The translations under genes and the position numbers were made by a program. From Cytobacillus oceanisediminis (lineage in GTDB: Bacteria > Bacillota > Bacilli > Bacillales > Cytobacillaceae), in contig NZ_SOEE01000001.1 of NCBI RefSeq assembly GCF_004366035.1, positions 806,001 to 870,000 on the forward strand: a DNA stretch of 64,000 nt, in the 5' to 3' direction. The notes beneath the pieces were generated by a model. That model saw only the letters and a program-made list of their open reading frames with translations. It ran no database searches and was not told the DNA's origin. Shown here piece by piece: positions 1-64,000 of this stretch; position 1 is the first letter of the stretch, and every line of letters starts with the position of its first letter.

Positions 1-1
1 A

Positions 2-2344
2 GCAAAAGAGATCCTGCTTGCTTTGCGACTGGAGAAATTCTTTGATAAAAAAGAGATATTGGAAGCATATCTGAATGTATCTACCTTTGGAAGAAATGCA
101 TCCGGACGTAATATTGCCGGAGTTGAAGCAGCTGCCAAAGGCATTTTTGGGGTGAGTGCAAAAGAATTAACCTTGCCTCAGGCCGCATTCATAGCGGGGC
201 TGCCGCAGAGTCCATTCGGCTACACTCCTTTTACAAGGGAGGGAACGGTCAAAGAGAATCTGGAACCAGGCTTCTCCAGAATGAAAACCGTTCTGAAAAG
301 AATGTATGACGACGGAAAGATTGACCAGAAGCAATACGAAGAAGCTCTGGCTTACGACCTGACCAAGGATTTCACTACGCCTTCAGAAAGCCCCTTGGAA
401 AAGTATCCATATTTGACGTATGAAATTGAAGAGCGTGCAGTAAACATCATGACTAAAATTCTCGCAAAAAATGATGGATACGAAGAGCAGGACTTAAAAG
501 AGGATGACGAGCTCCGAGAGGAATACAGGACTCTGGCAGACCGGACGATCCGCCAGAATGGCTTCCAGATCCATTCGACGATCAACAAAGATATTTATGA
601 TAAAATGCAGCAGGTGAAAAATAACTACCCTTATTATGGGCCAGACAAACCTGAGACGATCAAGGACCCAGAAACCGGCGAAGATAAGCAAATCATGGAG
701 CCCGTAGAGGTTGGAGCCATTTTAATTGAAAATAAAACCGGTAAAATCATCAGCTTTGTCGGCGGACGCGATCACAAACGCGAGCAGCTGAATCATGCTA
801 CAAGCGCTCTAAGACAAAATGGTTCAACCATGAAGCCGCTTTTAGTCTATGCTCCAGCAATGGAACTTGGAAAAGCAGCACCCGGGACCACTCTGCCTGA
901 TGTGCCGCTATATCTAAGCCCAGGATTAAATAGGCCTTGGCCAAAGAACTATACGAATACCTATAGCGGGCTCGTATCAGCCAGACAAGCACTTAAGCAT
1001 TCATACAATGTCCCAGCTGTAAAGCTTTATAAGGATATAGTCGGACAGCGGCCTGCCGCTTACCTGGAAAAGATGGGCTTTACCTCTCTGATCGGTCCTG
1101 ACTATACAAACTTGTCTACATCCATTGGTTCTTTGGAATATGGAGTAACTGTTGAAGAAAATACGAATGCCTTTACTACATTTGCCAACGGCGGGAAGTT
1201 TATTGACGCCTATATGATTGAAAAAATCACAGACAAAGACGGGAACATAATATTCCAGAATAAATCCGAGCCTGTTGATGTATTCAGTCCGCAGACAGCA
1301 TACCTTACAATCGATATGATGAGAGACGTTATTAACAGCGGAACTGCCACATCGATTAAGAGCAGATTGAAGTTCAGTTCCGACTGGGCAGGGAAAACCG
1401 GTACTGGTACTGAATTCATAGATGCATGGTTCGTGGCATCCAACCCGAATGTCACTTTCGGCATATGGTCAGGATATGATACGCCTAAATCATTAAAAGC
1501 CCCTGGACCGTTAAGCTATAGTTTGCGCAATAACTATCTCTGGGCGGATTTGATGAATGCAGCATATGACGTCGCACCTGACCTTGTTGATCCGAGCGAT
1601 AGCTTTAAAATGCCGGGCGGAATCGTAAGGCGTTCGTTCTGCGCCATTTCAGGCCTTCTGCCTTCAGAGGCATGTTCTAAAGCTGGCCTAGTCGAGACTG
1701 ATTTATTCAATGCCAAATTTGTCCCAACAAAAGTTGATGATAGCCTTGGCAATGGAAAACTTGTACGAATTGGCGATAAAAAATATATGGCACTTGATTC
1801 AACACCACAAGAGTTTACTGAACCTGGAATGGTAATAAATCCGGATTATATTCAAAAACTTTTCGGCATTAAAGCAAATCTAAGTACTCTAATTCCGAAT
1901 AAAGAACGCTGGAAGAGTATTCTAACAAGTGCAGATCAGCTCAAAGACAATGGCAAAGCACCAGCGGCCCCAAGTATAAAAGCTTCAGGCCAAACCATTA
2001 CGTGGGGAGCACATCCTGAAAAAGATGTCATTGGCTATCGCGTTTACAGCGGAGGTAAAAAAGTTGCTACAATAAAAGCCGGCTCTTCCTTAAACTACAA
2101 GGCTGGAAGCGGCTCTATCCATGTAACAGCCGTTGACATTGCCGGCAAAGAGTCTGCTTCTTCCAATGTAGTAGAAATCGGCAAGAAAACGGAAGAAGAG
2201 AAGCCGAAAGAGGAAAAGCCTAAAGAAGAAAAACCTAAAGAAGAAAAGCCAAAAGAGGAGAAACCAAAAGATCCTCCTCCAGCCGAGGAAAAGCCTGATG
2301 CTGAGAAACCATCAGAACCCGGTGAAGGTGAAGAAACTAATTAA
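2..2344 (+). CDS. Class A penicillin-binding protein (PBP1A-type), 5' end cut by window
   Basis: Bifunctional peptidoglycan glycosyltransferase/transpeptidase acting outside the membrane. The frame is open from base 2 with no upstream stop, and the first residues (AKEILLALRLEKFF, then KKEILEAYLN) belong to the middle of a GT51 domain. The true start, the signal anchor and the catalytic Glu region therefore lie before the window. The transpeptidase domain shows STMK (SxxK nucleophile), SYN (SxN) and KTGT. After it comes a fibronectin-III-like segment (from about APSIKASGQTITW to VVEIGKK), then a low-complexity tail with five or more KPKEE units, probably a wall-spanning or unstructured extension. 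A terminator follows directly. In B. subtilis tyrS is the usual acsA neighbour, so a PBP here is a local difference. Which PBP paralogue this is cannot be decided without the N-terminus. Confidence 0.93.
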   Translation, partial: AKEILLALRLEKFFDKKEILEAYLNVSTFGRNASGRNIAGVEAAAKGIFGVSAKELTLPQAAFIAGLPQSPFGYTPFTREGTVKENLEPGFSRMKTVLKRMYDDGKIDQKQYEEALAYDLTKDFTTPSESPLEKYPYLTYEIEERAVNIMTKILAKNDGYEEQDLKEDDELREEYRTLADRTIRQNGFQIHSTINKDIYDKMQQVKNNYPYYGPDKPETIKDPETGEDKQIMEPVEVGAILIENKTGKIISFVGGRDHKREQLNHATSALRQNGSTMKPLLVYAPAMELGKAAPGTTLPDVPLYLSPGLNRPWPKNYTNTYSGLVSARQALKHSYNVPAVKLYKDIVGQRPAAYLEKMGFTSLIGPDYTNLSTSIGSLEYGVTVEENTNAFTTFANGGKFIDAYMIEKITDKDGNIIFQNKSEPVDVFSPQTAYLTIDMMRDVINSGTATSIKSRLKFSSDWAGKTGTGTEFIDAWFVASNPNVTFGIWSGYDTPKSLKAPGPLSYSLRNNYLWADLMNAAYDVAPDLVDPSDSFKMPGGIVRRSFCAISGLLPSEACSKAGLVETDLFNAKFVPTKVDDSLGNGKLVRIGDKKYMALDSTPQEFTEPGMVINPDYIQKLFGIKANLSTLIPNKERWKSILTSADQLKDNGKAPAAPSIKASGQTITWGAHPEKDVIGYRVYSGGKKVATIKAGSSLNYKAGSGSIHVTAVDIAGKESASSNVVEIGKKTEEEKPKEEKPKEEKPKEEKPKEEKPKDPPPAEEKPDAEKPSEPGEGEETN

Positions 2345-2346
2345 AG

Positions 2347-2386
2347 AAAAGCAGAATCCCAAACAGGGCTTGGGATTCTGCTTTTT
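2347..2386 (+). terminator. Intrinsic terminator of the PBP gene
   Basis: Ten-base-pair stem GCAGAATCCC / GGGATTCTGC followed by TTTTTC, starting three bases after the PBP stop codon. Confidence 0.9.
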
Positions 2387-2469
2387 CTTTATAAAATAAC
2401 ATTGCCAAATATATATTCTGGATACTTTGCTAAACAATAATATAAAAAAGTTTATAACTATCAGCCTAT

Positions 2470-2510
2470 AAAGAATAACAAAGACCGCTGCTCATTTATG
2501 CAGCGGTCTC
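2470..2510 (-). terminator. Intrinsic terminator of acsA
   Basis: Read on the minus strand, AGACCGCTGC pairs with GCAGCGGTCT around an 8-base loop. It is followed by TTTGTTATT, six bases downstream of the acsA stop. Confidence 0.8.
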
Positions 2511-2515
2511 CTCTA

Positions 2516-4234
2516 TTAATCTTCCATAGTAGACAAATCGCCAGTAGGCAGGTCCAGTTCCCATGCTTTAAGCACCCGGCGCATAATTTTGCCGCTTCGG
2601 GTTTTTGGAAGTTTGTCGCGGAATTCTATTTCACGCGGGGCTGCGTGGGCAGCAAGGCCTTTCTTAACAAATTGACGGATATCTTCCACCAGTTCTTCAG
2701 AAGGCTCATGTCCGTCTCGTAAAGCAACAAATGCCTTTATTATTTCACCTCGGACAGGATCCGGCTTGCCAATAACGCCAGCTTCTGCAACAGCCGGGTG
2801 TTCGATAAGCTTGCTCTCCACTTCAAACGGCCCGACGCGTTCACCAGATGTCATGATAACATCATCTACACGACCCTGGAACCAGAAGTATCCATCTTCA
2901 TCCATATATGCTGAATCTCCCGAAACATACCAGTCTCCCGGCATAAAATAAGATTCATATTTTTGCTCGTTATTCCAGATGGCATTCATCATGGAAGGCC
3001 AGCCTTTTTTAATCGCAAGGTTACCCATGCGGTTTGGCGGCAGCTCATTTCCCTGATCATCGACAATGGCTGCTCTAACACCCGGAATCGGCTTACCCAT
3101 GGAGCCCGGCTTAATCTCCAGGCAAGGATAGTTGCAGATGAGCTGCGCACCTGTTTCTGTCATCCACCATGTATCATGGATGCGCATATTGAATACTTTC
3201 ATGCCCCATCTGACTACTTCAGGATTTAACGGTTCGCCGACACTGAGTACATGACGAAGGGAGCTTAAATCAAACTTTTTAACAACCTCATCACCTGCCC
3301 CCATCAGCATGCGGAAAGCGGTCGGAGCACTATACCAAACTGAAACGCCATACTCCTCAATCATTTTATACCATGTCTCCGGATTAAATCTGCCCCCGAC
3401 AATAAGGTTTGAAGTCCCTGTCAGCCACGGGCCGAAAATGCCATATGAAGTACCGGTTACCCAGCCAGGGTCAGCAGTGCACCAATATACATCTTCCTCT
3501 TTTAAGTCCAGCACCCATTTAGCAGTCTGATAATGCTGAATCATGGCATTATGTACATGGAGAACTCCCTTTGGCTTGCCTGTAGAGCCGGAGGTATAAT
3601 GCAAAATAAGGCCATCTTTTCCGTCAACCCATTCAATTGGAAGCTTTCTGCTTGATTCAGCCATCCTTTTATTAAAGTCCACATATGGGCCAATTTCCTC
3701 AATATTTTCCCCAACAAGGAAAACATGCTTTAAGGCAGGCAGCTGGTCAACAGGCACACGTTCCAAAAGCTCAGGTGTTGTAATCAGAACTTTTGCTTCA
3801 CTATCATCAAGCCTGTCACGGACTGCCCCTTCCATAAATGCTTCAAAAAGAGGACCCACAATGGCTCCCAGCTTAATAGCTCCCAATACGGCAAAATAGA
3901 GTTCAGGAGAACGCGGCATAAAAATGAAAACCCGGTCTCCTTTTTCAACATCGCCATATGCTTTTAATGCATTTCCCGCTTTATTGGATAGTTCCTTCAT
4001 TTCTTTGAATGTATATTTCTCATTTCTCTGTCCATCGCGATAATAAAGGGCAACCTTATTTTTTCTGAAAGATTCCGCATGTCGGTCAATGGCCTCATAG
4101 GCCATATTCATGCGGCCGGTTTCTTTCCAGGAAAATTCTTTCTCTGCATCAGCCCAATTAAAATTTTCATAAAGCTCATTATAGCTTTTTAAATTGAAAT
4201 CCCCTTGTGTTACTGGCAGCGCTTCCACTTTCAT
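2516..4234 (-). CDS. acsA: Acetyl-CoA synthetase AcsA
   Basis: AMP-forming acetate:CoA ligase of the ANL superfamily (acetate + ATP + CoA to acetyl-CoA), cytosolic; 572 aa, the same size as B. subtilis AcsA. Visible motifs are the P-loop-like YTSGSTGKPKG, the WWMTETG stretch, the hinge region SGDSAYMDEDGYFWFQGR with following DDVI, and the C-terminal LPKTRSGKIMRR. The catalytic lysine of that last motif is residue 549, the lysine that AcuA acetylates in B. subtilis. The ribosome site AAGGGGG precedes the ATG. It is divergent from acuABC, with its own SigA promoter at 4269-4297 and a cre-type site in the shared intergenic region, so control by CcpA and post-translational acetylation is expected from the family. 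Confidence 0.97.
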   Translation of the reverse strand: MKVEALPVTQGDFNLKSYNELYENFNWADAEKEFSWKETGRMNMAYEAIDRHAESFRKNKVALYYRDGQRNEKYTFKEMKELSNKAGNALKAYGDVEKGDRVFIFMPRSPELYFAVLGAIKLGAIVGPLFEAFMEGAVRDRLDDSEAKVLITTPELLERVPVDQLPALKHVFLVGENIEEIGPYVDFNKRMAESSRKLPIEWVDGKDGLILHYTSGSTGKPKGVLHVHNAMIQHYQTAKWVLDLKEEDVYWCTADPGWVTGTSYGIFGPWLTGTSNLIVGGRFNPETWYKMIEEYGVSVWYSAPTAFRMLMGAGDEVVKKFDLSSLRHVLSVGEPLNPEVVRWGMKVFNMRIHDTWWMTETGAQLICNYPCLEIKPGSMGKPIPGVRAAIVDDQGNELPPNRMGNLAIKKGWPSMMNAIWNNEQKYESYFMPGDWYVSGDSAYMDEDGYFWFQGRVDDVIMTSGERVGPFEVESKLIEHPAVAEAGVIGKPDPVRGEIIKAFVALRDGHEPSEELVEDIRQFVKKGLAAHAAPREIEFRDKLPKTRSGKIMRRVLKAWELDLPTGDLSTMED

Positions 4235-4268
4235 ATATAATTATCCCCCTTATTTAAGATTTGATATT

Positions 4269-4297
4269 ATTATAGTATAAACATTATATTTTCTCAA
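4269..4297 (-). promoter_or_regulatory. SigA promoter of acsA
   Basis: On the minus strand TTGAGA, a 17-base spacer, then TATAAT, about 35 bases upstream of the acsA start codon. Confidence 0.8.
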
Positions 4298-4384
4298 TTT
4301 TTAAAATTTTATAGCGAGAAAAAATTACTTATGAACCAAATAATAAATTGTCACAAACTGATTTAAATTACACAGAAAATTATG

Positions 4385-4398
4385 TGAAAGCGCTTTAT
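4385..4398. promoter_or_regulatory. cre operator (CcpA) between acsA and acuA
   Basis: TGAAAGCGCTTTAT matches the consensus TGWAANCGNTNWCA except near its right end. It overlaps the probable -35 region of acuA. CcpA itself is encoded 5 kb away. B. subtilis acsA and acuABC are known CcpA targets. Confidence 0.8.
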
Positions 4399-4420
4399 CC
4401 CCCGTGTTTTTATGTATAAT
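4393..4420 (+). promoter_or_regulatory. Probable SigA promoter of acuABC
   Basis: A perfect TATAAT at 4415-4420, 36 bases before the acuA ATG, with a weak -35 (CTTTAT, 16-base spacer) that lies inside the cre. This is a geometry expected for direct CcpA repression. Confidence 0.65.
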
Positions 4421-4456
4421 AGAAGTTACATTGATCATGTCTATGGCGGTGAATAA

Positions 4457-5089
4457 ATGGAACATAAAAAAACTTATAATGCAAAAGAATTAAAAACAGC
4501 CAATGGAAAATTAATCATTGAGGGGCCAATTTCACCTGAAAAATTGGCAGATTATGAGTTTCACAAGGATCTTGTTGCTTTCAGGCCTCCGGCTCAGCAG
4601 CATAAAGCCCTGGTTGAAATTGCGGGATTGCCGGAGGGAAGAATTATAGTGGCCCGTGACAGGCATACCATTGTCGGCTATGTAACTTACTTGTATCCAG
4701 ACCCTCTCGAGCGCTGGTCTGAAGGAAAAATGGATGATTTAATAGAATTGGGTGCAATAGAAGTGATCCCTGCTTTCCGAGGTTCAGGGACAGGAAAGAA
4801 CCTGCTGAAAGTATCCATGATGGATGACGCAATGGAAGACTATATTGTTATAACGACTGAATACTATTGGCACTGGGATTTAAAAGGAACTGGCCTGAAT
4901 GTATGGGAATATCGGAAAATCATGGAAAAGATGATGAATGCAGGCGGTCTTGAATGGTATGCCACAGATGACCCTGAAATCAGTTCTCATCCTGCAAATT
5001 GCCTAATGGCCCGCATTGGAAAAAGAGTGGATCAGGATTCAGTGCAGCAATTTGACCGCTTGCGCTTTATGAATCGCTTTATGTATTAA
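4457..5089 (+). CDS. acuA: Acetyltransferase AcuA (acetylates AcsA)
   Basis: GNAT-family protein acetyltransferase, 210 aa. In B. subtilis AcuA inactivates AcsA by acetylating the active-site lysine. The acetyl-CoA-binding core is visible as IEVIPAFRGSGTGKNLLK (the R/QxxGxG/A signature). The start ATG has the weak ribosome site GGCGGTG. It is the first gene of acuABC; acuB follows after about 110 bases. The promoter carries a cre, so it should be repressed on glucose. Confidence 0.95.
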   Translation: MEHKKTYNAKELKTANGKLIIEGPISPEKLADYEFHKDLVAFRPPAQQHKALVEIAGLPEGRIIVARDRHTIVGYVTYLYPDPLERWSEGKMDDLIELGAIEVIPAFRGSGTGKNLLKVSMMDDAMEDYIVITTEYYWHWDLKGTGLNVWEYRKIMEKMMNAGGLEWYATDDPEISSHPANCLMARIGKRVDQDSVQQFDRLRFMNRFMY

Positions 5090-5199
5090 ATTTATGTATT
5101 AAATCTTAATAATAGCGTCAATACATAATTCATGCCTGTATTCAGACTATTTTTTCGGCATGGATGTATCTCCATATATTTTATAAGGAGGCATTTAAA

Positions 5200-5847
5200 G
5201 TGATTGTTGAAGAAATTATGAAAACGGATGTCACGGCCTTGTCAAAGGAAGACACCATCGCCGACGCCATAAGAATTATGAACGAAAAAAGAATTCGGCA
5301 TTTGCCTATAACAGATGAAGCGGGCAGATTGCAGGGACTTGTAACAGATAGGGACATCCGTGATGCCACTCCTTCTATTTTTCATACAGAACTATTTAAG
5401 GAAGATCTGCAGAGACCATTAAAAATGATTATGAAGACAGATATCATTACCGGACACCCTCTTGATTTCGCTGAGGAAATTGCTGCGATTTTTTATGAAC
5501 AGCGGATTGGCTGCCTGCCAATATTAAACGATAATAAGCTGGTCGGAATTGTCACAGAAACCGATTTGCTTCATACGTTAGTTCAATTGACTGGAGCACA
5601 TCAGCCAGGTTCGCAGATTGAAGTAAAGGTGCCAAACAGGGCAGGCATGCTGTTTGAAATCGCTGAAGTCATCTGCAAAAGAAAAGCAAATATTCAGAGT
5701 GTCCTAGTTTACCCTGACAAAACGGATGATAAATACAAAATACTGGTGATAAGGGTACAGACAATGAACCCTACGCTTGTAGTAGAAGATTTGAAAAAAG
5801 CAGGCCATCATGTTTTATGGCCCAGCCTGCCGGGGATTTCACTATGA
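5200..5847 (+). CDS. acuB: AcuB, CBS-pair plus ACT domain protein
   Basis: Member of the acetoin/acetate utilisation cluster, 215 aa. Two tandem CBS domains (about residues 1-135, with TDRDIRDA and TETDLLHT motifs) are followed by a C-terminal ACT domain (starting near [16 protein letters not shown]). CBS pairs usually bind adenosyl ligands and ACT domains small metabolites, so a regulatory role is likely, but the biochemical function is not established. GTG at 5200 is chosen because AAGGAGG sits 8 bases upstream and the protein then begins VIVEEIMK as in B. subtilis AcuB. An in-frame ATG at 5164 lacks such a site. It overlaps acuC by ATGA. Confidence 0.93.
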
Positions 5848-7016
5848 TACATGATTCAGTATTTATTTTTTCGGAAGACCTGCTGAACTACAAATTCAGC
5901 AAAAATCATCCTTTTAATCAGATAAGGCTGAAACTGACACTCGATTTGCTCAAAAACATCAATGCCATTGAAGACTGTCATATTATTCCTCCGCGCCAGG
6001 CTTCCGATGAAGAGCTTCACTTGATTCATGATCCTAATTATGTGAATGCTGTCAAGCTCGCTGGCCGGGGAAATCTTCCAGAGGATATCTGTGAAAACTA
6101 TGGTCTTGGAACAGAAGACACACCTATTTTTCAAAACATGCACGAAGCAAGCTCTCTTTTAGTAGGAGGCACTCTGGCAGCCGTCGATGCAGTCATGAGC
6201 GGCCGTGCTAAGCACGCACTTCACCTTGGCGGCGGCCTTCATCACGGTTTTCGGGGGAAAGCTTCTGGATTTTGCATCTACAACGATAGCTCCGTAGCCA
6301 TAAAATATATTCAGGAAAAGTATAAAGCCCGTATTCTTTATGTCGATACAGATGCCCATCATGGGGATGGTGTCCAATGGTCATTTTATGATGACCCGGA
6401 TGTATGCACCTTATCTATACATGAAACAGGCAGATACCTTTTCCCCGGAACCGGAAATGTAAATGAACGAGGACAAGGGAAAGGATATGGATTCTCTTTT
6501 AATATTCCCGTGGATGCATTTACTGAAGACGATTCCTGGCTTCACGCATACCGTACAGCTTTTCGGGAGGTTGCAGAATTTTTCAAGCCTGATGTGATTC
6601 TGACGCAAAATGGTGCTGATGCACATTATCTTGATCCTCTTACCCATTTGTCATCTACTATAAAGATTTATAGGGAAATTCCGAAACTGGCCCATGAAAT
6701 TGCCCATGAATATTGTGATGGGAAATGGATTGCCGTCGGCGGCGGGGGTTATGATATTTGGAGGGTTGTTCCCCGGGCATGGGCCATGATATGGCTGGAA
6801 ATGACTGAAAACTCTAATTGTTACGGTAATATACCGGAGGAATGGATCAACAAGTGGAAAGAACACGCACCTGTCCCTCTTCCCCTGGAATGGGATGATC
6901 CTGCTGATTTATATAAGCCTATCCCCCGCAAGAGCGAAATAACTGAAAAAAATGCCCGGACAGTTGACAAAGTTCTTTATCCGATCCGAAACAGAACAAT
7001 GACAGAATCTTTATAA
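5844..7016 (+). CDS. acuC: AcuC, class I-type histone/protein deacetylase
   Basis: Zn-dependent lysine deacetylase of the arginase/HDAC fold, 390 aa. In B. subtilis AcuC reactivates acetylated AcsA, opposing AcuA. Visible motifs: HLGGGLHHG (His pair), DTDAHHGDG (two Zn ligands and the charge relay), [23 protein letters not shown] (third Zn ligand) and GGGGYDIWR with the catalytic Tyr. The ATG at 5844 overlaps the acuB stop and gives the usual family length; an in-frame ATG at 5817 would add nine residues inside acuB. A strong terminator follows. Confidence 0.95.
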
Positions 7017-7017
7017 G

Positions 7018-7051
7018 AACAGCGGCCGGAAACATTTTACCGGCCGCTGTT
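7018..7051 (+). terminator. Terminator of acuABC
   Basis: Perfect 12-base-pair stem AACAGCGGCCGG / CCGGCCGCTGTT directly after the acuC stop. The downstream U-tract is poor (CATTTCTG) but the stem is very stable. Confidence 0.75.
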
Positions 7052-7059
7052 CATTTCTG

Positions 7060-7099
7060 CATATGTAAATAAACAGGTCTGACTATTGACAGACCTGTT
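7060..7099 (-). terminator. Terminator of motPS
   Basis: Minus-strand stem AACAGGTCTG / CAGACCTGTT followed by TATTTACAT; it ends two bases from the motS stop. Confidence 0.8.
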
Positions 7100-7100
7100 A

Positions 7101-7838
7101 TCAATTATGATTATTGTTATCTTCATTAAATTTCGGATCAGAAATAATGATTTCAACACGCCTGTTTTTCTCCCAATTCTGCGGTCCGGAATTAGGGACG
7201 ATAGGACGGGTTTCCCCGTAGCCGATAGCCATAAACCTATGACTATCAAGATTATGCTTTTCTGTTAAATATCTGATTACAGTACTAGCCCTTGCTGCAG
7301 ATAATTCCCAATTGGACGGATATCTGTAAGTAGTTATGGGTCGGTCATCAGTATGTCCCTCCACCTTCACAAGGTTTGGCATGTTTGCTAAAAGGGTTCC
7401 TACTTTATCCAGGAAAGAGTATGAACTGTCTATCAGACTTGCATCTCCAGATTCAAATAAAACCTGTTCCTGCAGAACGAGAACAACCCCCCGTTCCGTC
7501 CTGTTCGCCACAATCACTTTTTCTAATCCATTCTTATCCAAGAAAGACTGAATCTCCGTCAGAAGCTCATCAAGCGAATCCGATTGCCCGCTATCTTCAT
7601 TTTCTTTTATTTCTTCATTTTGTTCCGGGTTCTCTGCAGGAATGATGGACGGCTGGAAATCCAGCACTTGTCTGTCCCGGAAAGAATCGGATAATGCCTG
7701 AAACTTCATTAAATCAATCTGGGACATCGAAAACAGCAGAATAAAAAATACCAATATCAGTGTGACGAGATCGGAGAAAGTCACCATCCATCTTGGAGAG
7801 CCTTTTGGAGGCTCCGGAGATCTTCTCCTAGGCTTCAT
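7101..7838 (-). CDS. motS: Flagellar stator subunit MotS (MotB family)
   Basis: Peptidoglycan-anchored half of the Na+-type MotPS stator, 245 aa. There is one N-terminal membrane segment (about residues 17-37) carrying the essential aspartate in SDLVTL (Asp23), followed by Val25; a Val near this place is associated with sodium coupling in MotS proteins. The C-terminal OmpA/MotB domain ([10 protein letters not shown], then NWELSAARA and NRRVEI) binds the wall. ATG at 7838 is chosen because GGGGGAGG lies 9 bases upstream and the resulting MKPRRR start matches the family. It overlaps the motP 3' end by 11 bases, indicating translational coupling. Confidence 0.94.
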
Positions 7839-8646
7839 AATCGAGTGCCTCCCCCTCATTCACAGCTTTCTCCAAATCTCTCCGTTCTTCTGAGGATAAA
7901 AAGGCGCTCAGCTTTTCTTCCAATATTCTCGGATTCTGCCCGGATTGAACACCAATAACCCCTTCAATAATAATCTGCTTCAAAAAAACTTCCTTCTCTG
8001 TCTTTAAAGCCAGCTTTGCTGCCATCGGCAGAAAAACCAGATTGGCCAGCAGGGAGCCATATAAAGTAGTCAGTAAGGCAAGAGCCATATTGGGCCCAAG
8101 TGTGGAAGGATCATTCAAATTTTTCAGCATCAGAACCAATCCGATCAAGGTCCCTATCATCCCCCACGCCGGAGCGTACTCACCGGCTCTTTCGAGAATG
8201 CTTCTCCCTTTTCTGTGCCTCTCTTCCATCGCCATAATTTCGGCATTCATAATGTCAGTAATGACATCTGGCTCTATACCATCCACTGCCAGGTAAACGC
8301 CTTTTCGAATGAAAGGATCTTCCACCTTCCCGATTTCAACCTCAAGCGATAACAGCCCTTCACGCCGGGCACGCTCAGAGAGTTTGACAAAAGTTCCAAT
8401 CAGCTCGCCAACGCTTTGCTCTTCACTGGAAAAAACCTGCTTAAAAACGGTGCCCATATGCCTGATATCTTTTAAAGGAAAACTCACAAGCAGCCCGGCT
8501 ATTAAACCGCCCAAAACAATAAGAATTGAAGAAGGGTCAACAAAGGATAAAAAACCATCAGCTCCTCCATTCCACATGATTCCAAAAATCAGCATAGCAA
8601 GCCCCACCATTAACCCTGCCGGTGTTAAAATATCAACCTTTCTCAT
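7828..8646 (-). CDS. motP: Flagellar stator subunit MotP (MotA family)
   Basis: Four-helix proton/sodium channel protein of the stator, 272 aa, the same length as B. subtilis MotP. Hydrophobic segments are near residues 7-25, 32-50, 145-170 and 180-200, and a long cytoplasmic loop ([10 protein letters not shown] to [12 protein letters not shown]) contacts the rotor. The ATG at 8646 ([11 protein letters not shown]) has AGGGAG upstream; an 11-residue longer in-frame version lacks a good site. motP-motS lies downstream of ccpA in the same direction, as in B. subtilis, but with a terminator hairpin between. Confidence 0.94.
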
Positions 8647-8729
8647 ACTCTCTCTCCCTGATCCATTGCGAATTGCCATTAGTAATGGTTTATTTATGTC
8701 CCCGAAAACAGGTACGATAGCTTAAAATT

Positions 8730-8765
8730 TGGCAGAAAGAAACGCCTTTAAATAAGGCGTTTCTC
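8730..8765 (-). terminator. Terminator between ccpA and motPS
   Basis: Stem AGAAACGCCTT / AAGGCGTTTCT with T-rich flanks on both strands. Partial read-through would allow ccpA-motPS cotranscription. Confidence 0.75.
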
Positions 8766-8789
8766 TTTCTTCTTATATCGGCAAGTCCA

Positions 8790-9788
8790 TTATTTTGTTG
8801 AGCTTCGCTCTTCAATTCGGTGAGGAAGTACAACAATTTGCTCATCGACTGATTCTTTATTCATAAGTTTCGTAAGCAATCTCATGGCAACTGCACCAAT
8901 ATCATACAATGGCTGTACGACTGAGGTCAGCTGTGGACGGACCATTAATGCCAGCCTGGTATTGTCAGAGCTGATGACCTCAAAGTCTTTCGGGATATTA
9001 TACCCTTTATCCTCCGCCCCGTGGACAATTCCCAATGCCATTTCATCAGATCCTGCAAAAATAGCTGTTGGACGCGGATCTGCCTCAAGCAGCTTTTCAA
9101 AAGCTTCTATACCTGAATCGTACGTATAGTCTCCTTCAACCACCAATTCATCGCGGAAGGAAACTTCAGCTTCTTCCAGTGCCCGCTTATATCCTGCAAG
9201 CTTTTTTTCCTGATTAATCGGCTCGCGAAGGGGTCCCACCACAATAGAAACATTTTTATGGCCTTTTTCAATAAATGACTTGGTAACATCAAATGCTGCC
9301 TGTTCATAATTAATATTTACAGATGGAATTTTGCCTGTTTCTTCAATAGATCCTGCCAGTACAATCGGGACAGGTGACTTTTCAAACTCTTCAACATGCT
9401 CGGACGTAATATTGCCGCCCATGAAGACTATTCCATCCACCTGCTTCCCGAGCATAGTATTGAGCAAGTGCAGTTCTTTTTCAATATTTTGGTCGGAATT
9501 GCTGAGAATGATATTGTATTTATACATTGTCGCAATATCCTCTATGCCCCTTGCCAGTTCTGCAAAAAAGGTGCTGGAGATATCGGGAATGATCACACCG
9601 ACCGTAGTCGTTTTTTTGCTTGCCAATCCTCTTGCAACCGCGTTGGGGCGGTATCCAAGCCGGTCAATTACTTCCATTACTTTTTTTCTTGTTGCAGGCT
9701 TAACATTCGGGTTTCCATTTACAACACGAGAAACCGTTGCCATTGATACATTCGCTTCTCTTGCCACATCGTATATTGTTACATTCAT
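8790..9788 (-). CDS. ccpA: Catabolite control protein A, CcpA
   Basis: LacI/GalR-family master regulator of carbon catabolite control; binds cre with HPr-Ser46-P. 332 aa. The N-terminal helix-turn-helix is [20 protein letters not shown], followed by the hinge [10 protein letters not shown] and a periplasmic-binding-protein-like core ([13 protein letters not shown] onward; [20 protein letters not shown] near the C-terminus). It sits between aroA and motPS as in B. subtilis. Likely targets in this window are the cre sites at 4385, 56735 and possibly 30827. Confidence 0.97.
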
Positions 9789-9990
9789 TACTTACACTCC
9801 TTCTTTAAATAGCGGTCACTTCAATTACTTTATATTTTACAGCAACACGACGTAACCTACTCATTTTTTATCCTAATTTGTGAGTGGTTACACATGTACA
9901 ATTATGTATTTAATCATACGACAGTCCAGGAATTGCCGCAATGTCAAGGCTTGTTTTTTTGAAAAAAACTTAATTTTGCACTTTAAATGT

Positions 9991-10025
9991 AAAAAAAGAA
10001 CCTCCTGCTACTAGCAGAAGGCTCT
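9991..10025 (-). terminator. Terminator of aroA
   Basis: Minus strand GAGCCTTCTGCT, a 3-base loop, AGCAGGAGGTTC (two wobble pairs), then TTTTTTT. Confidence 0.88.
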
Positions 10026-10039
10026 CCATATTTATATGG

Positions 10040-11116
10040 CTATACTTTCAGCAATGCTGAAGATTGAAGCTCAGCCATGAATTGATCAAATTGATTCAAG
10101 TCCATTTGCTGCGCTGAATCTGATAGGGCAACGGCCGGGTCTGGATGAACTTCTGCCATCACACCATCTGCGCCGATTGCCAGCGCTGCTTTTGCTGCTG
10201 GAAGAAGCAAATCTCTGCGGCCTGTTGAATGGGTAACGTCAACCAGTACTGGCAAATGTGTTTCCTGCTTAAGAATAGGCACAGCCGAAATGTCCAGTGT
10301 ATTGCGTGTAGCACGTTCGTATGTGCGGATTCCGCGCTCACATAGGATGATCTGTCCATTCCCCTGGGACATGATATATTCCGCTGCATTGATGAATTCT
10401 TCAATTGTAGCTGCAATCCCGCGCTTTAAAAGAACCGGTTTGTTTACAGCCCCCGCTGCTTTTAATAGCTCGAAGTTTTGCATGTTTCTTGCCCCGATTT
10501 GAATGACATCAATATAATTTACAGCCGTTTCAATATCATTAGGGCTTACGATTTCAGAAATAACTGCCAGATCGTATTCATCAGCCACTCTTTTTAAGAT
10601 TTTTAGACCTTCAAGGCCAAGACCCTGAAAATCATATGGCGATGTTCTTGGTTTATATGCGCCTCCGCGAAGGAGCTTAAGTCCTTTTGCTTTAACAGCT
10701 TCAGCAACAGTTGCCACCTGCTCATAAGATTCAACTGCACAAGGGCCAAAAACAAGATGAGGTTTGCCGTCCCCTACTTTTTCACCCTTTAGGTCTACAA
10801 TCGTATTTTCAGGCTTCTTTTTGCGTGAAACAAGAAGCGCCTTTCTATGATCATCTTTTTGAAGTTCAAGACCAGCTTTAAAAATTTCCTTGAACATATG
10901 CTCAATTGTTGAATTTTCAAAAGGACCGTCATTATGCTCTTTTATCAAGTCCAGCATCTTGCGTTCCCGGACAGGATCATAACGATAAACCCCTTGTGTT
11001 TCCTTTACTCTGCCGATTTCCTGAACAAGTTCTGCTCTTTCATTGATCAAAGCTAAAAGCTGGAGATTCAGCTCATCCACTCGATCACGAAGTTTATCTA
11101 GCTCCTTATTGCTCAT
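10040..11116 (-). CDS. aroA: Chorismate mutase / DAHP synthase fusion AroA(G)
   Basis: First enzyme of the shikimate pathway (PEP + erythrose-4-P to DAHP) fused to a regulatory AroQ-type chorismate mutase, 358 aa as in B. subtilis. The N-terminal mutase helix begins [17 protein letters not shown]. The type I-beta DAHP synthase core shows [48 protein letters not shown] and [14 protein letters not shown] at 11116 is chosen (GGAAGGGACAGG upstream, family length); an in-frame extension to 11215 would add 33 unrelated residues. A SigA promoter lies at 11268-11296. Feedback by prephenate/chorismate is known for this fusion type. Confidence 0.96.
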
Positions 11117-11267
11117 TTCCTGTCCCTTCCTTTCGAATCTGAATTTAAGCCGTGCTGGTTTCAGGATTTGCACATATCGCGCCTCTAAATGCGCAACACC
11201 GTTAAACATTTCCATCTTTCTCTTTTACGGCCACTGGATATGTGATACATTTTTTATAATTAGGGTT

Positions 11268-11296
11268 ATTATATATGAATTATTCAGACATGTCAC
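11268..11296 (-). promoter_or_regulatory. SigA promoter of aroA
   Basis: Minus strand GTGACA, 17-base spacer, TATAAT. The leader to the ATG is about 145 bases; no T-box or other known riboswitch was recognised in it. Confidence 0.75.
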
Positions 11297-11395
11297 GAAA
11301 AATTTCTTTATTAATTAAACGCTTTTAAGTGATAAAGCGATTTCAGGGCATTATTTAAACATTCTATGACAATTTTACAAAGAAGGTGTACTGCT

Positions 11396-13573
11396 TTGGA
11401 CGAACAGAAAAAGCTTTTTGCACTGGATATCGGCACCCGCACGGTGGTTGGAATTATTCTCGAGGAAAACGGCGGGCAATTTCATGTGAAAGACATCGTG
11501 ATTAAGGAGCATGCAGAAAGGGCCATGCTAGACGGACAGATCCATGATGTACTCGCTGTATCAAAAATTATAGCAGAAATCAGGAATGAACTGGAAGCAA
11601 AACACGGCCCATTAAAAAAGGTGTGCGTTGCAGCGGCAGGCAGGGCTTTAAAAACAGAAAGATCTGAAACAGCTATCAGTATTAAAGGAAAACCGATGAT
11701 GCAAAAGCAGGATATACTTCACCTTGAATTAAGTGCAGTTCAGCAGGCACAAGCAATGGCTGCAGAAAAACATGAAACTGAAAAAAGCTATTATTACTAT
11801 TGTGTTGGATATTCCGTTTTATACTATCGTCTTGATAGAGAAGAAATCGGCAGTCTGATTGATCAGCAGGGGGATGAAGCATCCGTTGAAATCATTGCTA
11901 CCTTCCTGCCCAAGGTTGTAGTGGAATCACTAATCTCAGCTCTTCACAGGGCTGGCCTGGAAATGGAAGCTTTGACACTTGAGCCAATCGCAGCTATTAA
12001 TGTACTAATCCCTCCTTCGATGAGAAGGCTGAATGTTGCTCTTGTTGATATCGGTGCCGGAACGTCCGATATTGCCATTACAGATATGGGCACAGTTACA
12101 GCTTATGGAATGGTGCCTGTAGCAGGCGATGAGATAACTGAGGCAATCAGTGACCAGCTTCTCCTGGACTTTCCTTTAGCCGAAAAGGCAAAGAGAGATT
12201 TGCATTTATCGGATACAATTACTGTCAAGGATATTCTCGGCTTTCAGACAGAAGTCAGCAGGGAAGAGACAATTGAAAAAATTTCTCCTGCGCTTGAACG
12301 TTTGACAAATTCCATCTGCGATGAAATTCTGCAGCTGAATAATAGGCCGCCCAAAGCTGTCATGCTGGTAGGGGGCGGGAGCTTAACACCTGGACTTCCT
12401 GAAAGGATAGCACAAAGATTGGGCCTTCCGGCGAATAGAGTTGCAATTAGGGGAATTGACGCCATTAGCGGGCTTAATTTACCGGATTTTACAGACAAAG
12501 GCCCTGAACTTGTCACCCCAATAGGAATAGCCATCGCTGCTAAAAAAGCTCCGGTCCAATATTGTACAGTTTACGTCAACGATCAGCCTGTCAGGCTATT
12601 CGAGGTCAAGAACCTGACAGTTGGGGATTGTCTCCTGGCAGCAGGCATTAAAATGAATAAGCTTTACGGGAAACCCGGACTCGCCATGATAGTCAAACTA
12701 AATGGGCAAAGCGTTACGATTCCAGGAAGCCATGGAGAAGCTCCTGTCATTAAACGCAACTGCCTTACAAGTGCTTTAGATGAAGAAATCAAATCAGGGG
12801 ATATCATCACTGTTTCAAGAGGACGTGACGGATTGCCTGCAGAAGTCCGCATAAAAGATTTGATTGATGAGGTTCCGGAAAAGTCTATCACTATTAACGA
12901 AAAGCAGTACACAATCCAGCCTGCTATTACCTGTAATGAAAAAGCTGTCCCGCTTGAACAAATCATTGCTGATCGTGATAAGGTGGAGTGCAGAATTCCG
13001 GACACATTTGAAGAAGTCTTAAGAAACTTGAACCTAAACTTTTTATTAAACGAGCTTACACCTTTTAGAATCAGCATTAATGAAAAGGAGACATTTCTCC
13101 CTCGCCATACCGGAAAGCTTTTTAAAAACGGCCTTGAGGCGAATTATCATAGCATAGTAGACGATGGTGACAATCTGCGAATTGAAAAAAGAGGCACATT
13201 ATCAGTAAAGGAATTAGCAGATATAAAGCAGCTGGAACTACATCAGAGGATCCCGGTCATGTTTAACGGTAAGAAATTAGAGCTTTCCAGAGGAATACTT
13301 GAATTTCAGAGGGAAGGAGCTGTCCTAACCGAAGATGATGCGATCCATGCTGGAGACGCGATAACAATCGTGAAAAAACCAAGGTCCCCCTTTATTTTCC
13401 AGGATATCTTCAGCCATGTTAGTATAGATATGCCTGCAGCATCTTCTGGAAGCTTCGTTCTCTTGAAAAATGGGGAAAAGGCATCTTTTCATGAACCTAT
13501 AGAGCCTGGTGATCACCTCAAAATCGTGTGGCCTGCCATAAATAATAAAAATTCAAATGTGAAGTATATATAA
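11396..13573 (+). CDS. FtsA-like actin-fold ATPase with tandem C-terminal modules
   Basis: About 725 aa. The N-terminal half (about residues 1-375) is an FtsA/PilM-type actin ATPase: phosphate-1 LFALDIGTRTVVGII, phosphate-2 LVDIGAGTSDIAI, and adenosine motif VMLVGGGSLTPGLPERI. The rest is made of about five 60-70-residue modules, each opening with NG/NE plus hydrophobic residues (LNGQSVTIP ~437, INEKQYTI ~500, INEKETFLP ~560, FNGKKLELS ~622, LKNGEKASF ~690) and closing with GD-hydrophobic (SGDIITV, DGDNLRI, AGDAITI, PGDHLKI). This resembles beta-grasp/SLBB-like repeats, an inference from pattern only. No membrane segment is seen. TTG at 11396 is preferred (AGAAGGTG 7 bases upstream); an in-frame ATG at 11366 exists. 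It is inserted between aroA and ytxJ relative to B. subtilis 168. Function unknown; cell-division FtsA itself should be elsewhere. Confidence 0.85.
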   Translation: MDEQKKLFALDIGTRTVVGIILEENGGQFHVKDIVIKEHAERAMLDGQIHDVLAVSKIIAEIRNELEAKHGPLKKVCVAAAGRALKTERSETAISIKGKPMMQKQDILHLELSAVQQAQAMAAEKHETEKSYYYYCVGYSVLYYRLDREEIGSLIDQQGDEASVEIIATFLPKVVVESLISALHRAGLEMEALTLEPIAAINVLIPPSMRRLNVALVDIGAGTSDIAITDMGTVTAYGMVPVAGDEITEAISDQLLLDFPLAEKAKRDLHLSDTITVKDILGFQTEVSREETIEKISPALERLTNSICDEILQLNNRPPKAVMLVGGGSLTPGLPERIAQRLGLPANRVAIRGIDAISGLNLPDFTDKGPELVTPIGIAIAAKKAPVQYCTVYVNDQPVRLFEVKNLTVGDCLLAAGIKMNKLYGKPGLAMIVKLNGQSVTIPGSHGEAPVIKRNCLTSALDEEIKSGDIITVSRGRDGLPAEVRIKDLIDEVPEKSITINEKQYTIQPAITCNEKAVPLEQIIADRDKVECRIPDTFEEVLRNLNLNFLLNELTPFRISINEKETFLPRHTGKLFKNGLEANYHSIVDDGDNLRIEKRGTLSVKELADIKQLELHQRIPVMFNGKKLELSRGILEFQREGAVLTEDDAIHAGDAITIVKKPRSPFIFQDIFSHVSIDMPAASSGSFVLLKNGEKASFHEPIEPGDHLKIVWPAINNKNSNVKYI

Positions 13574-14020
13574 GAAAAGCGGAAGTGCCTTCGGAACAAG
13601 CCAAAAACGCTTTTTCCTGCGAAGAACACCCAAGGAAGCTCTACGCTGGTGCTCACCCCCGGCAAGCACAGGTTAAGCCTTCCGGAAAGGCGTTCATTGC
13701 CTTTTTGGGAGGATTGCTCGAAATGTTGAGGCGACTGCCCTTTCAAGGAACGCAGACTAAGAGCGCCCGTCCTGTGGCAGCGTCTGCATGACCCGCATCC
13801 TCCCAAAAGCTCTCGCTTTCGGTCGTGCGATGTTTATGCTGACGAAGCCTTCCTTGTCCTGTGGTCCTCAGGCATAAGACGGTTCCTGCAAGAAGGCCGT
13901 TTTTCCTTTTGGAAGGGAACGGCTTTGATCCCGAGTCCCTGGGAGCCGCAACTAGACAAACTTGTGACCTCGAGGGGGCAGGCTGCTTGCGATAGACAGT
14001 TATCGAGGTGTAAAAACTTT
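13574..14020 (+). repeat. Family A intergenic repeat, long copy
   Basis: Starts directly after the TAA stop at 13571-13573 with GAAAAGCGGAAGTGCCTT and ends GATAGACAGTTATCGAGGTG. It shares the blocks AAGGAACGCAGACTAAGA, CTTGTGACCTCGA and GGCTGCTTGCG with copies at 29.7, 32.9 and 60.4 kb. Open frames here on both strands are not supported by ribosome sites or similarity. It fills the space between the FtsA-like gene and the ytxJ terminator. Confidence 0.8.
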
Positions 14021-14041
14021 ATATTTTCTTGTTTGATAGCA

Positions 14042-14067
14042 AAAACCCATCCGATTGGATGGGTTTT
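14042..14067 (-). terminator. Terminator of ytxGHJ
   Basis: Perfect stem AAAACCCATCC / GGATGGGTTTT with a 4-base loop and TTTTTGC on the minus strand; it overlaps the ytxJ stop codon. Confidence 0.9.
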
Positions 14068-14395
14068 ATCTGTTTTCCTTAACAGCATTCACCAGGGAAT
14101 CATATGTAATCTTCCAATGTGATGCATGCCAGGCAACATCTCCATTATTAAATAGTATGGCCTGAGGAGACTCATGTTTGATATGAAAAGCTTCTGCAAT
14201 GTGATTTGACAAAGGACGATCATCCTGTACAACTAAGTAATAAGCATTTACATCTTGATGATCTTTTACAAAGCTTTCGTATTCTTCATACGCTGCGCCG
14301 CTCACCGGGCAAGTGGAACTGTGTTTTAAAACCAGCAGCTGTTCTCCCGATTCTACTGCTTGATTAAAGGATTCATGGCTATCAAATTTTTTCAT
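14066..14395 (-). CDS. ytxJ: Monothiol bacilliredoxin BrxC (YtxJ)
   Basis: Thioredoxin-fold protein of 109 aa with a single active-site cysteine in TCPVS (Cys29), the feature of BrxC, which removes bacillithiol from oxidised proteins. The neighbourhood LVLKHSSTCP and the later SPQAILFNNGDVAWHASHW match the DUF2847 family. It is the last gene of the ytxG-ytxH-ytxJ operon, so it should be induced by general stress through SigB. A hairpin (14447-14477) between ytxH and ytxJ may reduce its expression relative to ytxGH. Confidence 0.92.
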   Translation of the reverse strand: MKKFDSHESFNQAVESGEQLLVLKHSSTCPVSGAAYEEYESFVKDHQDVNAYYLVVQDDRPLSNHIAEAFHIKHESPQAILFNNGDVAWHASHWKITYDSLVNAVKENR

Positions 14396-14434
14396 TTTCT
14401 TGCCTCCTCAACTAAGCCAGGCAAAGCCTCGCTC

Positions 14435-14477
14435 TTTAAATTAAATAACGGTGAAGTAATCGTACCACTTCACCGTT
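14435..14477 (-). terminator. Hairpin between ytxH and ytxJ (partial terminator)
   Basis: Stem AACGGTGAAGT / ACTTCACCGTT followed on the minus strand by TATTTAATTT. It lies inside the operon, so it is probably an attenuating or processing hairpin. Confidence 0.65.
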
Positions 14478-14493
14478 GGTTAAACAAATATAA

Positions 14494-14997
14494 TTAATTA
14501 TACTTTTGCTCGGTTTCGTCAAAAGCCTTTTTCGTCTCCTCCAGCTTCATTTGGATTTCCGCATCATTTACTGGTGCGTTCCCTTCTGCCTGGAGTGTCT
14601 CGTTAGAGATGGCCTCTCCATTTTCTTCAGCTCCCCCGTTTGCAGCAGCTTGTCCATTTTGAGCGTCTTTCATGCTTTTTACTTTATTAACGAGTTCATT
14701 GGATTGCTTTGTCACCGATTGGGTCAGCACAGTTGTTTTTTCTTTTGCAGCATTAGCCAGTTCGGTACCTTTTGTCATAGCTGTTTCACGGTACTGTCCC
14801 GACTTTTCTTTTAATAGGGCAGCCTTTTCGCTTAAATCGCTCTGAAGCTCTTTGCCTGATTTAGGAGCCAGGAACAGAGCGGTAGCTGCGCCAACCATGC
14901 CTCCGATTAAGGCACCAATCATGAAATCTTTCGTATTGATATTTTCATCTGTTTTGGCCTGATTTGAATCAAATTGAGTACGGTCTTGGCTATTCAT
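14494..14997 (-). CDS. ytxH: General stress protein YtxH
   Basis: 167 aa. The N-terminal segment FMIGALIGGMVGAATALFLAPKSGKEL (about residues 26-52) is the YtxH/gas-vesicle-like hydrophobic signature. It is followed by an Ala/Lys/Glu-rich helical region and a Gln/Glu/Asn-rich acidic tail. A membrane-associated helical protein of unknown function; in B. subtilis it belongs to the SigB/SigH-controlled csb40 operon. The neighbours ytxG and ytxJ and the promoter pair upstream support the assignment. Confidence 0.92.
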   Translation of the reverse strand: MNSQDRTQFDSNQAKTDENINTKDFMIGALIGGMVGAATALFLAPKSGKELQSDLSEKAALLKEKSGQYRETAMTKGTELANAAKEKTTVLTQSVTKQSNELVNKVKSMKDAQNGQAAANGGAEENGEAISNETLQAEGNAPVNDAEIQMKLEETKKAFDETEQKYN

Positions 14998-15018
14998 TCT
15001 CCTTTTCCTCCTTTAAAT

Positions 15019-15504
15019 CTAGTATCTTGATCTTTCTCTCTGGCGTTCAGGCGGAAGCATCTGTTTCTCGCTGACGTTGTACTGATAAGGGTCTTCTTTT
15101 CTCATTTTCCACTTATCCTTGATTTCAAGGAGAACATTGCTCCACTGTACCACCTGTGAGATTTTATCTTTATTCTGTTCAAGCTGTGTGTTTACAGAAG
15201 ATGTGATTTTCTGAATAGATCCATTAAATTTGCGGACGGAGTCACCAACTTCTTTTACCGCAGTCACGACACTGTTCAGGTTTTCAGATTTCTGCTGAAT
15301 GTCTGTAGCCAGTGAATTAGTTTTATGCAGCAGGACTGTGGTTTCCTTCGTGACACCATCTAATTGCCTTTCAAGGCCTGCCAATGTGTGTGATACGTTA
15401 TCTAATGTCCCTTGTAAGGATTTTAACGTTTTCGCCAGATATATGACCAAAACAAGAAATGCTATAGCAATGACTGCTACACTTAAGTATAAAATAATTT
15501 CCAA
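15019..15504 (-). CDS. ytxG: YtxG, DUF948 membrane protein
   Basis: 161 aa with one N-terminal transmembrane helix (about residues 3-24, [19 protein letters not shown]). It is followed by a long coiled-coil-like region typical of DUF948 ([20 protein letters not shown] and similar). First gene of the ytxGHJ stress operon. The ATG is preceded by the ribosome site GGAGGTG. Function unknown; topology suggests a cytoplasmic helical domain tethered to the membrane. Confidence 0.92.
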
Positions 15505-15538
15505 TTCTTACACCTCCGGTTGTCTGTATACTAACTTT

Positions 15539-15563
15539 TTACCCAGATGCACTGCCTCTAAAC
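15539..15563 (-). promoter_or_regulatory. SigB-type promoter of ytxGHJ
   Basis: Minus strand GTTTAG, 13-base spacer, GGGTAA, against the SigB consensus GTTTAA-N12/15-GGGTAT; about 35 bases before the ytxG start. Confidence 0.82.
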
Positions 15564-15580
15564 CAGGAGTACATTAATAG

Positions 15581-15608
15581 ATTCCACTTGTGAAGTCCAA
15601 ATTCCTTC
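15581..15608 (-). promoter_or_regulatory. SigH-type promoter of ytxGHJ
   Basis: Minus strand GAAGGAATT, 12-base spacer, GTGGAAT, fitting RNAGGAWWW-N11/12-RNNGAAT. It lies just upstream of the SigB-type promoter, as in B. subtilis csb40. Confidence 0.75.
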
Positions 15609-15731
15609 TCTAACAGGTATTTTCATCAGTTAAAGTAAATTTTAGCACAATTGGAAAAGGTTAAACAAAACCTTTCATTTCGGGTACAATATTAGTTGTC
15701 GGAAAAATAAATTTACTGGAGGTATTTATCG

Positions 15732-16847
15732 ATGAAAGATCCCCGTATTGCAAAACTGGCAAAAAATTTAATTAACTATTCAGTCCGACTTCAGAAAGGC
15801 GAGAAGGTCCTTATTGAAAATTTCGGACTGCAGAAGGAATTAGTGACCGCGCTGGTTAAGGAAGCATATGCAGCTGGAGGATACCCGTTTGTTTCCTTAA
15901 AAGATCATCAGGTTGATCGTTCCCTGCTTTTAGGGGCACAGGAAGAGCAATTCAATATGATGGCTGAGTTTGAAGCAAATGTTATGAGCAAAATGGATGC
16001 ATACATAGGACTGCGCTCCGGGGAGAACATCAACGAGCAGGCTGATGTGCCGGATGATAAAATGAAGATCCATGGATCAACCATCGGACAAAAAGTGCAT
16101 AGAGAAATCCGCGTGCCAAAAACGAAATGGGTGGTTTTGCGTTATCCTAATGCTTCCATGGCCCAGCTGGCTAAAATGAGTACAGAGGCATTTGAAGATT
16201 TCTATTTTGATGTCTGCAATTTGGATTACGGCAAAATGGACAAAGCAATGGACAGCCTTATGGAATTAATGAATAAAACCGATAAAGTCAGAATAACTGG
16301 CCCTGGAACAGATCTATCCTTCTCGATTAAGGATATTCCGGCAATCAAATGCTCAGGCCAAATGAATATCCCTGATGGAGAAGTCTATACTGCCCCTGTA
16401 CGTGAGTCTGTCAACGGCGTCATCACCTATAACACTCCATCTCCGTACCATGGTTTTACATTTGAAAATGTAAAACTGACATTCAAAGACGGGAAAATTA
16501 TTGAAGCGGAAGCCAATGACAGCGAACGCATCAATAAAATCTTTGATACGGATGAGGGTGCGCGCTATATTGGTGAATTCGCTATCGGGGTTAATCCATA
16601 CATTCTTCATCCGATGCAGGACATTCTGTTCGATGAAAAAATTGACGGAAGCTTCCACTTCACACCTGGACAATGCTATGACGAAGCCTATAATGGCAAT
16701 AAATCCAATATTCATTGGGATATGGTCAACATCCAGCGCCCTGACTATGGCGGGGGTGAAATCTACTTTGATGAGGTATTAATCCGTAAAGACGGGCGAT
16801 TTGTCATTAGTGAACTTGAAGCATTAAATCCGGAGAATTTAAAGTAA
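15732..16847 (+). CDS. M29 family aminopeptidase (AmpS-like)
   Basis: Metal-dependent cytosolic aminopeptidase, 371 aa, slightly shorter than the usual ~410 aa of AmpS/PepS. The start MKDPRIAKLAKNLINYSVRLQKGE is the family N-terminus. Candidate metal ligands lie in NIPDGEVYTAP, YIGEFAIG, HFTPG and SNIHWDMV, the conserved Glu/Glu/His/Asp set of M29. The ATG has GGAGGT upstream. It is divergent from ytxGHJ. A GTTAAA/GGGTAC pair near 15659-15686 could be a SigA or weak SigB promoter. A family A remnant and a bidirectional terminator follow. Confidence 0.9.
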   Translation: MKDPRIAKLAKNLINYSVRLQKGEKVLIENFGLQKELVTALVKEAYAAGGYPFVSLKDHQVDRSLLLGAQEEQFNMMAEFEANVMSKMDAYIGLRSGENINEQADVPDDKMKIHGSTIGQKVHREIRVPKTKWVVLRYPNASMAQLAKMSTEAFEDFYFDVCNLDYGKMDKAMDSLMELMNKTDKVRITGPGTDLSFSIKDIPAIKCSGQMNIPDGEVYTAPVRESVNGVITYNTPSPYHGFTFENVKLTFKDGKIIEAEANDSERINKIFDTDEGARYIGEFAIGVNPYILHPMQDILFDEKIDGSFHFTPGQCYDEAYNGNKSNIHWDMVNIQRPDYGGGEIYFDEVLIRKDGRFVISELEALNPENLK

Positions 16848-16852
16848 TAAAA

Positions 16853-16928
16853 AAGCCTCAGGTGTCATCGGGCTTGACCCATGAGCCGACGGCGCCTGGA
16901 GCTGGACAGGTATCAACATTCAAAAATC
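16853..16928 (+). repeat. Family A repeat, short remnant
   Basis: A short copy ending GGAGCTGGACAGGTATCAACATTC, matching the 3' consensus of the other copies. It begins 5 bases after the tandem stop codons of the aminopeptidase gene. Confidence 0.6.
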
Positions 16929-16935
16929 ATATAGA

Positions 16936-16968
16936 AAAGGATGCTTCCTTACCGGAGCATCCTTTTTT
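16936..16968. terminator. Bidirectional terminator between aminopeptidase and murC
   Basis: Stem AAAGGATGCT / AGCATCCTTT with TTTTAT on the plus strand and TCTATATG on the minus strand. Confidence 0.85.
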
Positions 16969-16974
16969 ATGATT

Positions 16975-18270
16975 TTATATTTGGTTTTCGTATGCCTGCT
17001 GGAATTTTTGGATATCCCCGGCACCCATAAACATAATTACGCTATCTTCATGATTCCTTAGTACAGCCGTTTCTTCTTCATTTAGAATTTGTGCATTGGG
17101 AATTTTGGCCTTTAAGTCATCAATCGTAAGTTTTCCATGGTTTTCACGGGCAGAGCCAAAGATTTCGCAAAGATAAACTTTGTCAGCCAAATTAAGACTT
17201 GATGCAAAATCATCAAGAAAGGCCTGGGTTCTCGTAAATGTATGCGGCTGGAAAACTGCAACCACATCCTTTTCAGGATACTTTTGTCTGGCAGCTTCTA
17301 CTGTTGCCTTAATTTCTGTCGGATGGTGGGCATAGTCATCAATAATTACCTGAGAGCCCACTTTCTTCTCGGAAAATCTTCTTTTCACCCCTTCAAAGGA
17401 AAGAAGCTGTTCCTGGACAATCTTCGCATCGATCTCTTCATAATGGCAAAGAGCGATAACAGCTAAAGAGTTCAACACGTTATGGTCTCCATAAGCTGGG
17501 ATAGAGAAAGTCTCATAGAAGGTGTTGCGGACAAATACATCAAATGTTGTTCCTTCTGTAGTTTTAACTACATTGCGTGCCTGAAAATCATTATCTTCTC
17601 CAAAACCATAGAATACCACAGGCACTTTTGCCTGGATTTTTTGCAGCTGCTCGTCATCACCGCATGCGAAAATCCCCTTATTCACTTGCCATGACATTTC
17701 CTGAAAAGCAGAAAACACATCTTCAATGTTGGCAAAGTAATCAGGGTGGTCAAAATCAATATTCGTCATTATTGCATAATCAGGATAGTAAGAAAGGAAA
17801 TGCCTTCTGTATTCACAAGCTTCGAAAACAAAATATTCCGCTTCCTTGTCCCCTTTGCCCGTACCGTCTCCAATAAGGAATGAAGTTGGTTTTGCGCCTC
17901 GCATTACGTGCGCAAGCAAGCCTGTAGTGGATGTTTTCCCATGAGCTCCCGTCACAGCAATGCTCGTAAAATTCTTCATGAAATCACCTAAAAAGCGATG
18001 ATAACGCACAACAGGCAAACCAAGCTTCATTGCTTCCTCAATCTCTTCATGTGTGTCCGGATATGCATTCCCGGCGATTACCGTCATGCCCGGCTGTATG
18101 TTTTCCTTTTGAAAGGGAAGGATCTTTATTCCGGATTTTTCAAGTGCCACCTGAGTAAAAAAGTGTTTCTCAAAATCGGAGCCTTGAACCTGATAATTCA
18201 TATCATGCAGAACTTGTGCCAATGCACTCATTCCAGACCCCTTAATACCTACGAAATGGTAAATAGTCAT
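16975..18270 (-). CDS. murC: UDP-N-acetylmuramate--L-alanine ligase MurC
   Basis: ATP-dependent cytosolic Mur ligase adding L-Ala to UDP-MurNAc, 431 aa. Domain 1 opens with the nucleotide-sugar motif [14 protein letters not shown]. The central P-loop is [14 protein letters not shown], then [10 protein letters not shown], and the C-terminal domain contains [13 protein letters not shown] and [13 protein letters not shown] at 18270 has GGAGGT upstream and yields the B. subtilis length; the in-frame extension to 18285 is less likely. It lies downstream of sftA and two other genes on the same strand. Confidence 0.97.
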
Positions 18271-18471
18271 ATAAAGAACCTCCAACCATCGTATATCTGT
18301 AAAACAGTATATGACATATATCTAGTTTTGCGCATATCCCCTAAGAAGACATGCTTCCATGACTGTGCTGCTAAGCTTTTCCGCTGTCACTTTTATTTAC
18401 TTACACTTTAATGTATTGAATCATTATATCATTAATCGATTCTAAAAACTATGTAACGTATTGCCAGCTAT

Positions 18472-19125
18472 TTATTCCCCAGAAATAAAAAATAAAACAT
18501 TAGATTTCAGGAAGGCTCTCCACGTAAGGTCAGGAACCTTTAATTTTGACTTCGAAAAGGCTCTCGTTAAACGGTTAACCGCCTCATTACTTTGAATAGA
18601 AATAAATGGTCCAATAGGAAGATCATACATCTGGATTGGTATTCTTCTAATAAAATACCACCCTATTGACAGGTCCGGCTGGAACACCCCGTGCTGACTT
18701 AAGAGGAAAGAAGTGTTATCTTCCACACCAGAGGCGGAGATTTTCTCTTGACTTACATCTAAAATCCGGATGGGTTCCATGACTGATGTTAAAAAGAGAG
18801 CCCCCTGAATGAGATCTGACTCTGAAAGCTGCCTGTAATTGTTCTTTAAGAACAGACTAAACATAGTTGAGCCTTGAATGGTTTTATAATCAAAGAGAAA
18901 CCAATCCTGAAAAACTTCCTGCTGAATAGGCGAAAAAGCCGCTTCAGGAGCAAGACCGAGCGTTTTCCGAAATAAATGCTTTGCCCGGACTTTCTCTCTG
19001 ATATTAGCCGTCCGTTCCGTATAATCCTTGCTTAATGTGTATAAACGCAGAGCATTATTCTCTCCCTGAACCTGTTTAGCTTTACGGAAAGAATGTAAAT
19101 CCAGAATTGAGCCGTCCATATCCAT
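18472..19125 (-). CDS. Conserved protein of unknown function
   Basis: 217 aa with good ribosome site AAGGAG 8 bases before the ATG. No signal peptide or membrane segment. The stretch QEVFQDWFLFDYKTIQG followed by SMFSLFLKNN resembles the W-x-LFDY segment seen beside SEC-C zinc motifs in some proteins, but no SEC-C cysteine cluster is present here (pattern memory only). It lies between nicotinate phosphoribosyltransferase and murC on the same strand, 37 bases after the former, so probably cotranscribed with it. It is followed by a 200-base spacer holding the murC ribosome site and nothing else recognised. Function unknown. Confidence 0.75.
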   Translation of the reverse strand: MDMDGSILDLHSFRKAKQVQGENNALRLYTLSKDYTERTANIREKVRAKHLFRKTLGLAPEAAFSPIQQEVFQDWFLFDYKTIQGSTMFSLFLKNNYRQLSESDLIQGALFLTSVMEPIRILDVSQEKISASGVEDNTSFLLSQHGVFQPDLSIGWYFIRRIPIQMYDLPIGPFISIQSNEAVNRLTRAFSKSKLKVPDLTWRAFLKSNVLFFISGE

Positions 19126-19162
19126 TTAGGATGCTCCTTACTTTCTTGTAAATAGCGTTCTG

Positions 19163-20260
19163 TTAATCAACCTTTTCAAGGCGGGGGTTTGGACGATAAC
19201 GGCGTCCTGCCTTAGCTGCATGCTTACCGTCAATCATTACATTGTCTCCAGTGAATCCTGTGGTGATCTTCAGCAGGCTGCTTCCAATTCCATAGGTATC
19301 AACAGGAACACCCTGTTCTTCAAATTCACGGATTCGGGATTCAGTAAAACCGCCGCTCACCACAATCTTCACATGTTGGAACCCTTCATCATCCAGTGCT
19401 TTTCTTAAAGCAAAAATCAGTTCTGCATTGACCCCGCGCGGGTCAAACGTTCCCAGCAAATGCTGATTTCTTAAGAAATATTGATCAATCATGGTTCTTG
19501 ATGTGTCAACCCGGACACCTTTAAGCTCTTTGCCAAAGGCTCTTGCCACTTTCAGGGAATCGGTGATGGCATCATTGTTGTAGTCTACCAGAGCTACTAA
19601 ATCGTCTTCAGGAAACGTCTCCTGATAAGCCTTAGTAGATGCAACGATATCTCCCTCGAACATTTGGATCAATGCATGCGGCATTGTTCCCATGCCTTTT
19701 TTGCCCCACCATTCATTCATGGCATGCGTGGCCTGGGCTGTTGCACCCCCAATAAAGGCTGCATAGCCATCTCCTGCCTGGGTGATATAATGATCATCCC
19801 GGTCCCCCATGAAGATGACCTGCTTTTGAACACCAGAAACACCTGCTGCTTTCACCACATTATAGACATTCGTAGCAACTGAAGTTCTTCTGGCCAATAT
19901 GCCGTCAATTATTCCTTCGAGATATCCGAAATCCTGATATCTTCCTGTTATGGTTAAAACTGTTTCAAAGGGTGAAATCTTGTCACCGTCTTTTAATGAA
20001 TGGATTTCCAGATCATCCGGGCGGTCCGCAAATGTTTTTAGTAGCGCAATGACTTCATCCGTACCGCATAGAACGGCATGATTTTTTTGGAAAAACTGCA
20101 TGGTTACGATTTTATCCTCGTGAAATTTCTTAACAATTTCTCTTGTCTTAAGGAAGTAAACCGCTGAAAACCAGCCATCTCTTACACGTTCATCGAATTT
20201 AAAAGTCTGGTTTGTCAGACGTTTGATTTCTCCTTTAACCTTCATTTCAATTTCCTTCAT
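19163..20260 (-). CDS. Nicotinate phosphoribosyltransferase
   Basis: Preiss-Handler NAD salvage enzyme (nicotinate + PRPP + ATP to nicotinate mononucleotide), 365 aa, of the shorter archaeal/Firmicute subgroup. Visible signatures: N-terminal LTNQTFKFDERVRDGWFSAVYF, RRTSVATNVYNVV, FIGGATAQATHAMNEWWG, GTMPHALIQMF, LVDYNNDAITDSL, VRVDTSRT and VSGGFTESRI with IGSSL, the PRPP- and substrate-binding barrel. AAGGAGC precedes the ATG. It sits between sftA and the unknown 217-aa gene. B. subtilis has PncB at a different locus, so this may be a second, distinct enzyme. Confidence 0.93.
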   Translation of the reverse strand: MKEIEMKVKGEIKRLTNQTFKFDERVRDGWFSAVYFLKTREIVKKFHEDKIVTMQFFQKNHAVLCGTDEVIALLKTFADRPDDLEIHSLKDGDKISPFETVLTITGRYQDFGYLEGIIDGILARRTSVATNVYNVVKAAGVSGVQKQVIFMGDRDDHYITQAGDGYAAFIGGATAQATHAMNEWWGKKGMGTMPHALIQMFEGDIVASTKAYQETFPEDDLVALVDYNNDAITDSLKVARAFGKELKGVRVDTSRTMIDQYFLRNQHLLGTFDPRGVNAELIFALRKALDDEGFQHVKIVVSGGFTESRIREFEEQGVPVDTYGIGSSLLKITTGFTGDNVMIDGKHAAKAGRRYRPNPRLEKVD

Positions 20261-20280
20261 CCCTAAAGCTCCTTAGAAAC

Positions 20281-20305
20281 ATTAAAGAAAGCAGGTGCGC
20301 CTGCT
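20281..20305 (-). terminator. Probable terminator of sftA
   Basis: Minus strand AGCAGG, loop CGCA, CCTGCT followed by TTCTTTAAT. The spacer up to the sftA stop also contains GC-rich self-complementary blocks (GCCGGCAG, GGCGGGC). Confidence 0.55.
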
Positions 20306-20426
20306 GACTTGTGTTTGCAAGGAGCAGGCCTCTATGCCGGCAGCCCGCCAGCTTAAGAATGCTTTCTTCGTTTATCGTAGTTGTTATTCATATTATTTTA
20401 AACATGCAAGTAAAGAATACCATGGA

Positions 20427-23400
20427 TTAATTTAATGTACTAGTCTCTTGTATAGATTCAAGATCAGCTTCTGTAATGAGGACATCCCTTGGCTTGCTGC
20501 CTCTATTTTCAGAAATGAACCCTTGTTTTTCCATCATATCAATCAGCCTGGCTGCCCTATTATAGCCTATTTTAAATCTTCTTTGCAGGCTTGAAGTGGA
20601 AGCTGCTCCCTGATCAACAACAAACTCGCATGCTTCAAAAAATAACTCATCCTCTTCTTCTATTGCATGAGCTTTTTTCAGAAGTTCTTCCTGCTCAAAT
20701 AAATAGTCAGGATCGCGTTCCCTCCGTACATGAGCAACCACATCATCAATTTCTTTATCTGAAACAAATGTCCCCTGCAGCCTCACTGGCTTTGAGGAGC
20801 CGTTTTCAAGGAAAAGCATATCTCCCCGGCCAAGCAATTTTTCAGCTCCGCTAATATCAATGATTGTTCTTGAATCGATTTGGGATGACACAGAGAATGC
20901 AATTCTTGTAGGCACATTCGCCTTGATTAAACCGGTAATAACATCCACGGAAGGACGCTGGGTTGCGATAATCAGATGAATTCCGCAGGCACGGGCTTTT
21001 TGTGCAATCCGGCAAATGGCTTCTTCCACATCGGCCGGCGACATCATCATTAAGTCAGCCAGCTCATCAATCACAATGACCATAAATGGCAGCTTCTCTG
21101 AATATTGCTGATGCTCTTCTGCCAGCTCATTAAAACGGTTTATATCTCTCACACCTGCATGGGCAAACAACTCATATCTGCGTTCCATCTCCTCGACAGC
21201 CCACTTCAAGGCTGCCGTTGCTGCTTTTACATCGGTAATAACCGGGCTGACCAAATGTGGAATTCGATTATATGGTGCAAGTTCGACCATTTTTGGGTCG
21301 ATCAGAAGAAGCTTCAATTCATCGGGACTCGCCTTATACAGCAGGCTTACCAGGATCGTGTTAATACAGACGCTTTTCCCCGACCCCGTTGCACCGGCAA
21401 TCAAACCATGAGGCATTTTCCGTAAATCCGTCACAATCGGCTTCCCTGAGATATCAAGCCCCAGCACAGCCGTTAATGGGGATTGGCCAGTCTGGAACTC
21501 CGGGGTGCTGATGATCTCACTAATAAATACCGGACGGCTTCTCTGGTTTGGAACCTCAATGCCGATTGTATGCTTTCCTGGTATTGGCGCTTCGATCCGA
21601 ATATCCCTTGCTGCCAGACTCAGCTTTATATCATCTGAGAGGTTCGTGATTTTATTCACCTTGACACCTGGTTCAGGCTGTACTTCAAACCTTGTTACAG
21701 AAGGTCCTTGAGTAACATTAACCACCCTCGCCCTGACATTGAAATTTTGCAGTGTAGAGTTTAACATCTGTTCCTGTTCGTAAAGCCAATCGGAAGCTTC
21801 CTCCATGATTACTGGCGATGTCAGCAATGTCTGGGAAGGGAATTGGTAATAAAAAATTTCTTCGTCATCCTGATATGTCTGTTTATCTTCAAATCGGTCC
21901 ATTTCTGAAGCAGGCGGCGACTGCTCTGCAGGTTCTTCCATAGGCAAATGGTTCTTCGGTGGATGATCCTCGATCTTTTCTGCTGCAGCAGCAGACTGCT
22001 GGATATTTTCTGGCGGAAACATAGCGATATTATTTTTTTTTTCATCTGACGGTCTTGCCATCTTATCCTGCTGATTCAGTTTTTTTCTGTCATTATTCAG
22101 CATGATGACATTAAATGGAATTGACCCTCTTGATGAAGAATTCTTCTCTTCCTGGACATTTTCTTCCTGCTGCGGGGTTGAAGCAGTAGACTTTGTTTCC
22201 GTTTCTAGGCATTCATTTATATCTGCAGTCTGTTTTTCCTCTGCATCCTCAGCCCTGTTTGTATCAGAAATCAGCTCAGCCTGAGAAGAGAACGAGCCTG
22301 TTATTTCCCCGCTATCTTCAGGATCAGAACTTAATTCAGCTTTATCAGGCGTCTCCGGTCCTTCTGCTTGTGAGTTTCCTTCTTCTAAGTTTATATGGAT
22401 AAACTTTTCCGAGTCACTTTTAGCATCAATCCCTAAATCGTTATGGAATTCATTTTTTTCTGCATCCTTTTCAGCTTCAATCTCAAGGATCGCATGAGAT
22501 CTCAATTCGCTCTTTCCTGAGAGTTCTGCTGTGTATTCTTCTTTTTCTTCTTCGTGCAGAGCCTCTTCAATCAAGTTTGCGAGCGATCTGCTGATTTCCG
22601 ATTCTTTTTTATGACCTATGCGATCCTCACTGCTGGGAGATTCATCGTCTGGTCTGGAAGATCCAAGCTGTCTGGCAGGTTCCTTATGATCTTGCCAGGC
22701 AGGATGTGCTTCTTCATGCTGCTCTGTTTTTTGGTAATCTTCAGGTACTTCAAACATTAATTCAGACGCTTCACCTATTTTGTATCTTTTTGCTGCAGGT
22801 TCCTCTGTTTCCAATGCAGAAGCCTGTGCCTGGAAAGCTTTCTGTTTATCGGAAATGACAGTTTCTCTTTCATCAACCGAAACAGCATCGGTTACCTTCG
22901 GCCGATTGGGAGGAGTCTGCTGAATTTTGCGCATAACCTCATCGTATGTAAGTTCCCTGTGGTTATATTCCTGTTCCCCGTTATCTGAATTATCTTTCTG
23001 GGCATTTGGCCGTGGTCTCTTAAATCCATATATCGGAGATGGAATTTCTGTTGGCTGGAAAGGCCTTTTCTTGCTCGCAGCCTCTCTTTCATTACGGGTC
23101 AGAATTTTTTCTTCACTGGCAGGTGCTGGCGCAGCCTTCCTTTGCCGCTCCCTATCTGCGGAACGAGGAGACCTTTTTTCATGGATTGGAGTATCCACAG
23201 GCTTTTTCTGCCATTCCGTTTCTCCTGCCCTGGATTTCCGTTTTTCAGTTTTATTTACAGGCTTCCCACGATTATGATCCTGTCGATTATGATCCTGTCT
23301 TTGCTGCCTCTTATTCTCCCGTTCTGCTTCATGGTCAGGTATGACCGGAAAACGGAATTGGCCTTTAGGGTATTGATAGACTACTTTAGCATCTATGTCT

Positions 23401-23531
23401 CTTGAACTTTCTTTTGTTCTTTTAGAAGTCGGCTGCTTTTCATAGTTAGGCTCATCTGCATGTTCTTCAAATTCCTCATATTCTTCCTCATCACTTTTAA
23501 ACACATGGAATAGCTTTTTAATCCAGCTCAT
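20427..23531 (-). CDS. sftA: DNA translocase SftA (FtsK/SpoIIIE family)
   Basis: 1034 aa soluble DNA motor that clears DNA from the division septum in B. subtilis (YtpT). Residues 1-590 form a long hydrophilic, Glu/Lys/Ser-rich linker without membrane segments, the feature separating SftA from SpoIIIE. The motor has Walker [12 protein letters not shown] at about residue 710, [16 protein letters not shown], Walker [16 protein letters not shown] and [15 protein letters not shown]-terminal gamma winged helix follows ([16 protein letters not shown], then [17 protein letters not shown]). The linker is somewhat longer than in B. subtilis (952 aa total). The ribosome site is weak (AAAGAG). Confidence 0.95.
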
Positions 23532-23832
23532 TTATATCAACTCTTTCTATTAAAAACTTTGTTAGACTTTCTATATTATTTTAGCAGTTATTCACAGATT
23601 TTGAATAAGAAATCCGAGAATGAGTCCTTATAAAGACAGAATGGGTAAATTTACAAACAAACTAAAGGCTACAGACATACTTTCGACTCAGGCGGGTGAT
23701 TAAAGGTTCATAAGTAGAGATTTACAAGGAACTGTTTAACATTCATATAAAATAACTGATCTATATTAATCATTCGGTAATGACTCCTGGAGGTTTATTG
23801 CCTTGTTTTCAGGAAGAATCAGTGCGTTAAAC
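23532..23832. other. Intergenic spacer upstream of sftA, no gene recognised
   Basis: About 300 AT-rich bases between sftA and the ytpQ terminator. In B. subtilis this interval carries ytpR/ytpS. No open frame with a ribosome site, no RNA element and no repeat copy was recognised; the sftA promoter must lie here. An AGGAGG-like block at 23788-23796 is not followed by a credible ORF. Confidence 0.5.
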
Positions 23833-23860
23833 AAAAAAAGGACCACATTGCTGTGACCCT
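23833..23860 (-). terminator. Terminator of ytpQ
   Basis: Minus strand AGGGTCAC / GTGGTCCT (two G-U pairs) followed by TTTTTTG. Confidence 0.75.
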
Positions 23861-23866
23861 AAAAAC

Positions 23867-24667
23867 CTACTTCTTTTTATTCTTACCCAAAATAAATATT
23901 GGTTCAAACTCTCCATTCTCATATAGGAATGACAGGGAAGTAATCGGCACTCTGCCGCTCGCAAAGAAACTCATAGTCATTTGGGCGAGAACGTCATAGC
24001 CTGTTTCATTTTTTATATCAGCAATGATCAATACGTCTTGATGCGGAACGGCAACAGCCATGGATCCTTCTGCTTTCCTGTCCATTTCTTTAATAAAGGA
24101 ATCATTCAGTATTCTGCTTGCATCATATCCATCATTTTTGTTTAAGAAATAGAAAGTATTGCCTGCAACAGTATCCGATTTCATATCTGTCGACAGGGAT
24201 CTTACGTTGAAAAGAGCCGTTTCTCTAATTCTTTCCGGATCCCAGCCCTCTTTTTCCATAAGCTTTGCATCAATGAGGCGATACGTATTTCCGAGATCGA
24301 GCGCATAGTAAATTCGTGTTTCAGCCGTATGTTCATCCGTCAAAAAAGGAATGCCTTCCTGTGACTCAACTGGAAATGAGGTTGATCGGATGACAGGAAA
24401 AATATTTTTTTCATGTCCCGACAAATGGGCATCCTCCACCATTGCTTCCAGGCCTTCCTCCACATAATAAACTACTTCGTCAATCGCTTTTTCCTTTTGC
24501 TCCTGCCATTTAGCAATAATGCCCGGAAGAGAGATAGTAATTCCTTTTCCAGTGTCCTTATTTTCGATTCTGAGCTGATCTTTTTCCCTGTCAAAAGAGA
24601 AAGTCCGGTTTTCTTTTGCTAAGCGCTGCTCCAAATCATTTTTCATCTTTTTGCTATCCATTTTCAT
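23867..24667 (-). CDS. ytpQ: YtpQ, DUF1444 family protein
   Basis: 266 aa soluble protein with no signal peptide. The family N-terminus ([20 protein letters not shown]) and central [13 protein letters not shown] and [13 protein letters not shown] segments match DUF1444/YtpQ. Function unknown. AAGGAGGGG precedes the ATG at 24667; a second ATG two codons later is also usable. It lies downstream of ytpP, from which it is separated by a terminator and a family A remnant, so it likely has its own promoter. Confidence 0.88.
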
Positions 24668-24711
24668 ATATAAGCCCCTCCTTATGGGGATTGATTTCCG
24701 ACTATCATTTT

Positions 24712-24751
24712 ACACTAATAAACCCTCCTGCTCAAAAGAGATGCAGGAGGG
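24712..24751 (-). terminator. Terminator of the EIIC-ytpP operon
   Basis: Perfect 9-base-pair stem CCCTCCTGC / GCAGGAGGG followed on the minus strand by TTTATTAGTG. Confidence 0.82.
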
Positions 24752-24838
24752 CCTAAAAGCCGAAGCTCCTTTCCCACCCCCGACACCTTGAGAGGGCAGG
24801 AGCTGGAGCTAGACAGTAATCAAAGTAAAAATTTGAAC
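24752..24838 (+). repeat. Family A repeat, short copy
   Basis: Begins CCTAAAAGCCGAAGCTCC and ends GGAGCTAGACAGTAATCAAAG, matching the ends of the other copies; the middle is deleted relative to the 13.6 kb copy. Confidence 0.65.
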
Positions 24839-24855
24839 ACTAAATGTACGCAGGC

Positions 24856-25173
24856 TTATTGTTCAAGAGTTTCAATAAAGTTTTCAATTTCTTCCTGGGT
24901 TTTGCGGTCTTTGCTGACAAAGCGGCCAAGTTCCTGGCCATCCCTGAATCCAATAAAGCTTGGGATCCCAAAGACATCAAGCTCAATGCAAAGATCAATG
25001 AATTGATCGCGATCTACATAAATAAAAGTGTATTCCTTATATTTTGCTTCAATTTCAGGCAATACCGGGTCAATAACCCGGCAATCCGGACACCAGTCAG
25101 CTGAAAACATGAAAATATGTTTCCCATTGCTGCGCATCTCATTAAATTGCTCTGCTGATTCCAGTTTTTTCAC
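24856..25173 (-). CDS. ytpP: Thioredoxin-like protein YtpP
   Basis: 105-aa cytosolic thioredoxin fold with dithiol motif WCPDC (Cys28, Cys31) in FMFSADWCPDCRV and the cis-proline GIPSF. The WCPDC centre differs from WCGPC of TrxA, pointing to a specialised reductase. The start is GTG: its GTGA overlaps the TGA stop of the upstream EIIC-like gene, and GGGGGCG lies upstream. Translational coupling to that membrane protein is therefore likely. B. subtilis YtpP is similar; the exact client is unknown. Confidence 0.9.
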   Translation of the reverse strand: MKKLESAEQFNEMRSNGKHIFMFSADWCPDCRVIDPVLPEIEAKYKEYTFIYVDRDQFIDLCIELDVFGIPSFIGFRDGQELGRFVSKDRKTQEEIENFIETLEQ

Positions 25174-26192
25174 TTTTTTTCGCCCCCTGTGCTGATATGC
25201 ATGTCTCCAAATTGGATCCAGCCTTTTTTCCTCATATATTCAGATAATATCAGGCTGATAAGCGCCGGTCCAATAAAATGCAATATAATGACCTTCATCC
25301 AAACATCTGAACCAAAGCCCATCGTTGTAAAAGTCATTATCTGGCCAACCAGCCCGCTTGTTCCCATGCCTGCTCCTGCAGCATTGTTCTCCATTAGCCA
25401 GACGGTCGTTCCGAAGGGTGCCAGGACCGCACCTGCAAGGGTAGGAGGAATAAGAATACGCGGATTTTTAATAATGTTAGCTACCTGCAGCATGGATGTT
25501 CCTATTCCAATCGCTACTAATCCGCCCATTTTATTTTCCCTGAAGCTGCTCACTGCGAATCCGACCATTTGTGCTGCACAGCCAATCGTGGCAGCTCCTG
25601 CTGCAACTCCGTGCAGATCAAGCATAAGCGCAATGGCGGCTGAAGAAATGGGAGCCGTCAAGGCAAGGCCCATTAATATCGCCACAATGATGCCCATGAT
25701 GATTGGCCTTTGCTCTGTCCCCCACATGATCAGGCTGCCAAAGCTCTTCATTCCATAATCGATCCCAGGGCCAATTAATGTTGAAACGATATAACCTGCC
25801 ATAATTGTAACCAGCGGTGTTACAATGATATCAACCTTTGTTTCCTTACTGACCAGTTTTCCAAGCTCTGTGGAAATAAGGGCAGCCGCGAAACTCCCTG
25901 CCGGACCGCCAAGTGCCGCGCCGGCAGCCCCGCTGGCAATAGCAGAAAAGATAACCAGAGGCGGCGCATTAAGTCCGTACGCAACTGCAACACCAATTGC
26001 AGGTCCCATAAGCCCCATAGCCAGAGTGCCCATATCCTGCAGATATTTGAAATCTGTCTGTTGTCCAATTGTCTTAATAATTAGCCCAATGATCAGCGAA
26101 GCGAATAATCCAAGGGCCATGCTGCTCAGTGCATCTATAAAATATACTTTAGGTGAAAGGGTTACCCCTTTTCTATTCAGAAAGGCTCTCAT
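25170..26192 (-). CDS. PTS EIIC-like membrane transporter (PfoR-type)
   Basis: 340 aa, about ten hydrophobic segments, with the Gly/Ala-rich repeats of the EIIC_2/PfoR family (MGTLAMGLMGPAIGVAVAYG, GAAGAALGGPAGSFAAALIS, GPGIDYGMKSFGSLIMWGTE). No EIIA or EIIB domain is fused or encoded next to it, and no phosphorylatable His/Cys signature was recognised, so PTS coupling is uncertain. ATG at 26192 (MRAFLNRKGVTLS) is chosen for AGGGGG 8 bases upstream; the 15-residue in-frame extension is rejected. It overlaps ytpP by four bases. Confidence 0.85.
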   Translation of the reverse strand: MRAFLNRKGVTLSPKVYFIDALSSMALGLFASLIIGLIIKTIGQQTDFKYLQDMGTLAMGLMGPAIGVAVAYGLNAPPLVIFSAIASGAAGAALGGPAGSFAAALISTELGKLVSKETKVDIIVTPLVTIMAGYIVSTLIGPGIDYGMKSFGSLIMWGTEQRPIIMGIIVAILMGLALTAPISSAAIALMLDLHGVAAGAATIGCAAQMVGFAVSSFRENKMGGLVAIGIGTSMLQVANIIKNPRILIPPTLAGAVLAPFGTTVWLMENNAAGAGMGTSGLVGQIMTFTTMGFGSDVWMKVIILHFIGPALISLILSEYMRKKGWIQFGDMHISTGGEKK

Positions 26193-26336
26193 TATTTTCC
26201 CCCTATGTAAAAGTTCTGCAACTATAAGATAACACATGTAAAGACACTTGTAATATAAAATCTTTTGTATTCTTATTGTTCTTTATAATAGGGGTTTTCT
26301 ATCATAATTTATTAAAAATAAATTCTTTTAAAAAAA

Positions 26337-26368
26337 TGCAAAACAAAAACGAAGGACATTGCCCTTCG
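26337..26368 (-). terminator. Terminator of the lipoprotein gene
   Basis: Minus strand CGAAGG / CCTTCG followed by TTTTTGTTTTG, adjacent to the stop codon. Confidence 0.82.
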
Positions 26369-26370
26369 CT

Positions 26371-26883
26371 TTAGTTCTTCACCTGGACAGAATTAGCAAT
26401 CTCCATCATTGCAGCGGCCTCTGAGGATAAATTTCTGGTCCCAGCCTGCGTAGATAATTTTACTCCGCCAATTCCGACTACCAATTCATGCTCGTCTTTT
26501 TTCCCGCTGTTGATTAACAGGAAGCCATTATGTCCATCTTTTGTATACGTCTCTTTAACTTCATATTCATCTTTTTGCTTTATGGTAGCATCATATACAA
26601 CCTTGCTGTCCGGACCTTCGTGCTGGTTGTAAAAAAGGATATACCGTTTGGAGCCATTTTTTAAAATGATGTTATTTGGACTTTCCTCTTCTACTTCGTA
26701 GCCGAAAGGCAAATAATATTCTATATCTTCAAACTCATGATTTGTCTTTTCAGGTGATAGGTTAAATGCTTCCTCTGCAGCATTCTTTGCGGCAGCTTGC
26801 TCTTCTTCCAAGGATGCTGAACAGGCACTGAGCAGTATAAATGAAATTAATAAGAGCAAGGCTGCGGTGAATCTTTTATACAT
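26371..26883 (-). CDS. Putative lipoprotein
   Basis: 170 aa. N-terminus MYKRF, a hydrophobic core and lipobox LLSAC give a type II signal peptide with the lipidated cysteine at about residue 21. The mature part is hydrophilic (PFGYEVEEESPNNIILKNGSKRYILFYNQ) without a recognised domain. ATG at 26883 has AAGGAGGGG at proper distance; seven extra in-frame residues to 26904 would spoil the signal peptide. Divergent from ytoQ. Function unknown, presumably anchored on the outer face of the membrane. Confidence 0.85.
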   Translation of the reverse strand: MYKRFTAALLLLISFILLSACSASLEEEQAAAKNAAEEAFNLSPEKTNHEFEDIEYYLPFGYEVEEESPNNIILKNGSKRYILFYNQHEGPDSKVVYDATIKQKDEYEVKETYTKDGHNGFLLINSGKKDEHELVVGIGGVKLSTQAGTRNLSSEAAAMMEIANSVQVKN

Positions 26884-27045
26884 AATAAAGTCCCCTCCTT
26901 GCATGGAATCTCATATTCTTCCCTATCATACATTTCTTCTTAATAGTCTGACAACCCTTCATATAAGGATTGAGAGCCTTTTAACTGCGTTACTTCTTAG
27001 AAGAAATGTTAAAATATAAGAATATTGCATAAAGGAGGAAATAGA

Positions 27046-27492
27046 ATGGAAATAACCGTCTATTTAGCAGGTGAAATACATTCCAATTGGCGCAATGAAT
27101 TAAAGGAGAAAGCTAAATCACTTCAGCTGCCTGTTCATTTTACAGGCCCTATGGAAAACCATGACCGTTCTGATATGATCGGAGAGGAAATTCTCGGGAA
27201 GCAGCCGGATGCAATCTTCCGTGATGAAGCCGCTTCAAGCATCAATAACTTAAGAACACAGCTTCTTATGCAAAAATCAGATCTGGTGATTGCTTTGTTT
27301 GGTGAAAAGTATAAACAATGGAACACTGCCATGGACGCAAGTGCTGCTGCTGCACTTGGAAAACCGCTGATCCTCATCCGTCCCAATGAGCTTCATCACC
27401 CTTTAAAGGAGCTGTCAAGTAAAGCAAATGTTACAGTTGAAACGGTCAACCAGGCCTTGAAAGTTTTGTCGTACATCTTCGAAACCGAATAG
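27046..27492 (+). CDS. ytoQ: YtoQ family protein
   Basis: 148 aa, related to nucleoside 2-deoxyribosyltransferase-like folds. N-terminus MEITVYLAGEIHSNWRNEL and later KSDLVIALFGEKYKQWNTAMDA show a Rossmann-like hydrophobic-strand/Asp pattern. Substrate unknown. ATG at 27046 is chosen because AAAGGAGGAA is 5-6 bases upstream and the product starts like B. subtilis YtoQ; a longer in-frame start at 27025 lacks a site. Convergent with the DUF84 gene, sharing a terminator. Confidence 0.9.
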   Translation: MEITVYLAGEIHSNWRNELKEKAKSLQLPVHFTGPMENHDRSDMIGEEILGKQPDAIFRDEAASSINNLRTQLLMQKSDLVIALFGEKYKQWNTAMDASAAAALGKPLILIRPNELHHPLKELSSKANVTVETVNQALKVLSYIFETE

Positions 27493-27493
27493 A

Positions 27494-27528
27494 AAAAAGG
27501 GGGTTAGCACTATGCTAGCCCCTTTTTC
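27494..27528. terminator. Bidirectional terminator between ytoQ and the DUF84 gene
   Basis: Stem AGGGGGTTAGCA / TGCTAGCCCCTTTTT with A-rich left and T-rich right flanks. It overlaps the stop codon of the minus-strand gene. Confidence 0.9.
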
Positions 27529-28027
27529 TATATTCATATTGTCCAATAAGAAGCTTCATGACATGTGAGAACATGTCAGCACGATTAATTTGCCCATTTG
27601 TAAAAATCCCAACAGCTCCTTCATTTTTGCGGACATTTTCTTTTTTTGCGTAATCATCCATTACAGGGCCAAGTTCTTCGCCAGCCAAAAGCCGGGCTGC
27701 AACCCCATCAGGTAGAGGAATCCTGGCTCCGCCAGCAATAATCGGAGGCTGCCCTTTTTCCGCCAGAGCCCCCCAATTACAGAGAAATAGCCCGTATTCT
27801 GTTTTTTGCACACCGCCCTCGAGGCCAATACCAATTTGTCCGCGGGATGCTTGGAGTGATCCATATGCTCTGTTGATGGCCCCTTTTATGGTTTCTTCAT
27901 CCGAGAATGGCTGGTCGTTCACTCCTGAGGGCACATCTTCGGACATAATAACAGCTTCATAATGGCTAAAAGCAGTTTGTACTGCCAAAATCTTTGCGGG
28001 ATTTTTTGAACCAATGATGACTTTCAT
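27515..28027 (-). CDS. Inosine/xanthosine triphosphatase (YjjX/DUF84 family)
   Basis: 170 aa house-cleaning NTPase hydrolysing non-canonical ITP/XTP. The family N-terminus MKVIIGSKNPAKILAVQTAF and the motif GIGLEGGVQ followed later by EGAVGIFTNG are visible. AAGGAGC precedes the ATG. It lies downstream of ytoP but separated by a terminator. Confidence 0.88.
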   Translation of the reverse strand: MKVIIGSKNPAKILAVQTAFSHYEAVIMSEDVPSGVNDQPFSDEETIKGAINRAYGSLQASRGQIGIGLEGGVQKTEYGLFLCNWGALAEKGQPPIIAGGARIPLPDGVAARLLAGEELGPVMDDYAKKENVRKNEGAVGIFTNGQINRADMFSHVMKLLIGQYEYRKRG

Positions 28028-28048
28028 GAGAGCTCCTTTCTTATTACA

Positions 28049-28075
28049 GGAAAAAGAGACAGCATCTGCTGTCTC
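28049..28075 (-). terminator. Terminator of ytoP
   Basis: Stem GAGACAGCA / TGCTGTCTC followed on the minus strand by TTTTTCC, placed between ytoP and the DUF84 gene. Confidence 0.85.
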
Positions 28076-28081
28076 ATCTGC

Positions 28082-29155
28082 TTAACTGTTTTGACGGATG
28101 GTTTCTACTGTTGAACGGTCACAGGCTTTTACTAATTTAACAAGCAATTCCTTTGCTGCTGCATAATCATCGACATGCACAATGGATGCATGTGTGTGAA
28201 TATAACGGGAGCAAATGCCGATTACTGCACTTGGAACACCTTCATTGGATATGTGAACTTTACCTGCATCTGTTCCGCCTTGCGAGACAAAATACTGATA
28301 AGGAATGTTGTTCGTTTCAGCTGTATCCAGAACAAATTCCCTCATGCCGCGGTGTGTTACCATTGAACGGTCCAGTATCCGCAGAAGTGCTCCTTTGCCT
28401 AAATGGCCGAACTCGTTTTTATCCCCGGTCATATCGTTGGCAGGACTTGCATCCAAAGCAAAGAAAATATCAGGATTAATCATATTTGCTGCTGTCTGTG
28501 CACCTCTTAAGCCAACCTCTTCCTGAACTGTTGCTCCGGAATAGAGAATATTGGGAAGTGATTCACTCTGGACTTCCTCTAAAAGTTCCACAGCCAAACC
28601 ACAGCCGTAACGGTTATCCCATGCTTTCGCCAGGATTTTCTTTTCATTTGCCATTGGTGTAAATGGACAAATCGGCAGAATTTGCTGTCCTGGCTTAATG
28701 CCTATTCTTTTCGCATCTTCATGGTCATCTGCACCAATGTCAATCAGCATATTCTTTATTTCCATCGGCTTGCTGCGCTTTGCTTCGTCTAAAAGATGCG
28801 GAGGAATTGAACCGATAACTCCTGTCACCGGTCCATTATCTGTAATAATCTGGACTCTTTGTGCCAGCAAAACCTGGCTCCACCAGCCTCCCAGTGTCTG
28901 AAAACGGATCATGCCATTATCTGTTATGGAAGTGACCATGAATCCAACTTCATCCATATGGCCTGCCACCATAACAGTCGGGCCGCTTTGATCTCCTCTT
29001 TTCACGCCAAAGATGCCTCCAAGCTTATCCTGAACGACTTCTTCTGTATACTGGCTGATTTGTTCGCGCATGAATTTCCGTACTAAATGCTCGTTTCCAG
29101 GCGCCCCTGGCAACTCTGTCAATGTATTAAAAAGCTGCAATGTTTTTTCGTTCAT
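28082..29155 (-). CDS. ytoP: M42 family glutamyl aminopeptidase YtoP
   Basis: 357 aa di-metal aminopeptidase of the M42 tetrahedral (TET) family. Metal and catalytic motifs: [11 protein letters not shown] (His), [10 protein letters not shown] (bridging Asp), [11 protein letters not shown] (catalytic Glu and ligand Glu), FALDASP (Asp) and [10 protein letters not shown] (His). Cytosolic, no signal peptide. AAAGGAG precedes the ATG. Confidence 0.95.
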
Positions 29156-29389
29156 TATTATTCTCCTTTATCAATTTCCAAATTAATTGGCTATGCAGAT
29201 ATGTATAATTTCATTTTACAGAACTTTCATACGTCTTTCCAGCATTACAGGCAGGAAACTTCGATTGGCGAAATTTAAGCTGTGTATTATTTATTTTAGT
29301 TCAAGCCTATTTTTGATAAGATAGAATTGGAAAACAGAAAAATTTGTAAAAATGTACTGCTTATATCATCAGCCTGGGGAGGTGCAATT

Positions 29390-29704
29390 ATGAATTGGAA
29401 GTCATTTATCTTAGGTGTTGGGGTTGGTTTGGCAAGCGGATACGCAGCCAGGGAATTGCTGTCGCAAAAAACTGCTGTTTCCCCTGAGAAAGCTTTGGCA
29501 AATGCAAAGGATGCATTTAAACAGGAAGGGCCGATAAGCGGATCATGGATTCATATGAAAGCTGAACCTTATGAAAAAGGACATTTAAAATATCAGGTTT
29601 ATAAGGGCGGCATTTCGAAGTTTTCGGGTGAAGAAGCCGAGCAATATGAATTCATTGCCGACGCAGAGACTGGAACCATTTTGGACGTTTTTCCACTGCA
29701 TTAA
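29390..29704 (+). CDS. ytzB: YtzB, PepSY-domain membrane-anchored protein
   Basis: 104 aa. The N-terminal hydrophobic segment MNWKSFILGVGVGLASGYAA anchors it, followed by one PepSY-like domain (SPEKALANAKDAFKQ to DAETGTILDVFPL). PepSY domains often inhibit or bind proteases; the role here is unknown. ATG at 29390 is chosen for GGGGAGGTG 5-6 bases upstream, discarding 21 extra in-frame residues. A family A repeat begins at the base after its TAA stop. Confidence 0.87.
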   Translation: MNWKSFILGVGVGLASGYAARELLSQKTAVSPEKALANAKDAFKQEGPISGSWIHMKAEPYEKGHLKYQVYKGGISKFSGEEAEQYEFIADAETGTILDVFPLH

Positions 29705-29888
29705 GAAAAGCGCAAGCGCCTTGCCCACGAAGGAACGCAGACTAAGAACGCCACGTCCTCCCAAAAAGAAGTGTTTTTCCTTCTAAAAGGAAACGGCTTT
29801 TGACCCGAGTTCCTAGGAGCAGCAACAAGACAAGCTTGTGACCTCGAAGGGGACGCTGCTTGCGCTAGACAGTTATCGACGTTCAAAG
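29705..29888 (+). repeat. Family A repeat, intermediate copy
   Basis: Begins GAAAAGCGCAAGCGCCTTG immediately after the ytzB TAA and ends GCTAGACAGTTATCGACG followed by TTCAAAG. Internal blocks AAGGAACGCAGACTAAGAA and AGACAAGCTTGTGACCTCGA are shared with the 13.6 kb and 60.4 kb copies. Confidence 0.85.
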
Positions 29889-29894
29889 TGTATT

Positions 29895-29921
29895 AAAAAA
29901 TCCCCGGATGGGGATTTTTTT
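29895..29921. terminator. Bidirectional terminator at the ytzB-ytnP junction
   Basis: Stem AAAAATCCCC / GGGGATTTTT with a 4-base loop and U-tracts in both directions. Confidence 0.88.
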
Positions 29922-30762
29922 AACTTTGTTTCTTTTCCACCTTCTCAGCAATATTTCCTGATTCATCCCACTTGACTGCCCTGTAAAAAGCATCATGGTA
30001 AAAAGTAAACCATGCATTTCTTTTCAGCCCGTATCCCATCCATTTTTCCTTAGCACTTATGGAATCCATCGGGTAGTCATCGTAAGCAAGAACCCAAAGT
30101 ACATTCGCATGGGCATGAGTTGGCATGATATCAGCCATATGAATGACGGTCTCATCCTCATCTTCGATAACAAGTATAGAATGTCCATCACTATGGCCGC
30201 CTGTATGCACCAATTTAATAGGGCCGAGCGCCCACTCTCCTTCAAAGACTTCCACCTGATCCTGGATGGACTCCCAGTTTTCTTTCCAATATGTATTCCT
30301 TGAACGAATATTAGGATTTCTCATTTCTTCCCATTCCACTCGTGATGCAATGATTCTGGCATTTGGAAATACAGAAGAAAATTTTCCTTCTTCCGGTTTT
30401 GTCAGACCGCAGGCATGATCAAAATGAAGATGCGTCATAAGGATATAATCGATGTCCTCGGGTGACAAGCCGTGCTTTGCTAAATCCTGTTCAGCAAAAG
30501 ACTCTTCAAGGGCTCCGAAATTCCTCTTCTGTTTATCATTCAGCTTCCCGTTTCCAAGACCCGATTCGACTAAAATATTTTTACCGTCAAATTGAATAAG
30601 GATGGGATCTGTTCTCAGTTCGATCTGATTATTTTCATTGCAGGGATATCTTTTAGACCACAAAGGCTTAGGGACGACTCCAAACATGGCTCCGCCATCA
30701 AGATGTGTTACACCTCCGCGAAGCCAGTACAGCTTTATGTTCTTTAACTCCAATGCTTCCAT
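29920..30762 (-). CDS. ytnP: Metallo-beta-lactamase-fold lactonase YtnP
   Basis: 280 aa MBL-fold hydrolase; B. subtilis YtnP is a quorum-quenching lactonase. Zn motif [10 protein letters not shown] (HxHxDH) is clear, with further ligands in [10 protein letters not shown] and [12 protein letters not shown]-terminal region [20 protein letters not shown] matches the family. Two adjacent ATGs (30765, 30762) follow GGAGGAGATA; 30762 gives the better spacing and the family start. A cre-like sequence at 30827 suggests possible CcpA control. Confidence 0.92.
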
Positions 30763-30826
30763 CATTATCTCCTCCATTTAAGTTTTTCTGAGCAAGCGCT
30801 CGCTTTCCCCTTATCTCATATTAACA

Positions 30827-30840
30827 TTTAAGCGCTTACT
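30827..30840. promoter_or_regulatory. cre-like site upstream of ytnP
   Basis: AGTAAGCGCTTAAA on the minus strand has the central AANCGNT core of cre with two mismatches at the outer positions; 65 bases upstream of ytnP. Tentative. Confidence 0.4.
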
Positions 30841-30896
30841 TGTAGAAATATTTAAATTATTTCACGCACAAGCAAACAGCGAAATATAGCAATACC

Positions 30897-30926
30897 AAAA
30901 AAAAAGCCTATCCATCGGGATAGACT
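30897..30926 (-). terminator. Terminator of trmB
   Basis: Minus strand AGTCTATCC / GGATAGGCT (one wobble) followed by TTTTTTTTT. Confidence 0.88.
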
Positions 30927-30929
30927 AGC

Positions 30930-31568
30930 TTATCTGTATTGAACTTCACATCTGAATATACGGCTTCCTCTTGAAGAAAACTTCTCTTCATATTCGGTCA
31001 TGATGTTTCCTTCATAATCGCTATTATGAAGGTCCAGGCTGACAAATGTAAGAAGCATGCCATACTCGGAGAAACTCATAAGAGACGATTCAAATAATCC
31101 CTGGTTATCAGTCTTAAAGTGTATTTCCCCTTTATCCCCAAGGATATTTTCATAAATCTCCAGGAAGCTTCTATAAGTCAGCCTGCGTTTTGCATGGCGT
31201 TTCTTTGGCCATGGATCTGAGAAATTGAGATAGACACGATTGACTTCGCCTTTTTCAAAGTAATCCCGAAGATCATTGGCATTTACATTCAGAAGCTTTA
31301 CATTTGGAAGTTCATCCTCGATGATACGATCCAGAGCAGTAACGATGACGCTGTCAGCGAGCTCAATTCCAATATAGTTGGTTTCCGGGTTTGCTTTTGC
31401 CATTCCAGTTATGAAACGGCCTTTTCCTGTCCCAATTTCTATATGAAGGGGCTGATCTTTATCGAAGGCTTCCTTCCACTTTCCTTTATATTTTTCAGGT
31501 TCTGAAATTACGTATTGTGGATATTCGGCTAATTTATCTTTCGCCCAAGGTTTATTTCGCTGTCGCAT
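30930..31568 (-). CDS. trmB: tRNA (guanine-46-N7)-methyltransferase TrmB
   Basis: 212 aa SAM-dependent class I methyltransferase making m7G46 in tRNA. SAM-binding motif [16 protein letters not shown], then [11 protein letters not shown], and the TrmB catalytic/recognition segment [23 protein letters not shown] precedes the ATG. It lies between ytnP and ytzH as in B. subtilis (ytmQ). Confidence 0.96.
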
Positions 31569-31730
31569 GTTGACACTCCTAAAAATTAATATCGTTCAAA
31601 CAATATCATGCCTATCGCAGTGATGCAACTTTATTTTCAGGGGGATTACTAAAGTCGTTCATCCCTTGTTTGTAGTTTAACCCAATGGCACTCAAACACC
31701 TAAATTACCATCCGCCAATGAATAAATAAA

Positions 31731-31775
31731 AAAAGGAATCCACAACCTAAAAGTGAATTCCTTTTGTTTTTATTT
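31731..31775. terminator. Terminator-like hairpin in the ytzH leader
   Basis: AAAAGGAAT / ATTCCTTTT stem with a 17-base loop and T-runs on both sides, ending 28 bases before the ytzH start. No plus-strand gene precedes it, so it either stops minus-strand read-through from ytmP or attenuates ytzH. Confidence 0.6.
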
Positions 31776-31802
31776 TCAGCTTCAATAGAAAGGGTGCTTT
31801 TC

Positions 31803-32081
31803 ATGCCGCTTGGACACCAGGATCAATTAAATTTATTAAAAGATATTTTAAGCAATCATCAGACAGATTGCTGTGGCTCTATTTCAGAATGTGAACAATT
31901 GGAACGATTGGTTAAATCATTAATGATCAACGGAAATATTAATCAAAACGTAAAAACAGTATTAGAAGAAATTTATGAATACAGTCAGCACGGGATTAAT
32001 TCTTCCCAATTGGATACTCACATTGAATCCCATCAGAATGAATTATCACAATGGGTACAGGATATAGATCAATTTTCGTAA
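31803..32081 (+). CDS. ytzH: YtzH-like protein
   Basis: 92 aa, the size of B. subtilis YtzH. Soluble, helical and acidic (HQDQLNLLKDILSNHQTDCC; EEIYEYSQHG). Function unknown. ATG at 31803 with AAAGGGTG upstream is chosen over the in-frame 31764 start, which lies in the hairpin. Its stop is three bases from the convergent ytmP stop. Confidence 0.85.
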   Translation: MPLGHQDQLNLLKDILSNHQTDCCGSISECEQLERLVKSLMINGNINQNVKTVLEEIYEYSQHGINSSQLDTHIESHQNELSQWVQDIDQFS

Positions 32082-32084
32082 ATA

Positions 32085-32858
32085 TTAAAGGAGCTCATCC
32101 AGATAGGAAAGCCATTTTTCCATTTCCTGGTATCTGAATTTATTTTTATGCCATTGGATCGATGTCAAAGTCTGTGCAATCACATACCATTTCATGCGGA
32201 GCAGCAAATTATCTGTCAATTGAATACCATACCGCTCAAGCCAATTTGGCCATTCTTCTTTAGGAATATACCAATACAATAGCATTCCCAGATCAATGGC
32301 CGGATCCGCTATCATGGCTCCATCCCAATCAATCAAGTACAGCTGGTTGTTTTCCGAAAGCAGCCAGTTGTTATGATTCACATCGCAATGGCACACCGTA
32401 TTTTCCTCACAGTGGATATGCGAAACCTCTTTCTTCAGGAAATCGACTGACTGAATAACAGCAGCCTGCTCCTTCAGATCACAATCCAGTTCTTCCTCAA
32501 TCAAACACAATAGGGTTTCGGGCTGCAGTGGAGACTTCCCCATTCTTGTCAGCATACCAAGCAGCGGCTTTGAAGAATGAATTTTTCTCAAGAGCTTTGC
32601 CACGCTTTCCTGATTCATGTCAGAAGCTTTTAGCTCTCTTCCATTAAGCCATTGCTGGGCAGTTATAACATCCCCATTTTCCATTCTTTTTGTCCAGATA
32701 AGTTTCGGGACGATTCCTTCCGCAGACAGAACCGCCAGGAAAGGAGAGGAGTTTCTTTTAAGAAAGAGCCTCTGCTCTTCGTGCTTTGCATAGAAGGCTT
32801 CCCCTGTCGCCCCTCCGGCGGGAACAATCTCCCAGTCATGTCCAAATAAATGTTCCAA
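32085..32858 (-). CDS. ytmP: Aminoglycoside/choline kinase-like phosphotransferase YtmP
   Basis: 257 aa APH-superfamily small-molecule kinase. The catalytic loop HCDVNHNNWLL (Brenner motif) and metal-binding LIDWDGAMIADPAIDLG are clear; the N-terminal lobe begins GHDWEIVPAGGATGEAF. Substrate unknown. The start is TTG at 32858 with AGGTGA 8 bases upstream; no ATG is available. Convergent with ytzH. Confidence 0.88.
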   Translation of the reverse strand: MEHLFGHDWEIVPAGGATGEAFYAKHEEQRLFLKRNSSPFLAVLSAEGIVPKLIWTKRMENGDVITAQQWLNGRELKASDMNQESVAKLLRKIHSSKPLLGMLTRMGKSPLQPETLLCLIEEELDCDLKEQAAVIQSVDFLKKEVSHIHCEENTVCHCDVNHNNWLLSENNQLYLIDWDGAMIADPAIDLGMLLYWYIPKEEWPNWLERYGIQLTDNLLLRMKWYVIAQTLTSIQWHKNKFRYQEMEKWLSYLDELL

Positions 32859-32892
32859 AATTGTTCACCTGCAATTTAGTAAGCCATTGTAG

Positions 32893-33030
32893 AAAAGCGC
32901 AAGCGCCTTGCCCACCACCGACAAGCACAAGACAGGCCTCCAAGAAAGGCGTCTTTTGCCTTTTTAGGGGAATCTGCTTGTGAGCTCGAGGGGGTAGGCT
33001 GCTTGCGCTAGACAATTCTCGAAGTTCAAA
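32893..33030 (+). repeat. Family A repeat, copy upstream of ytmP
   Basis: Begins GAAAAGCGCAAGCGCCTTG, contains CTCGAGGGGGTAGGCTGCTT and ends GCGCTAGACAATTCTCGAAG followed by TTCAAA. It lies between the ytmP start and the amyX 3' region. Confidence 0.8.
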
Positions 33031-33437
33031 TAATAAAAAGTTGAAAAATAAGCCCTGTTTTTTGCAGCAAGACTTATTTTGCCATGGCCAATAAAAAGGC
33101 CGTTGCTTAATAATGTTTAGTTCTATTCGACTATAATGCATTTTCGCCAATATAGCTGTTTATCAGGTTAATTAAGTAAAGCACCTATAAGCACAAAGTA
33201 ATCAGCAAAGACAAACCAGCAATGTTTGGGGACTTTAAAATAAAAAAAAAGCTATTGATGTTAGTCCCTCACAATAGCCATCTTTATAAATTTTATTCTT
33301 ACTGGCTTTTTTCGTCAAGTGCATCTATTTAGGTTTACGGAATATCATCTGAAAAAATGAAGATTTTTCTGGTCGATTCATCAGTATTTTCTTTTTAAGG
33401 ATAATATTTGAAATAATAGTACTGAACAGTAGTACTT
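33031..33437. other. AT-rich spacer after amyX, no gene recognised
   Basis: About 400 bases without a credible ORF. It contains a terminator (33240-33279) and a weak inverted repeat AGTACT...AGTACT next to the amyX stop (33419-33435). Confidence 0.5.
33240..33279 (-). terminator. Terminator in the amyX 3' region
   Basis: Minus strand GCTATTG / CAATAGC (14-base loop) followed by TTTTTTTTTATTTT, 160 bases after the amyX stop. Confidence 0.72.
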
Positions 33438-35588
33438 CTATCTTCTGCAAACCAATACATATGAACATAATGGCGGTATTTCAAATCTGGTGTTAATCTT
33501 GCGAATAGTGGAAATACCGGCTTCACGTTCATCCGCAATAAGGTCCCAATCCCCTTCCGGGAGAAATATTTCTTCTTCAGTCATTAAAGGATTGATAATA
33601 ACGGCTGCATGGCTGCTCTCGGTATTTTGATCACTGCTTGTTAACACATAACCTAATAGCGGTTTTTTAATATCCAGAAACTGCATGGAATTCCGGATCA
33701 TTTCTGCATTGGCAAGCCTGAAAAGAGGAATTGACTTTCTTATGCTGATCAGGCCTTTAATATATTCAACATTATTTAAGTAATGGGATTTCCTTTCCCA
33801 GTCCAGATTATTGATGGAATCTGGAGCACGGTAGCTGTTTCCATTTCCTTCTTTGGTCCGAAAAAATTCCTGTCCGCTATGCAAAAATGGAATTCCCTGG
33901 GAAAGAAGAACCATCGCTGTTGCCAAGCGGTGCTTATGCTGCTGCACAAGAGGATCCGCATTTTCAGAACAAACCTGTATTTTATCCCATAGGGTATGAT
34001 TATCATGCGATTCCACATAATTTACAGATTGGGAAGGGGAAAGGAAAATGCCTTTTTCCTTTTTTTCAAGGCCAATGCTTCCAGCCAATACCTGCTTTGC
34101 CGCATCATAGTAATGCTCATTCCCCAATGCATAACCTTTATCATATAAATTAAACGTACTGCCTTTGATGGAATCTCTGAACCAGTCATTGAATTGGCCG
34201 ATTCCCGGCAGCTTTTCCTGGTTGCGGATGCTTGCTTTTTTGTCATCCGGTATAGGGGTATTTAAATCCCAGCCCTCACCAATAATAATGACAGACGGGT
34301 CAATCAATTCCGCATTCTGGCGAACTTCATTCATCGTTTCAATATCGAGTATACCCATCAAATCAAACCTGAACCCATCAATTTGATATTCCTTCATCCA
34401 GTATGATACGGAGTCAACAATAAATTTCCGGGCCATCATGCGTTCCGAAGCAAAGTCATTTCCAACACCGGTGCCATTTGATGGCATTCCATATTCATCA
34501 TGCCGGAAGAAATAACCCGGTACGATTTTTTCAAAAGAAGAATGCTCGCGAATATAAACATGATTATAGACTACGTCCATAATGACTCTAAGTCCCTGGG
34601 AATGAACAGCCTGAATTAAGGCTTTCAATTCTCTGATCCGCGAATAGGGATCTAGAGGATCTGTAGAATAACTTCCTTCTGGAACATTAAAATGTAGCGG
34701 GTTATAACCCCAGTTATATTCTTCTTTTGGACTTTTTTCATCCACACCTTCAAAGTCATGGACCGGCAGAAACTCAATATGAGTAATGCCGAGCTGCTTG
34801 ACATATGACAGGCATGTAGGCTCCCCATCTCTGCCAACGGTATTTGTTTCTCCCGCTCCTAAATAGAGGCCTTTCTGTACTGCCCCGCTCGCAGGATGAA
34901 TGGTAAAATCCCTAATATGCGTTTCATATATGATGGCATCTGTGGGCTGCAGAAGCGGCGGAAGCTCCGGCTTTTTAATTTTTGTATTTTCCAGATTGAC
35001 TACCGCACCATATTCCCCATTTATAGCCGAAGAGACTGCGTATGGATCAGCAGCTTCTTTCCACTCCAGGTTAATGCATACAAGGAAAGAATAAAGAAAA
35101 CGATCCAGGTCGCCATTTACATCACAGCTCCAGACTCCTCTCTCTTCTCTGCTCATCGGAATAAGCTCAGCTTCCTCCTCCAATGCTCCTTTAAGCTTCA
35201 GCTTTACCTTTGCAGCTGTCGGAGCCCAGAGCCTGAAATGCGTCTTTTCTTTGCTGTACGAGAAGCCCAGCGGACCGTCATAATAGAATTTCTCATCAAA
35301 ATCACTTGTACGAATAACAGCACCAATTTGCAGATCTGTTTTTCCCCCATATTCATCCACTATCCAATATTGTTTCCCGAATTCCGCTTCATGGTCTATT
35401 CTGCATGTATATTTAACGGCATCCTCAATCGCCATGCTTTTCAATATTTCAACAGGAAACTCTTCTTCCCAGTCAGTAAGGAGAGAGAACCCGGAAGAAC
35501 GTCCCTGATGATAGCTGAAAGGAAGTATGATCGTAATGATGTGCATTTCGTCTAAGTATGCATTAAAAGTCCGTTCAATCGTTATCAT
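33438..35588 (-). CDS. amyX: Type I pullulanase AmyX
   Basis: 716 aa GH13 debranching enzyme cleaving alpha-1,6 bonds of pullulan/glycogen. No signal peptide, so intracellular. There is an N-terminal accessory domain (1-100), then a CBM48-like domain (GPLGFSYSKEKTHFRLWAPT), and the pullulanase signature YNWGYNPLHFNVPEGSYSTD. The GH13 regions are MDVVYNHVY, GFRFDLMGILD (nucleophile Asp ~408), IIGEGWDLNTP (acid/base Glu ~435) and VNYVESHDNHTL (Asp ~529). AAAGGAG precedes the ATG at a slightly long distance. It follows ytlR on the same strand by 60 bases. No glycogen genes are seen nearby. Confidence 0.95.
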   Translation of the reverse strand: MITIERTFNAYLDEMHIITIILPFSYHQGRSSGFSLLTDWEEEFPVEILKSMAIEDAVKYTCRIDHEAEFGKQYWIVDEYGGKTDLQIGAVIRTSDFDEKFYYDGPLGFSYSKEKTHFRLWAPTAAKVKLKLKGALEEEAELIPMSREERGVWSCDVNGDLDRFLYSFLVCINLEWKEAADPYAVSSAINGEYGAVVNLENTKIKKPELPPLLQPTDAIIYETHIRDFTIHPASGAVQKGLYLGAGETNTVGRDGEPTCLSYVKQLGITHIEFLPVHDFEGVDEKSPKEEYNWGYNPLHFNVPEGSYSTDPLDPYSRIRELKALIQAVHSQGLRVIMDVVYNHVYIREHSSFEKIVPGYFFRHDEYGMPSNGTGVGNDFASERMMARKFIVDSVSYWMKEYQIDGFRFDLMGILDIETMNEVRQNAELIDPSVIIIGEGWDLNTPIPDDKKASIRNQEKLPGIGQFNDWFRDSIKGSTFNLYDKGYALGNEHYYDAAKQVLAGSIGLEKKEKGIFLSPSQSVNYVESHDNHTLWDKIQVCSENADPLVQQHKHRLATAMVLLSQGIPFLHSGQEFFRTKEGNGNSYRAPDSINNLDWERKSHYLNNVEYIKGLISIRKSIPLFRLANAEMIRNSMQFLDIKKPLLGYVLTSSDQNTESSHAAVIINPLMTEEEIFLPEGDWDLIADEREAGISTIRKINTRFEIPPLCSYVLVCRR

Positions 35589-35647
35589 TCCGAATTCATC
35601 TCCTTTACTTAGTCGGACGGTATTTTAAGAGCAGCTCTCTCCCAAAA

Positions 35648-36637
35648 TCAACACCCATCTTTTACGTTGCCTATAATTACAGGAAGGGCTCCGGGGCAAA
35701 CAGAGGCTGAAATCGGTGTGCTGCCTAAAGCCTCGCCATCTGCGTGAGCAGGAATGGGGTGTGAAGATCTAATAATGACATTCTGGCCCTGAAGAACTGT
35801 GACTTCTTTAAATTCTATATGACGCCCCTTGAAGACGGAGGCAAATACAAACAAAATTTTTATTCTTGATATATTGTGGACGACCGTAACATTTAGAATT
35901 CCATCAAAAGGATTTGCATCAGGGGAAATCATCATACCGCCTCCATAGAATGGCTGATTGGAAATAGTAATAAACCAGGCAGAATCAAAATGGAGTTTTT
36001 TGCCATCAATGACGATTTCAAGATTAGAGCATTTATAGGTAAACAGCTCTTTTACAAGAAAGAGAGCGTATACAAATTTGCCCAGAGATAACTGATTTAA
36101 AATACCTTTCACCTTTGAACTGTTTACTTTCCGGGAAATCAGTGCATCAAATCCAGCACCCATATTATTAATAAAATATGTTTTTTTCCCATCTATGTGC
36201 CTAATCATTCCGATATCAGCTTTTACAGAAGAATGACTGATCCCTTTAAGAATTGCTTTTAAAGATTCTGCCGGGTCTTTAGGAACTCCAAAGCCCCGCG
36301 AGAAATCATTCCCAGATCCTCCCGGAATAAATCCAACGGTCACATTCTGATGACCCACAGCGCCATTCATAACCTCATGAACCGTCCCGTCTCCTCCCAC
36401 AGCAACAAGATATAATCTTTGCCCGCCCGCCTGTTCTGCATAGATTTTTGCCAATTCCCTGGCATGGCCCTGATATTCTGTCCTGGCTGCAGAGAAAGGG
36501 ATATTTTCCTCTTTCAGCATCTGCTCAACTTTTTTCCAGACTTTCAGGCAGGAGCCATTTTTCGCCTGCGGGTTAATAATGAACTTAAGCTCTTCCCTGC
36601 TATGGGCTTTATCCTCGAGGAAATCTTCATGATTCAT
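35648..36637 (-). CDS. ytlR: Diacylglycerol/lipid kinase-family protein YtlR
   Basis: 329 aa DAGK-catalytic-domain protein phosphorylating a lipid-type substrate. Motifs: FIINPQAKNGSCLKVW at the start, AVGGDGTVHEVMNG (GGDGT nucleotide loop), FIPGGSGNDFSRGFG and GGMMISPDANPFDG. About 12 extra N-terminal residues precede the usual start of the domain. Its start overlaps the 3' end of ytlQ by 11 bases, so the two are cotranscribed. Substrate unknown. Confidence 0.9.
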   Translation of the reverse strand: MNHEDFLEDKAHSREELKFIINPQAKNGSCLKVWKKVEQMLKEENIPFSAARTEYQGHARELAKIYAEQAGGQRLYLVAVGGDGTVHEVMNGAVGHQNVTVGFIPGGSGNDFSRGFGVPKDPAESLKAILKGISHSSVKADIGMIRHIDGKKTYFINNMGAGFDALISRKVNSSKVKGILNQLSLGKFVYALFLVKELFTYKCSNLEIVIDGKKLHFDSAWFITISNQPFYGGGMMISPDANPFDGILNVTVVHNISRIKILFVFASVFKGRHIEFKEVTVLQGQNVIIRSSHPIPAHADGEALGSTPISASVCPGALPVIIGNVKDGC

Positions 36638-37604
36638 CCCGATTCTCCCACTCCAGCCTTTTGACTGATGCAGTCTGGCAATATTGAAGCAGTGCCTGTG
36701 CTCCTTTTAGTTGAACATGCTTGAGAGGCGAACGCTGGCTTCTCATTGTCTGAAACCATTGATCATAGGTCCTTTTCTCGATTAGCTGAACATCAATAGG
36801 AGCTGCCGGATAATCAATATAGCCATTTCGGGTAAGTAAAGCCTTTTTAATCGGCAATTCAATAGAATGAATTTCAAATATTTTTCGGACAATTTTTTCA
36901 GTCCTATTTAATGCAAGCAGCGGATTCAGAACCTTCTTTTCTTCCCCTTTTCCCTTTTTTGTCCAGAATCTATCCTTCGAACCTGAGAATACTGCTGAAT
37001 CTTCTTCCTCCAAAAAGCTGATGCACCATACCTCTGTCGGGCTTATAACAATGATTTCTGTTTCCACAGGAGCCTTTTTCAGCAGAAAGATCGGATTGAA
37101 CATGACAAGATACGTATCCGGATATCTCTGCAGAAAATACTTTAGCTTTTCATCATAATAGTAATGCTTATCGGGAAATGATTTTTCCGTTAATGTGGAG
37201 GTTGCCCATTTCATCTGAAATCGGTAAAGCTGGTCTAGAAACTGGTGTTTTAAATTATCAATTGTTTCTGGACGCACGGCAAAGGAGGCTTCAAATTCAA
37301 GGACGTCTTCTTCCTTTGTCACCTCATCCCCGACAGCCTCATATTCCTCTAATTCTTCATTTTTCCCCCGTTTTAATAAACCCTTTAGCTTTTCCATCAG
37401 CGGCTCTTTTTCTTCTTCAAGCCACTCTGCTGTGCCGGCTGTATATCGCTGCCCGGACTCAGGATTAAATGATTCATTTGCTTCCCATGCTTTATGCCAT
37501 TTATCCCACTGCTGTTTTTTTAGTCTGACAAAACGGGAAGGATATACAAAAATGTCCTGCTGGTAACGTGAAACATAATCCTGCAATTTAATTAACTGTC
37601 CCAT
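36627..37604 (-). CDS. ytlQ: YtlQ, conserved protein (NERD-like)
   Basis: 325 aa soluble protein. The segment IVISPTEVWCISFLEEE followed by RFWTKKG and NPLLALNRTEKIVRKIF resembles the core of nuclease-related NERD domains, an inference from pattern only. The rest is charged and helical. Translationally coupled to ytlR. A ribosome site GCAGGG lies 8 bases before the ATG. Function unknown. Confidence 0.82.
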   Translation of the reverse strand: MGQLIKLQDYVSRYQQDIFVYPSRFVRLKKQQWDKWHKAWEANESFNPESGQRYTAGTAEWLEEEKEPLMEKLKGLLKRGKNEELEEYEAVGDEVTKEEDVLEFEASFAVRPETIDNLKHQFLDQLYRFQMKWATSTLTEKSFPDKHYYYDEKLKYFLQRYPDTYLVMFNPIFLLKKAPVETEIIVISPTEVWCISFLEEEDSAVFSGSKDRFWTKKGKGEEKKVLNPLLALNRTEKIVRKIFEIHSIELPIKKALLTRNGYIDYPAAPIDVQLIEKRTYDQWFQTMRSQRSPLKHVQLKGAQALLQYCQTASVKRLEWENRDES

Positions 37605-37670
37605 TCTCCTAGCCCTGCTTTCGTTTATACTTTCTATCTCTAATTATTCATTTATGTTCTTTTTATTTTG

Positions 37671-37806
37671 CCCGTTGATTTCCGCTGCAGGCACTCGCTT
37701 TCCACGGGGCTGCCGGGTGCCTCCTCGACGCGACGCGTCTGCGGGATCTCCCCTGGTGCGCTACTCCCGTTGGAATCTCGCACCTTCCGCTCCAATCAAC
37801 TCAGTG
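37671..37806 (+). repeat. Family B intergenic repeat, copy 1
   Basis: Bounded by CCCGTTGATTTCCGCTG and CGCTCCAATCAACTCAGTG (terminal inverted repeats GTTGATT/AATCAAC). GC-rich interior with GCACTCGCTTTCCACGGGG. It sits between ytlQ and thpR. Confidence 0.85.
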
Positions 37807-37878
37807 ATAAATATTTTATATTCTTTCAATTGCAGCAATTTCACCTAAGCCGTTATTCATTAATAGTATGTATTTATT

Positions 37879-38457
37879 TTATTCCGCCAGGAGCGGAAAG
37901 ATGGCAATGCTTTCATATTTCGGTGTTTTATCCAGATGGGTCTGGTATAGGACGACTTCTGAAGCCTCAAATTCAAGGGGCCCCTCCTTGAATGGACTGT
38001 TAGCGTACAGCATGCTTTCCTGAAATGGATGAGTGCCAGCCCATTTTCTTGCCATAGTGATATGAGGTTTAAATGGTCTTGTCTCCAATTCAAAGCCCGC
38101 TTCTTGACATGCTGAATATACTTTCGATCTTAAATCTTGGAGATGTTTCTCCTGCTGTGTTCCACACCAGAAAATTCTTGGTGCGTCTTGTTTTCCAAAT
38201 ACGCCAAGTTTGCAGATATGCAAGGGAAATCTTTTTTCGTTTCTGATTGAGGCAGCGACAAGCTTGGCTGCTTTCTGCAGTTTTCCCTGCGGTGCAGACC
38301 CAAGAAATGCTAGTGTAATATGATAATCCTCTTGATGGACCCAGCGGCTAAAAGGCAGCTCTGGACTTAAAATTCCACAGTATTCTTTCAACTTACCCTT
38401 TGTTTCAACCGGTAATTTCAACGCAAAGAAAAAATGAGCATTCATTTGTTTGGACAC
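37879..38457 (-). CDS. thpR: RNA 2',3'-cyclic phosphodiesterase ThpR (YtlP)
   Basis: 192 aa 2H phosphoesterase with the two catalytic HxTx motifs: HITLAFLGSA and HITMARKWAG. Opens 2',3'-cyclic phosphate ends of RNA. The start is GTG at 38457 with GGAGG 8 bases upstream; an internal ATG four codons later has no site. Divergent from the CysK-like gene. Confidence 0.92.
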   Translation of the reverse strand: MSKQMNAHFFFALKLPVETKGKLKEYCGILSPELPFSRWVHQEDYHITLAFLGSAPQGKLQKAAKLVAASIRNEKRFPLHICKLGVFGKQDAPRIFWCGTQQEKHLQDLRSKVYSACQEAGFELETRPFKPHITMARKWAGTHPFQESMLYANSPFKEGPLEFEASEVVLYQTHLDKTPKYESIAIFPLLAE

Positions 38458-38563
38458 TTAAGATTCCTCCATATTTTCACTTATTTTAACAAACATCAGT
38501 TAAAATTGGCAGATACTTTCTGTTTGACCTCCTATTTTAAGTATTCTTCCAATTCCTTTTGAT

Positions 38564-38592
38564 TTGATTGGAATAGTCTGTTTTAGTATGAT
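38564..38592 (+). promoter_or_regulatory. SigA promoter of the CysK-like gene
   Basis: TTGATT, 17-base spacer, TATGAT. The leader to the ATG is about 115 bases and contains an inverted repeat CTTTGTTA (38621) / TAACAAAG (38657). Confidence 0.7.
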
Positions 38593-38711
38593 GGATATAT
38601 TATGAATAGTTATAGATTTCCTTTGTTAGGATGAAAATAAACAGATGGACGTAAAATAACAAAGTATTAAACTTCCTTGTTATTACAGTCTTATTTGAAA
38701 GGGAGAGTCAG

Positions 38712-39644
38712 ATGAAAGTTGTCAACAATCTCGCGGACTTAATTGGAGATACTCCACTAGTAAAATTAAACAAGCTCGCCCCTGAAAATGGAGCAAGCAT
38801 CTATGCTAAGCTCGAATTCTACAATCCAAGCCGCAGTGTAAAAGACCGCGCGGCTTATAATATGATTGTCGAAGCTGAGAAAGCAGGTTCATTGAAACCA
38901 GGTTCAACCATTATTGAACCAACCAGCGGAAACACCGGCATCGGGCTTGCAATGAATGCAGCAGCACGTGGCTATCAGGCCATTCTGGTTATGCCTGATA
39001 CCATGACGGCAGAGCGCATCAACCTTTTGAAAGCATATGGAGCAGAAGTTGTCCTGACTCCTGGAGATGACAAAATGCCCGGTGCAATAAAAAAAGCAAA
39101 TGAGCTGGCTGAGGAAATCCCAAACAGCTTTGTACCGATGCAATTTGAAAATAGCGCTAACCCTGATGCACACCGCCATTCAACAGCAGTCGAAATTATT
39201 GAGGGCATGAAGGACATCGGCAAACCACTTTCTGCCTTTGTTGCCACGGCAGGCACCGGCGGCACGATTACCGGCACAGGAGAAGTCCTGAAAGAGCATT
39301 ATACAGGGTTGGAAGTACATGTTGTAGAGCCCAAGGGCTCACCTGTCCTATCGGGCGGAAAGCCTGGCAGGCACAAGCTTGTTGGCACAAGTCCCGGATT
39401 TGTTCCGGAAATTCTCAATACGGATGTTTATGATGAAATCCATCAAATCAAAGATGAAGAAGCATATGATACGACGCGCAGAATGGCAAGAGAAGAAGGG
39501 ATTTTAGTCGGTCCATCCTCAGGAGCAGCCTGCTATGCTGCCATCCAGGTTGCAAAAAGGCTAAAGCCGGACGATGTTGTGGTATTCATCGTTTGCGATA
39601 CAGGAGAAAGATACCTTTCAAGCGATCTGTTTCAGTTTGAATAA
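38712..39644 (+). CDS. PLP-dependent cysteine synthase family protein (YtkP)
   Basis: 310 aa O-acetylserine sulfhydrylase-type enzyme (beta-family PLP fold). PLP lysine in NPSRSVKDRAA, the substrate loop EPTSGNTGIGLA, phosphate-binding GTGGTITGTG, and C-terminal GPSSGAA and CDTGERYLS are all intact. It corresponds in position to B. subtilis ytkP, a CysK paralogue whose physiological substrate is less clear. Good site GAAAGGGAG before the ATG. Confidence 0.93.
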   Translation: MKVVNNLADLIGDTPLVKLNKLAPENGASIYAKLEFYNPSRSVKDRAAYNMIVEAEKAGSLKPGSTIIEPTSGNTGIGLAMNAAARGYQAILVMPDTMTAERINLLKAYGAEVVLTPGDDKMPGAIKKANELAEEIPNSFVPMQFENSANPDAHRHSTAVEIIEGMKDIGKPLSAFVATAGTGGTITGTGEVLKEHYTGLEVHVVEPKGSPVLSGGKPGRHKLVGTSPGFVPEILNTDVYDEIHQIKDEEAYDTTRRMAREEGILVGPSSGAACYAAIQVAKRLKPDDVVVFIVCDTGERYLSSDLFQFE

Positions 39645-39661
39645 GTAAGTTAAAAGACCAA

Positions 39662-39696
39662 GACCCCAGGGATTACTCCTGGGGTCCGTTTGTTTT
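39662..39696. terminator. Terminator between ytkP and dat
   Basis: Perfect stem GACCCCAGG / CCTGGGGTC, then CGTTTGTTTT on the plus strand and TTGGTCTTTT on the minus strand. Confidence 0.85.
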
Positions 39697-39700
39697 AGAA

Positions 39701-40570
39701 CTATCTAATTTTAACTGTCAAACTGCCGCACTGTTTTTCAATTGCCTCTTCAAAAAGGTTCTGTAATTTATTTGTGATTGGACCAGGACTTCCATTACCA
39801 ACCGGCTTTCCTTCAATCTCTGTAATCGGAGTAATTTCAGCTGATGTACTGGACATAAAGACTTCATCCGCGTCCAGCAGATCATCCTTTGTAAAAGCAG
39901 ATTCTTCAAGTGATACTCCATTTTCCATGCAGATCTCATTGATCTTACGGCGGGTAATGCCATTTAGGATCAGATTTGTTGCAGGGTGCGTATATAGTGT
40001 CCCATCTTTTACAATCGCTATATTGGAAGAACTTCCCTCAGTCACCGTATCTCTGCGATGCTGAATTGCTTCAAAGCAGCCCAATTGTGCTGCTTTTTGC
40101 TTTGCCATAATATTGCCAAGCAAGTTCAGACTCTTTATGTCACAGCGCAGCCAGCGTATGTCTTCAATCAAAATAGCCTTAACACCATTTCTCATGCTCT
40201 CAACAGGTCTTGAGGTTTCACGGGTATAGGCGGTAAGCACCGGTGCAACGTCTGCACCAGGATAAGCATGATTTCTTGGAGAAGTCCCCCTGGAAACTTG
40301 CATATATACTATTCCCAGTTCAAGATTATTCCTTTCGATCATCTCTCTAAGCATCTGTTTAAGCTGCCCTATAGAATAAGGGATATCGAGCTCTATTTTA
40401 CTTCCGCTCTCAAGCAGCCTTTCGAGGTGCTCATCTGCCGTGAACATTTTTCCGTTATAGACGCGGATTACTTCATAGACGCCATCACCAAATTGATAGC
40501 CCCGGTCCTCGATATCTACTTTCGCTTCAGAGCGCTCGATCAAGTCACCGTTCAAAATGACATATTCCAT
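39701..40570 (-). CDS. dat: D-amino acid aminotransferase Dat
   Basis: 289 aa fold-type IV PLP enzyme interconverting D-Ala/2-oxoglutarate and pyruvate/D-Glu, supplying D-Glu for peptidoglycan. N-terminus MEYVILNGDLIERSEAKVDI, RGYQFGDGVYEVIRVYNG, PLP lysine in CDIKSLNLLGN, TEGSSSNIAIV and MSSTSAEITPITEI. GGGAGTG precedes the ATG. It lies next to pepV on the same strand (88-base gap), probably one transcript. Confidence 0.95.
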   Translation of the reverse strand: MEYVILNGDLIERSEAKVDIEDRGYQFGDGVYEVIRVYNGKMFTADEHLERLLESGSKIELDIPYSIGQLKQMLREMIERNNLELGIVYMQVSRGTSPRNHAYPGADVAPVLTAYTRETSRPVESMRNGVKAILIEDIRWLRCDIKSLNLLGNIMAKQKAAQLGCFEAIQHRRDTVTEGSSSNIAIVKDGTLYTHPATNLILNGITRRKINEICMENGVSLEESAFTKDDLLDADEVFMSSTSAEITPITEIEGKPVGNGSPGPITNKLQNLFEEAIEKQCGSLTVKIR

Positions 40571-40658
40571 TTCTCTGACACTCCCTGTAAGTGGTTTGTT
40601 TGTCTAATCTATTAGCTGTTTATGTAAAATCTTTCAGCCATCATATCAGGTTTTAGAG

Positions 40659-42077
40659 CTATTTCGCAAGTTCATAAATCGCTTGTGCATAAATAGCAGC
40701 AGCTTTTATTAAATCCTCAATAAACACATATTCATCTTTTTGATGTGCCACGTCTTCCCTGCCAGGGAAAAGCGGGCCAAACGCCACACCAGACTTCAAG
40801 GAACGTGCATATGTGCCCCCGCCAATTGATAAAAGCTCTGCCTTTTCGCCAGTCTGCTGTTCATACACTTTTTTCAGGGTTTGGATAAGAAAATCATCTT
40901 CTTCCACATGATGCGGCTTGGCATCAGTGAAATTCTCTAATCTGAAATGTTCTTCTTCAATCAATGACTGAAGCTTATTTTTTGTATCCTCCATATTGTT
41001 ACTGATGGGATAACGTACATTAAAGCCTAAACGGCCGCCATCTTCTTTCGTATATGAAAGTTTTCCTACATTAACGGTTAAATCACCGGTAATCTCATCC
41101 GTACAGGCGATGCCAAGCTTTCTTCCTCTGGAATCATCACATAAGTATCGTGATACAAACTGAAAATATTGGCATGCTTTCTCATCCAGCTGAAGGGATG
41201 CCAGGAATGATGCCATTAAAATACCTGCATTTTTCCCATTATCAGGCTCCATCCCATGAGCCGATACTCCCTGAAGCTCCAGAATCAGTTCGCCGTTATC
41301 TATGTAATACTTTCCTTCAAGCTCAGTCTTTTTCAGGAAATCAATATACCTTTGCACCACTTCAGTGTGTTCTAGATGGACTACAAGACTGGCTTTTGCA
41401 AAATCAGGAACCATGTTATATCTTCTTCCTGATTGGAAATGCACGACCTCTGCCAATACTTCCCTGTCTGTTTCTTCGGTATGGCTAATTTGGACGAGAT
41501 CAAAATCAGAGAGGCCTTTTTCTGCATAGATGATTGGGAAATCTGCATCTGGTGCAAATCCCATTGCTGGCATTTCCTCGTGTTTAAAATAATGCTCTAC
41601 ACAGCGCCAGTCACTTTCTTCATCTGTTCCGATAATCATTCGGACCCGTTTGCTTAAAGGCAGCTCCAATTCCTTTACAATTTTCATAGCATAATAAGCA
41701 GCCATCGTTGGGCCTTTGTCGTCAATCGCCCCTCTGGCAAAAATCTTTCCATCGCGAATTTCTGCACCAAATGGGTCGCTAGTCCAGCCATCTCCTTCAG
41801 GAACTACGTCGACATGACAAAGTACACCCACAATTTCTTCACCCTCGCCAAATTCCAGATGACCAGCCAGGCTGCCGACATTTTTGACAGTGAATCCATC
41901 CTTTTCTCCAAGTTCAAGCATGAAAGCGAGCGCTTCCTTTACACCTTCACCAAGGGGTGCATCATCTGCTGCATTCTCTTCATCCAGCAGGCTTTTAATT
42001 CTCAAAAGTTTTTGAGTATCTTCAATTAAAGCGTCTTTTCGGTTATTAACCTCTTTTTGCCAATCCAATACGTTCAT
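40659..42077 (-). CDS. pepV: Dipeptidase PepV
   Basis: 472 aa Zn-dependent M20 dipeptidase. Metal/catalytic motifs: GVLCHVDVVPEGDGWTSDPF (His, catalytic Asp), ARGAIDDKGPTMAAYYAM (bridging Asp) and IIGTDEESDWRCVEHY (catalytic Glu pair). The insert lid domain follows, and the final His motif is around GVAFGPLFPGREDVAHQKDE. AAGGAGGT precedes the ATG. Homologue of B. subtilis YtjP. Confidence 0.95.
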   Translation of the reverse strand: MNVLDWQKEVNNRKDALIEDTQKLLRIKSLLDEENAADDAPLGEGVKEALAFMLELGEKDGFTVKNVGSLAGHLEFGEGEEIVGVLCHVDVVPEGDGWTSDPFGAEIRDGKIFARGAIDDKGPTMAAYYAMKIVKELELPLSKRVRMIIGTDEESDWRCVEHYFKHEEMPAMGFAPDADFPIIYAEKGLSDFDLVQISHTEETDREVLAEVVHFQSGRRYNMVPDFAKASLVVHLEHTEVVQRYIDFLKKTELEGKYYIDNGELILELQGVSAHGMEPDNGKNAGILMASFLASLQLDEKACQYFQFVSRYLCDDSRGRKLGIACTDEITGDLTVNVGKLSYTKEDGGRLGFNVRYPISNNMEDTKNKLQSLIEEEHFRLENFTDAKPHHVEEDDFLIQTLKKVYEQQTGEKAELLSIGGGTYARSLKSGVAFGPLFPGREDVAHQKDEYVFIEDLIKAAAIYAQAIYELAK

Positions 42078-42179
42078 AAAGTTACCTCCTTATCCTGATT
42101 TGAACATCTATGATTACCCATTATAACCCATTTTGCCTGCAATTTGCTTATGGGACTGTGTAATAAAAACATACCTTTA

Positions 42180-43358
42180 TTATGCACCAGGAATGCTGAA
42201 CCTTGCCAAGATGATTGTCAAAACGCTTACTATCAGACCTAAGATCAAAATGGCAAGGAAGAATAAGGCTATGACCGTTCTATTCCTTGCAGTGAAATAG
42301 AAATCTTTATCACTATATTTTTTCGTAAAGGGATGGGACATAATGGATTTATCCCAGGTAATCGAAAGCCATGAATACATTAAGAAAAGGAAGATACCCG
42401 ACACAATTACTTTTATCCATAGTGGAGGAATGGCAATAATCCCCGCTGCGCTTACAGAAATGATTTGAAAATAACTGAAAATATATGAAGGATTCCGTAT
42501 GAAAATCTTTATGAATAATTCTATCAGGCCCTTAATGGGTGTTCTCTTCTTAAAGATCCGTCTGGAGTTTCTGAATAATATAGGTCTTGTCCTCATTGAA
42601 ATAGCAGGCTTTTCTATTTCTGGAGCCATCATAAATATCCATTTGATATACTTTGTTTTTTCCTCCTGCTCAAGCATAATTTCAAAGTCTGCGGCCGATA
42701 TCCTTTTCTGCATCTGGGAGACTCTCGTTAAGGTGCCGGAAAGCAGCACTGCCGAAATCATGTAAACCGGAAAGTCTGCACCGAAATTCCACAGTGAATA
42801 GACGAGCTGGCTGAACCAGCTCAATAATACAAAAAGCACAAAGCCAATTACATATCTTCTAAACTTCCCTTCAATCCCTTTCAGATAATAGGAAACTGCC
42901 ATAATCGCCCATTTCAGAGTAATGAAAAATGTCAGCAGAGCAATGATTTGACTCCATTGCAAAAAATAACTGTTCTTCAGAAAGGGAAGAAGAAGAGCTA
43001 TCATCGTGCCTGTACTGACTGCCTGGAAGAAAAGTGAATAGCCAAATCCCCATTTTCTTAATCCCAAATAGAGGCTCTTATTTTTCACCAGAAACACTTT
43101 ATCAGCTTCTTGTGTAAATGGGCGAAAGTTACCCAGCCATGAAAAAATATAAAGCAGGAAGAAAAGGAGAAACATTGGCAAGTTTGCAATCCATTCCGGC
43201 GTTTCTAACCACCAGGAGCGATATATCATTCCAAAGATGACAGCACCGGGGACAATGAGATAAACCATGATGGTCCAATCTGCAATGGAACGGAAAATAC
43301 CAAACTGATACTTCCAGCTATTGATTAACCTTCCAAGAAAGAGCGAACTACTTTTCAT
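42180..43358 (-). CDS. ythQ: ABC transporter permease YthQ (EcsB-type)
   Basis: 392 aa with about ten hydrophobic segments and no ATPase motif; partner of the adjacent ATPase ythP. Sequence features (MKSSSLFLGRLINSWKYQF, GMIYRSWWLETPEW) resemble EcsB-type permeases. ATG at 43358 is chosen: GAGG is 9 bases upstream and it overlaps the ythP end by 11 bases, while the upstream in-frame ATGs at 43364 and 43394 fit poorly. Transported substrate unknown. Confidence 0.87.
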   Translation of the reverse strand: MKSSSLFLGRLINSWKYQFGIFRSIADWTIMVYLIVPGAVIFGMIYRSWWLETPEWIANLPMFLLFFLLYIFSWLGNFRPFTQEADKVFLVKNKSLYLGLRKWGFGYSLFFQAVSTGTMIALLLPFLKNSYFLQWSQIIALLTFFITLKWAIMAVSYYLKGIEGKFRRYVIGFVLFVLLSWFSQLVYSLWNFGADFPVYMISAVLLSGTLTRVSQMQKRISAADFEIMLEQEEKTKYIKWIFMMAPEIEKPAISMRTRPILFRNSRRIFKKRTPIKGLIELFIKIFIRNPSYIFSYFQIISVSAAGIIAIPPLWIKVIVSGIFLFLMYSWLSITWDKSIMSHPFTKKYSDKDFYFTARNRTVIALFFLAILILGLIVSVLTIILARFSIPGA

Positions 43359-44064
43359 TGTCATTTCCCTCTGCAATCTGATGAAAGCAATCATAAAGCG
43401 AACCAGCCAAAAGATCGCATTGCTGCCTGATATCGTCTAATGAGCCGGAAGCCTTCAACTGGCCATCATGCACAATTAGAAAGCGGCTGCACACTTTCTC
43501 TGCCGTATCAAGTACATGGGTAGACATAAGAATGCCTGCTCCCCTTTGTCTCTCTCTTTCAATTGATTCCAGAAACAGTTTCATAGCATTAGGATCCAGC
43601 CCAATAAACGGTTCATCAATAATATAGACATCCGGCTTGGCAATCATCGCAAGAATCAGCATGGCCTTTTGCTGCATTCCCTTTGAATATGTACCGGGAA
43701 ATTTATAAGCGTGTTCAGACAGATTATACTCCTTCAAGAGCTCTGATGCCCTCTTCTTATACTGGATTTCCGGCAGTCTCTCTACGGCAGCTGTAAAATC
43801 CAAGTGTTCCCACAATGTCAGCTCATCATAAAAAATGGGGCGTTCAGGTATATAGGAATATTTAACTCCCTGCTTAAATTCCACTGTCCCCTTTTTATGT
43901 TCCAATAATCCCAGGATTGTTTTAATCGTTGTGCTTTTTCCTGCCCCGTTAGGACCTATAAGGCCGATTAATTCCCCTGCTTTTAAATCAAAATTTATAT
44001 TATGTATGATCGGTTTTCCATTTTCATAGCCTGCTGATGCAATATCGACGTTTAATAAGTTCAT
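43348..44064 (-). CDS. ythP: ABC transporter ATP-binding protein YthP (EcsA-type)
   Basis: 238 aa ATPase. Walker A LIGPNGAGKSTTIK, degenerate signature YSKGMQQKAMLI in place of LSGGQ, Walker B VYIIDEPFIGLD, and the switch His in MSTHVLDTAE. AGGAGGAG precedes the ATG. Cotranscribed and translationally coupled with ythQ. Confidence 0.93.
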   Translation of the reverse strand: MNLLNVDIASAGYENGKPIIHNINFDLKAGELIGLIGPNGAGKSTTIKTILGLLEHKKGTVEFKQGVKYSYIPERPIFYDELTLWEHLDFTAAVERLPEIQYKKRASELLKEYNLSEHAYKFPGTYSKGMQQKAMLILAMIAKPDVYIIDEPFIGLDPNAMKLFLESIERERQRGAGILMSTHVLDTAEKVCSRFLIVHDGQLKASGSLDDIRQQCDLLAGSLYDCFHQIAEGNDNEK

Positions 44065-44139
44065 ATACTCTCCTCCTGACTATACATACGGATATAATTG
44101 GAAAAGGTTTGCTCTTTTTCATATATTCTTTAAAACCAT

Positions 44140-44173
44140 AATAAACCTGCCCCTTCAAAGGGGCAGGTTTATT
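44140..44173. terminator. Bidirectional terminator upstream of ythP
   Basis: Perfect stem AATAAACCTGCCCC / GGGGCAGGTTTATT; it overlaps the stop codon of the M48-ankyrin gene. Confidence 0.88.
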
Positions 44174-45446
44174 ATGGCTGGAGGATATCCATTAATTCTG
44201 TATTTTCAAAGTCTGCAGCGTAATCATAGGCTGTATAGCCATCCGCATCTTTCACAGCGGGATCTGCACCATATTCCAGGAGAAGCATGGCCATTTCAGT
44301 ATCCTCATTAAATACTGCACTCATTAAAGGAGTGGTTTGATAGTTATCTGCCGTATTAGGCTCTGCTCCATTTTCCAGCAAAAGGGCAGCACTGTCATAC
44401 TGGCCATAAGAAACAGCCCAGTGTAAGGCAGTATTGCCATCTGCATCCATTTCCTCAGTATCCTCCCCATCAGCCAGTAAAGTGTGGATCATTTCAGTAT
44501 CATTTTCACTCGCTGCATTCATTAGAGCGGTAGTTCCTTCAATGCCCATAACTGTTTCAGTCCACAAATCCATTTTTTTAAGTGATTTATACCCAATCCA
44601 AAGTCCGCCGGAAAGAATAGTCAGCGTCAGGACTGATCCTGCTATCCCCAGCCATATCCTGCCCTTTGGTTCTTTTAACTCAACTGTAGATTCTTCAGCA
44701 AAAACTTTTGATAAAGCATAAATTCTTTTTGGCAGGTGAGGATGGGTGGAAAGTTTCTCATTCAGCCAGACAAAAAATCCAGTTTCCGTTTGGAGCTGCT
44801 CCATGTACGCCTGCTTATTGACCTTAGGATAAAGTTCTTTTCCAATGGCAAGCATCGTCAAGGCATCTCTAGATGCTTCAAACGACTTTATATAAAAGGC
44901 AGCATAACGATCACATGTATACTCGCATGCTCTTAAATACGCATTCCCAAGGAATGGAACCCACATAGCAGGGAGCAGAAGAAGGCTTATAATAACATGC
45001 TTTCTTTTTAAATGAGCAAACTCATGGGCCAGGACGAACAGTACTTCCTTTTCAGCTCCCCGAGCAGTCAATTCAAAAATACCAGAATATAAGACAACCA
45101 TATTTCTTCTGAAAAACCTTGTAGCAAAGGCATTTAAGACACCTTCAGACTCAATCACGTATATATCCGGCAAATCTTGCAGACCCATTTCCTTCGAAGT
45201 TAGCACTGCTTTTTCATAAATCTCCGGAAATTGCTTCTCACTTATTCTTACTCCGTTTCTTCTGATGCCGCCCACCATAATCCCATGGAACAGAAGAGAT
45301 ACAAGAATTAATGCCAAAATAATCACAATCCCAATAATAGAGAATGCCAGTAAAATATAAGACAAAATGCTAAATAAAGCAACGAATGCAAAATAAATAT
45401 TTTCCTTCGGGTATACCAGGCGATTTCTCAGCGAGTGAGTTTCCAT
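44172..45446 (-). CDS. M48 metalloprotease with C-terminal ankyrin repeats
   Basis: 424 aa membrane protein. Two N-terminal membrane helices (about 17-56) precede an M48 zinc protease domain with HEFAH (141-145), a hydrophobic stretch 152-170 and third ligand Glu175 in RACEYTCDRYA; STHPHLPKRI (232-241) is the M48 substrate region. A further transmembrane helix (264-286) leads to four ankyrin repeats (301-424: TALMNAASENDTEMIHTLL, NTALHWAVSYGQYDSAALLL, TPLMSAVFNEDTEMAMLLL, TAYDYAADFENTELMDIL). HtpX-like quality-control proteases normally lack ankyrins. Topology predicts both domains in the cytoplasm. GAAAGGAAG precedes the ATG. It may process or sense protein clients; unproven. Confidence 0.9.
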   Translation of the reverse strand: METHSLRNRLVYPKENIYFAFVALFSILSYILLAFSIIGIVIILALILVSLLFHGIMVGGIRRNGVRISEKQFPEIYEKAVLTSKEMGLQDLPDIYVIESEGVLNAFATRFFRRNMVVLYSGIFELTARGAEKEVLFVLAHEFAHLKRKHVIISLLLLPAMWVPFLGNAYLRACEYTCDRYAAFYIKSFEASRDALTMLAIGKELYPKVNKQAYMEQLQTETGFFVWLNEKLSTHPHLPKRIYALSKVFAEESTVELKEPKGRIWLGIAGSVLTLTILSGGLWIGYKSLKKMDLWTETVMGIEGTTALMNAASENDTEMIHTLLADGEDTEEMDADGNTALHWAVSYGQYDSAALLLENGAEPNTADNYQTTPLMSAVFNEDTEMAMLLLEYGADPAVKDADGYTAYDYAADFENTELMDILQP

Positions 45447-45904
45447 TACACTTTCTTCCTTTCAATCTCTTTTAAATATACCAATTGATTATAATCAAAA
45501 AACAAATTTTAGGATATAGAAACTTCCCTGAGTGATTATTTGAATTTTCAGTACATAATTTAAGCCCCATCTGCCATAAGGTATAGTAATAGTCCCTTTT
45601 CCTATCGAGGTTTAATCGAAAATAATTAGGGAATTGAACATACATTAAAAAGGAGGGAAACGTAAAGACTAAAATACAAGCAGCATTATAAATATTTTGT
45701 AAAATTGTATCCTTAAAGTAGAAATAATCAGATAATAGCGTTACAATATAGTCAGAGGTATGACATCTTGACTAAAATAACCAGAATACAAAGGGGTTGT
45801 CTGGGGAAAAGAAAACTACATATGATTGAAGGAAAATCCTTCAATGTAGCTGTCGGTTGCAGGAAATTGCCATGGGGTTTGAAAAAAGGATAGGGAGTGG
45901 TTTT
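45447..45904. other. Long spacer before ytzE with leader hairpin
   Basis: 458 AT-rich bases. An AAGGAGG at 45650-45656 is not followed by a start codon in an open frame. A strong imperfect hairpin (45816-45849) pairs CTACA and TTGAAGGA with TCCTTCAA and TGTAG, with a 5-base bulge; it lies in the presumed ytzE leader. No known riboswitch class was recognised. Confidence 0.55.
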
Positions 45905-46126
45905 TTGAAACCTTCAACTAACCGGATGTTAAACCGTGTAAAATCCGTCTACATGTTTATAAGTAAGCGCGGAACTGTAACAACTCAGGAGCTTGTAGAG
46001 GAATTTGGTATTACTCCTCGCACCATTCAAAGAGATTTAAATGTCCTCGCCTACAATGACTTGGTTAAGAGTCCGAGCAGAGGCAAATGGACCATAACTC
46101 AAAAGAAAGTAAAGATGTCATCTTAA
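45905..46126 (+). CDS. ytzE: DeoR-family small regulator YtzE
   Basis: 73 aa, essentially only a DeoR winged helix-turn-helix: NRVKSVYMFISKRGTVTTQE, then LVEEFGITPRTIQRDLNVL with recognition helix, and the wing LVKSPSRGKWTI. No effector domain. The start is TTG at 45905 (GGGAG 7 bases upstream; product LKPSTNRML as in B. subtilis YtzE). An in-frame upstream ATG would add 16 residues without similarity. Target genes unknown. Confidence 0.86.
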   Translation: MKPSTNRMLNRVKSVYMFISKRGTVTTQELVEEFGITPRTIQRDLNVLAYNDLVKSPSRGKWTITQKKVKMSS

Positions 46127-46156
46127 CAATCAAAGCATAACCAACCTAATAAATAG

Positions 46157-46187
46157 AAAATCGCCCTGCTGTCAGGGCGATTTTTCC
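46157..46187. terminator. Terminator between ytzE and the pseudouridine synthase gene
   Basis: Perfect stem AAAATCGCCCTG / CAGGGCGATTTT followed by TCC on the plus strand and TATTTATTAG on the minus strand. Confidence 0.87.
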
Positions 46188-46190
46188 GTC

Positions 46191-46910
46191 TCATCTCACT
46201 TCATAATTCATCAGCTTATCAAGCTCTTCATCAGTCAATTCCCGATATTCACCCAATTCCAATGTTTCATCCAGCTCAAGCGGGCCCATTGATAATCTCT
46301 TTAAATAGATGACTCTTTTGCCCACTGCCTCAAACATTCTTTTGACCTGATGAAACTTTCCCTCCGTAATGGTTAATTCAATTTCAGATGTCATGCCGGA
46401 TTTAAGGATTTCCAGCTCCCCAGGCTTGGTTTCATAGCCGTCATCCAATATAACCCCTTTTTTAAATGCGGCAATATCATCAGCTGTGACTTCCCTGTCT
46501 ATGACTGCAAAATAGGTTTTAGGAACATGCTTCTTTGGAGAAAGCAGCCGATGGGCCAGCTGGCCGTCATTGGTCAACAGCAAAAGCCCTTCTGTATCCT
46601 TATCAAGGCGCCCTACTGGAAAAGGAGAAAAAACAAGGTCTTCCATCCCGAGCAGGTCCACCACGGTTTCAAATTGAGAGTCCTCTGTTGCGGAGATGAC
46701 GCCTGGCGGTTTGTTTATCATCAAATAAATGAATTCCTTATATTCAACCTTTTCGCCATTAATGATGACAGCATCCTGTTCAGGATCGACCTGGTGCTTG
46801 GGATCCTTTACTTTTTCCTCATTAACCGTTACAGCTCCATCCTTTAATAGCTTTTTAACATCCTTACGGCTGCCGTAGCCCAGATTGGCCAGCATTTTGT
46901 CAATTCTCAT
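46191..46910 (-). CDS. ytzG: RsuA-family 16S rRNA pseudouridine synthase (YtzG)
   Basis: 239 aa. N-terminal S4 RNA-binding domain (MRIDKMLANLGYGSRKDVKK to VKDPKHQVDP), then the catalytic domain with YLMINKPPGVISA, the RsuA/RluB signature GRLDKDTEGLLLLTND (catalytic Asp) and EGKFHQVKRMFEAVG. RsuA orthologues isomerise U516 of 16S rRNA. GGGAGGGG precedes the ATG. Alternative: another RsuA/RluB-type specificity. Confidence 0.92.
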   Translation of the reverse strand: MRIDKMLANLGYGSRKDVKKLLKDGAVTVNEEKVKDPKHQVDPEQDAVIINGEKVEYKEFIYLMINKPPGVISATEDSQFETVVDLLGMEDLVFSPFPVGRLDKDTEGLLLLTNDGQLAHRLLSPKKHVPKTYFAVIDREVTADDIAAFKKGVILDDGYETKPGELEILKSGMTSEIELTITEGKFHQVKRMFEAVGKRVIYLKRLSMGPLELDETLELGEYRELTDEELDKLMNYEVR

Positions 46911-47004
46911 GGCTGCCCCTCCCTTTTAATCCTAATTAATCTGGTTTAAATTAATATCACGTTATTAAACGGTTCTCTTTTTCTTGTATTAGTAAATATT
47001 CTGT

Positions 47005-47160
47005 CCGTTGATTTCAGCACGGGGCACTTGCTTTCTGCGGGGTCTCATCTGTCCCCTGCTCCCGCAGGACATTGAATAAACTTCCTCGACTGAACACCGC
47101 ACGAAGAAAATCACCAGCATTTTTCGAGGATCATGTACCCTCCGTTCCAATCAACTCAGT
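47005..47160 (+). repeat. Family B intergenic repeat, copy 2
   Basis: Starts GTCCGTTGATTTCAGCACGG and ends GTTCCAATCAACTCAGTG. The interior block GCACCGCACGAAGAAAAT...TTTTCGAGGATCA is shared with copy 3. It accounts for most of the 314-base spacer between ytzG and murJ. Confidence 0.85.
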
Positions 47161-47189
47161 GCTTTGTATATTGTTTTCTAAAACGTTCT

Positions 47190-47218
47190 TTAAAAAAGGC
47201 CCCCATCATGGAGACCTT
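47190..47218 (-). terminator. Terminator of murJ
   Basis: Minus strand AAGGTCTCC / GGGGGCCTT (two wobble pairs) followed by TTTTTAAAG. Confidence 0.72.
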
Positions 47219-47224
47219 CTATTT

Positions 47225-48841
47225 TTATGCCTTCAATCTTAATTTCTTAAGCATTCTATCGACTCTTGATCCGAACAGGAGATAGATTAATTTAGTTCTG
47301 AAGCTTAGGTAGAAATAGACTCCCGCTCCAGCTGCTGCGCAGATGATGACAATGATGATAGCCTGAAAATTGGATGCCGGCGATAAGAAGGCAGTTGTGA
47401 TTTTATAAACCACTCCTGCAGCAATGTACATGCATGCAGTAAATAATACAATCAGCATTCCTCGTCTTAAGACAAGCTTGAAGGGATATTTTGCAAATGT
47501 TTTAATTACGAAAAGGTTAATTAAAATAGCTACGATATAGCCAAGAGCGGTTGCAAATACGGCTCCCTGTGTTTCGAACAGTTTTATGAGCGGAATATTC
47601 AATGATAGCTTTACCAGCAGGCCTGTCAGCAAACTTAAGATTGTAAAACGCTGCTCATTGATTCCCTGCAGAATGGCTGCAGTTACCGAATAATAAGCAA
47701 AGAGAATCGCCACTGGTGCATAAGTTCTCAACACCTCAGTACCCAAATCTTTATGCTCATAAAATAGGGTGAAAACCGGCTCAGCAAGCAGGGATAATCC
47801 TGCTACGGCAGGAAGAGTCAGAAAAAGAAGCACCTGGAAAGTCTGGTTAAGCTGGCGGTTTAAATCTGACCTATCTTCATCCATAAATGCTTTCGTCACA
47901 CTTGGCACAAGCGTCAGCGAGAAGGCTGTGGCAAGCGAGACAGGAATGATGACCAGCTTATGCGTCTCAAAGTTCAGGACAGAAAAGGCTGCTACTGCAT
48001 TTTTCGATTCACCGATGGCATCCATCGCTCTGGTAAATGTTATCTGATCGATAAACTGAAAGAGAGGATTCGCGAGACCCACAAATACAAACGGTGCGGC
48101 ATAAAGAATGATTTCTTTATATATTTCCTTTAAGGAAATATCAACGGTTCCTTTATCTTCTTCAAGCAGTTTATCCAAATGCGGCTTACGTTTATACCAA
48201 TACCAGAATAATACCCCGAGGCTTCCGAGTCCGCCAATAAAGGCAGCAAAAGTAGCGACACTGATCGCTGCAGTCAGTGAACCTTCCATTACATTTAAAA
48301 CGACATATGCACCTGCAAGAACGAACAGGATGCGGACAATCTGCTCCACAACCTGTGAAACGGCAGTAGGACCCATTGACTGATGTCCCTGAAAGAACCC
48401 TCTTATCAAACTCATGAACGGAATAATAATCAGGGCAAATGATACCGCTCTAATTACAGTTGTTACATCTTTAACACTAACCTCAACGTCTTTCCCGGCC
48501 AGTGTCATTTCGGCAACTGCTGGAGCAAGGAAGAACAGGATCAGGAATGAAATGATTCCGCTTGCCGTCATGACAGCCAGACCTGATTTGAACAGCTTTC
48601 GTCCGACTGCATATTCCTCTATTGCATTATATTTAGAGATAAACTTTGAAACAGCAAGTGGAACCCCCGCTGTTGCAACACTAATAAAGATTGTATAAGG
48701 TGTATACGAAAAGGAATAAAGGGCTGTCCCTTCCTTCCCCACAATCTGGTAAAAAGGAATAACATAAAACAAACCAAGAACCTTCGAGATAATGGTGCCA
48801 AGCGTAAGGATGAAGGTTCCCTTTAAGAGCTTAGATGACAT
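47225..48841 (-). CDS. murJ: Lipid II flippase MurJ (YtgP)
   Basis: 538 aa MOP/MVF-superfamily membrane protein with about 14 hydrophobic helices. N-terminus MSSKLLKGTFILTLGTIISK, then LGLFYVIPFYQIVGKEGTA, is typical of YtgP, which transports the peptidoglycan precursor lipid II in B. subtilis. Conserved membrane arginines in LIRGFFQGHQSMGP are visible. AAGGAAGGG precedes the ATG. A family A repeat starts upstream. Confidence 0.92.
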   Translation of the reverse strand: MSSKLLKGTFILTLGTIISKVLGLFYVIPFYQIVGKEGTALYSFSYTPYTIFISVATAGVPLAVSKFISKYNAIEEYAVGRKLFKSGLAVMTASGIISFLILFFLAPAVAEMTLAGKDVEVSVKDVTTVIRAVSFALIIIPFMSLIRGFFQGHQSMGPTAVSQVVEQIVRILFVLAGAYVVLNVMEGSLTAAISVATFAAFIGGLGSLGVLFWYWYKRKPHLDKLLEEDKGTVDISLKEIYKEIILYAAPFVFVGLANPLFQFIDQITFTRAMDAIGESKNAVAAFSVLNFETHKLVIIPVSLATAFSLTLVPSVTKAFMDEDRSDLNRQLNQTFQVLLFLTLPAVAGLSLLAEPVFTLFYEHKDLGTEVLRTYAPVAILFAYYSVTAAILQGINEQRFTILSLLTGLLVKLSLNIPLIKLFETQGAVFATALGYIVAILINLFVIKTFAKYPFKLVLRRGMLIVLFTACMYIAAGVVYKITTAFLSPASNFQAIIIVIICAAAGAGVYFYLSFRTKLIYLLFGSRVDRMLKKLRLKA

Positions 48842-48857
48842 ATAATCCCTTCCTTTA

Positions 48858-48996
48858 TGAAATGCGGAAGCGCCTTGCCAGCCTCCGACATCTCGAGGGG
48901 GTAGGCGCTCCTCCTAAAAGCCAGCGCTTTTAGTCGAGCGATGATAAAGCTGTCGAAGCGTTCCCTTTTGAGCTGGACAGTAATCGACTTTCAAAG
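48858..48996 (+). repeat. Family A repeat, copy upstream of murJ
   Basis: Begins AAATGCGGAAGCGCCTTGCC and ends GAGCTGGACAGTAATCGACT followed by TTCAAAG. The following 170 bases to the ytfP promoter hold a dyad ACACTATTTGTAGTGT (49097-49112) and no gene. Confidence 0.75.
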
Positions 48997-49165
48997 CTTT
49001 CTCTCTTATTTAAAAAACTAAAGCATGCAGGCTTTTACAGCCTGTGATTGCCAAAACAATTCGCAGTAAGTTCGTCAATTTTCTATCTTTTTAGACACAC
49101 TATTTGTAGTGTACTCTTCTTACAGAGGAAATTCCACTTGCAATACCGTATTATGGGGCATTATT

Positions 49166-49193
49166 TTTAGAAATAGGATATTTGATTTATAAT
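49166..49193 (+). promoter_or_regulatory. SigA promoter of ytfP
   Basis: TTTAGA, 16-base spacer, perfect TATAAT; 45 bases before the ATG. Confidence 0.75.
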
Positions 49194-49237
49194 GTAGCTA
49201 TTGCTTTTATAGCGAATCAAGATAAGTTGGTGAAAAT

Positions 49238-50506
49238 ATGAAATATGATGTAATAGTTATAGGCGGGGGTCCTTCGGGATTGATGGCAGCAATCGGTGCT
49301 GCGGAACAGAAGGCAAAAGTTCTTCTGATTGACAAAGGAAACAAGCTTGGAAGGAAGCTTGCCATTTCCGGAGGAGGCCGGTGCAATGTCACCAACAGGC
49401 TTCCAGTGGATGAAATCATTAAGCATATTCCCGGCAATGGCCGTTTTTTGTACAGTGCATTCTCCATTTTCAGCAATGAGGATATTATCCGCTTCTTTGA
49501 GAATTTAGGAATTAAGCTGAAGGAAGAAGATCACGGGCGGATGTTTCCTGTTACCGACAAAGCACAATCTGTTGTTGATGCCTTGATCTCAAGGCTGAAG
49601 GAGCTGAAAGTCGATATCAAAACGAACAGCCCTATCCAGGATGTTCACTATGAAAATGGCAGGGTGAAATCGGTTGAATTAAAAACAGGCGATGTATATG
49701 AAGCAGATTCAGTTGTAGTTGCCGTCGGAGGAAAATCAGTCCCTCATACCGGCTCAACTGGCGACGGCTATGCATGGGCGCAAAAAGCTGGCCATACGAT
49801 TACAGAGCTTTTCCCAACCGAGGTTCCGCTGACATCTTCTGAGAATTTTATTAAAGAGAAAATGCTGCAGGGATTGTCGCTCCGGAGTGTGGCGCTTAGT
49901 GTTTTAAACCCTAAAGGAAAAGTGCTCATAACCCATCGGATGGATATGATTTTTACCCATATTGGCATTAGCGGCCCGGCCGTCTTGCGCTGCAGCCAAT
50001 ACGTGGTGAAAGCGATGAAGAAGTGGAACTTAAAAGAAGTGGTCATGAATTTAGACGCAATCCCGGATATGAAAGAAGAGCCTCTTTTTCAGGATGTGTC
50101 CAAAAAGATCAAAGAAGAGCCAAAGAAAAGTATTAAAAATCTCTTAAAAGGGATGCTGCCCGAAAGATATCTTTTGTTTCTTCTTGAGCAGAACGGAATT
50201 GATCCGTCCTCACAGGGAGCTTCGATTTCAAACGAAAAGATCAGAAGCTTTGTAAAAGCCTGCAAATCTTTTCAGTTTAAAGTAAATGGGACGCTGCCTC
50301 TCGATAAAGCCTTTGTTACCGGCGGAGGGGTTTCCGTAAAAGAAATTGAACCGCAAACAATGGCTTCAAAGTTGATGGAAGGACTTTTCTTCTGCGGAGA
50401 AATTCTGGACATCCACGGCTACACAGGCGGGTATAATATCACATCCGCACTTGTAACAGGCAGGTTAGCCGGATTAAACGCAGCAGTTTCAGCTAGGATC
50501 GTATAA
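49238..50506 (+). CDS. ytfP: HI0933-type flavoprotein YtfP
   Basis: 422 aa FAD/NAD(P)-binding oxidoreductase of the HI0933/BaiN family. The N-terminal dinucleotide fold [18 protein letters not shown] ends with the acidic LLIDKG. The family signature is [16 protein letters not shown], followed by [12 protein letters not shown] and the C-terminal FAD loop [15 protein letters not shown]. The reaction is not established for this subfamily. The ribosome site is weak (GTTGGTG). A bidirectional terminator follows. Confidence 0.92.
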
Positions 50507-50511
50507 TAAAG

Positions 50512-50545
50512 AGAGCCTGATGCTCCTCAGACATCAGGCTCTATA
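50512..50545. terminator. Terminator between ytfP and cse60
   Basis: Perfect stem GAGCCTGATG / CATCAGGCTC. The minus-strand tail is TCTTTATTAT, the plus-strand tail TATATATA. It overlaps the cse60 stop. Confidence 0.78.
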
Positions 50546-50716
50546 TATAACCATGGCAGAGAAACAATAAATTTGTTCATCTTCATCCTCTTGCACTGCG
50601 GCAACATTATATTTTATATCCAGCAGCTTTTTTTCCTCAATCTTCTCCAGAAAATGATTCATATCCTTTTCCAGATCTTTTTCATGTTCATGATCAAATA
50701 ACTTTACCTTAATCAC
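50534..50716 (-). CDS. cse60: Sporulation protein Cse60
   Basis: 60 aa, identical in length to B. subtilis Cse60, a small SigE-dependent mother-cell protein of unknown function. Features: KVKLFDHEHEKDLEKDMNHF and the conserved C-terminus QIYCFSAMVIYRA. The start is GTG at 50716, with AAAGGAAG 6 bases upstream; an in-frame TTG at 50755 would add 13 residues and lacks a site. No convincing SigE -10/-35 pair was identified by eye. Neighbours ytfP and ytwF agree with the B. subtilis order. Confidence 0.88.
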   Translation of the reverse strand: MIKVKLFDHEHEKDLEKDMNHFLEKIEEKKLLDIKYNVAAVQEDEDEQIYCFSAMVIYRA

Positions 50717-50780
50717 AGGAAACTTCCTTTCAGATTTTTTTATCAGCTTGTCCAATTTTCTGAATTTTTAAAACTAAAAC

Positions 50781-50810
50781 ACAAAAAAACGAAGCCTGCT
50801 GCGGCTCCGC
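50781..50810 (-). terminator. Terminator of ytwF
   Basis: Minus strand CGGAGCC / GGCTTCG (one wobble) followed by TTTTTTTG. Confidence 0.85.
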
Positions 50811-50816
50811 TCTTCT

Positions 50817-51122
50817 CTATTTTGTTTCACCCTGCCAGTTCAGCATGCCCCCGGTCATATTGCGGACTTTATATCCCTGGTCCTGCAAATAGTGGCATAC
50901 GTTTCCGCTGCGACCACCGGAACGGCAAATAATAATGTACTCCGTATCTTTATCAAATTTATCAAGATTCTCAGGTATCGTGCCCATACGGATATGTCTC
51001 GCCCCTGGAATCATGCCGGATGCAACCTCTTCATCTTCCCTTACATCGACAAGCTCAAGTTTCTCCCCTTCTTCAAGCTTTTTTTGCAATTCTTCTGTTG
51101 TTATCTCTTCAATACGTTCCAA
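50817..51122 (-). CDS. ytwF: Rhodanese-like protein YtwF
   Basis: 101 aa single rhodanese domain: ELVDVREDEEVASGMIPGA, and the active-site loop IICRSGGRSGNV with catalytic Cys66. A sulfur carrier/transferase by family. The TTG at 51122 is favoured (AAAGG 9 bases upstream, family length). A GTG at 51180-51182 would add 20 residues but its AGGAG abuts the codon, so the start is the uncertain part. Confidence 0.87.
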   Translation of the reverse strand: MERIEEITTEELQKKLEEGEKLELVDVREDEEVASGMIPGARHIRMGTIPENLDKFDKDTEYIIICRSGGRSGNVCHYLQDQGYKVRNMTGGMLNWQGETK

Positions 51123-51232
51123 TCCTAACACCCTTTCTGAAAAGCCTTTTAAATAGAACTTAGCATTAAATAATGCTGCCACTCCTATAATACCCTATAT
51201 GGGACGAAAAATATAAATAGGAAGTTTCTATA

Positions 51233-51272
51233 ACACAAATACAAAACCACCTCTGACAAATAGAGGCGGTTT
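51233..51272 (-). terminator. Terminator of leuS
   Basis: Minus strand AAACCGCCTC / GAGGTGGTTT followed by TTGTATTTG, 13 bases after the leuS stop. Confidence 0.8.
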
Positions 51273-51285
51273 CATCTGGTATACC

Positions 51286-53703
51286 TTAATTTGCAACGAT
51301 ATTCACAAGTTTACCAGGCACAGCGATGACTTTACGAACGGTTTTTCCGTCAATTTGTTCTTTTACTTTATCATCGCCCATTGCGATTTGCTCCAATAAA
51401 TCTTTTTTGGCATCGGCTGGAACCATAAGCTTTGCTTTTACTTTGCCGTTGATTTGGATAACGATTTCGACTTCATCATCTGTCATTTTAGCTTCATCAT
51501 ATGCAGGCCAAGCTTCATACGCAATGGATTCACCATGCCCTAATTTAGACCAAAGCTCTTCGGACATGTGAGGAGCAATAGGTGAAAGCATTTTAACAAA
51601 GCCTTCTGCAAAGGTCTTTGGAAGCACATCTGCTTTATATGCTTCATTGATGAATACCATCATTTGAGAAATAGCTGTGTTGAAACGCAGCCCCTCGTAG
51701 TCCTCAGTTACTTTTTTCACCGTTTGGTGGTAAACCTTTTCAAGGCTGCTGCCTTCTTCGATGTCCTTAATTCTCGGACTTAATTCACCAGTCTCTTCCA
51801 CAAACAAACGCCAGATCCGGTCAAGGAATCTTCTTGAACCATCCAATCCATTTGTAGACCATGCGATGGAAGCTTCAAGAGGTCCCATAAACATTTCGTA
51901 TAGACGAAGAGTATCAGCACCATGGCTTGCTACAATTTCATCCGGATTAACGACATTGCCTTTTGATTTACTCATTTTCTCATTATTTTCCCCAAGAATC
52001 ATACCTTGGTTAAATAACTTTTGAAACGGTTCCTTCGTATGGACAACTCCCACATCATAAAGGACCTTGTGCCAGAAACGGGCATATAGGAGATGAAGAA
52101 CCGCATGTTCAGCTCCGCCGATATAAATATCAACCGGAAGCCATTCTTTTAATTTCTCAGGGTCTGCAAGAGCTTCACTGTTTTTCGGATCAATATAGCG
52201 AATATAGTACCAGCAGCTGCCTGCCCATTGCGGCATTGTGTTGGTTTCCCTGCGGCCTTTTTTGCCTGTTTCAGGATCCACGACATTAACCCACTCATCG
52301 ATGTTGGCTAATGGTGACTCTCCAGTGCCGGATGGTTTGATTTCCGTTGTTTTTGGAAGCACTAATGGCAGCTGATCTTCCGGCACGGCAGTCATTGTGC
52401 CATCTTCCCAGTGGATCACTGGAATCGGCTCGCCCCAATAGCGCTGGCGGCTGAATAGCCAGTCACGAAGACGATAAGTAACCTTCTTAGTGCCAATGCC
52501 TTTCTCTTCAAGCCATTCGATCATTTTCTCAATCGCTTCCTCTTTGTTTAATCCATCAAGGAAATCTGAGTTTACATGCTCGCCATCGCCAGTGTACGCT
52601 TCTTTTTCAACATCTCCTCCGGCAACGACTTCTTTAATAGGAAGATCAAATTGCTTGGCGAACTCATAGTCGCGCTCGTCATGAGCTGGAACCGCCATGA
52701 TGGCCCCAGTTCCATAGCTGACTAAAACATAATCTGCAATCCAGATTGGCATTTTTTCGCCATTGACCGGGTTAATCGCATAAGCGCCAGTGAAGACACC
52801 TGTTTTTTCTTTAGCAAGATCTGTCCGCTCTAGATCGCTCTTGCTTTTTACTTTGTCAATGTAAGCCTGAACTGCCTCACGCTGCCCATCTGCTGTAATT
52901 TTTTCAACAAGCACATGTTCTGGAGCAAGAACAGCATATGTTGCACCATATAATGTGTCAGGTCTTGTGGTGAAAACAGTGAACGTGCCATCATGGTCTT
53001 CAATATTGAACGTTACTTCTGCTCCTTCAGAACGGCCGATCCAGTTTCGCTGCATATCTTTAAGGCTCTCTGGCCAATCCAATAAATCAAGATCTTCAAG
53101 CAGGCGATCCGCATAAGCCGTAATTTTAAGCATCCACTGCCTCATTGGACGGCGTTCTACCGGATGGCCTCCGCGTTCACTTTTTCCGTCAATGACCTCT
53201 TCATTTGCAAGTACTGTTCCAAGTGCGGGACACCAGTTAACAGCTACTTCATCGATATATGCAAGTCCTTTTTCATAAAGCTTTAAGAATATCCACTGAG
53301 TCCATTTATAGTATTCAGGGTCTGTTGTGTTTACTTCACGATCCCAGTCATATGAAAAACCTAAAGCCTTAATCTGGCGGCGGAAGGTGTTGATATTCTG
53401 TTCTGTGAATTCAGCAGGATCGTTTCCTGTATCAAGGGCATATTGCTCGGCAGGCAAACCAAATGCATCCCAGCCCATTGGGTGAAGGACATTATAGCCC
53501 TGCATGCGCTTCATACGGGAAAGGATGTCTGTTGCCGTATATCCTTCCGGGTGACCGACATGAAGTCCTGCGCCTGAAGGATAAGGGAACATATCAAGCG
53601 CATAAAACTTGCGCTTGCCTTTATCTTCAGTTGTTTTGAAAGTTTTATTTTCTTCCCAGTAGCCTTGCCACTTTTTTTCAATCTCCTGATGATTGAAACT
53701 CAT
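51286..53703 (-). CDS. leuS: Leucyl-tRNA synthetase LeuS
   Basis: 805 aa class Ia synthetase. HIGH-type motif [18 protein letters not shown] near the N-terminus; CP1 editing domain with [12 protein letters not shown] and [26 protein letters not shown] near residue 580; C-terminal anticodon-binding and final domains. AGGAGG precedes the ATG (AGGAGGAAACAAAAATG). Regulated by an upstream leucine T-box (54012-54250), from which it is separated by a family B repeat. Confidence 0.98.
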
Positions 53704-53777
53704 TTTTGTTTCCTCCTATTATTGAAAATAAAATCAGGCTCTTTTCTTGTAAACCGTTTTTTGGCTTATGAATATTG

Positions 53778-53956
53778 CCCGTTGATTTTAGCAGGAAGCA
53801 CTTAGCGAACCCGCGGGGAGAGAGGAGAGCCTCCTCGGCTTCCGCCTGCGGGGTCTCTAACTTCCCTCACTTCCCGCAGGAATTGAATGAGCACCGCACG
53901 AAGAAAATGCGTCAGCATTTTCGAGGATCAAGTGCCCCCCGCTACAATCAACTCAG
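53778..53956 (+). repeat. Family B intergenic repeat, copy 3, in the leuS leader
   Basis: Starts CCCGTTGATTTTAGCAGGAA and ends CTACAATCAACTCAG. The interior hairpin GAAAATGC-GTCA-GCATTTTC lies beside GCACCGCACGAA. It lies between the T-box terminator and leuS, so it is transcribed antisense-wise in the leuS 5' UTR. Confidence 0.87.
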
Positions 53957-54011
53957 ATAGTTAAACTTAGTCTGTAAGCAACGAACTTTACAAAACAGCC
54001 TAAAAAATAAA

Positions 54012-54250
54012 ACAAAAAACCTCTCATCCCAAAAAAGGGACGAGAGGATTATGTATAAATCTCCCGCGGTACCACCCACATTAGTGAACATGTCACTCGC
54101 TTCATTCATCCTTAACGCGGAAAACGGCAAGCATTACTGGTCCTTCACACTTGCTGCTCCAAGGCGAGTTCATGATGTGCCCGGCTGACTTGCACCTTCC
54201 GTCAACTCTCTAAAACGGGCTGTTGCACCACTACTGCTCCTTATCTAAGC
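54012..54250 (-). promoter_or_regulatory. Leucine T-box riboswitch of leuS
   Basis: On the minus strand the conserved T-box GGGTGGTACCGCGG (54064-54077) with UGGU bulge is followed by terminator CCTCTCGTCCC / GGGATGAGAGG and TTTTTTG (54014-54047). Upstream is a Stem I-like region with AGAGAGTTG, and a candidate specifier CTC (Leu) at 54166-54168 in GAACTCGCC. UGGU fits the A discriminator of tRNA-Leu. Uncharged tRNA-Leu should stabilise the antiterminator. Confidence 0.95.
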
Positions 54251-54279
54251 ATTTTAGTATAAGAATATGACTATTGTAA
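54251..54279 (-). promoter_or_regulatory. SigA promoter of the leuS T-box leader
   Basis: Minus strand TTACAA, 17-base spacer, TAAAAT (an overlapping TATACT is an alternative -10), directly upstream of the T-box. Confidence 0.62.
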
Positions 54280-54366
54280 TAAATTTCCCGCCAGGATGCA
54301 AGTAGGCTTATCCTGACAGGAATTTAATAACTAGAATATGCAATGCTTTTCGAAATGTGATTGTAT

Positions 54367-55143
54367 TTACTGAACAGTATATCCTCCATCGATAACTGCC
54401 GCCTGTCCTGTAATTCCTTTAGCACCGTCACCAGCCAAAAAAATAGCATAATCCGCAATCTCTTCTACCGTCAGCAGCCTCTTTTGCGGCACTAAGGGAT
54501 AAATAACTTCTTCCAGCGCTTTTTCAATAGGTACATTTCTTGTTTTAGCAAGATCATTCAGCTGATTTCTTACGAGTGGTGTATCTACATAGCCCGGGCA
54601 AATGGCATTAACCGTAATGCCATCTTCAGCAGCTTCCAATGCTGCGACTTTAGTAAGGCCTATAACGCCATGCTTGGCACTGTTATAAGCTGCTTTCCCC
54701 GCGAATCCAACAAGACCGTTAATGGATGCCATGTTCAGAATACGGCCGGACTTTTGTTTTTTCATAACGGGTATGACATGTTTAATGGCCATGAACGGTG
54801 CAGTCAGCATTACTTTGATCAGAAACTCGAATTTCTCAGTAGGAAAGTCTTCAATAAAGGAAACATGCTGCAGCCCTGCATTGTTAATGAGCACATCCAA
54901 GGCACCGAATTGGCTGACAGTTTCATTGATGGCCGCTTGTATATCAGACTCTAAGGTCACATCACATTTAAGCCCGATTGCTTCAAAACCTTCATGCTGC
55001 AAATTTTCTGCAGCTTTTTTCACGGCCTCTTCCTGAATATCTGTCAGAACAATTTTCGAGCCGTGTTCAGCAAATCTCTTGCCAATTTCATAGCCAATTC
55101 CCTGCGCTGCACCGGTTATAAAAACTACTTTATTTTGTACCAT
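54367..55143 (-). CDS. 3-hydroxybutyrate dehydrogenase (SDR family)
   Basis: 258 aa short-chain dehydrogenase, NAD+-dependent oxidation of D-3-hydroxybutyrate to acetoacetate. Cofactor motif FITGAAQGIGYEIGKR with Asp in VLTDIQ (NAD preference), NNAG, catalytic Ser and YxxxK in NMASINGLVGFAGKAAYNSAKHG, and the BdhA-like INNAGLQHVSFIEDFPTEKF and CPGYVDTPLVRNQ. Closest in context to B. subtilis YxjF, which is also linked to a GntP permease. AAGGAGC precedes the ATG. Second gene of the sigma-54 operon. Confidence 0.92.
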   Translation of the reverse strand: MVQNKVVFITGAAQGIGYEIGKRFAEHGSKIVLTDIQEEAVKKAAENLQHEGFEAIGLKCDVTLESDIQAAINETVSQFGALDVLINNAGLQHVSFIEDFPTEKFEFLIKVMLTAPFMAIKHVIPVMKKQKSGRILNMASINGLVGFAGKAAYNSAKHGVIGLTKVAALEAAEDGITVNAICPGYVDTPLVRNQLNDLAKTRNVPIEKALEEVIYPLVPQKRLLTVEEIADYAIFLAGDGAKGITGQAAVIDGGYTVQ

Positions 55144-55200
55144 GAATAAGCTCCTTTCAAAAACAAAGCCGGGGCTCCATTGTATGAGCCCCTGCCGAAA

Positions 55201-56520
55201 TTAGATTCCCAGACCAAGTGAGAATAAGATAATAGCCAATGCTAACCCAATTAGTGGAACAATTACCGTTACAGCAGCCACAGCCCCATATGCAGCCTGA
55301 TGAGATTCCCCGCAGATAGCCCGTACAGTGGTAACAACATAGCCATTATGCGGCAAAGAGTCCAGGGCACCAGATGAAATGGCAACCGTTCTGTGCAGGG
55401 CTTCTGCATTGACGCCCATGTCCATATAATGCGGGGCCAGAATCGGCAATGCAATGGCCTGCCCGCCTGAAGCTGAACCGGTCATGCCGGCGATAACACT
55501 TACTGCTATGGCACCGCCTATCAGCGGGCTTCCAGGAATGCTTGTCATCCAATCTACAGCTGTGGCAAATGCAGGCACTGCCTTTGCCACTCCGCCAAAC
55601 CCGACAACAGCAGCTGTATTCCCTATCGCTATCAATGCGCCTAATGTCCCATCAGACACAGCATTCCAGAAATTTGTGAAATACTTTCTATTCAATAGAT
55701 ATGTGGCAATAACTCCGCCCAGTAATGCAAGAATAAGTGCAGATTGTGCAAGAGAGTCATGGAATATAAATGAGATAATTAAAACGACAGCTAATGGGAG
55801 AACTCCCATAAGAGGGTGCGGTAATTCCTTATTCTCAGTTACAGGATCCTGCTTGCGGGATTCAAAGGTTTCTCCTTTGTTTACAGCCTTTGTGATCATG
55901 CGCTTCAGCCACCAGTAGCCAAAAATCATCATGAACACAGCGACAATTAAGCTGACTTCCCAGCCTGCATATGGAGTCGTTCCAAGAAATTCAATCGGAA
56001 TCCAGTTTTGAATTTCCGGTGAACCCGCAGAAGTCATCGTAAAAGTTACAGATCCAAAGGCAAGTGCTGCTGGGATGAACCTTCTTGGAAGATTTGCCTG
56101 TTTAAATAAACTTAATGCCATTGGATATACGGAGAAAGCAACTACGAATAAACTGACTCCGCCATAAGTTAAAATAGCACAGGAAGCGACAATGGCAAGA
56201 ACGGCATATTTCATTCCGAGCTTATCCACTACCATTTTGGATACACTGTCAGCCGCACCGCTGTCTTCCATTACCTTCCCAAAAATTGCACCCAATAGGA
56301 ACATTAGGTACCATGATGTAACAAACCCTGAAAAGCCGGACATATAGTTCCCGACCAAATTGGCCTCTCCTTCACCTGCCAGCTGCGGAAATAATGGCAT
56401 GCCGCTAAAAAGAGCTACAAACAAGGCAGATAACGGCCCGACAACCAGCAGGTTCATTCCCCGCATAGTCAGGAAAATCAGCAGGGCAAGCCCGCCTATT
56501 AATCCAATCATACTTAGCAT
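55201..56520 (-). CDS. GntP-family permease (YxjC-like)
   Basis: 439 aa, about 12 membrane helices, organic-acid:H+ symporter family. MLSMIGLIGGLALLIFLTMR at the start, and TGSASGGQAIALP plus AVSDGTLGALIAIGNTAA in the GntP half-sites. Linked to 3-hydroxybutyrate dehydrogenase, so uptake of 3-hydroxybutyrate or a related short hydroxy/keto acid is the likely role (inference). ATG at 56520 is chosen for AAAGGGGG 7 bases upstream; the 14-residue in-frame extension is rejected. Transcribed from a sigma-54 promoter 265 bases upstream. Confidence 0.9.
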   Translation of the reverse strand: MLSMIGLIGGLALLIFLTMRGMNLLVVGPLSALFVALFSGMPLFPQLAGEGEANLVGNYMSGFSGFVTSWYLMFLLGAIFGKVMEDSGAADSVSKMVVDKLGMKYAVLAIVASCAILTYGGVSLFVVAFSVYPMALSLFKQANLPRRFIPAALAFGSVTFTMTSAGSPEIQNWIPIEFLGTTPYAGWEVSLIVAVFMMIFGYWWLKRMITKAVNKGETFESRKQDPVTENKELPHPLMGVLPLAVVLIISFIFHDSLAQSALILALLGGVIATYLLNRKYFTNFWNAVSDGTLGALIAIGNTAAVVGFGGVAKAVPAFATAVDWMTSIPGSPLIGGAIAVSVIAGMTGSASGGQAIALPILAPHYMDMGVNAEALHRTVAISSGALDSLPHNGYVVTTVRAICGESHQAAYGAVAAVTVIVPLIGLALAIILFSLGLGI

Positions 56521-56589
56521 TTCATTTCCCCCTTTGTTTTTAAAAATAGGCTGTTTTCGCAAGGTTTGCTGCTATTTGTATACTATTTA

Positions 56590-56660
56590 CTGAGTTGATT
56601 GCAGCGGGACAGGAGAGACCTCGCGGAAAGCGAGCAGCCTGGAGCGGAAATCAACGGACA
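56590..56660 (-). repeat. Family B intergenic repeat, copy 4 (short, inverted)
   Basis: Minus strand TCCGTTGATTTCCGCTCCAG to GCAATCAACTCAGT; only about 70 bases, so the interior is mostly missing. It lies in the leader of the permease operon. Confidence 0.82.
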
Positions 56661-56734
56661 ACATGAATAGGCGAAAAACAACAATTTATACGAAAAGAGC
56701 CTAAAAATAAGAAAAACTTTTCATCCCCTTTCTT

Positions 56735-56748
56735 TGAAAACGTTTGCA
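56735..56748. promoter_or_regulatory. cre site downstream of the sigma-54 promoter
   Basis: TGAAAACGTTTGCA matches TGWAANCGNTNWCA at all but one position. It lies about 25-40 bases after the expected transcription start, suited to CcpA roadblock. Confidence 0.78.
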
Positions 56749-56784
56749 GAAAAAATCAGAAAAATAACTTGCTGAGAAAAGATA

Positions 56785-56802
56785 ATGCAAGAGTCGTGCC
56801 AA
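56785..56802 (-). promoter_or_regulatory. Sigma-54 (SigL) -24/-12 promoter
   Basis: Minus strand TTGGCACGACTCTTGCAT, nearly identical to consensus TTGGCACG-N4-TTGCW, with the invariant GG and GC at correct spacing. It directs transcription toward the permease and dehydrogenase genes. Confidence 0.93.
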
Positions 56803-56853
56803 CTTGAAATGCTTGCAGATAAAGGGAATTGTGAACAATTAGTGAATCCTTTT

Positions 56854-56867
56854 TCCAGGATTCTGGA
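56854..56867. promoter_or_regulatory. Palindrome, candidate enhancer site
   Basis: TCCAGGATTCTGGA, 14-base near-palindrome, about 60 bases upstream of the sigma-54 promoter. Same motif as at 56968. Confidence 0.65.
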
Positions 56868-56967
56868 ATACACAGGGAACAAGTCCACTGATATAATAGA
56901 CTAGTTTTCTGATAATTACGTCTAATACTGGGACTAAGTGTACATAAAATTACTAGAATGAAAACAG

Positions 56968-57001
56968 TCCAGAATTCTGGAACATATTCCGAATTTCTGG
57001 A
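56968..57001. promoter_or_regulatory. Tandem palindromes, candidate enhancer sites / regulator terminator
   Basis: TCCAGAATTCTGGA (perfect palindrome) and TCCGAATTTCTGGA, centres 20 bases apart. The flanks AACAGTCCAGAA and TTCTGGACTGTT also pair with each other and could form the terminator of the regulator gene (minus-strand tail TTCATTC). Confidence 0.65.
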
Positions 57002-57010
57002 CTGTTAATC

Positions 57011-58372
57011 TTATTCAATTCCATATTTCTTTAGTTTTTCATACATAGAAGATTTACTGATGCCTAGAGCTTTTGCAGCTTCTAATCGGTCCTGGTTATA
57101 TTTGCTCAAACTTTGGGTCAATATCCGCTTTTCTGTTTCTTCCAGAATGTCCTTCAAGTTCTTTTTTCCAACGGGATAAACAGCAGATTCTTTCATGTAA
57201 TCCGGCAATGATTCTGTAGTGATACTTTCATTGCTTGTTAAATGAATGGATGCCTCAATTACATTTTCAAGCTCCCTAATATTGCCGGGCCAGCTATATT
57301 GATGAAACTTTTCAATTACCTCGTCTTCAATTGCACTAATTCTCTTTCCCGATTTTTTTGTTATTTTCTTGATAAAGCTATCGATTAGGAGTGATAAATC
57401 TTCCATCCTGTCGCGCAAAGAAGGAATCATGAACGGCACAACATTAATCCGATAGAATAGATCCTCCCTAAAGCGCTTTTCTTCCATCATTTTTTCGAGC
57501 GGTCTGTTCGTTGCAGCGATAATCCGGACATCTACTTTAACCGGAGAAGTCGAACCCACGCTTTCAATCTCGCCTTCCTGCAGGGCACGCAATAACTTCA
57601 CCTGCATATTAAGCGGCATATCTCCGATTTCATCCAAAAATAAGGACCCTCCATCAGCAAGCTGGAATTTCCCCTTTTTACCTCCCTTTTTTGCACCTGT
57701 AAAAGCACCTTCTTCATAGCCAAACAGTTCAGACTCCAACAGATGTTCCGGGATGGCTCCGCAGTTAATTTTCACAAATGGCTGATGGCTCCTGTTGCTG
57801 AGCTGATGTATGCTGTGTGCAAATAGTTCTTTTCCAGTCCCGCTTTCCCCGCGGATTAATACGGAGATATCACTGGCTGCCACCATTTTCACCTTTTCTT
57901 TAAGACTATGAATCTGGCTCGAGTTTCCCAGAATATCATCAAGGCTGTATTTTACACTTGGATCAATTTCCTGGATAAAGCTCTGGATTTTTGTCAGCAT
58001 GCTCTTTACATGGCTGTTCATCTGCATCCATTCCTTTGTATCTCTAAAAAAGACTGTCCCGAAAGCGCCAATTACTTCGCCATCAGAAAAAATGGGAATG
58101 CGATTTGCTATCATATAGTTGCCTCTTATATATTGCAGGTCTGCAATTTCTTCCTTGCCTGATTCTGCCACTATATGCATACGTGAATTTTCAATTACCT
58201 CAGACACATGCTTCCCCAGAACCTGTTCCCTCTCCACTTCCAGAAAATCGCAATAATTTTTATTAATGTAAATAATCGTTCCTTCTTTATTCACAACTAC
58301 AAGCCATCCAAAAGCGTTCTCAACAATGGTTTCGACAATCTCCACAGGCAGATCGAATAATGCACTTTTCAT
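57011..58372 (-). CDS. Sigma-54-dependent activator with PAS sensor
   Basis: 453 aa enhancer-binding protein. PAS domain about residues 12-110 (GWLVVVNKEGTIIYINKNYC), AAA+ domain with Walker A GESGTGKE (175-182), the sigma-54-contacting GAFTGA loop (222-227), Walker B SLFLDEIGD (243-251), arginine finger region FREDLFYRINV, and C-terminal Fis-type helix-turn-helix (RLEAAKALGISKSSMYEKL). No receiver domain, so the PAS domain probably senses a metabolite directly. It is encoded immediately upstream of, and in line with, the sigma-54 promoter and palindromes, making it the likely activator of the permease/dehydrogenase operon. GAGGGG precedes the ATG. Confidence 0.94.
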   Translation of the reverse strand: MKSALFDLPVEIVETIVENAFGWLVVVNKEGTIIYINKNYCDFLEVEREQVLGKHVSEVIENSRMHIVAESGKEEIADLQYIRGNYMIANRIPIFSDGEVIGAFGTVFFRDTKEWMQMNSHVKSMLTKIQSFIQEIDPSVKYSLDDILGNSSQIHSLKEKVKMVAASDISVLIRGESGTGKELFAHSIHQLSNRSHQPFVKINCGAIPEHLLESELFGYEEGAFTGAKKGGKKGKFQLADGGSLFLDEIGDMPLNMQVKLLRALQEGEIESVGSTSPVKVDVRIIAATNRPLEKMMEEKRFREDLFYRINVVPFMIPSLRDRMEDLSLLIDSFIKKITKKSGKRISAIEDEVIEKFHQYSWPGNIRELENVIEASIHLTSNESITTESLPDYMKESAVYPVGKKNLKDILEETEKRILTQSLSKYNQDRLEAAKALGISKSSMYEKLKKYGIE

Positions 58373-58516
58373 TTGAATCCCCTCATTTAGGACAATCTAC
58401 TATTTATGATTACCATTTTATCATATTTTTCTGAAAACAAATTCACTTCAATGGGTATTCTTATTGCTTTTACTGCCCATAACATTAGTAATCGGCAGAC
58501 ATGGGAGGTGTTTCAG

Positions 58517-58867
58517 ATGAAAGGCATCTATCTGATTAATCCGCACTGGCAATATGGAAACAAATCAAAACAGGAATGCGTTCAAGTGCAAAAACAGGCG
58601 CTGGAAACCTATATTAAGGACCATAATATTTTTACAGTGAAACTAAATCAATGGCAGCTGAATGAATATTACACCATTCCTCATGCCCTTTTGTATGATT
58701 TGAAGCAAAAGAAGGCAGATCTGGATGTCCTGCTTCTTTATTCAGAAGAGGTTCTCGAAGATTTTATCAATTCTTATCCAGCGAGATGGCTGATTTTGAA
58801 AAGCTTCTTCAATGAAGTTGTATTTGCTGATAAGAAAAAAGAAAATTACTTTGAAGGTGCCGGTTAA
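58517..58867 (+). CDS. Conserved protein of unknown function, possibly resolvase-fold
   Basis: 116 aa, ATG at 58517 with GGGAGGTG 6 bases upstream; an in-frame extension to 58406 is rejected. The pattern MKGIYLINPHWQYG, QVQKQALETYIKDHNI, DLDVLLLYSEEVLEDF and SFFNEVVFADKKKE resembles the N-terminal Rossmann-like domain of serine recombinases (Q-x-x-AL-x-x-Y block, ILVYS-like strand). The catalytic serine motif is absent and there is no DNA-binding domain. This is a pattern-level inference; function unknown. Confidence 0.75.
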   Translation: MKGIYLINPHWQYGNKSKQECVQVQKQALETYIKDHNIFTVKLNQWQLNEYYTIPHALLYDLKQKKADLDVLLLYSEEVLEDFINSYPARWLILKSFFNEVVFADKKKENYFEGAG

Positions 58868-58879
58868 GAATTAAAATTT

Positions 58880-58917
58880 CAAAAAACCTGCAGCGCACAA
58901 CTGCAGGTTTCTTTCTT
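58880..58917. terminator. Bidirectional terminator between the unknown gene and yttB
   Basis: Perfect stem AAACCTGCAG / CTGCAGGTTT, then CTTTCTTA on the plus strand and TTTGAAATTT on the minus strand. Confidence 0.85.
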
Positions 58918-60097
58918 ATGATACATGCGCCAATTTTTTAGGCTCCTTCAATTTCCGGTCATAAACAAGAGTTGTCAGAATGGCAAAAATAAATAAAACT
59001 ATTAATACAGCAAACAGCATGGAGATTCCGTAAAGGTCAACCAGAATTCCCCCCAGTAAAGGCCCGATCATCCTTCCGCCTGTAGCGGTGCTGTTTACGA
59101 TTCCCTGGTAAAAACCTTCCCGCCCTTTAGGAGCAAGCTGGTTGGCAATAGTCGGAACCGCTGGCCATATTAGCATTTCGCCAATCGTCAGAATAACCAT
59201 GGCTGTGATAAAAGCTGAGAATTGCTCGGCACTTGCTGCAGCAGCAAATGAACCTATAAATATGACCATGCCCGCGACCATCTGAACCTTAAGTGTTTTA
59301 AACCATTTTACCAAAGCACCGATAAACGGCTGACCCAATACAATCAGGGCTCCATTTATAGTCCACAGCAAGCTGTATTGCTTTAAAGAAATATTCAATT
59401 CCTGTGTATAAGCAGCAATAGTCGATTGCCATTGCACATATCCGACCCAGCACAATAAATAGCCTGCACATAATATGAGCAGCGCATAAAGCTTGGTATG
59501 ATTTTTAACCTTCCGATTTTCCTGAAGGATGGAGGTCTGCTGACCTGAAACAGTATTTATTCCCCTGTATCCCAAAACAGCGATCAGTAAAAAAACGATA
59601 TACATGACAGTATTGGCCAGAAAAATCAACTGAAAAGAGTACGAAGCCACAAGACCGCCGAGAGCAGCACCAATGGCAACACCGGCATTCTGAGCTACAT
59701 AAATGGCATTGAAAGCTTTGCGGCCGCCTTCCTTCCAGACAGATCCCGCCATCGCAAACATAGAAGGAAAAACAATGCCAGATCCAAATCCAACAAAGGT
59801 GAGGAACCCCACGTATGCAGGCCAGCCGTGCCAAAAGGTTAAACCGAGGAGCGCCATTACCGTGATGACAATTCCAAGAAGAATTGAACGATAGCCGCCT
59901 ATTTTATCATATAGGCTTCCCCCTATTAAATTTCCTGCGACGCTGGCAGCTGCGTTCACCATCAAAACCAGGCCGGCAACCGATAAGGACTTGCCTAAGT
60001 GGTCATGAATGTAAATTGTATTAAGAGGCCACAAAAAAGAAGATCCGGTTACATTCACTGCCATCCCAATAATTAAAAGCCATAAGGTCCGCGGCAT
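58916..60097 (-). CDS. yttB: MFS transporter (YttB-like)
   Basis: 393 aa with 12 predicted membrane helices, multidrug-type major facilitator. The loop 2-3 motif GGSLYDKIGGYRSILLG (motif A) and LTFVGFGSGIVFPSMFAM are visible, with the C-half counterpart ATGGRMIGPLLGG. Position near leuS matches B. subtilis yttB. AAGGGGCG precedes the ATG. Substrate unknown. Confidence 0.88.
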   Translation of the reverse strand: MPRTLWLLIIGMAVNVTGSSFLWPLNTIYIHDHLGKSLSVAGLVLMVNAAASVAGNLIGGSLYDKIGGYRSILLGIVITVMALLGLTFWHGWPAYVGFLTFVGFGSGIVFPSMFAMAGSVWKEGGRKAFNAIYVAQNAGVAIGAALGGLVASYSFQLIFLANTVMYIVFLLIAVLGYRGINTVSGQQTSILQENRKVKNHTKLYALLILCAGYLLCWVGYVQWQSTIAAYTQELNISLKQYSLLWTINGALIVLGQPFIGALVKWFKTLKVQMVAGMVIFIGSFAAAASAEQFSAFITAMVILTIGEMLIWPAVPTIANQLAPKGREGFYQGIVNSTATGGRMIGPLLGGILVDLYGISMLFAVLIVLFIFAILTTLVYDRKLKEPKKLAHVS

Positions 60098-60307
60098 AAG
60101 ATTACGCCCCTTTTTCCAAATTTTTTTATGTCAGCCGGCATATTACCAGCCGGTACTATTTCGAAATCCAAAATAATTTTAGTTGGTTTTTCATGTCCTT
60201 GCAATAGGTTTTCATTCGATTTTAATAGACAGAATACTTCTTCTTTTATAGTTGAAGCTGAATGTGGATTTTTAGAATGCACCTATTAAGAATAGTTCGT
60301 TAAACGG
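60098..60307. other. Spacer upstream of yttB, no gene recognised
   Basis: AT-rich region holding the yttB promoter and an imperfect repeat of GCCGG blocks (60132-60154). A 69-codon frame here lacks a ribosome site and is not considered real. Confidence 0.45.
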
Positions 60308-60346
60308 CACAAAAATAAAGCCCCGATTTTGAAAAATCAGGGCTTT
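60308..60346 (-). terminator. Terminator downstream of the ytzC operon
   Basis: Minus strand AAAGCCCTGATTTT / AAAATCGGGGCTTT followed by ATTTTTGTG. It lies beyond a family A repeat. Confidence 0.8.
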
Positions 60347-60370
60347 CCATATTTCATAAAATAATTAGAG

Positions 60371-60584
60371 TTTGAATGTCGATAACTGTCTAGCTCCATA
60401 AGGAATGCTTCTACAGCTTTATCATCTAAAAGCGCTTAGGGAGAGCGCCTCTCCCCCCGGGGTCACAAGCTTGTCTTGTTGCGGCTCATAGTTGCAGGGC
60501 TCGACTATGCTTGTCGCCCCTGAGCAGCCGCCTCCACATTTCGGTTTGTCTTGCTGAGGCTGGCGGGGGTGGACTTCCGCTTTC
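60371..60584 (-). repeat. Family A repeat, inverted copy
   Basis: On the minus strand it begins GGAAAGCGGAAGTCCACC just after the TAA of the 60-aa gene, contains CAACAAGACAAGCTTGTGAC and ends CTAGACAGTTATCGACATTC. Opposite orientation to the other copies relative to the window, same relation to its upstream gene. Confidence 0.85.
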
Positions 60585-60585
60585 C

Positions 60586-60768
60586 TTATGATGATTGTTC
60601 CGGCTCAGGGTGAAATTTTGATTTTACAGGCTGGCCGCCTGACTTTTCATAGTTCTTTTTCGACTGCTTTACCGCATCAAAATCCCGGCCAAGTTCAACG
60701 TCCTGACTATTGGCGCCATTGCGGGTCTTTTGTTCCGGATTGTTTTGTTTTGAGCGCTTTTTTACCAT
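60586..60768 (-). CDS. Small basic hydrophilic protein
   Basis: 60 aa, Lys/Gln/Asn-rich, no hydrophobic segment (MVKKRSKQNNPEQKT, ELGRDFDAVKQSKKNYEK). The AAGGAG ribosome site overlaps the ytzC stop codon, so it is the second gene of that operon. Composition is reminiscent of small spore-associated proteins of Bacilli, but no family was recognised. A family A repeat begins right after its stop. Confidence 0.72.
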   Translation of the reverse strand: MVKKRSKQNNPEQKTRNGANSQDVELGRDFDAVKQSKKNYEKSGGQPVKSKFHPEPEQSS

Positions 60769-60782
60769 CTGTGGACCACTCC

Positions 60783-61046
60783 TTAATGAGGAAGTATTAT
60801 CATCTGATTTTGGAGCTGCTGCAGTTGCAGCCTCATCCGGTGAAGCTGTTCCCGCTGCTGGGAGTTGGCGCTGTGGGCCATCTGGGTTATATCATTATAA
60901 GCAGCTTCCAAAGATTGAAGTGCATTGGAGTATTCGTTATCATTGTAATGCTCCTGTGTCCTGCCTGATTCAAACTGCTCCTGGGCAAAACGGATTGCAT
61001 CCTCACACTGCTGCAGAAGTGTATCCATCGATTCACGGGTTGCCAT
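60783..61046 (-). CDS. ytzC: YtzC, DUF2524 family protein
   Basis: 87 aa helical, Gln/Glu-rich protein (MATRESMDTLLQQCEDAI, QEHYNDNEYSNALQSLEAAY, QQREQLHRMRLQLQQLQNQM). This matches B. subtilis YtzC in sequence pattern and in position next to ytqA. AAGGAGGGG precedes the ATG. Function unknown; likely a coiled coil. Confidence 0.88.
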   Translation of the reverse strand: MATRESMDTLLQQCEDAIRFAQEQFESGRTQEHYNDNEYSNALQSLEAAYNDITQMAHSANSQQREQLHRMRLQLQQLQNQMIILPH

Positions 61047-61250
61047 TATCTGTTCCCCTCCTTAAAGAATGGGTCTAGAAGCTTGCATGCTTCAATAATT
61101 AGTTTGTTCATTTTTCCGTAATCCTTACCACTCTATTTCCTGCCAATTCCCCCTTGGATAAGGTTTTGGGTCATGTTAAGATTAATTTTATGAAATCCTT
61201 CATATTTATTTTTACCTTATAGATTACTCTTTGAAAAAGGAGGGATAATT

Positions 61251-62785
<1,535 letters not shown>

Positions 62786-62788
<3 letters not shown>

Positions 62789-62815
62789 AAGCCTGCAAAA
62801 AAAGCAGGCTTTATA
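62786..62815. terminator. Bidirectional terminator between mnmM and ytpB
   Basis: Perfect stem AAAGCCTGC / GCAGGCTTT with a loop of seven A; plus tail ATATTATTTTT. Confidence 0.85.
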
Positions 62816-63910
62816 TTATTTTTCAATTGCTCCTGAAAAGCCAGCAGGCATCATCTTCTGCAAAGTACGGTAAGCTCTGCCGTTCACATAAAAGAAAAAG
62901 CTTACCATGCCGCCTGTTCTGATCATGCTTTTGGCTAGTCTTCTGACATTCCGCTGATTCCGGACCTTCTCATCAGATAGATAAACCCCGAGCAAGCCTC
63001 GATTAATCAGTTTATGGAAATGTTTATGAGGCAGCTTTTCGGTATGCTTATCTGCTTCGGCAACAAAATGCTTCAATCTCGAAAACAGTTTTTCTTCGTT
63101 TTCATAGTAAAAGCAAAAATTCAAGTCTCCACCGGCTTTGTCCTCCTCCTGATCAATCAGATAATCAAGAAGAATGTGGAGACCCTGGATGTATGGAAAA
63201 TATCCATTTCGTATATTTACCGCATGCTCCGCTTCAAAATCATCTCTCAGTGCGTAGGAAACAAGGCAAAAAATACCCAAAGTTGAACCCGAGCAAGCAG
63301 AGAACTCATACCATTCCATCTCAGGAATATCAGACCGATATTGGTCAAACCAATTCTGAAGACGGGGAACTCGTTCTTCCACCACAACATGCTTATGTAT
63401 TTGCAGATCACAATAGTAACGGCATAATTCAAGCAGATGGCTTTTTATATGTGTATAATGCCTCAGACTGGACAGCACTTCCCTGCAGACTCCTGCCAAA
63501 TCTGCAAGATAGTTTCCATCATCCTGTTCATTTCTCAGCCTATAATAATTTTTATCTGCAGCATCCGTATCGAGGGCATCCTCCATTGACTCGTGCAGTG
63601 CCGCAAAGTCCCGGGGATCAAGCGAGGTGCTCCGGTCGCAGAGATTGTCCAAATAATCACTGATTGTCTGATATGCGACGATGAACTTAACCGCTTGTTC
63701 ATATTTTTCCTTGGCCATTAATGACATAATAGCTCCGCCTTCACAGTGGAAGGTTTTATGCTCAATGCTGGCAAGAGCCTGCTTTCTTAACTCCGGATCA
63801 GGAATTGCTTCCGCTCTGCTTTTCCAATATGCTAGTTCCTTATGTACAGCAGGAAGAACCTTCCTGTAGACATGTGACATTAAGCTAATTGGCATGGAAG
63901 GGACACTCAT
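62816..63910 (-). CDS. ytpB: Tetraprenyl-beta-curcumene synthase YtpB
   Basis: 364 aa DUF2600 large terpene synthase that in B. subtilis converts heptaprenyl/tetraprenyl diphosphate to tetraprenyl-beta-curcumene, a precursor of C35 sesquarterpenes. The aspartate-rich segment DYLDNLCD (85-92) matches the Mg-diphosphate motif of this family, and a second acidic region is LLDYLIDQEEDKAGGD. AAAGGAGGT lies 11 bases before the ATG; an internal ATG at residue 11 is an alternative start. Position after ytqAB agrees with B. subtilis. Confidence 0.93.
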   Translation of the reverse strand: MSVPSMPISLMSHVYRKVLPAVHKELAYWKSRAEAIPDPELRKQALASIEHKTFHCEGGAIMSLMAKEKYEQAVKFIVAYQTISDYLDNLCDRSTSLDPRDFAALHESMEDALDTDAADKNYYRLRNEQDDGNYLADLAGVCREVLSSLRHYTHIKSHLLELCRYYCDLQIHKHVVVEERVPRLQNWFDQYRSDIPEMEWYEFSACSGSTLGIFCLVSYALRDDFEAEHAVNIRNGYFPYIQGLHILLDYLIDQEEDKAGGDLNFCFYYENEEKLFSRLKHFVAEADKHTEKLPHKHFHKLINRGLLGVYLSDEKVRNQRNVRRLAKSMIRTGGMVSFFFYVNGRAYRTLQKMMPAGFSGAIEK

Positions 63911-63952
63911 GATATGATAAACCTCCTTTTGCTTAAGATAGGTGAGCAGTTC

Positions 63953-64000
63953 TTATGCTATGCCTGCACCCTCCATAATTAAAACCCCGTCCTTAAACCA
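63953..64000 (-). CDS. Possible 3' end of a further minus-strand gene
   Basis: Sixteen codons open to the window edge and ending VLIMEGAGIA-stop, 42 bases upstream of ytpB. In B. subtilis ytpA lies next to ytpB, but the fragment is too short to identify. Confidence 0.3.
   Translation of the reverse strand, partial: WFKDGVLIMEGAGIA

Follow-up and report, generated by a model that had tools for sequence, protein, structure and literature searches.

The window, as we call the whole stretch of 64,000 nucleotides of Cytobacillus oceanisediminis DNA analyzed here, carries a permease gene and a dehydrogenase gene on its minus strand, and a sequence resembling a sigma-54 promoter faces both. This locus raises the question of whether ketone-body use is placed under sigma-54 by a dedicated activator, and of how such a control region is built. 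We consider it very probable, from comparison of sequences, that the locus is a sigma-54 (SigL)-dependent (R)-3-hydroxybutyrate catabolic operon with its own activator, three activator-site dyads (UAS1–UAS3), a likely cre, and a hairpin in which enhancer and terminator would overlap (table 1). The promoter is well conserved and the system is of an ordinary kind known in another phylum; the control region is unusual, and most of it (the three dyads, the cre, and the hairpin) had been missed in the preliminary description of this DNA.

Table 1. Features of the locus, with positions in the window
Feature	Position	Strand	Evidence
Sigma-54 activator (EBP): PAS, AAA+ with GAFTGA, Fis-type HTH	57011..58372	minus	Pfam, alignment, AlphaFold
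UAS1 x UAS2 composite hairpin, probably terminating the activator gene	56964..57005	minus	Folding energy, covariation
UAS1 (predicted), TCCAGAAATTCGGA	56988..57001	minus	Dyad found in 63/63 loci
UAS2 (predicted), TCCAGAATTCTGGA	56968..56981	minus	20 bp from UAS1
UAS3 (predicted), TCCAGAATCCTGGA	56854..56867	minus	Centre 59 bp from first TGGCAC base
Predicted sigma-54 promoter, -24 TGGCAC / -12 TTGCA	56785..56802	minus	Sequence match, orthologue conservation, genome-wide motif count
Candidate cre (CcpA site), TTGAAAACGTTTGCAG read on plus strand	56734..56749	minus	11/12 consensus positions
GntP-family permease, 439 aa	55201..56520	minus	PF02447, 31.1 bits vs cut-off 22.5
3-Hydroxybutyrate dehydrogenase, 258 aa	54367..55143	minus	NF009093, TIGR01963, 6zzq_A

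A Conserved, Predicted Sigma-54 Promoter Faces the Permease and Dehydrogenase Genes

The preliminary description had proposed a consensus -24/-12 element directed toward the permease and dehydrogenase genes, and a scan of the 64-kb window bore this out, since TGGCACGACTCTTGCA at 56786–56801 was the sole perfect match to TGGCACN5TTGCA. The element has GG at -24 and GC at -12, ten bases apart and upstream of a gene, and it starts 209 bp beyond the stop codon of the activator gene and points toward the permease and dehydrogenase. When up to two mismatches were allowed, the window contained 30 matches compared with 20.9 expected from shuffles; thus, near-matches to this pattern mean little by themselves. 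Exact matches to the pattern TGGCAYN5TTGCW numbered 44 genome-wide, against 5 for a reversed control pattern. The genome encodes 17 strong EBP cores (and 5 weaker AAA matches), and 20 of the 44 sites were located within 4 kb of one of the strong cores, compared with an expectation of about 1.1; every one of the 17 strong EBPs had such a site nearby, and the remaining 24 sites had no strong EBP core within 4 kb.

We addressed the conservation of this element by scanning the genomes of 84,980 species, which yielded 67 loci with a relative of the activator. The permease and dehydrogenase lay beside the activator in 62 of them, in the window's order in 61; the exception, L054 of Lentibacillus persicus, has the dehydrogenase before a different GntP permease. 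Five loci lacking the permease and dehydrogenase (L061, L063, L065, L066, and L067) were dropped. One retained record, L040, is titled Pseudomonas sp. ISL-84 and is probably mislabelled or contaminated, with a locus 90–97% identical to the window's proteins. A search for the same promoter upstream of orthologous operons had been suggested as a check, and a best-site scan found TGGCAYN5TTGCA between the activator and the operon in 62/62 loci. In an alignment of 63 promoters (the 62 orthologous loci and the window), TGGCA and TTGCA were invariant, which partly follows from the site-picking procedure; the spacer positions were 44–87% conserved, and the upstream flank was mostly 32–73% conserved, except that the T directly 5' of the motif was conserved at 97%. 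The conservation of the predicted sigma-54 promoter is far beyond chance.

The genome has one match to rpoN, and dependence of the operon on sigma-54 (SigL) is predicted. We regard as highly improbable the alternative that the -24/-12 match is a relic, with the operon in fact transcribed from a sigma-A promoter or by polymerases that run on from the activator gene. Although the activator gene and the operon lie on the same strand with a gap of 490 bp, the motif was kept at all 62 loci, and sigma-70-like sites occurred in the region at chance level (11 vs 10.6), two of them on the minus strand near the gap. As a separate observation, window positions 56530–56710 have 24 partial matches elsewhere in the genome, marking a dispersed repeat inserted between the promoter and the gene; the 5' leader of the permease measures 265 nt in the window and 103 nt in L002.

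The protein encoded upstream on the same strand had been described as a PAS/AAA+ activator, an identification upheld by its Pfam domains (Sigma54_activat, 246.9 bits; PAS_9, 37.1; HTH_50, 37.5) and by a GAFTGA loop found in the alignment. The combination of an AAA+ Sigma54_activat domain, the GAFTGA loop, and a C-terminal Fis-type HTH is that of an EBP. The AlphaFold model (mean pLDDT 80.9, pTM 0.56) has ZraR (1ojl) as its nearest PDB fold, and the protein is 98% identical to a relative in C. oceanisediminis 2691. PrdR (NF041552) was the highest-scoring NCBIfam family, but the score of 458 bits is below the PrdR cut-off of 795, and this assignment was rejected.

Three Conserved Dyads Between Activator and Promoter

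Dyads of the form TCCRRNNNNYYGGA, called when at least 9/10 positions agreed, were present exactly three times per region in 63/63 regions (62 loci and the window), compared with 0.03 per shuffled region. As called, UAS1 and UAS2 were spaced by 20 bp in 60 of the 63 loci; the call in L030, L035, and L039 fell on an alternative dyad that overlaps, yet TCC...GGA is present at -20, so the spacing holds in 63/63. The distance from the UAS3 centre to the first TGGCAC base was 48–50 bp in 25 loci, 58–61 bp in 37, and 71 bp in one, as raw counts over the 63 loci uncorrected for ancestry. The three distances of UAS3 correspond to helical steps, as they should if all sites had to look toward the promoter from the same helix face; the UAS2-to-promoter distances were phased less clearly (R 0.56 at 10.5 bp). 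In L044, UAS3 lies inside a 21-bp near-perfect inverted repeat, which is longer than the UAS1/UAS2 hairpin of that locus. The likely reading of the dyads is that they are binding sites for the activator.

Within its own genome, the paired UAS occurred once, and the UAS3-plus-promoter pattern likewise; by both patterns this operon is the activator's sole target, and a wider regulon in this genome was rejected. Across the family, an unbiased search found the UAS pair in 60/193 genomes, and the reversed control matched none. All 29 UAS-pair loci that were examined had an EBP together with a sigma-54 site in the right orientation, so that the site pattern picked out EBP loci in each case, and the permease was also seen in 21 of the 29.

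A second UAS pair with different letters was found in 7/193 genomes of the family. The six loci examined (L151, L152, L156, L158, L159, and L160) carried a paralogous activator whose matched part shows 53–63% identity. They repeat the UAS/terminator layout together with its hairpin (-24 to -39 kcal/mol), and their UAS3, at 48 or 59 bp, is weaker. In L159, the one locus read, the activator copy is split over two reading frames and the promoter faces the gene of an AMP-binding enzyme.

The Paired Sites Form a Covarying Hairpin at the End of the Activator Gene

Region 56940–57030, which includes UAS1 and UAS2, folded at -30.3 kcal/mol (z -6.1), and none of 200 shuffles folded as well. Measured from the start of UAS1, the hairpin began 3–39 bp past the activator stop codon in 63/63 loci. 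Its arms were aligned in 60 of the 63 loci, leaving out L015, L022, and L068, which have fewer than 4 bases before UAS1. Eleven of 18 pairs had changed on both sides, and 121 double-change cells were counted, compared with 50 in shuffles and at most 28 with the arms slid against each other; pairing within each dyad did not covary (15 cells vs 21 shuffled). Among 44 representatives, the counts were 89 observed, 34 shuffled (shuffled maximum 55), and at most 18 slid. In the dyads the outer TCC/GGA letters are invariant, which is how a protein site behaves, and the inner letters vary yet keep their pairing between UAS1 and UAS2.

We propose that the UAS1 x UAS2 hairpin is probably the terminator of the activator gene. 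Termination is the weakest step of our explanation: the T-tract is modest (in most loci, only 7–11 of the following 16 bases are T), and a simple terminator scan recovered only the short UAS2 stem at this place, among 7 terminator-like sites in the region compared with 4.2 expected. In L054 the UAS1 x UAS2 hairpin is weak (-12.1 kcal/mol), and 2/709 control segments from the same regions folded equally strongly (-36.3 and -25.3).

Nested inverted repeats are prone to template-switch correction. The covariation of UAS1 and UAS2 could thus be mutational, produced by template switching between the inverted arms, with the hairpin idle in RNA, and C-A mismatches, which are poorly tolerated in RNA, occur at one inner pair (UAS1 position 11 x UAS2 position 4) in 22/63 loci. 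We nevertheless consider this origin unlikely. The hairpin keeps its place just past the activator stop codon at every locus, and the pairing extends beyond the protein sites, where four flanking pairs covary as well (29 double-change cells in the 44 representatives). In addition, the paralogous system, with different dyad letters, has a stronger hairpin in its six loci, and L054, where UAS1 and UAS2 pair poorly, has a separate long hairpin that ends in T's and encloses UAS3.

The overlap of enhancer and terminator is the strongest new point of this analysis, with a pairing backed by covariation and a putative function in termination. A more far-reaching proposal, which we advance only tentatively and hold to be rather less probable than not, is that enhancer and activator terminator co-evolve as a single element, which two or more paralogous EBP systems would have inherited as a unit. 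Activator occupying UAS1/UAS2 would then influence the termination of its own message, or enhancer occupancy would be influenced by polymerase as it leaves the activator gene; either would provide built-in feedback between making and using the activator. No report of a UAS/terminator overlap was found among the top matches in the open-licence PMC literature.

That this overlap is a general habit of the genome's EBPs was rejected. Among the 16 of 17 EBPs examined (all but L114), seven others had a promoter downstream in the same direction, and by eye none of them showed the paired layout; in C23 and C27 the hairpin is of an ordinary type and apart from the promoter-proximal repeats, and C5:102051 is ambiguous.

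A Candidate cre Downstream of the Promoter

A cre-like site matching at least 11/12 positions was found no more than 100 bp past the promoter in 51/63 loci, and one matching at least 10 in 58/63. By comparison, 200 permuted consensus strings reached a mean of 0.58 loci at the stricter threshold and 7.1 at the looser one, the worst reaching 21 and 50. The five loci without a cre at 10/12 or better were L016, L021, L023, L024, and L032; in L021 and L023 a 10/12 cre-like site overlaps the promoter instead. The operon thus has a likely cre near its promoter, like a CcpA-repressed operon, and repression by CcpA at this conserved site is predicted.

The Operon and Its Probable Place in 3-Hydroxybutyrate Catabolism

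The dehydrogenase had been named a 3-hydroxybutyrate dehydrogenase, and it scored above the cut-offs of both NF009093 (397.8 vs 258 bits) and TIGR01963 (360.3 vs 307.05 bits). The closest solved chain, 6zzq_A (E 1.1e-107), is a 3-hydroxybutyrate dehydrogenase, and both proteins have Asn at the position matching Asn145, a residue reported, in an excerpt of the source, for the Acinetobacter baumannii 3-hydroxybutyrate dehydrogenase (PMC13390443). The naming of the permease as GntP held at the level of the wider Pfam family but not at that of the gluconate symporter TIGR00791 (29.7 vs 292.75 bits); the protein is a remote GntP relative, and we infer its substrate from context.

A thiolase-scoA-scoB operon is present elsewhere in the genome. 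Upstream of it we found no UAS (best 7/10) and no sigma-54 site (best 6/9), which argues that this activator does not govern the remaining steps of the pathway. In four of the 62 loci (L016, L024, L025, and L032), however, a gene pair of CoA-transferase size lies between the promoter and the permease; CoA-transferase was confirmed for both subunits in L016 and for one subunit each in the other three. Two further CoA-transferase gene pairs of this genome were seen near other EBPs with a sigma-54 site, one with aminotransferases (L135) and one with an NMT1-like protein, an acyl-CoA ligase-like protein, and an Fe-ADH (L136).

It is quite improbable, in our judgment, that the promoter is real but the substrate and inducer are another short hydroxy- or keto-acid. 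Such a reading would fit a permease that is merely remotely GntP-like, subfamily models that leave the substrate unfixed, and a paralogous activator that, with the same type of site, drives an AMP-binding gene of the acyl-CoA ligase type. The two cut-offs passed by the dehydrogenase, its closest solved chain with the shared Asn145, and the CoA-transferase genes within the operon in 4/62 loci argue for 3-hydroxybutyrate instead, as does the adjacency of GntP, scoA, scoB, and hydroxybutyrate dehydrogenase genes in Azospirillum.

On the far side of the operon, a T-box leader (RF00230, 123.6 bits) at window positions 54033–54256 on the minus strand sits between the dehydrogenase and leuS; thus, two differently controlled operons abut. 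Searches of plasmids for an operon like that of the Pseudomonas activator HbcR led, in the five regions inspected, to GntP permeases with other regulators as neighbours; on a Rossellomorea plasmid (L141), a second permease-dehydrogenase pair had no EBP, UAS, or sigma-54 site beside it.

Proposed Mechanism and Comparison with Known Systems

We propose that the PAS domain would sense 3-hydroxybutyrate or acetoacetate, and that activator dimers on UAS1, UAS2, and UAS3, on one face of the DNA, would assemble the AAA+ ring, which would loop to the bound sigma-54 polymerase and open the promoter. When preferred sugars are available, CcpA at the cre would silence the operon. The dehydrogenase would produce acetoacetate, to be converted into acetyl-CoA by the CoA transferase and thiolase encoded elsewhere. 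The activator transcript would end at the UAS1 x UAS2 hairpin, and one 42-bp element would be both part of the enhancer and a terminator insulating the operon from read-through. The locus would thereby be a sharply defined member of a sigma-54 regulon for Bacillaceae, with its activator, three sites, promoter, and cre. The predicted overlap is compact in design: the same bases would be constrained both by protein-DNA recognition and by RNA pairing, and the alignment allows these two constraints to be distinguished.

That sigma-54 control of this pathway would be new in itself was not supported. According to excerpts of published reports, in Pseudomonas HbcR/PA2005 and RpoN control the use of (R)-3-hydroxybutyrate, which is itself the signal for activation (PMC13390443, PMC10482368, PMC8694187, PMC8657755). 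No report of sigma-54 control of hydroxybutyrate in Bacillus appeared among the top matches in the open-licence PMC literature, and the word "hydroxybutyrate" was not found in the main-text portions of the paper on the sigma-54 regulon of B. thuringiensis HD73 (PMC4428206).

The contrast with B. subtilis had been the other part of the novelty argument. The yxjC-scoAB-yxjF genes there encode proteins of the same kinds: a permease, a CoA transferase, and a dehydrogenase. In the available portion of one source, the SigE group includes yxjC, scoA, scoB, and yxjF, two of which, yxjC and scoA, are also listed as CcpA-negative (PMC3097244); the CcpA listing is a likeness to the window, whereas the SigE sporulation group there differs from the sigma-54 promoter and dedicated EBP here. 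This difference stood. The claim that the B. subtilis genes are linked to scoAB instead was less clean, as scoAB is missing from the window's operon, yet CoA-transferase genes lie inside it in 4/62 loci. The novelty argument was thus only partly right, because of these CoA-transferase genes and of the reported HbcR/PA2005 system.

Two B. thuringiensis systems resemble the control region, although their substrates and sensory domains are different. GabR is a PAS EBP, and the excerpted report describes a binding region with a 21-bp inverted repeat separated by 5 bp (PMC4279683). The cel operon of CelR, as presented in part of its source, has three UAS and a cre with a sigma-54 promoter (PMC10864463) and is a precedent for the combination of CcpA with such a promoter and three UAS. 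The word "terminator" was not found in the main-text portions of either paper; as a guess, the inverted repeat of GabR may be the same enhancer-terminator trick, unnoticed.

In function the operon would resemble HbcR (PA2005)/RpoN of Pseudomonas, described in those excerpts as a PAS-containing EBP with sigma-54 over a 3-hydroxybutyrate dehydrogenase. This comparison is between different phyla and between descriptions rather than sequences, and only for the Bacillota version do we describe a UAS type, a cre, and an enhancer-terminator hairpin. By this analogy, the window's operon may work like HbcR control, and ketone-body use in these Bacillota would be under control of the Pseudomonas type, and not under SigE as listed for B. 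subtilis.
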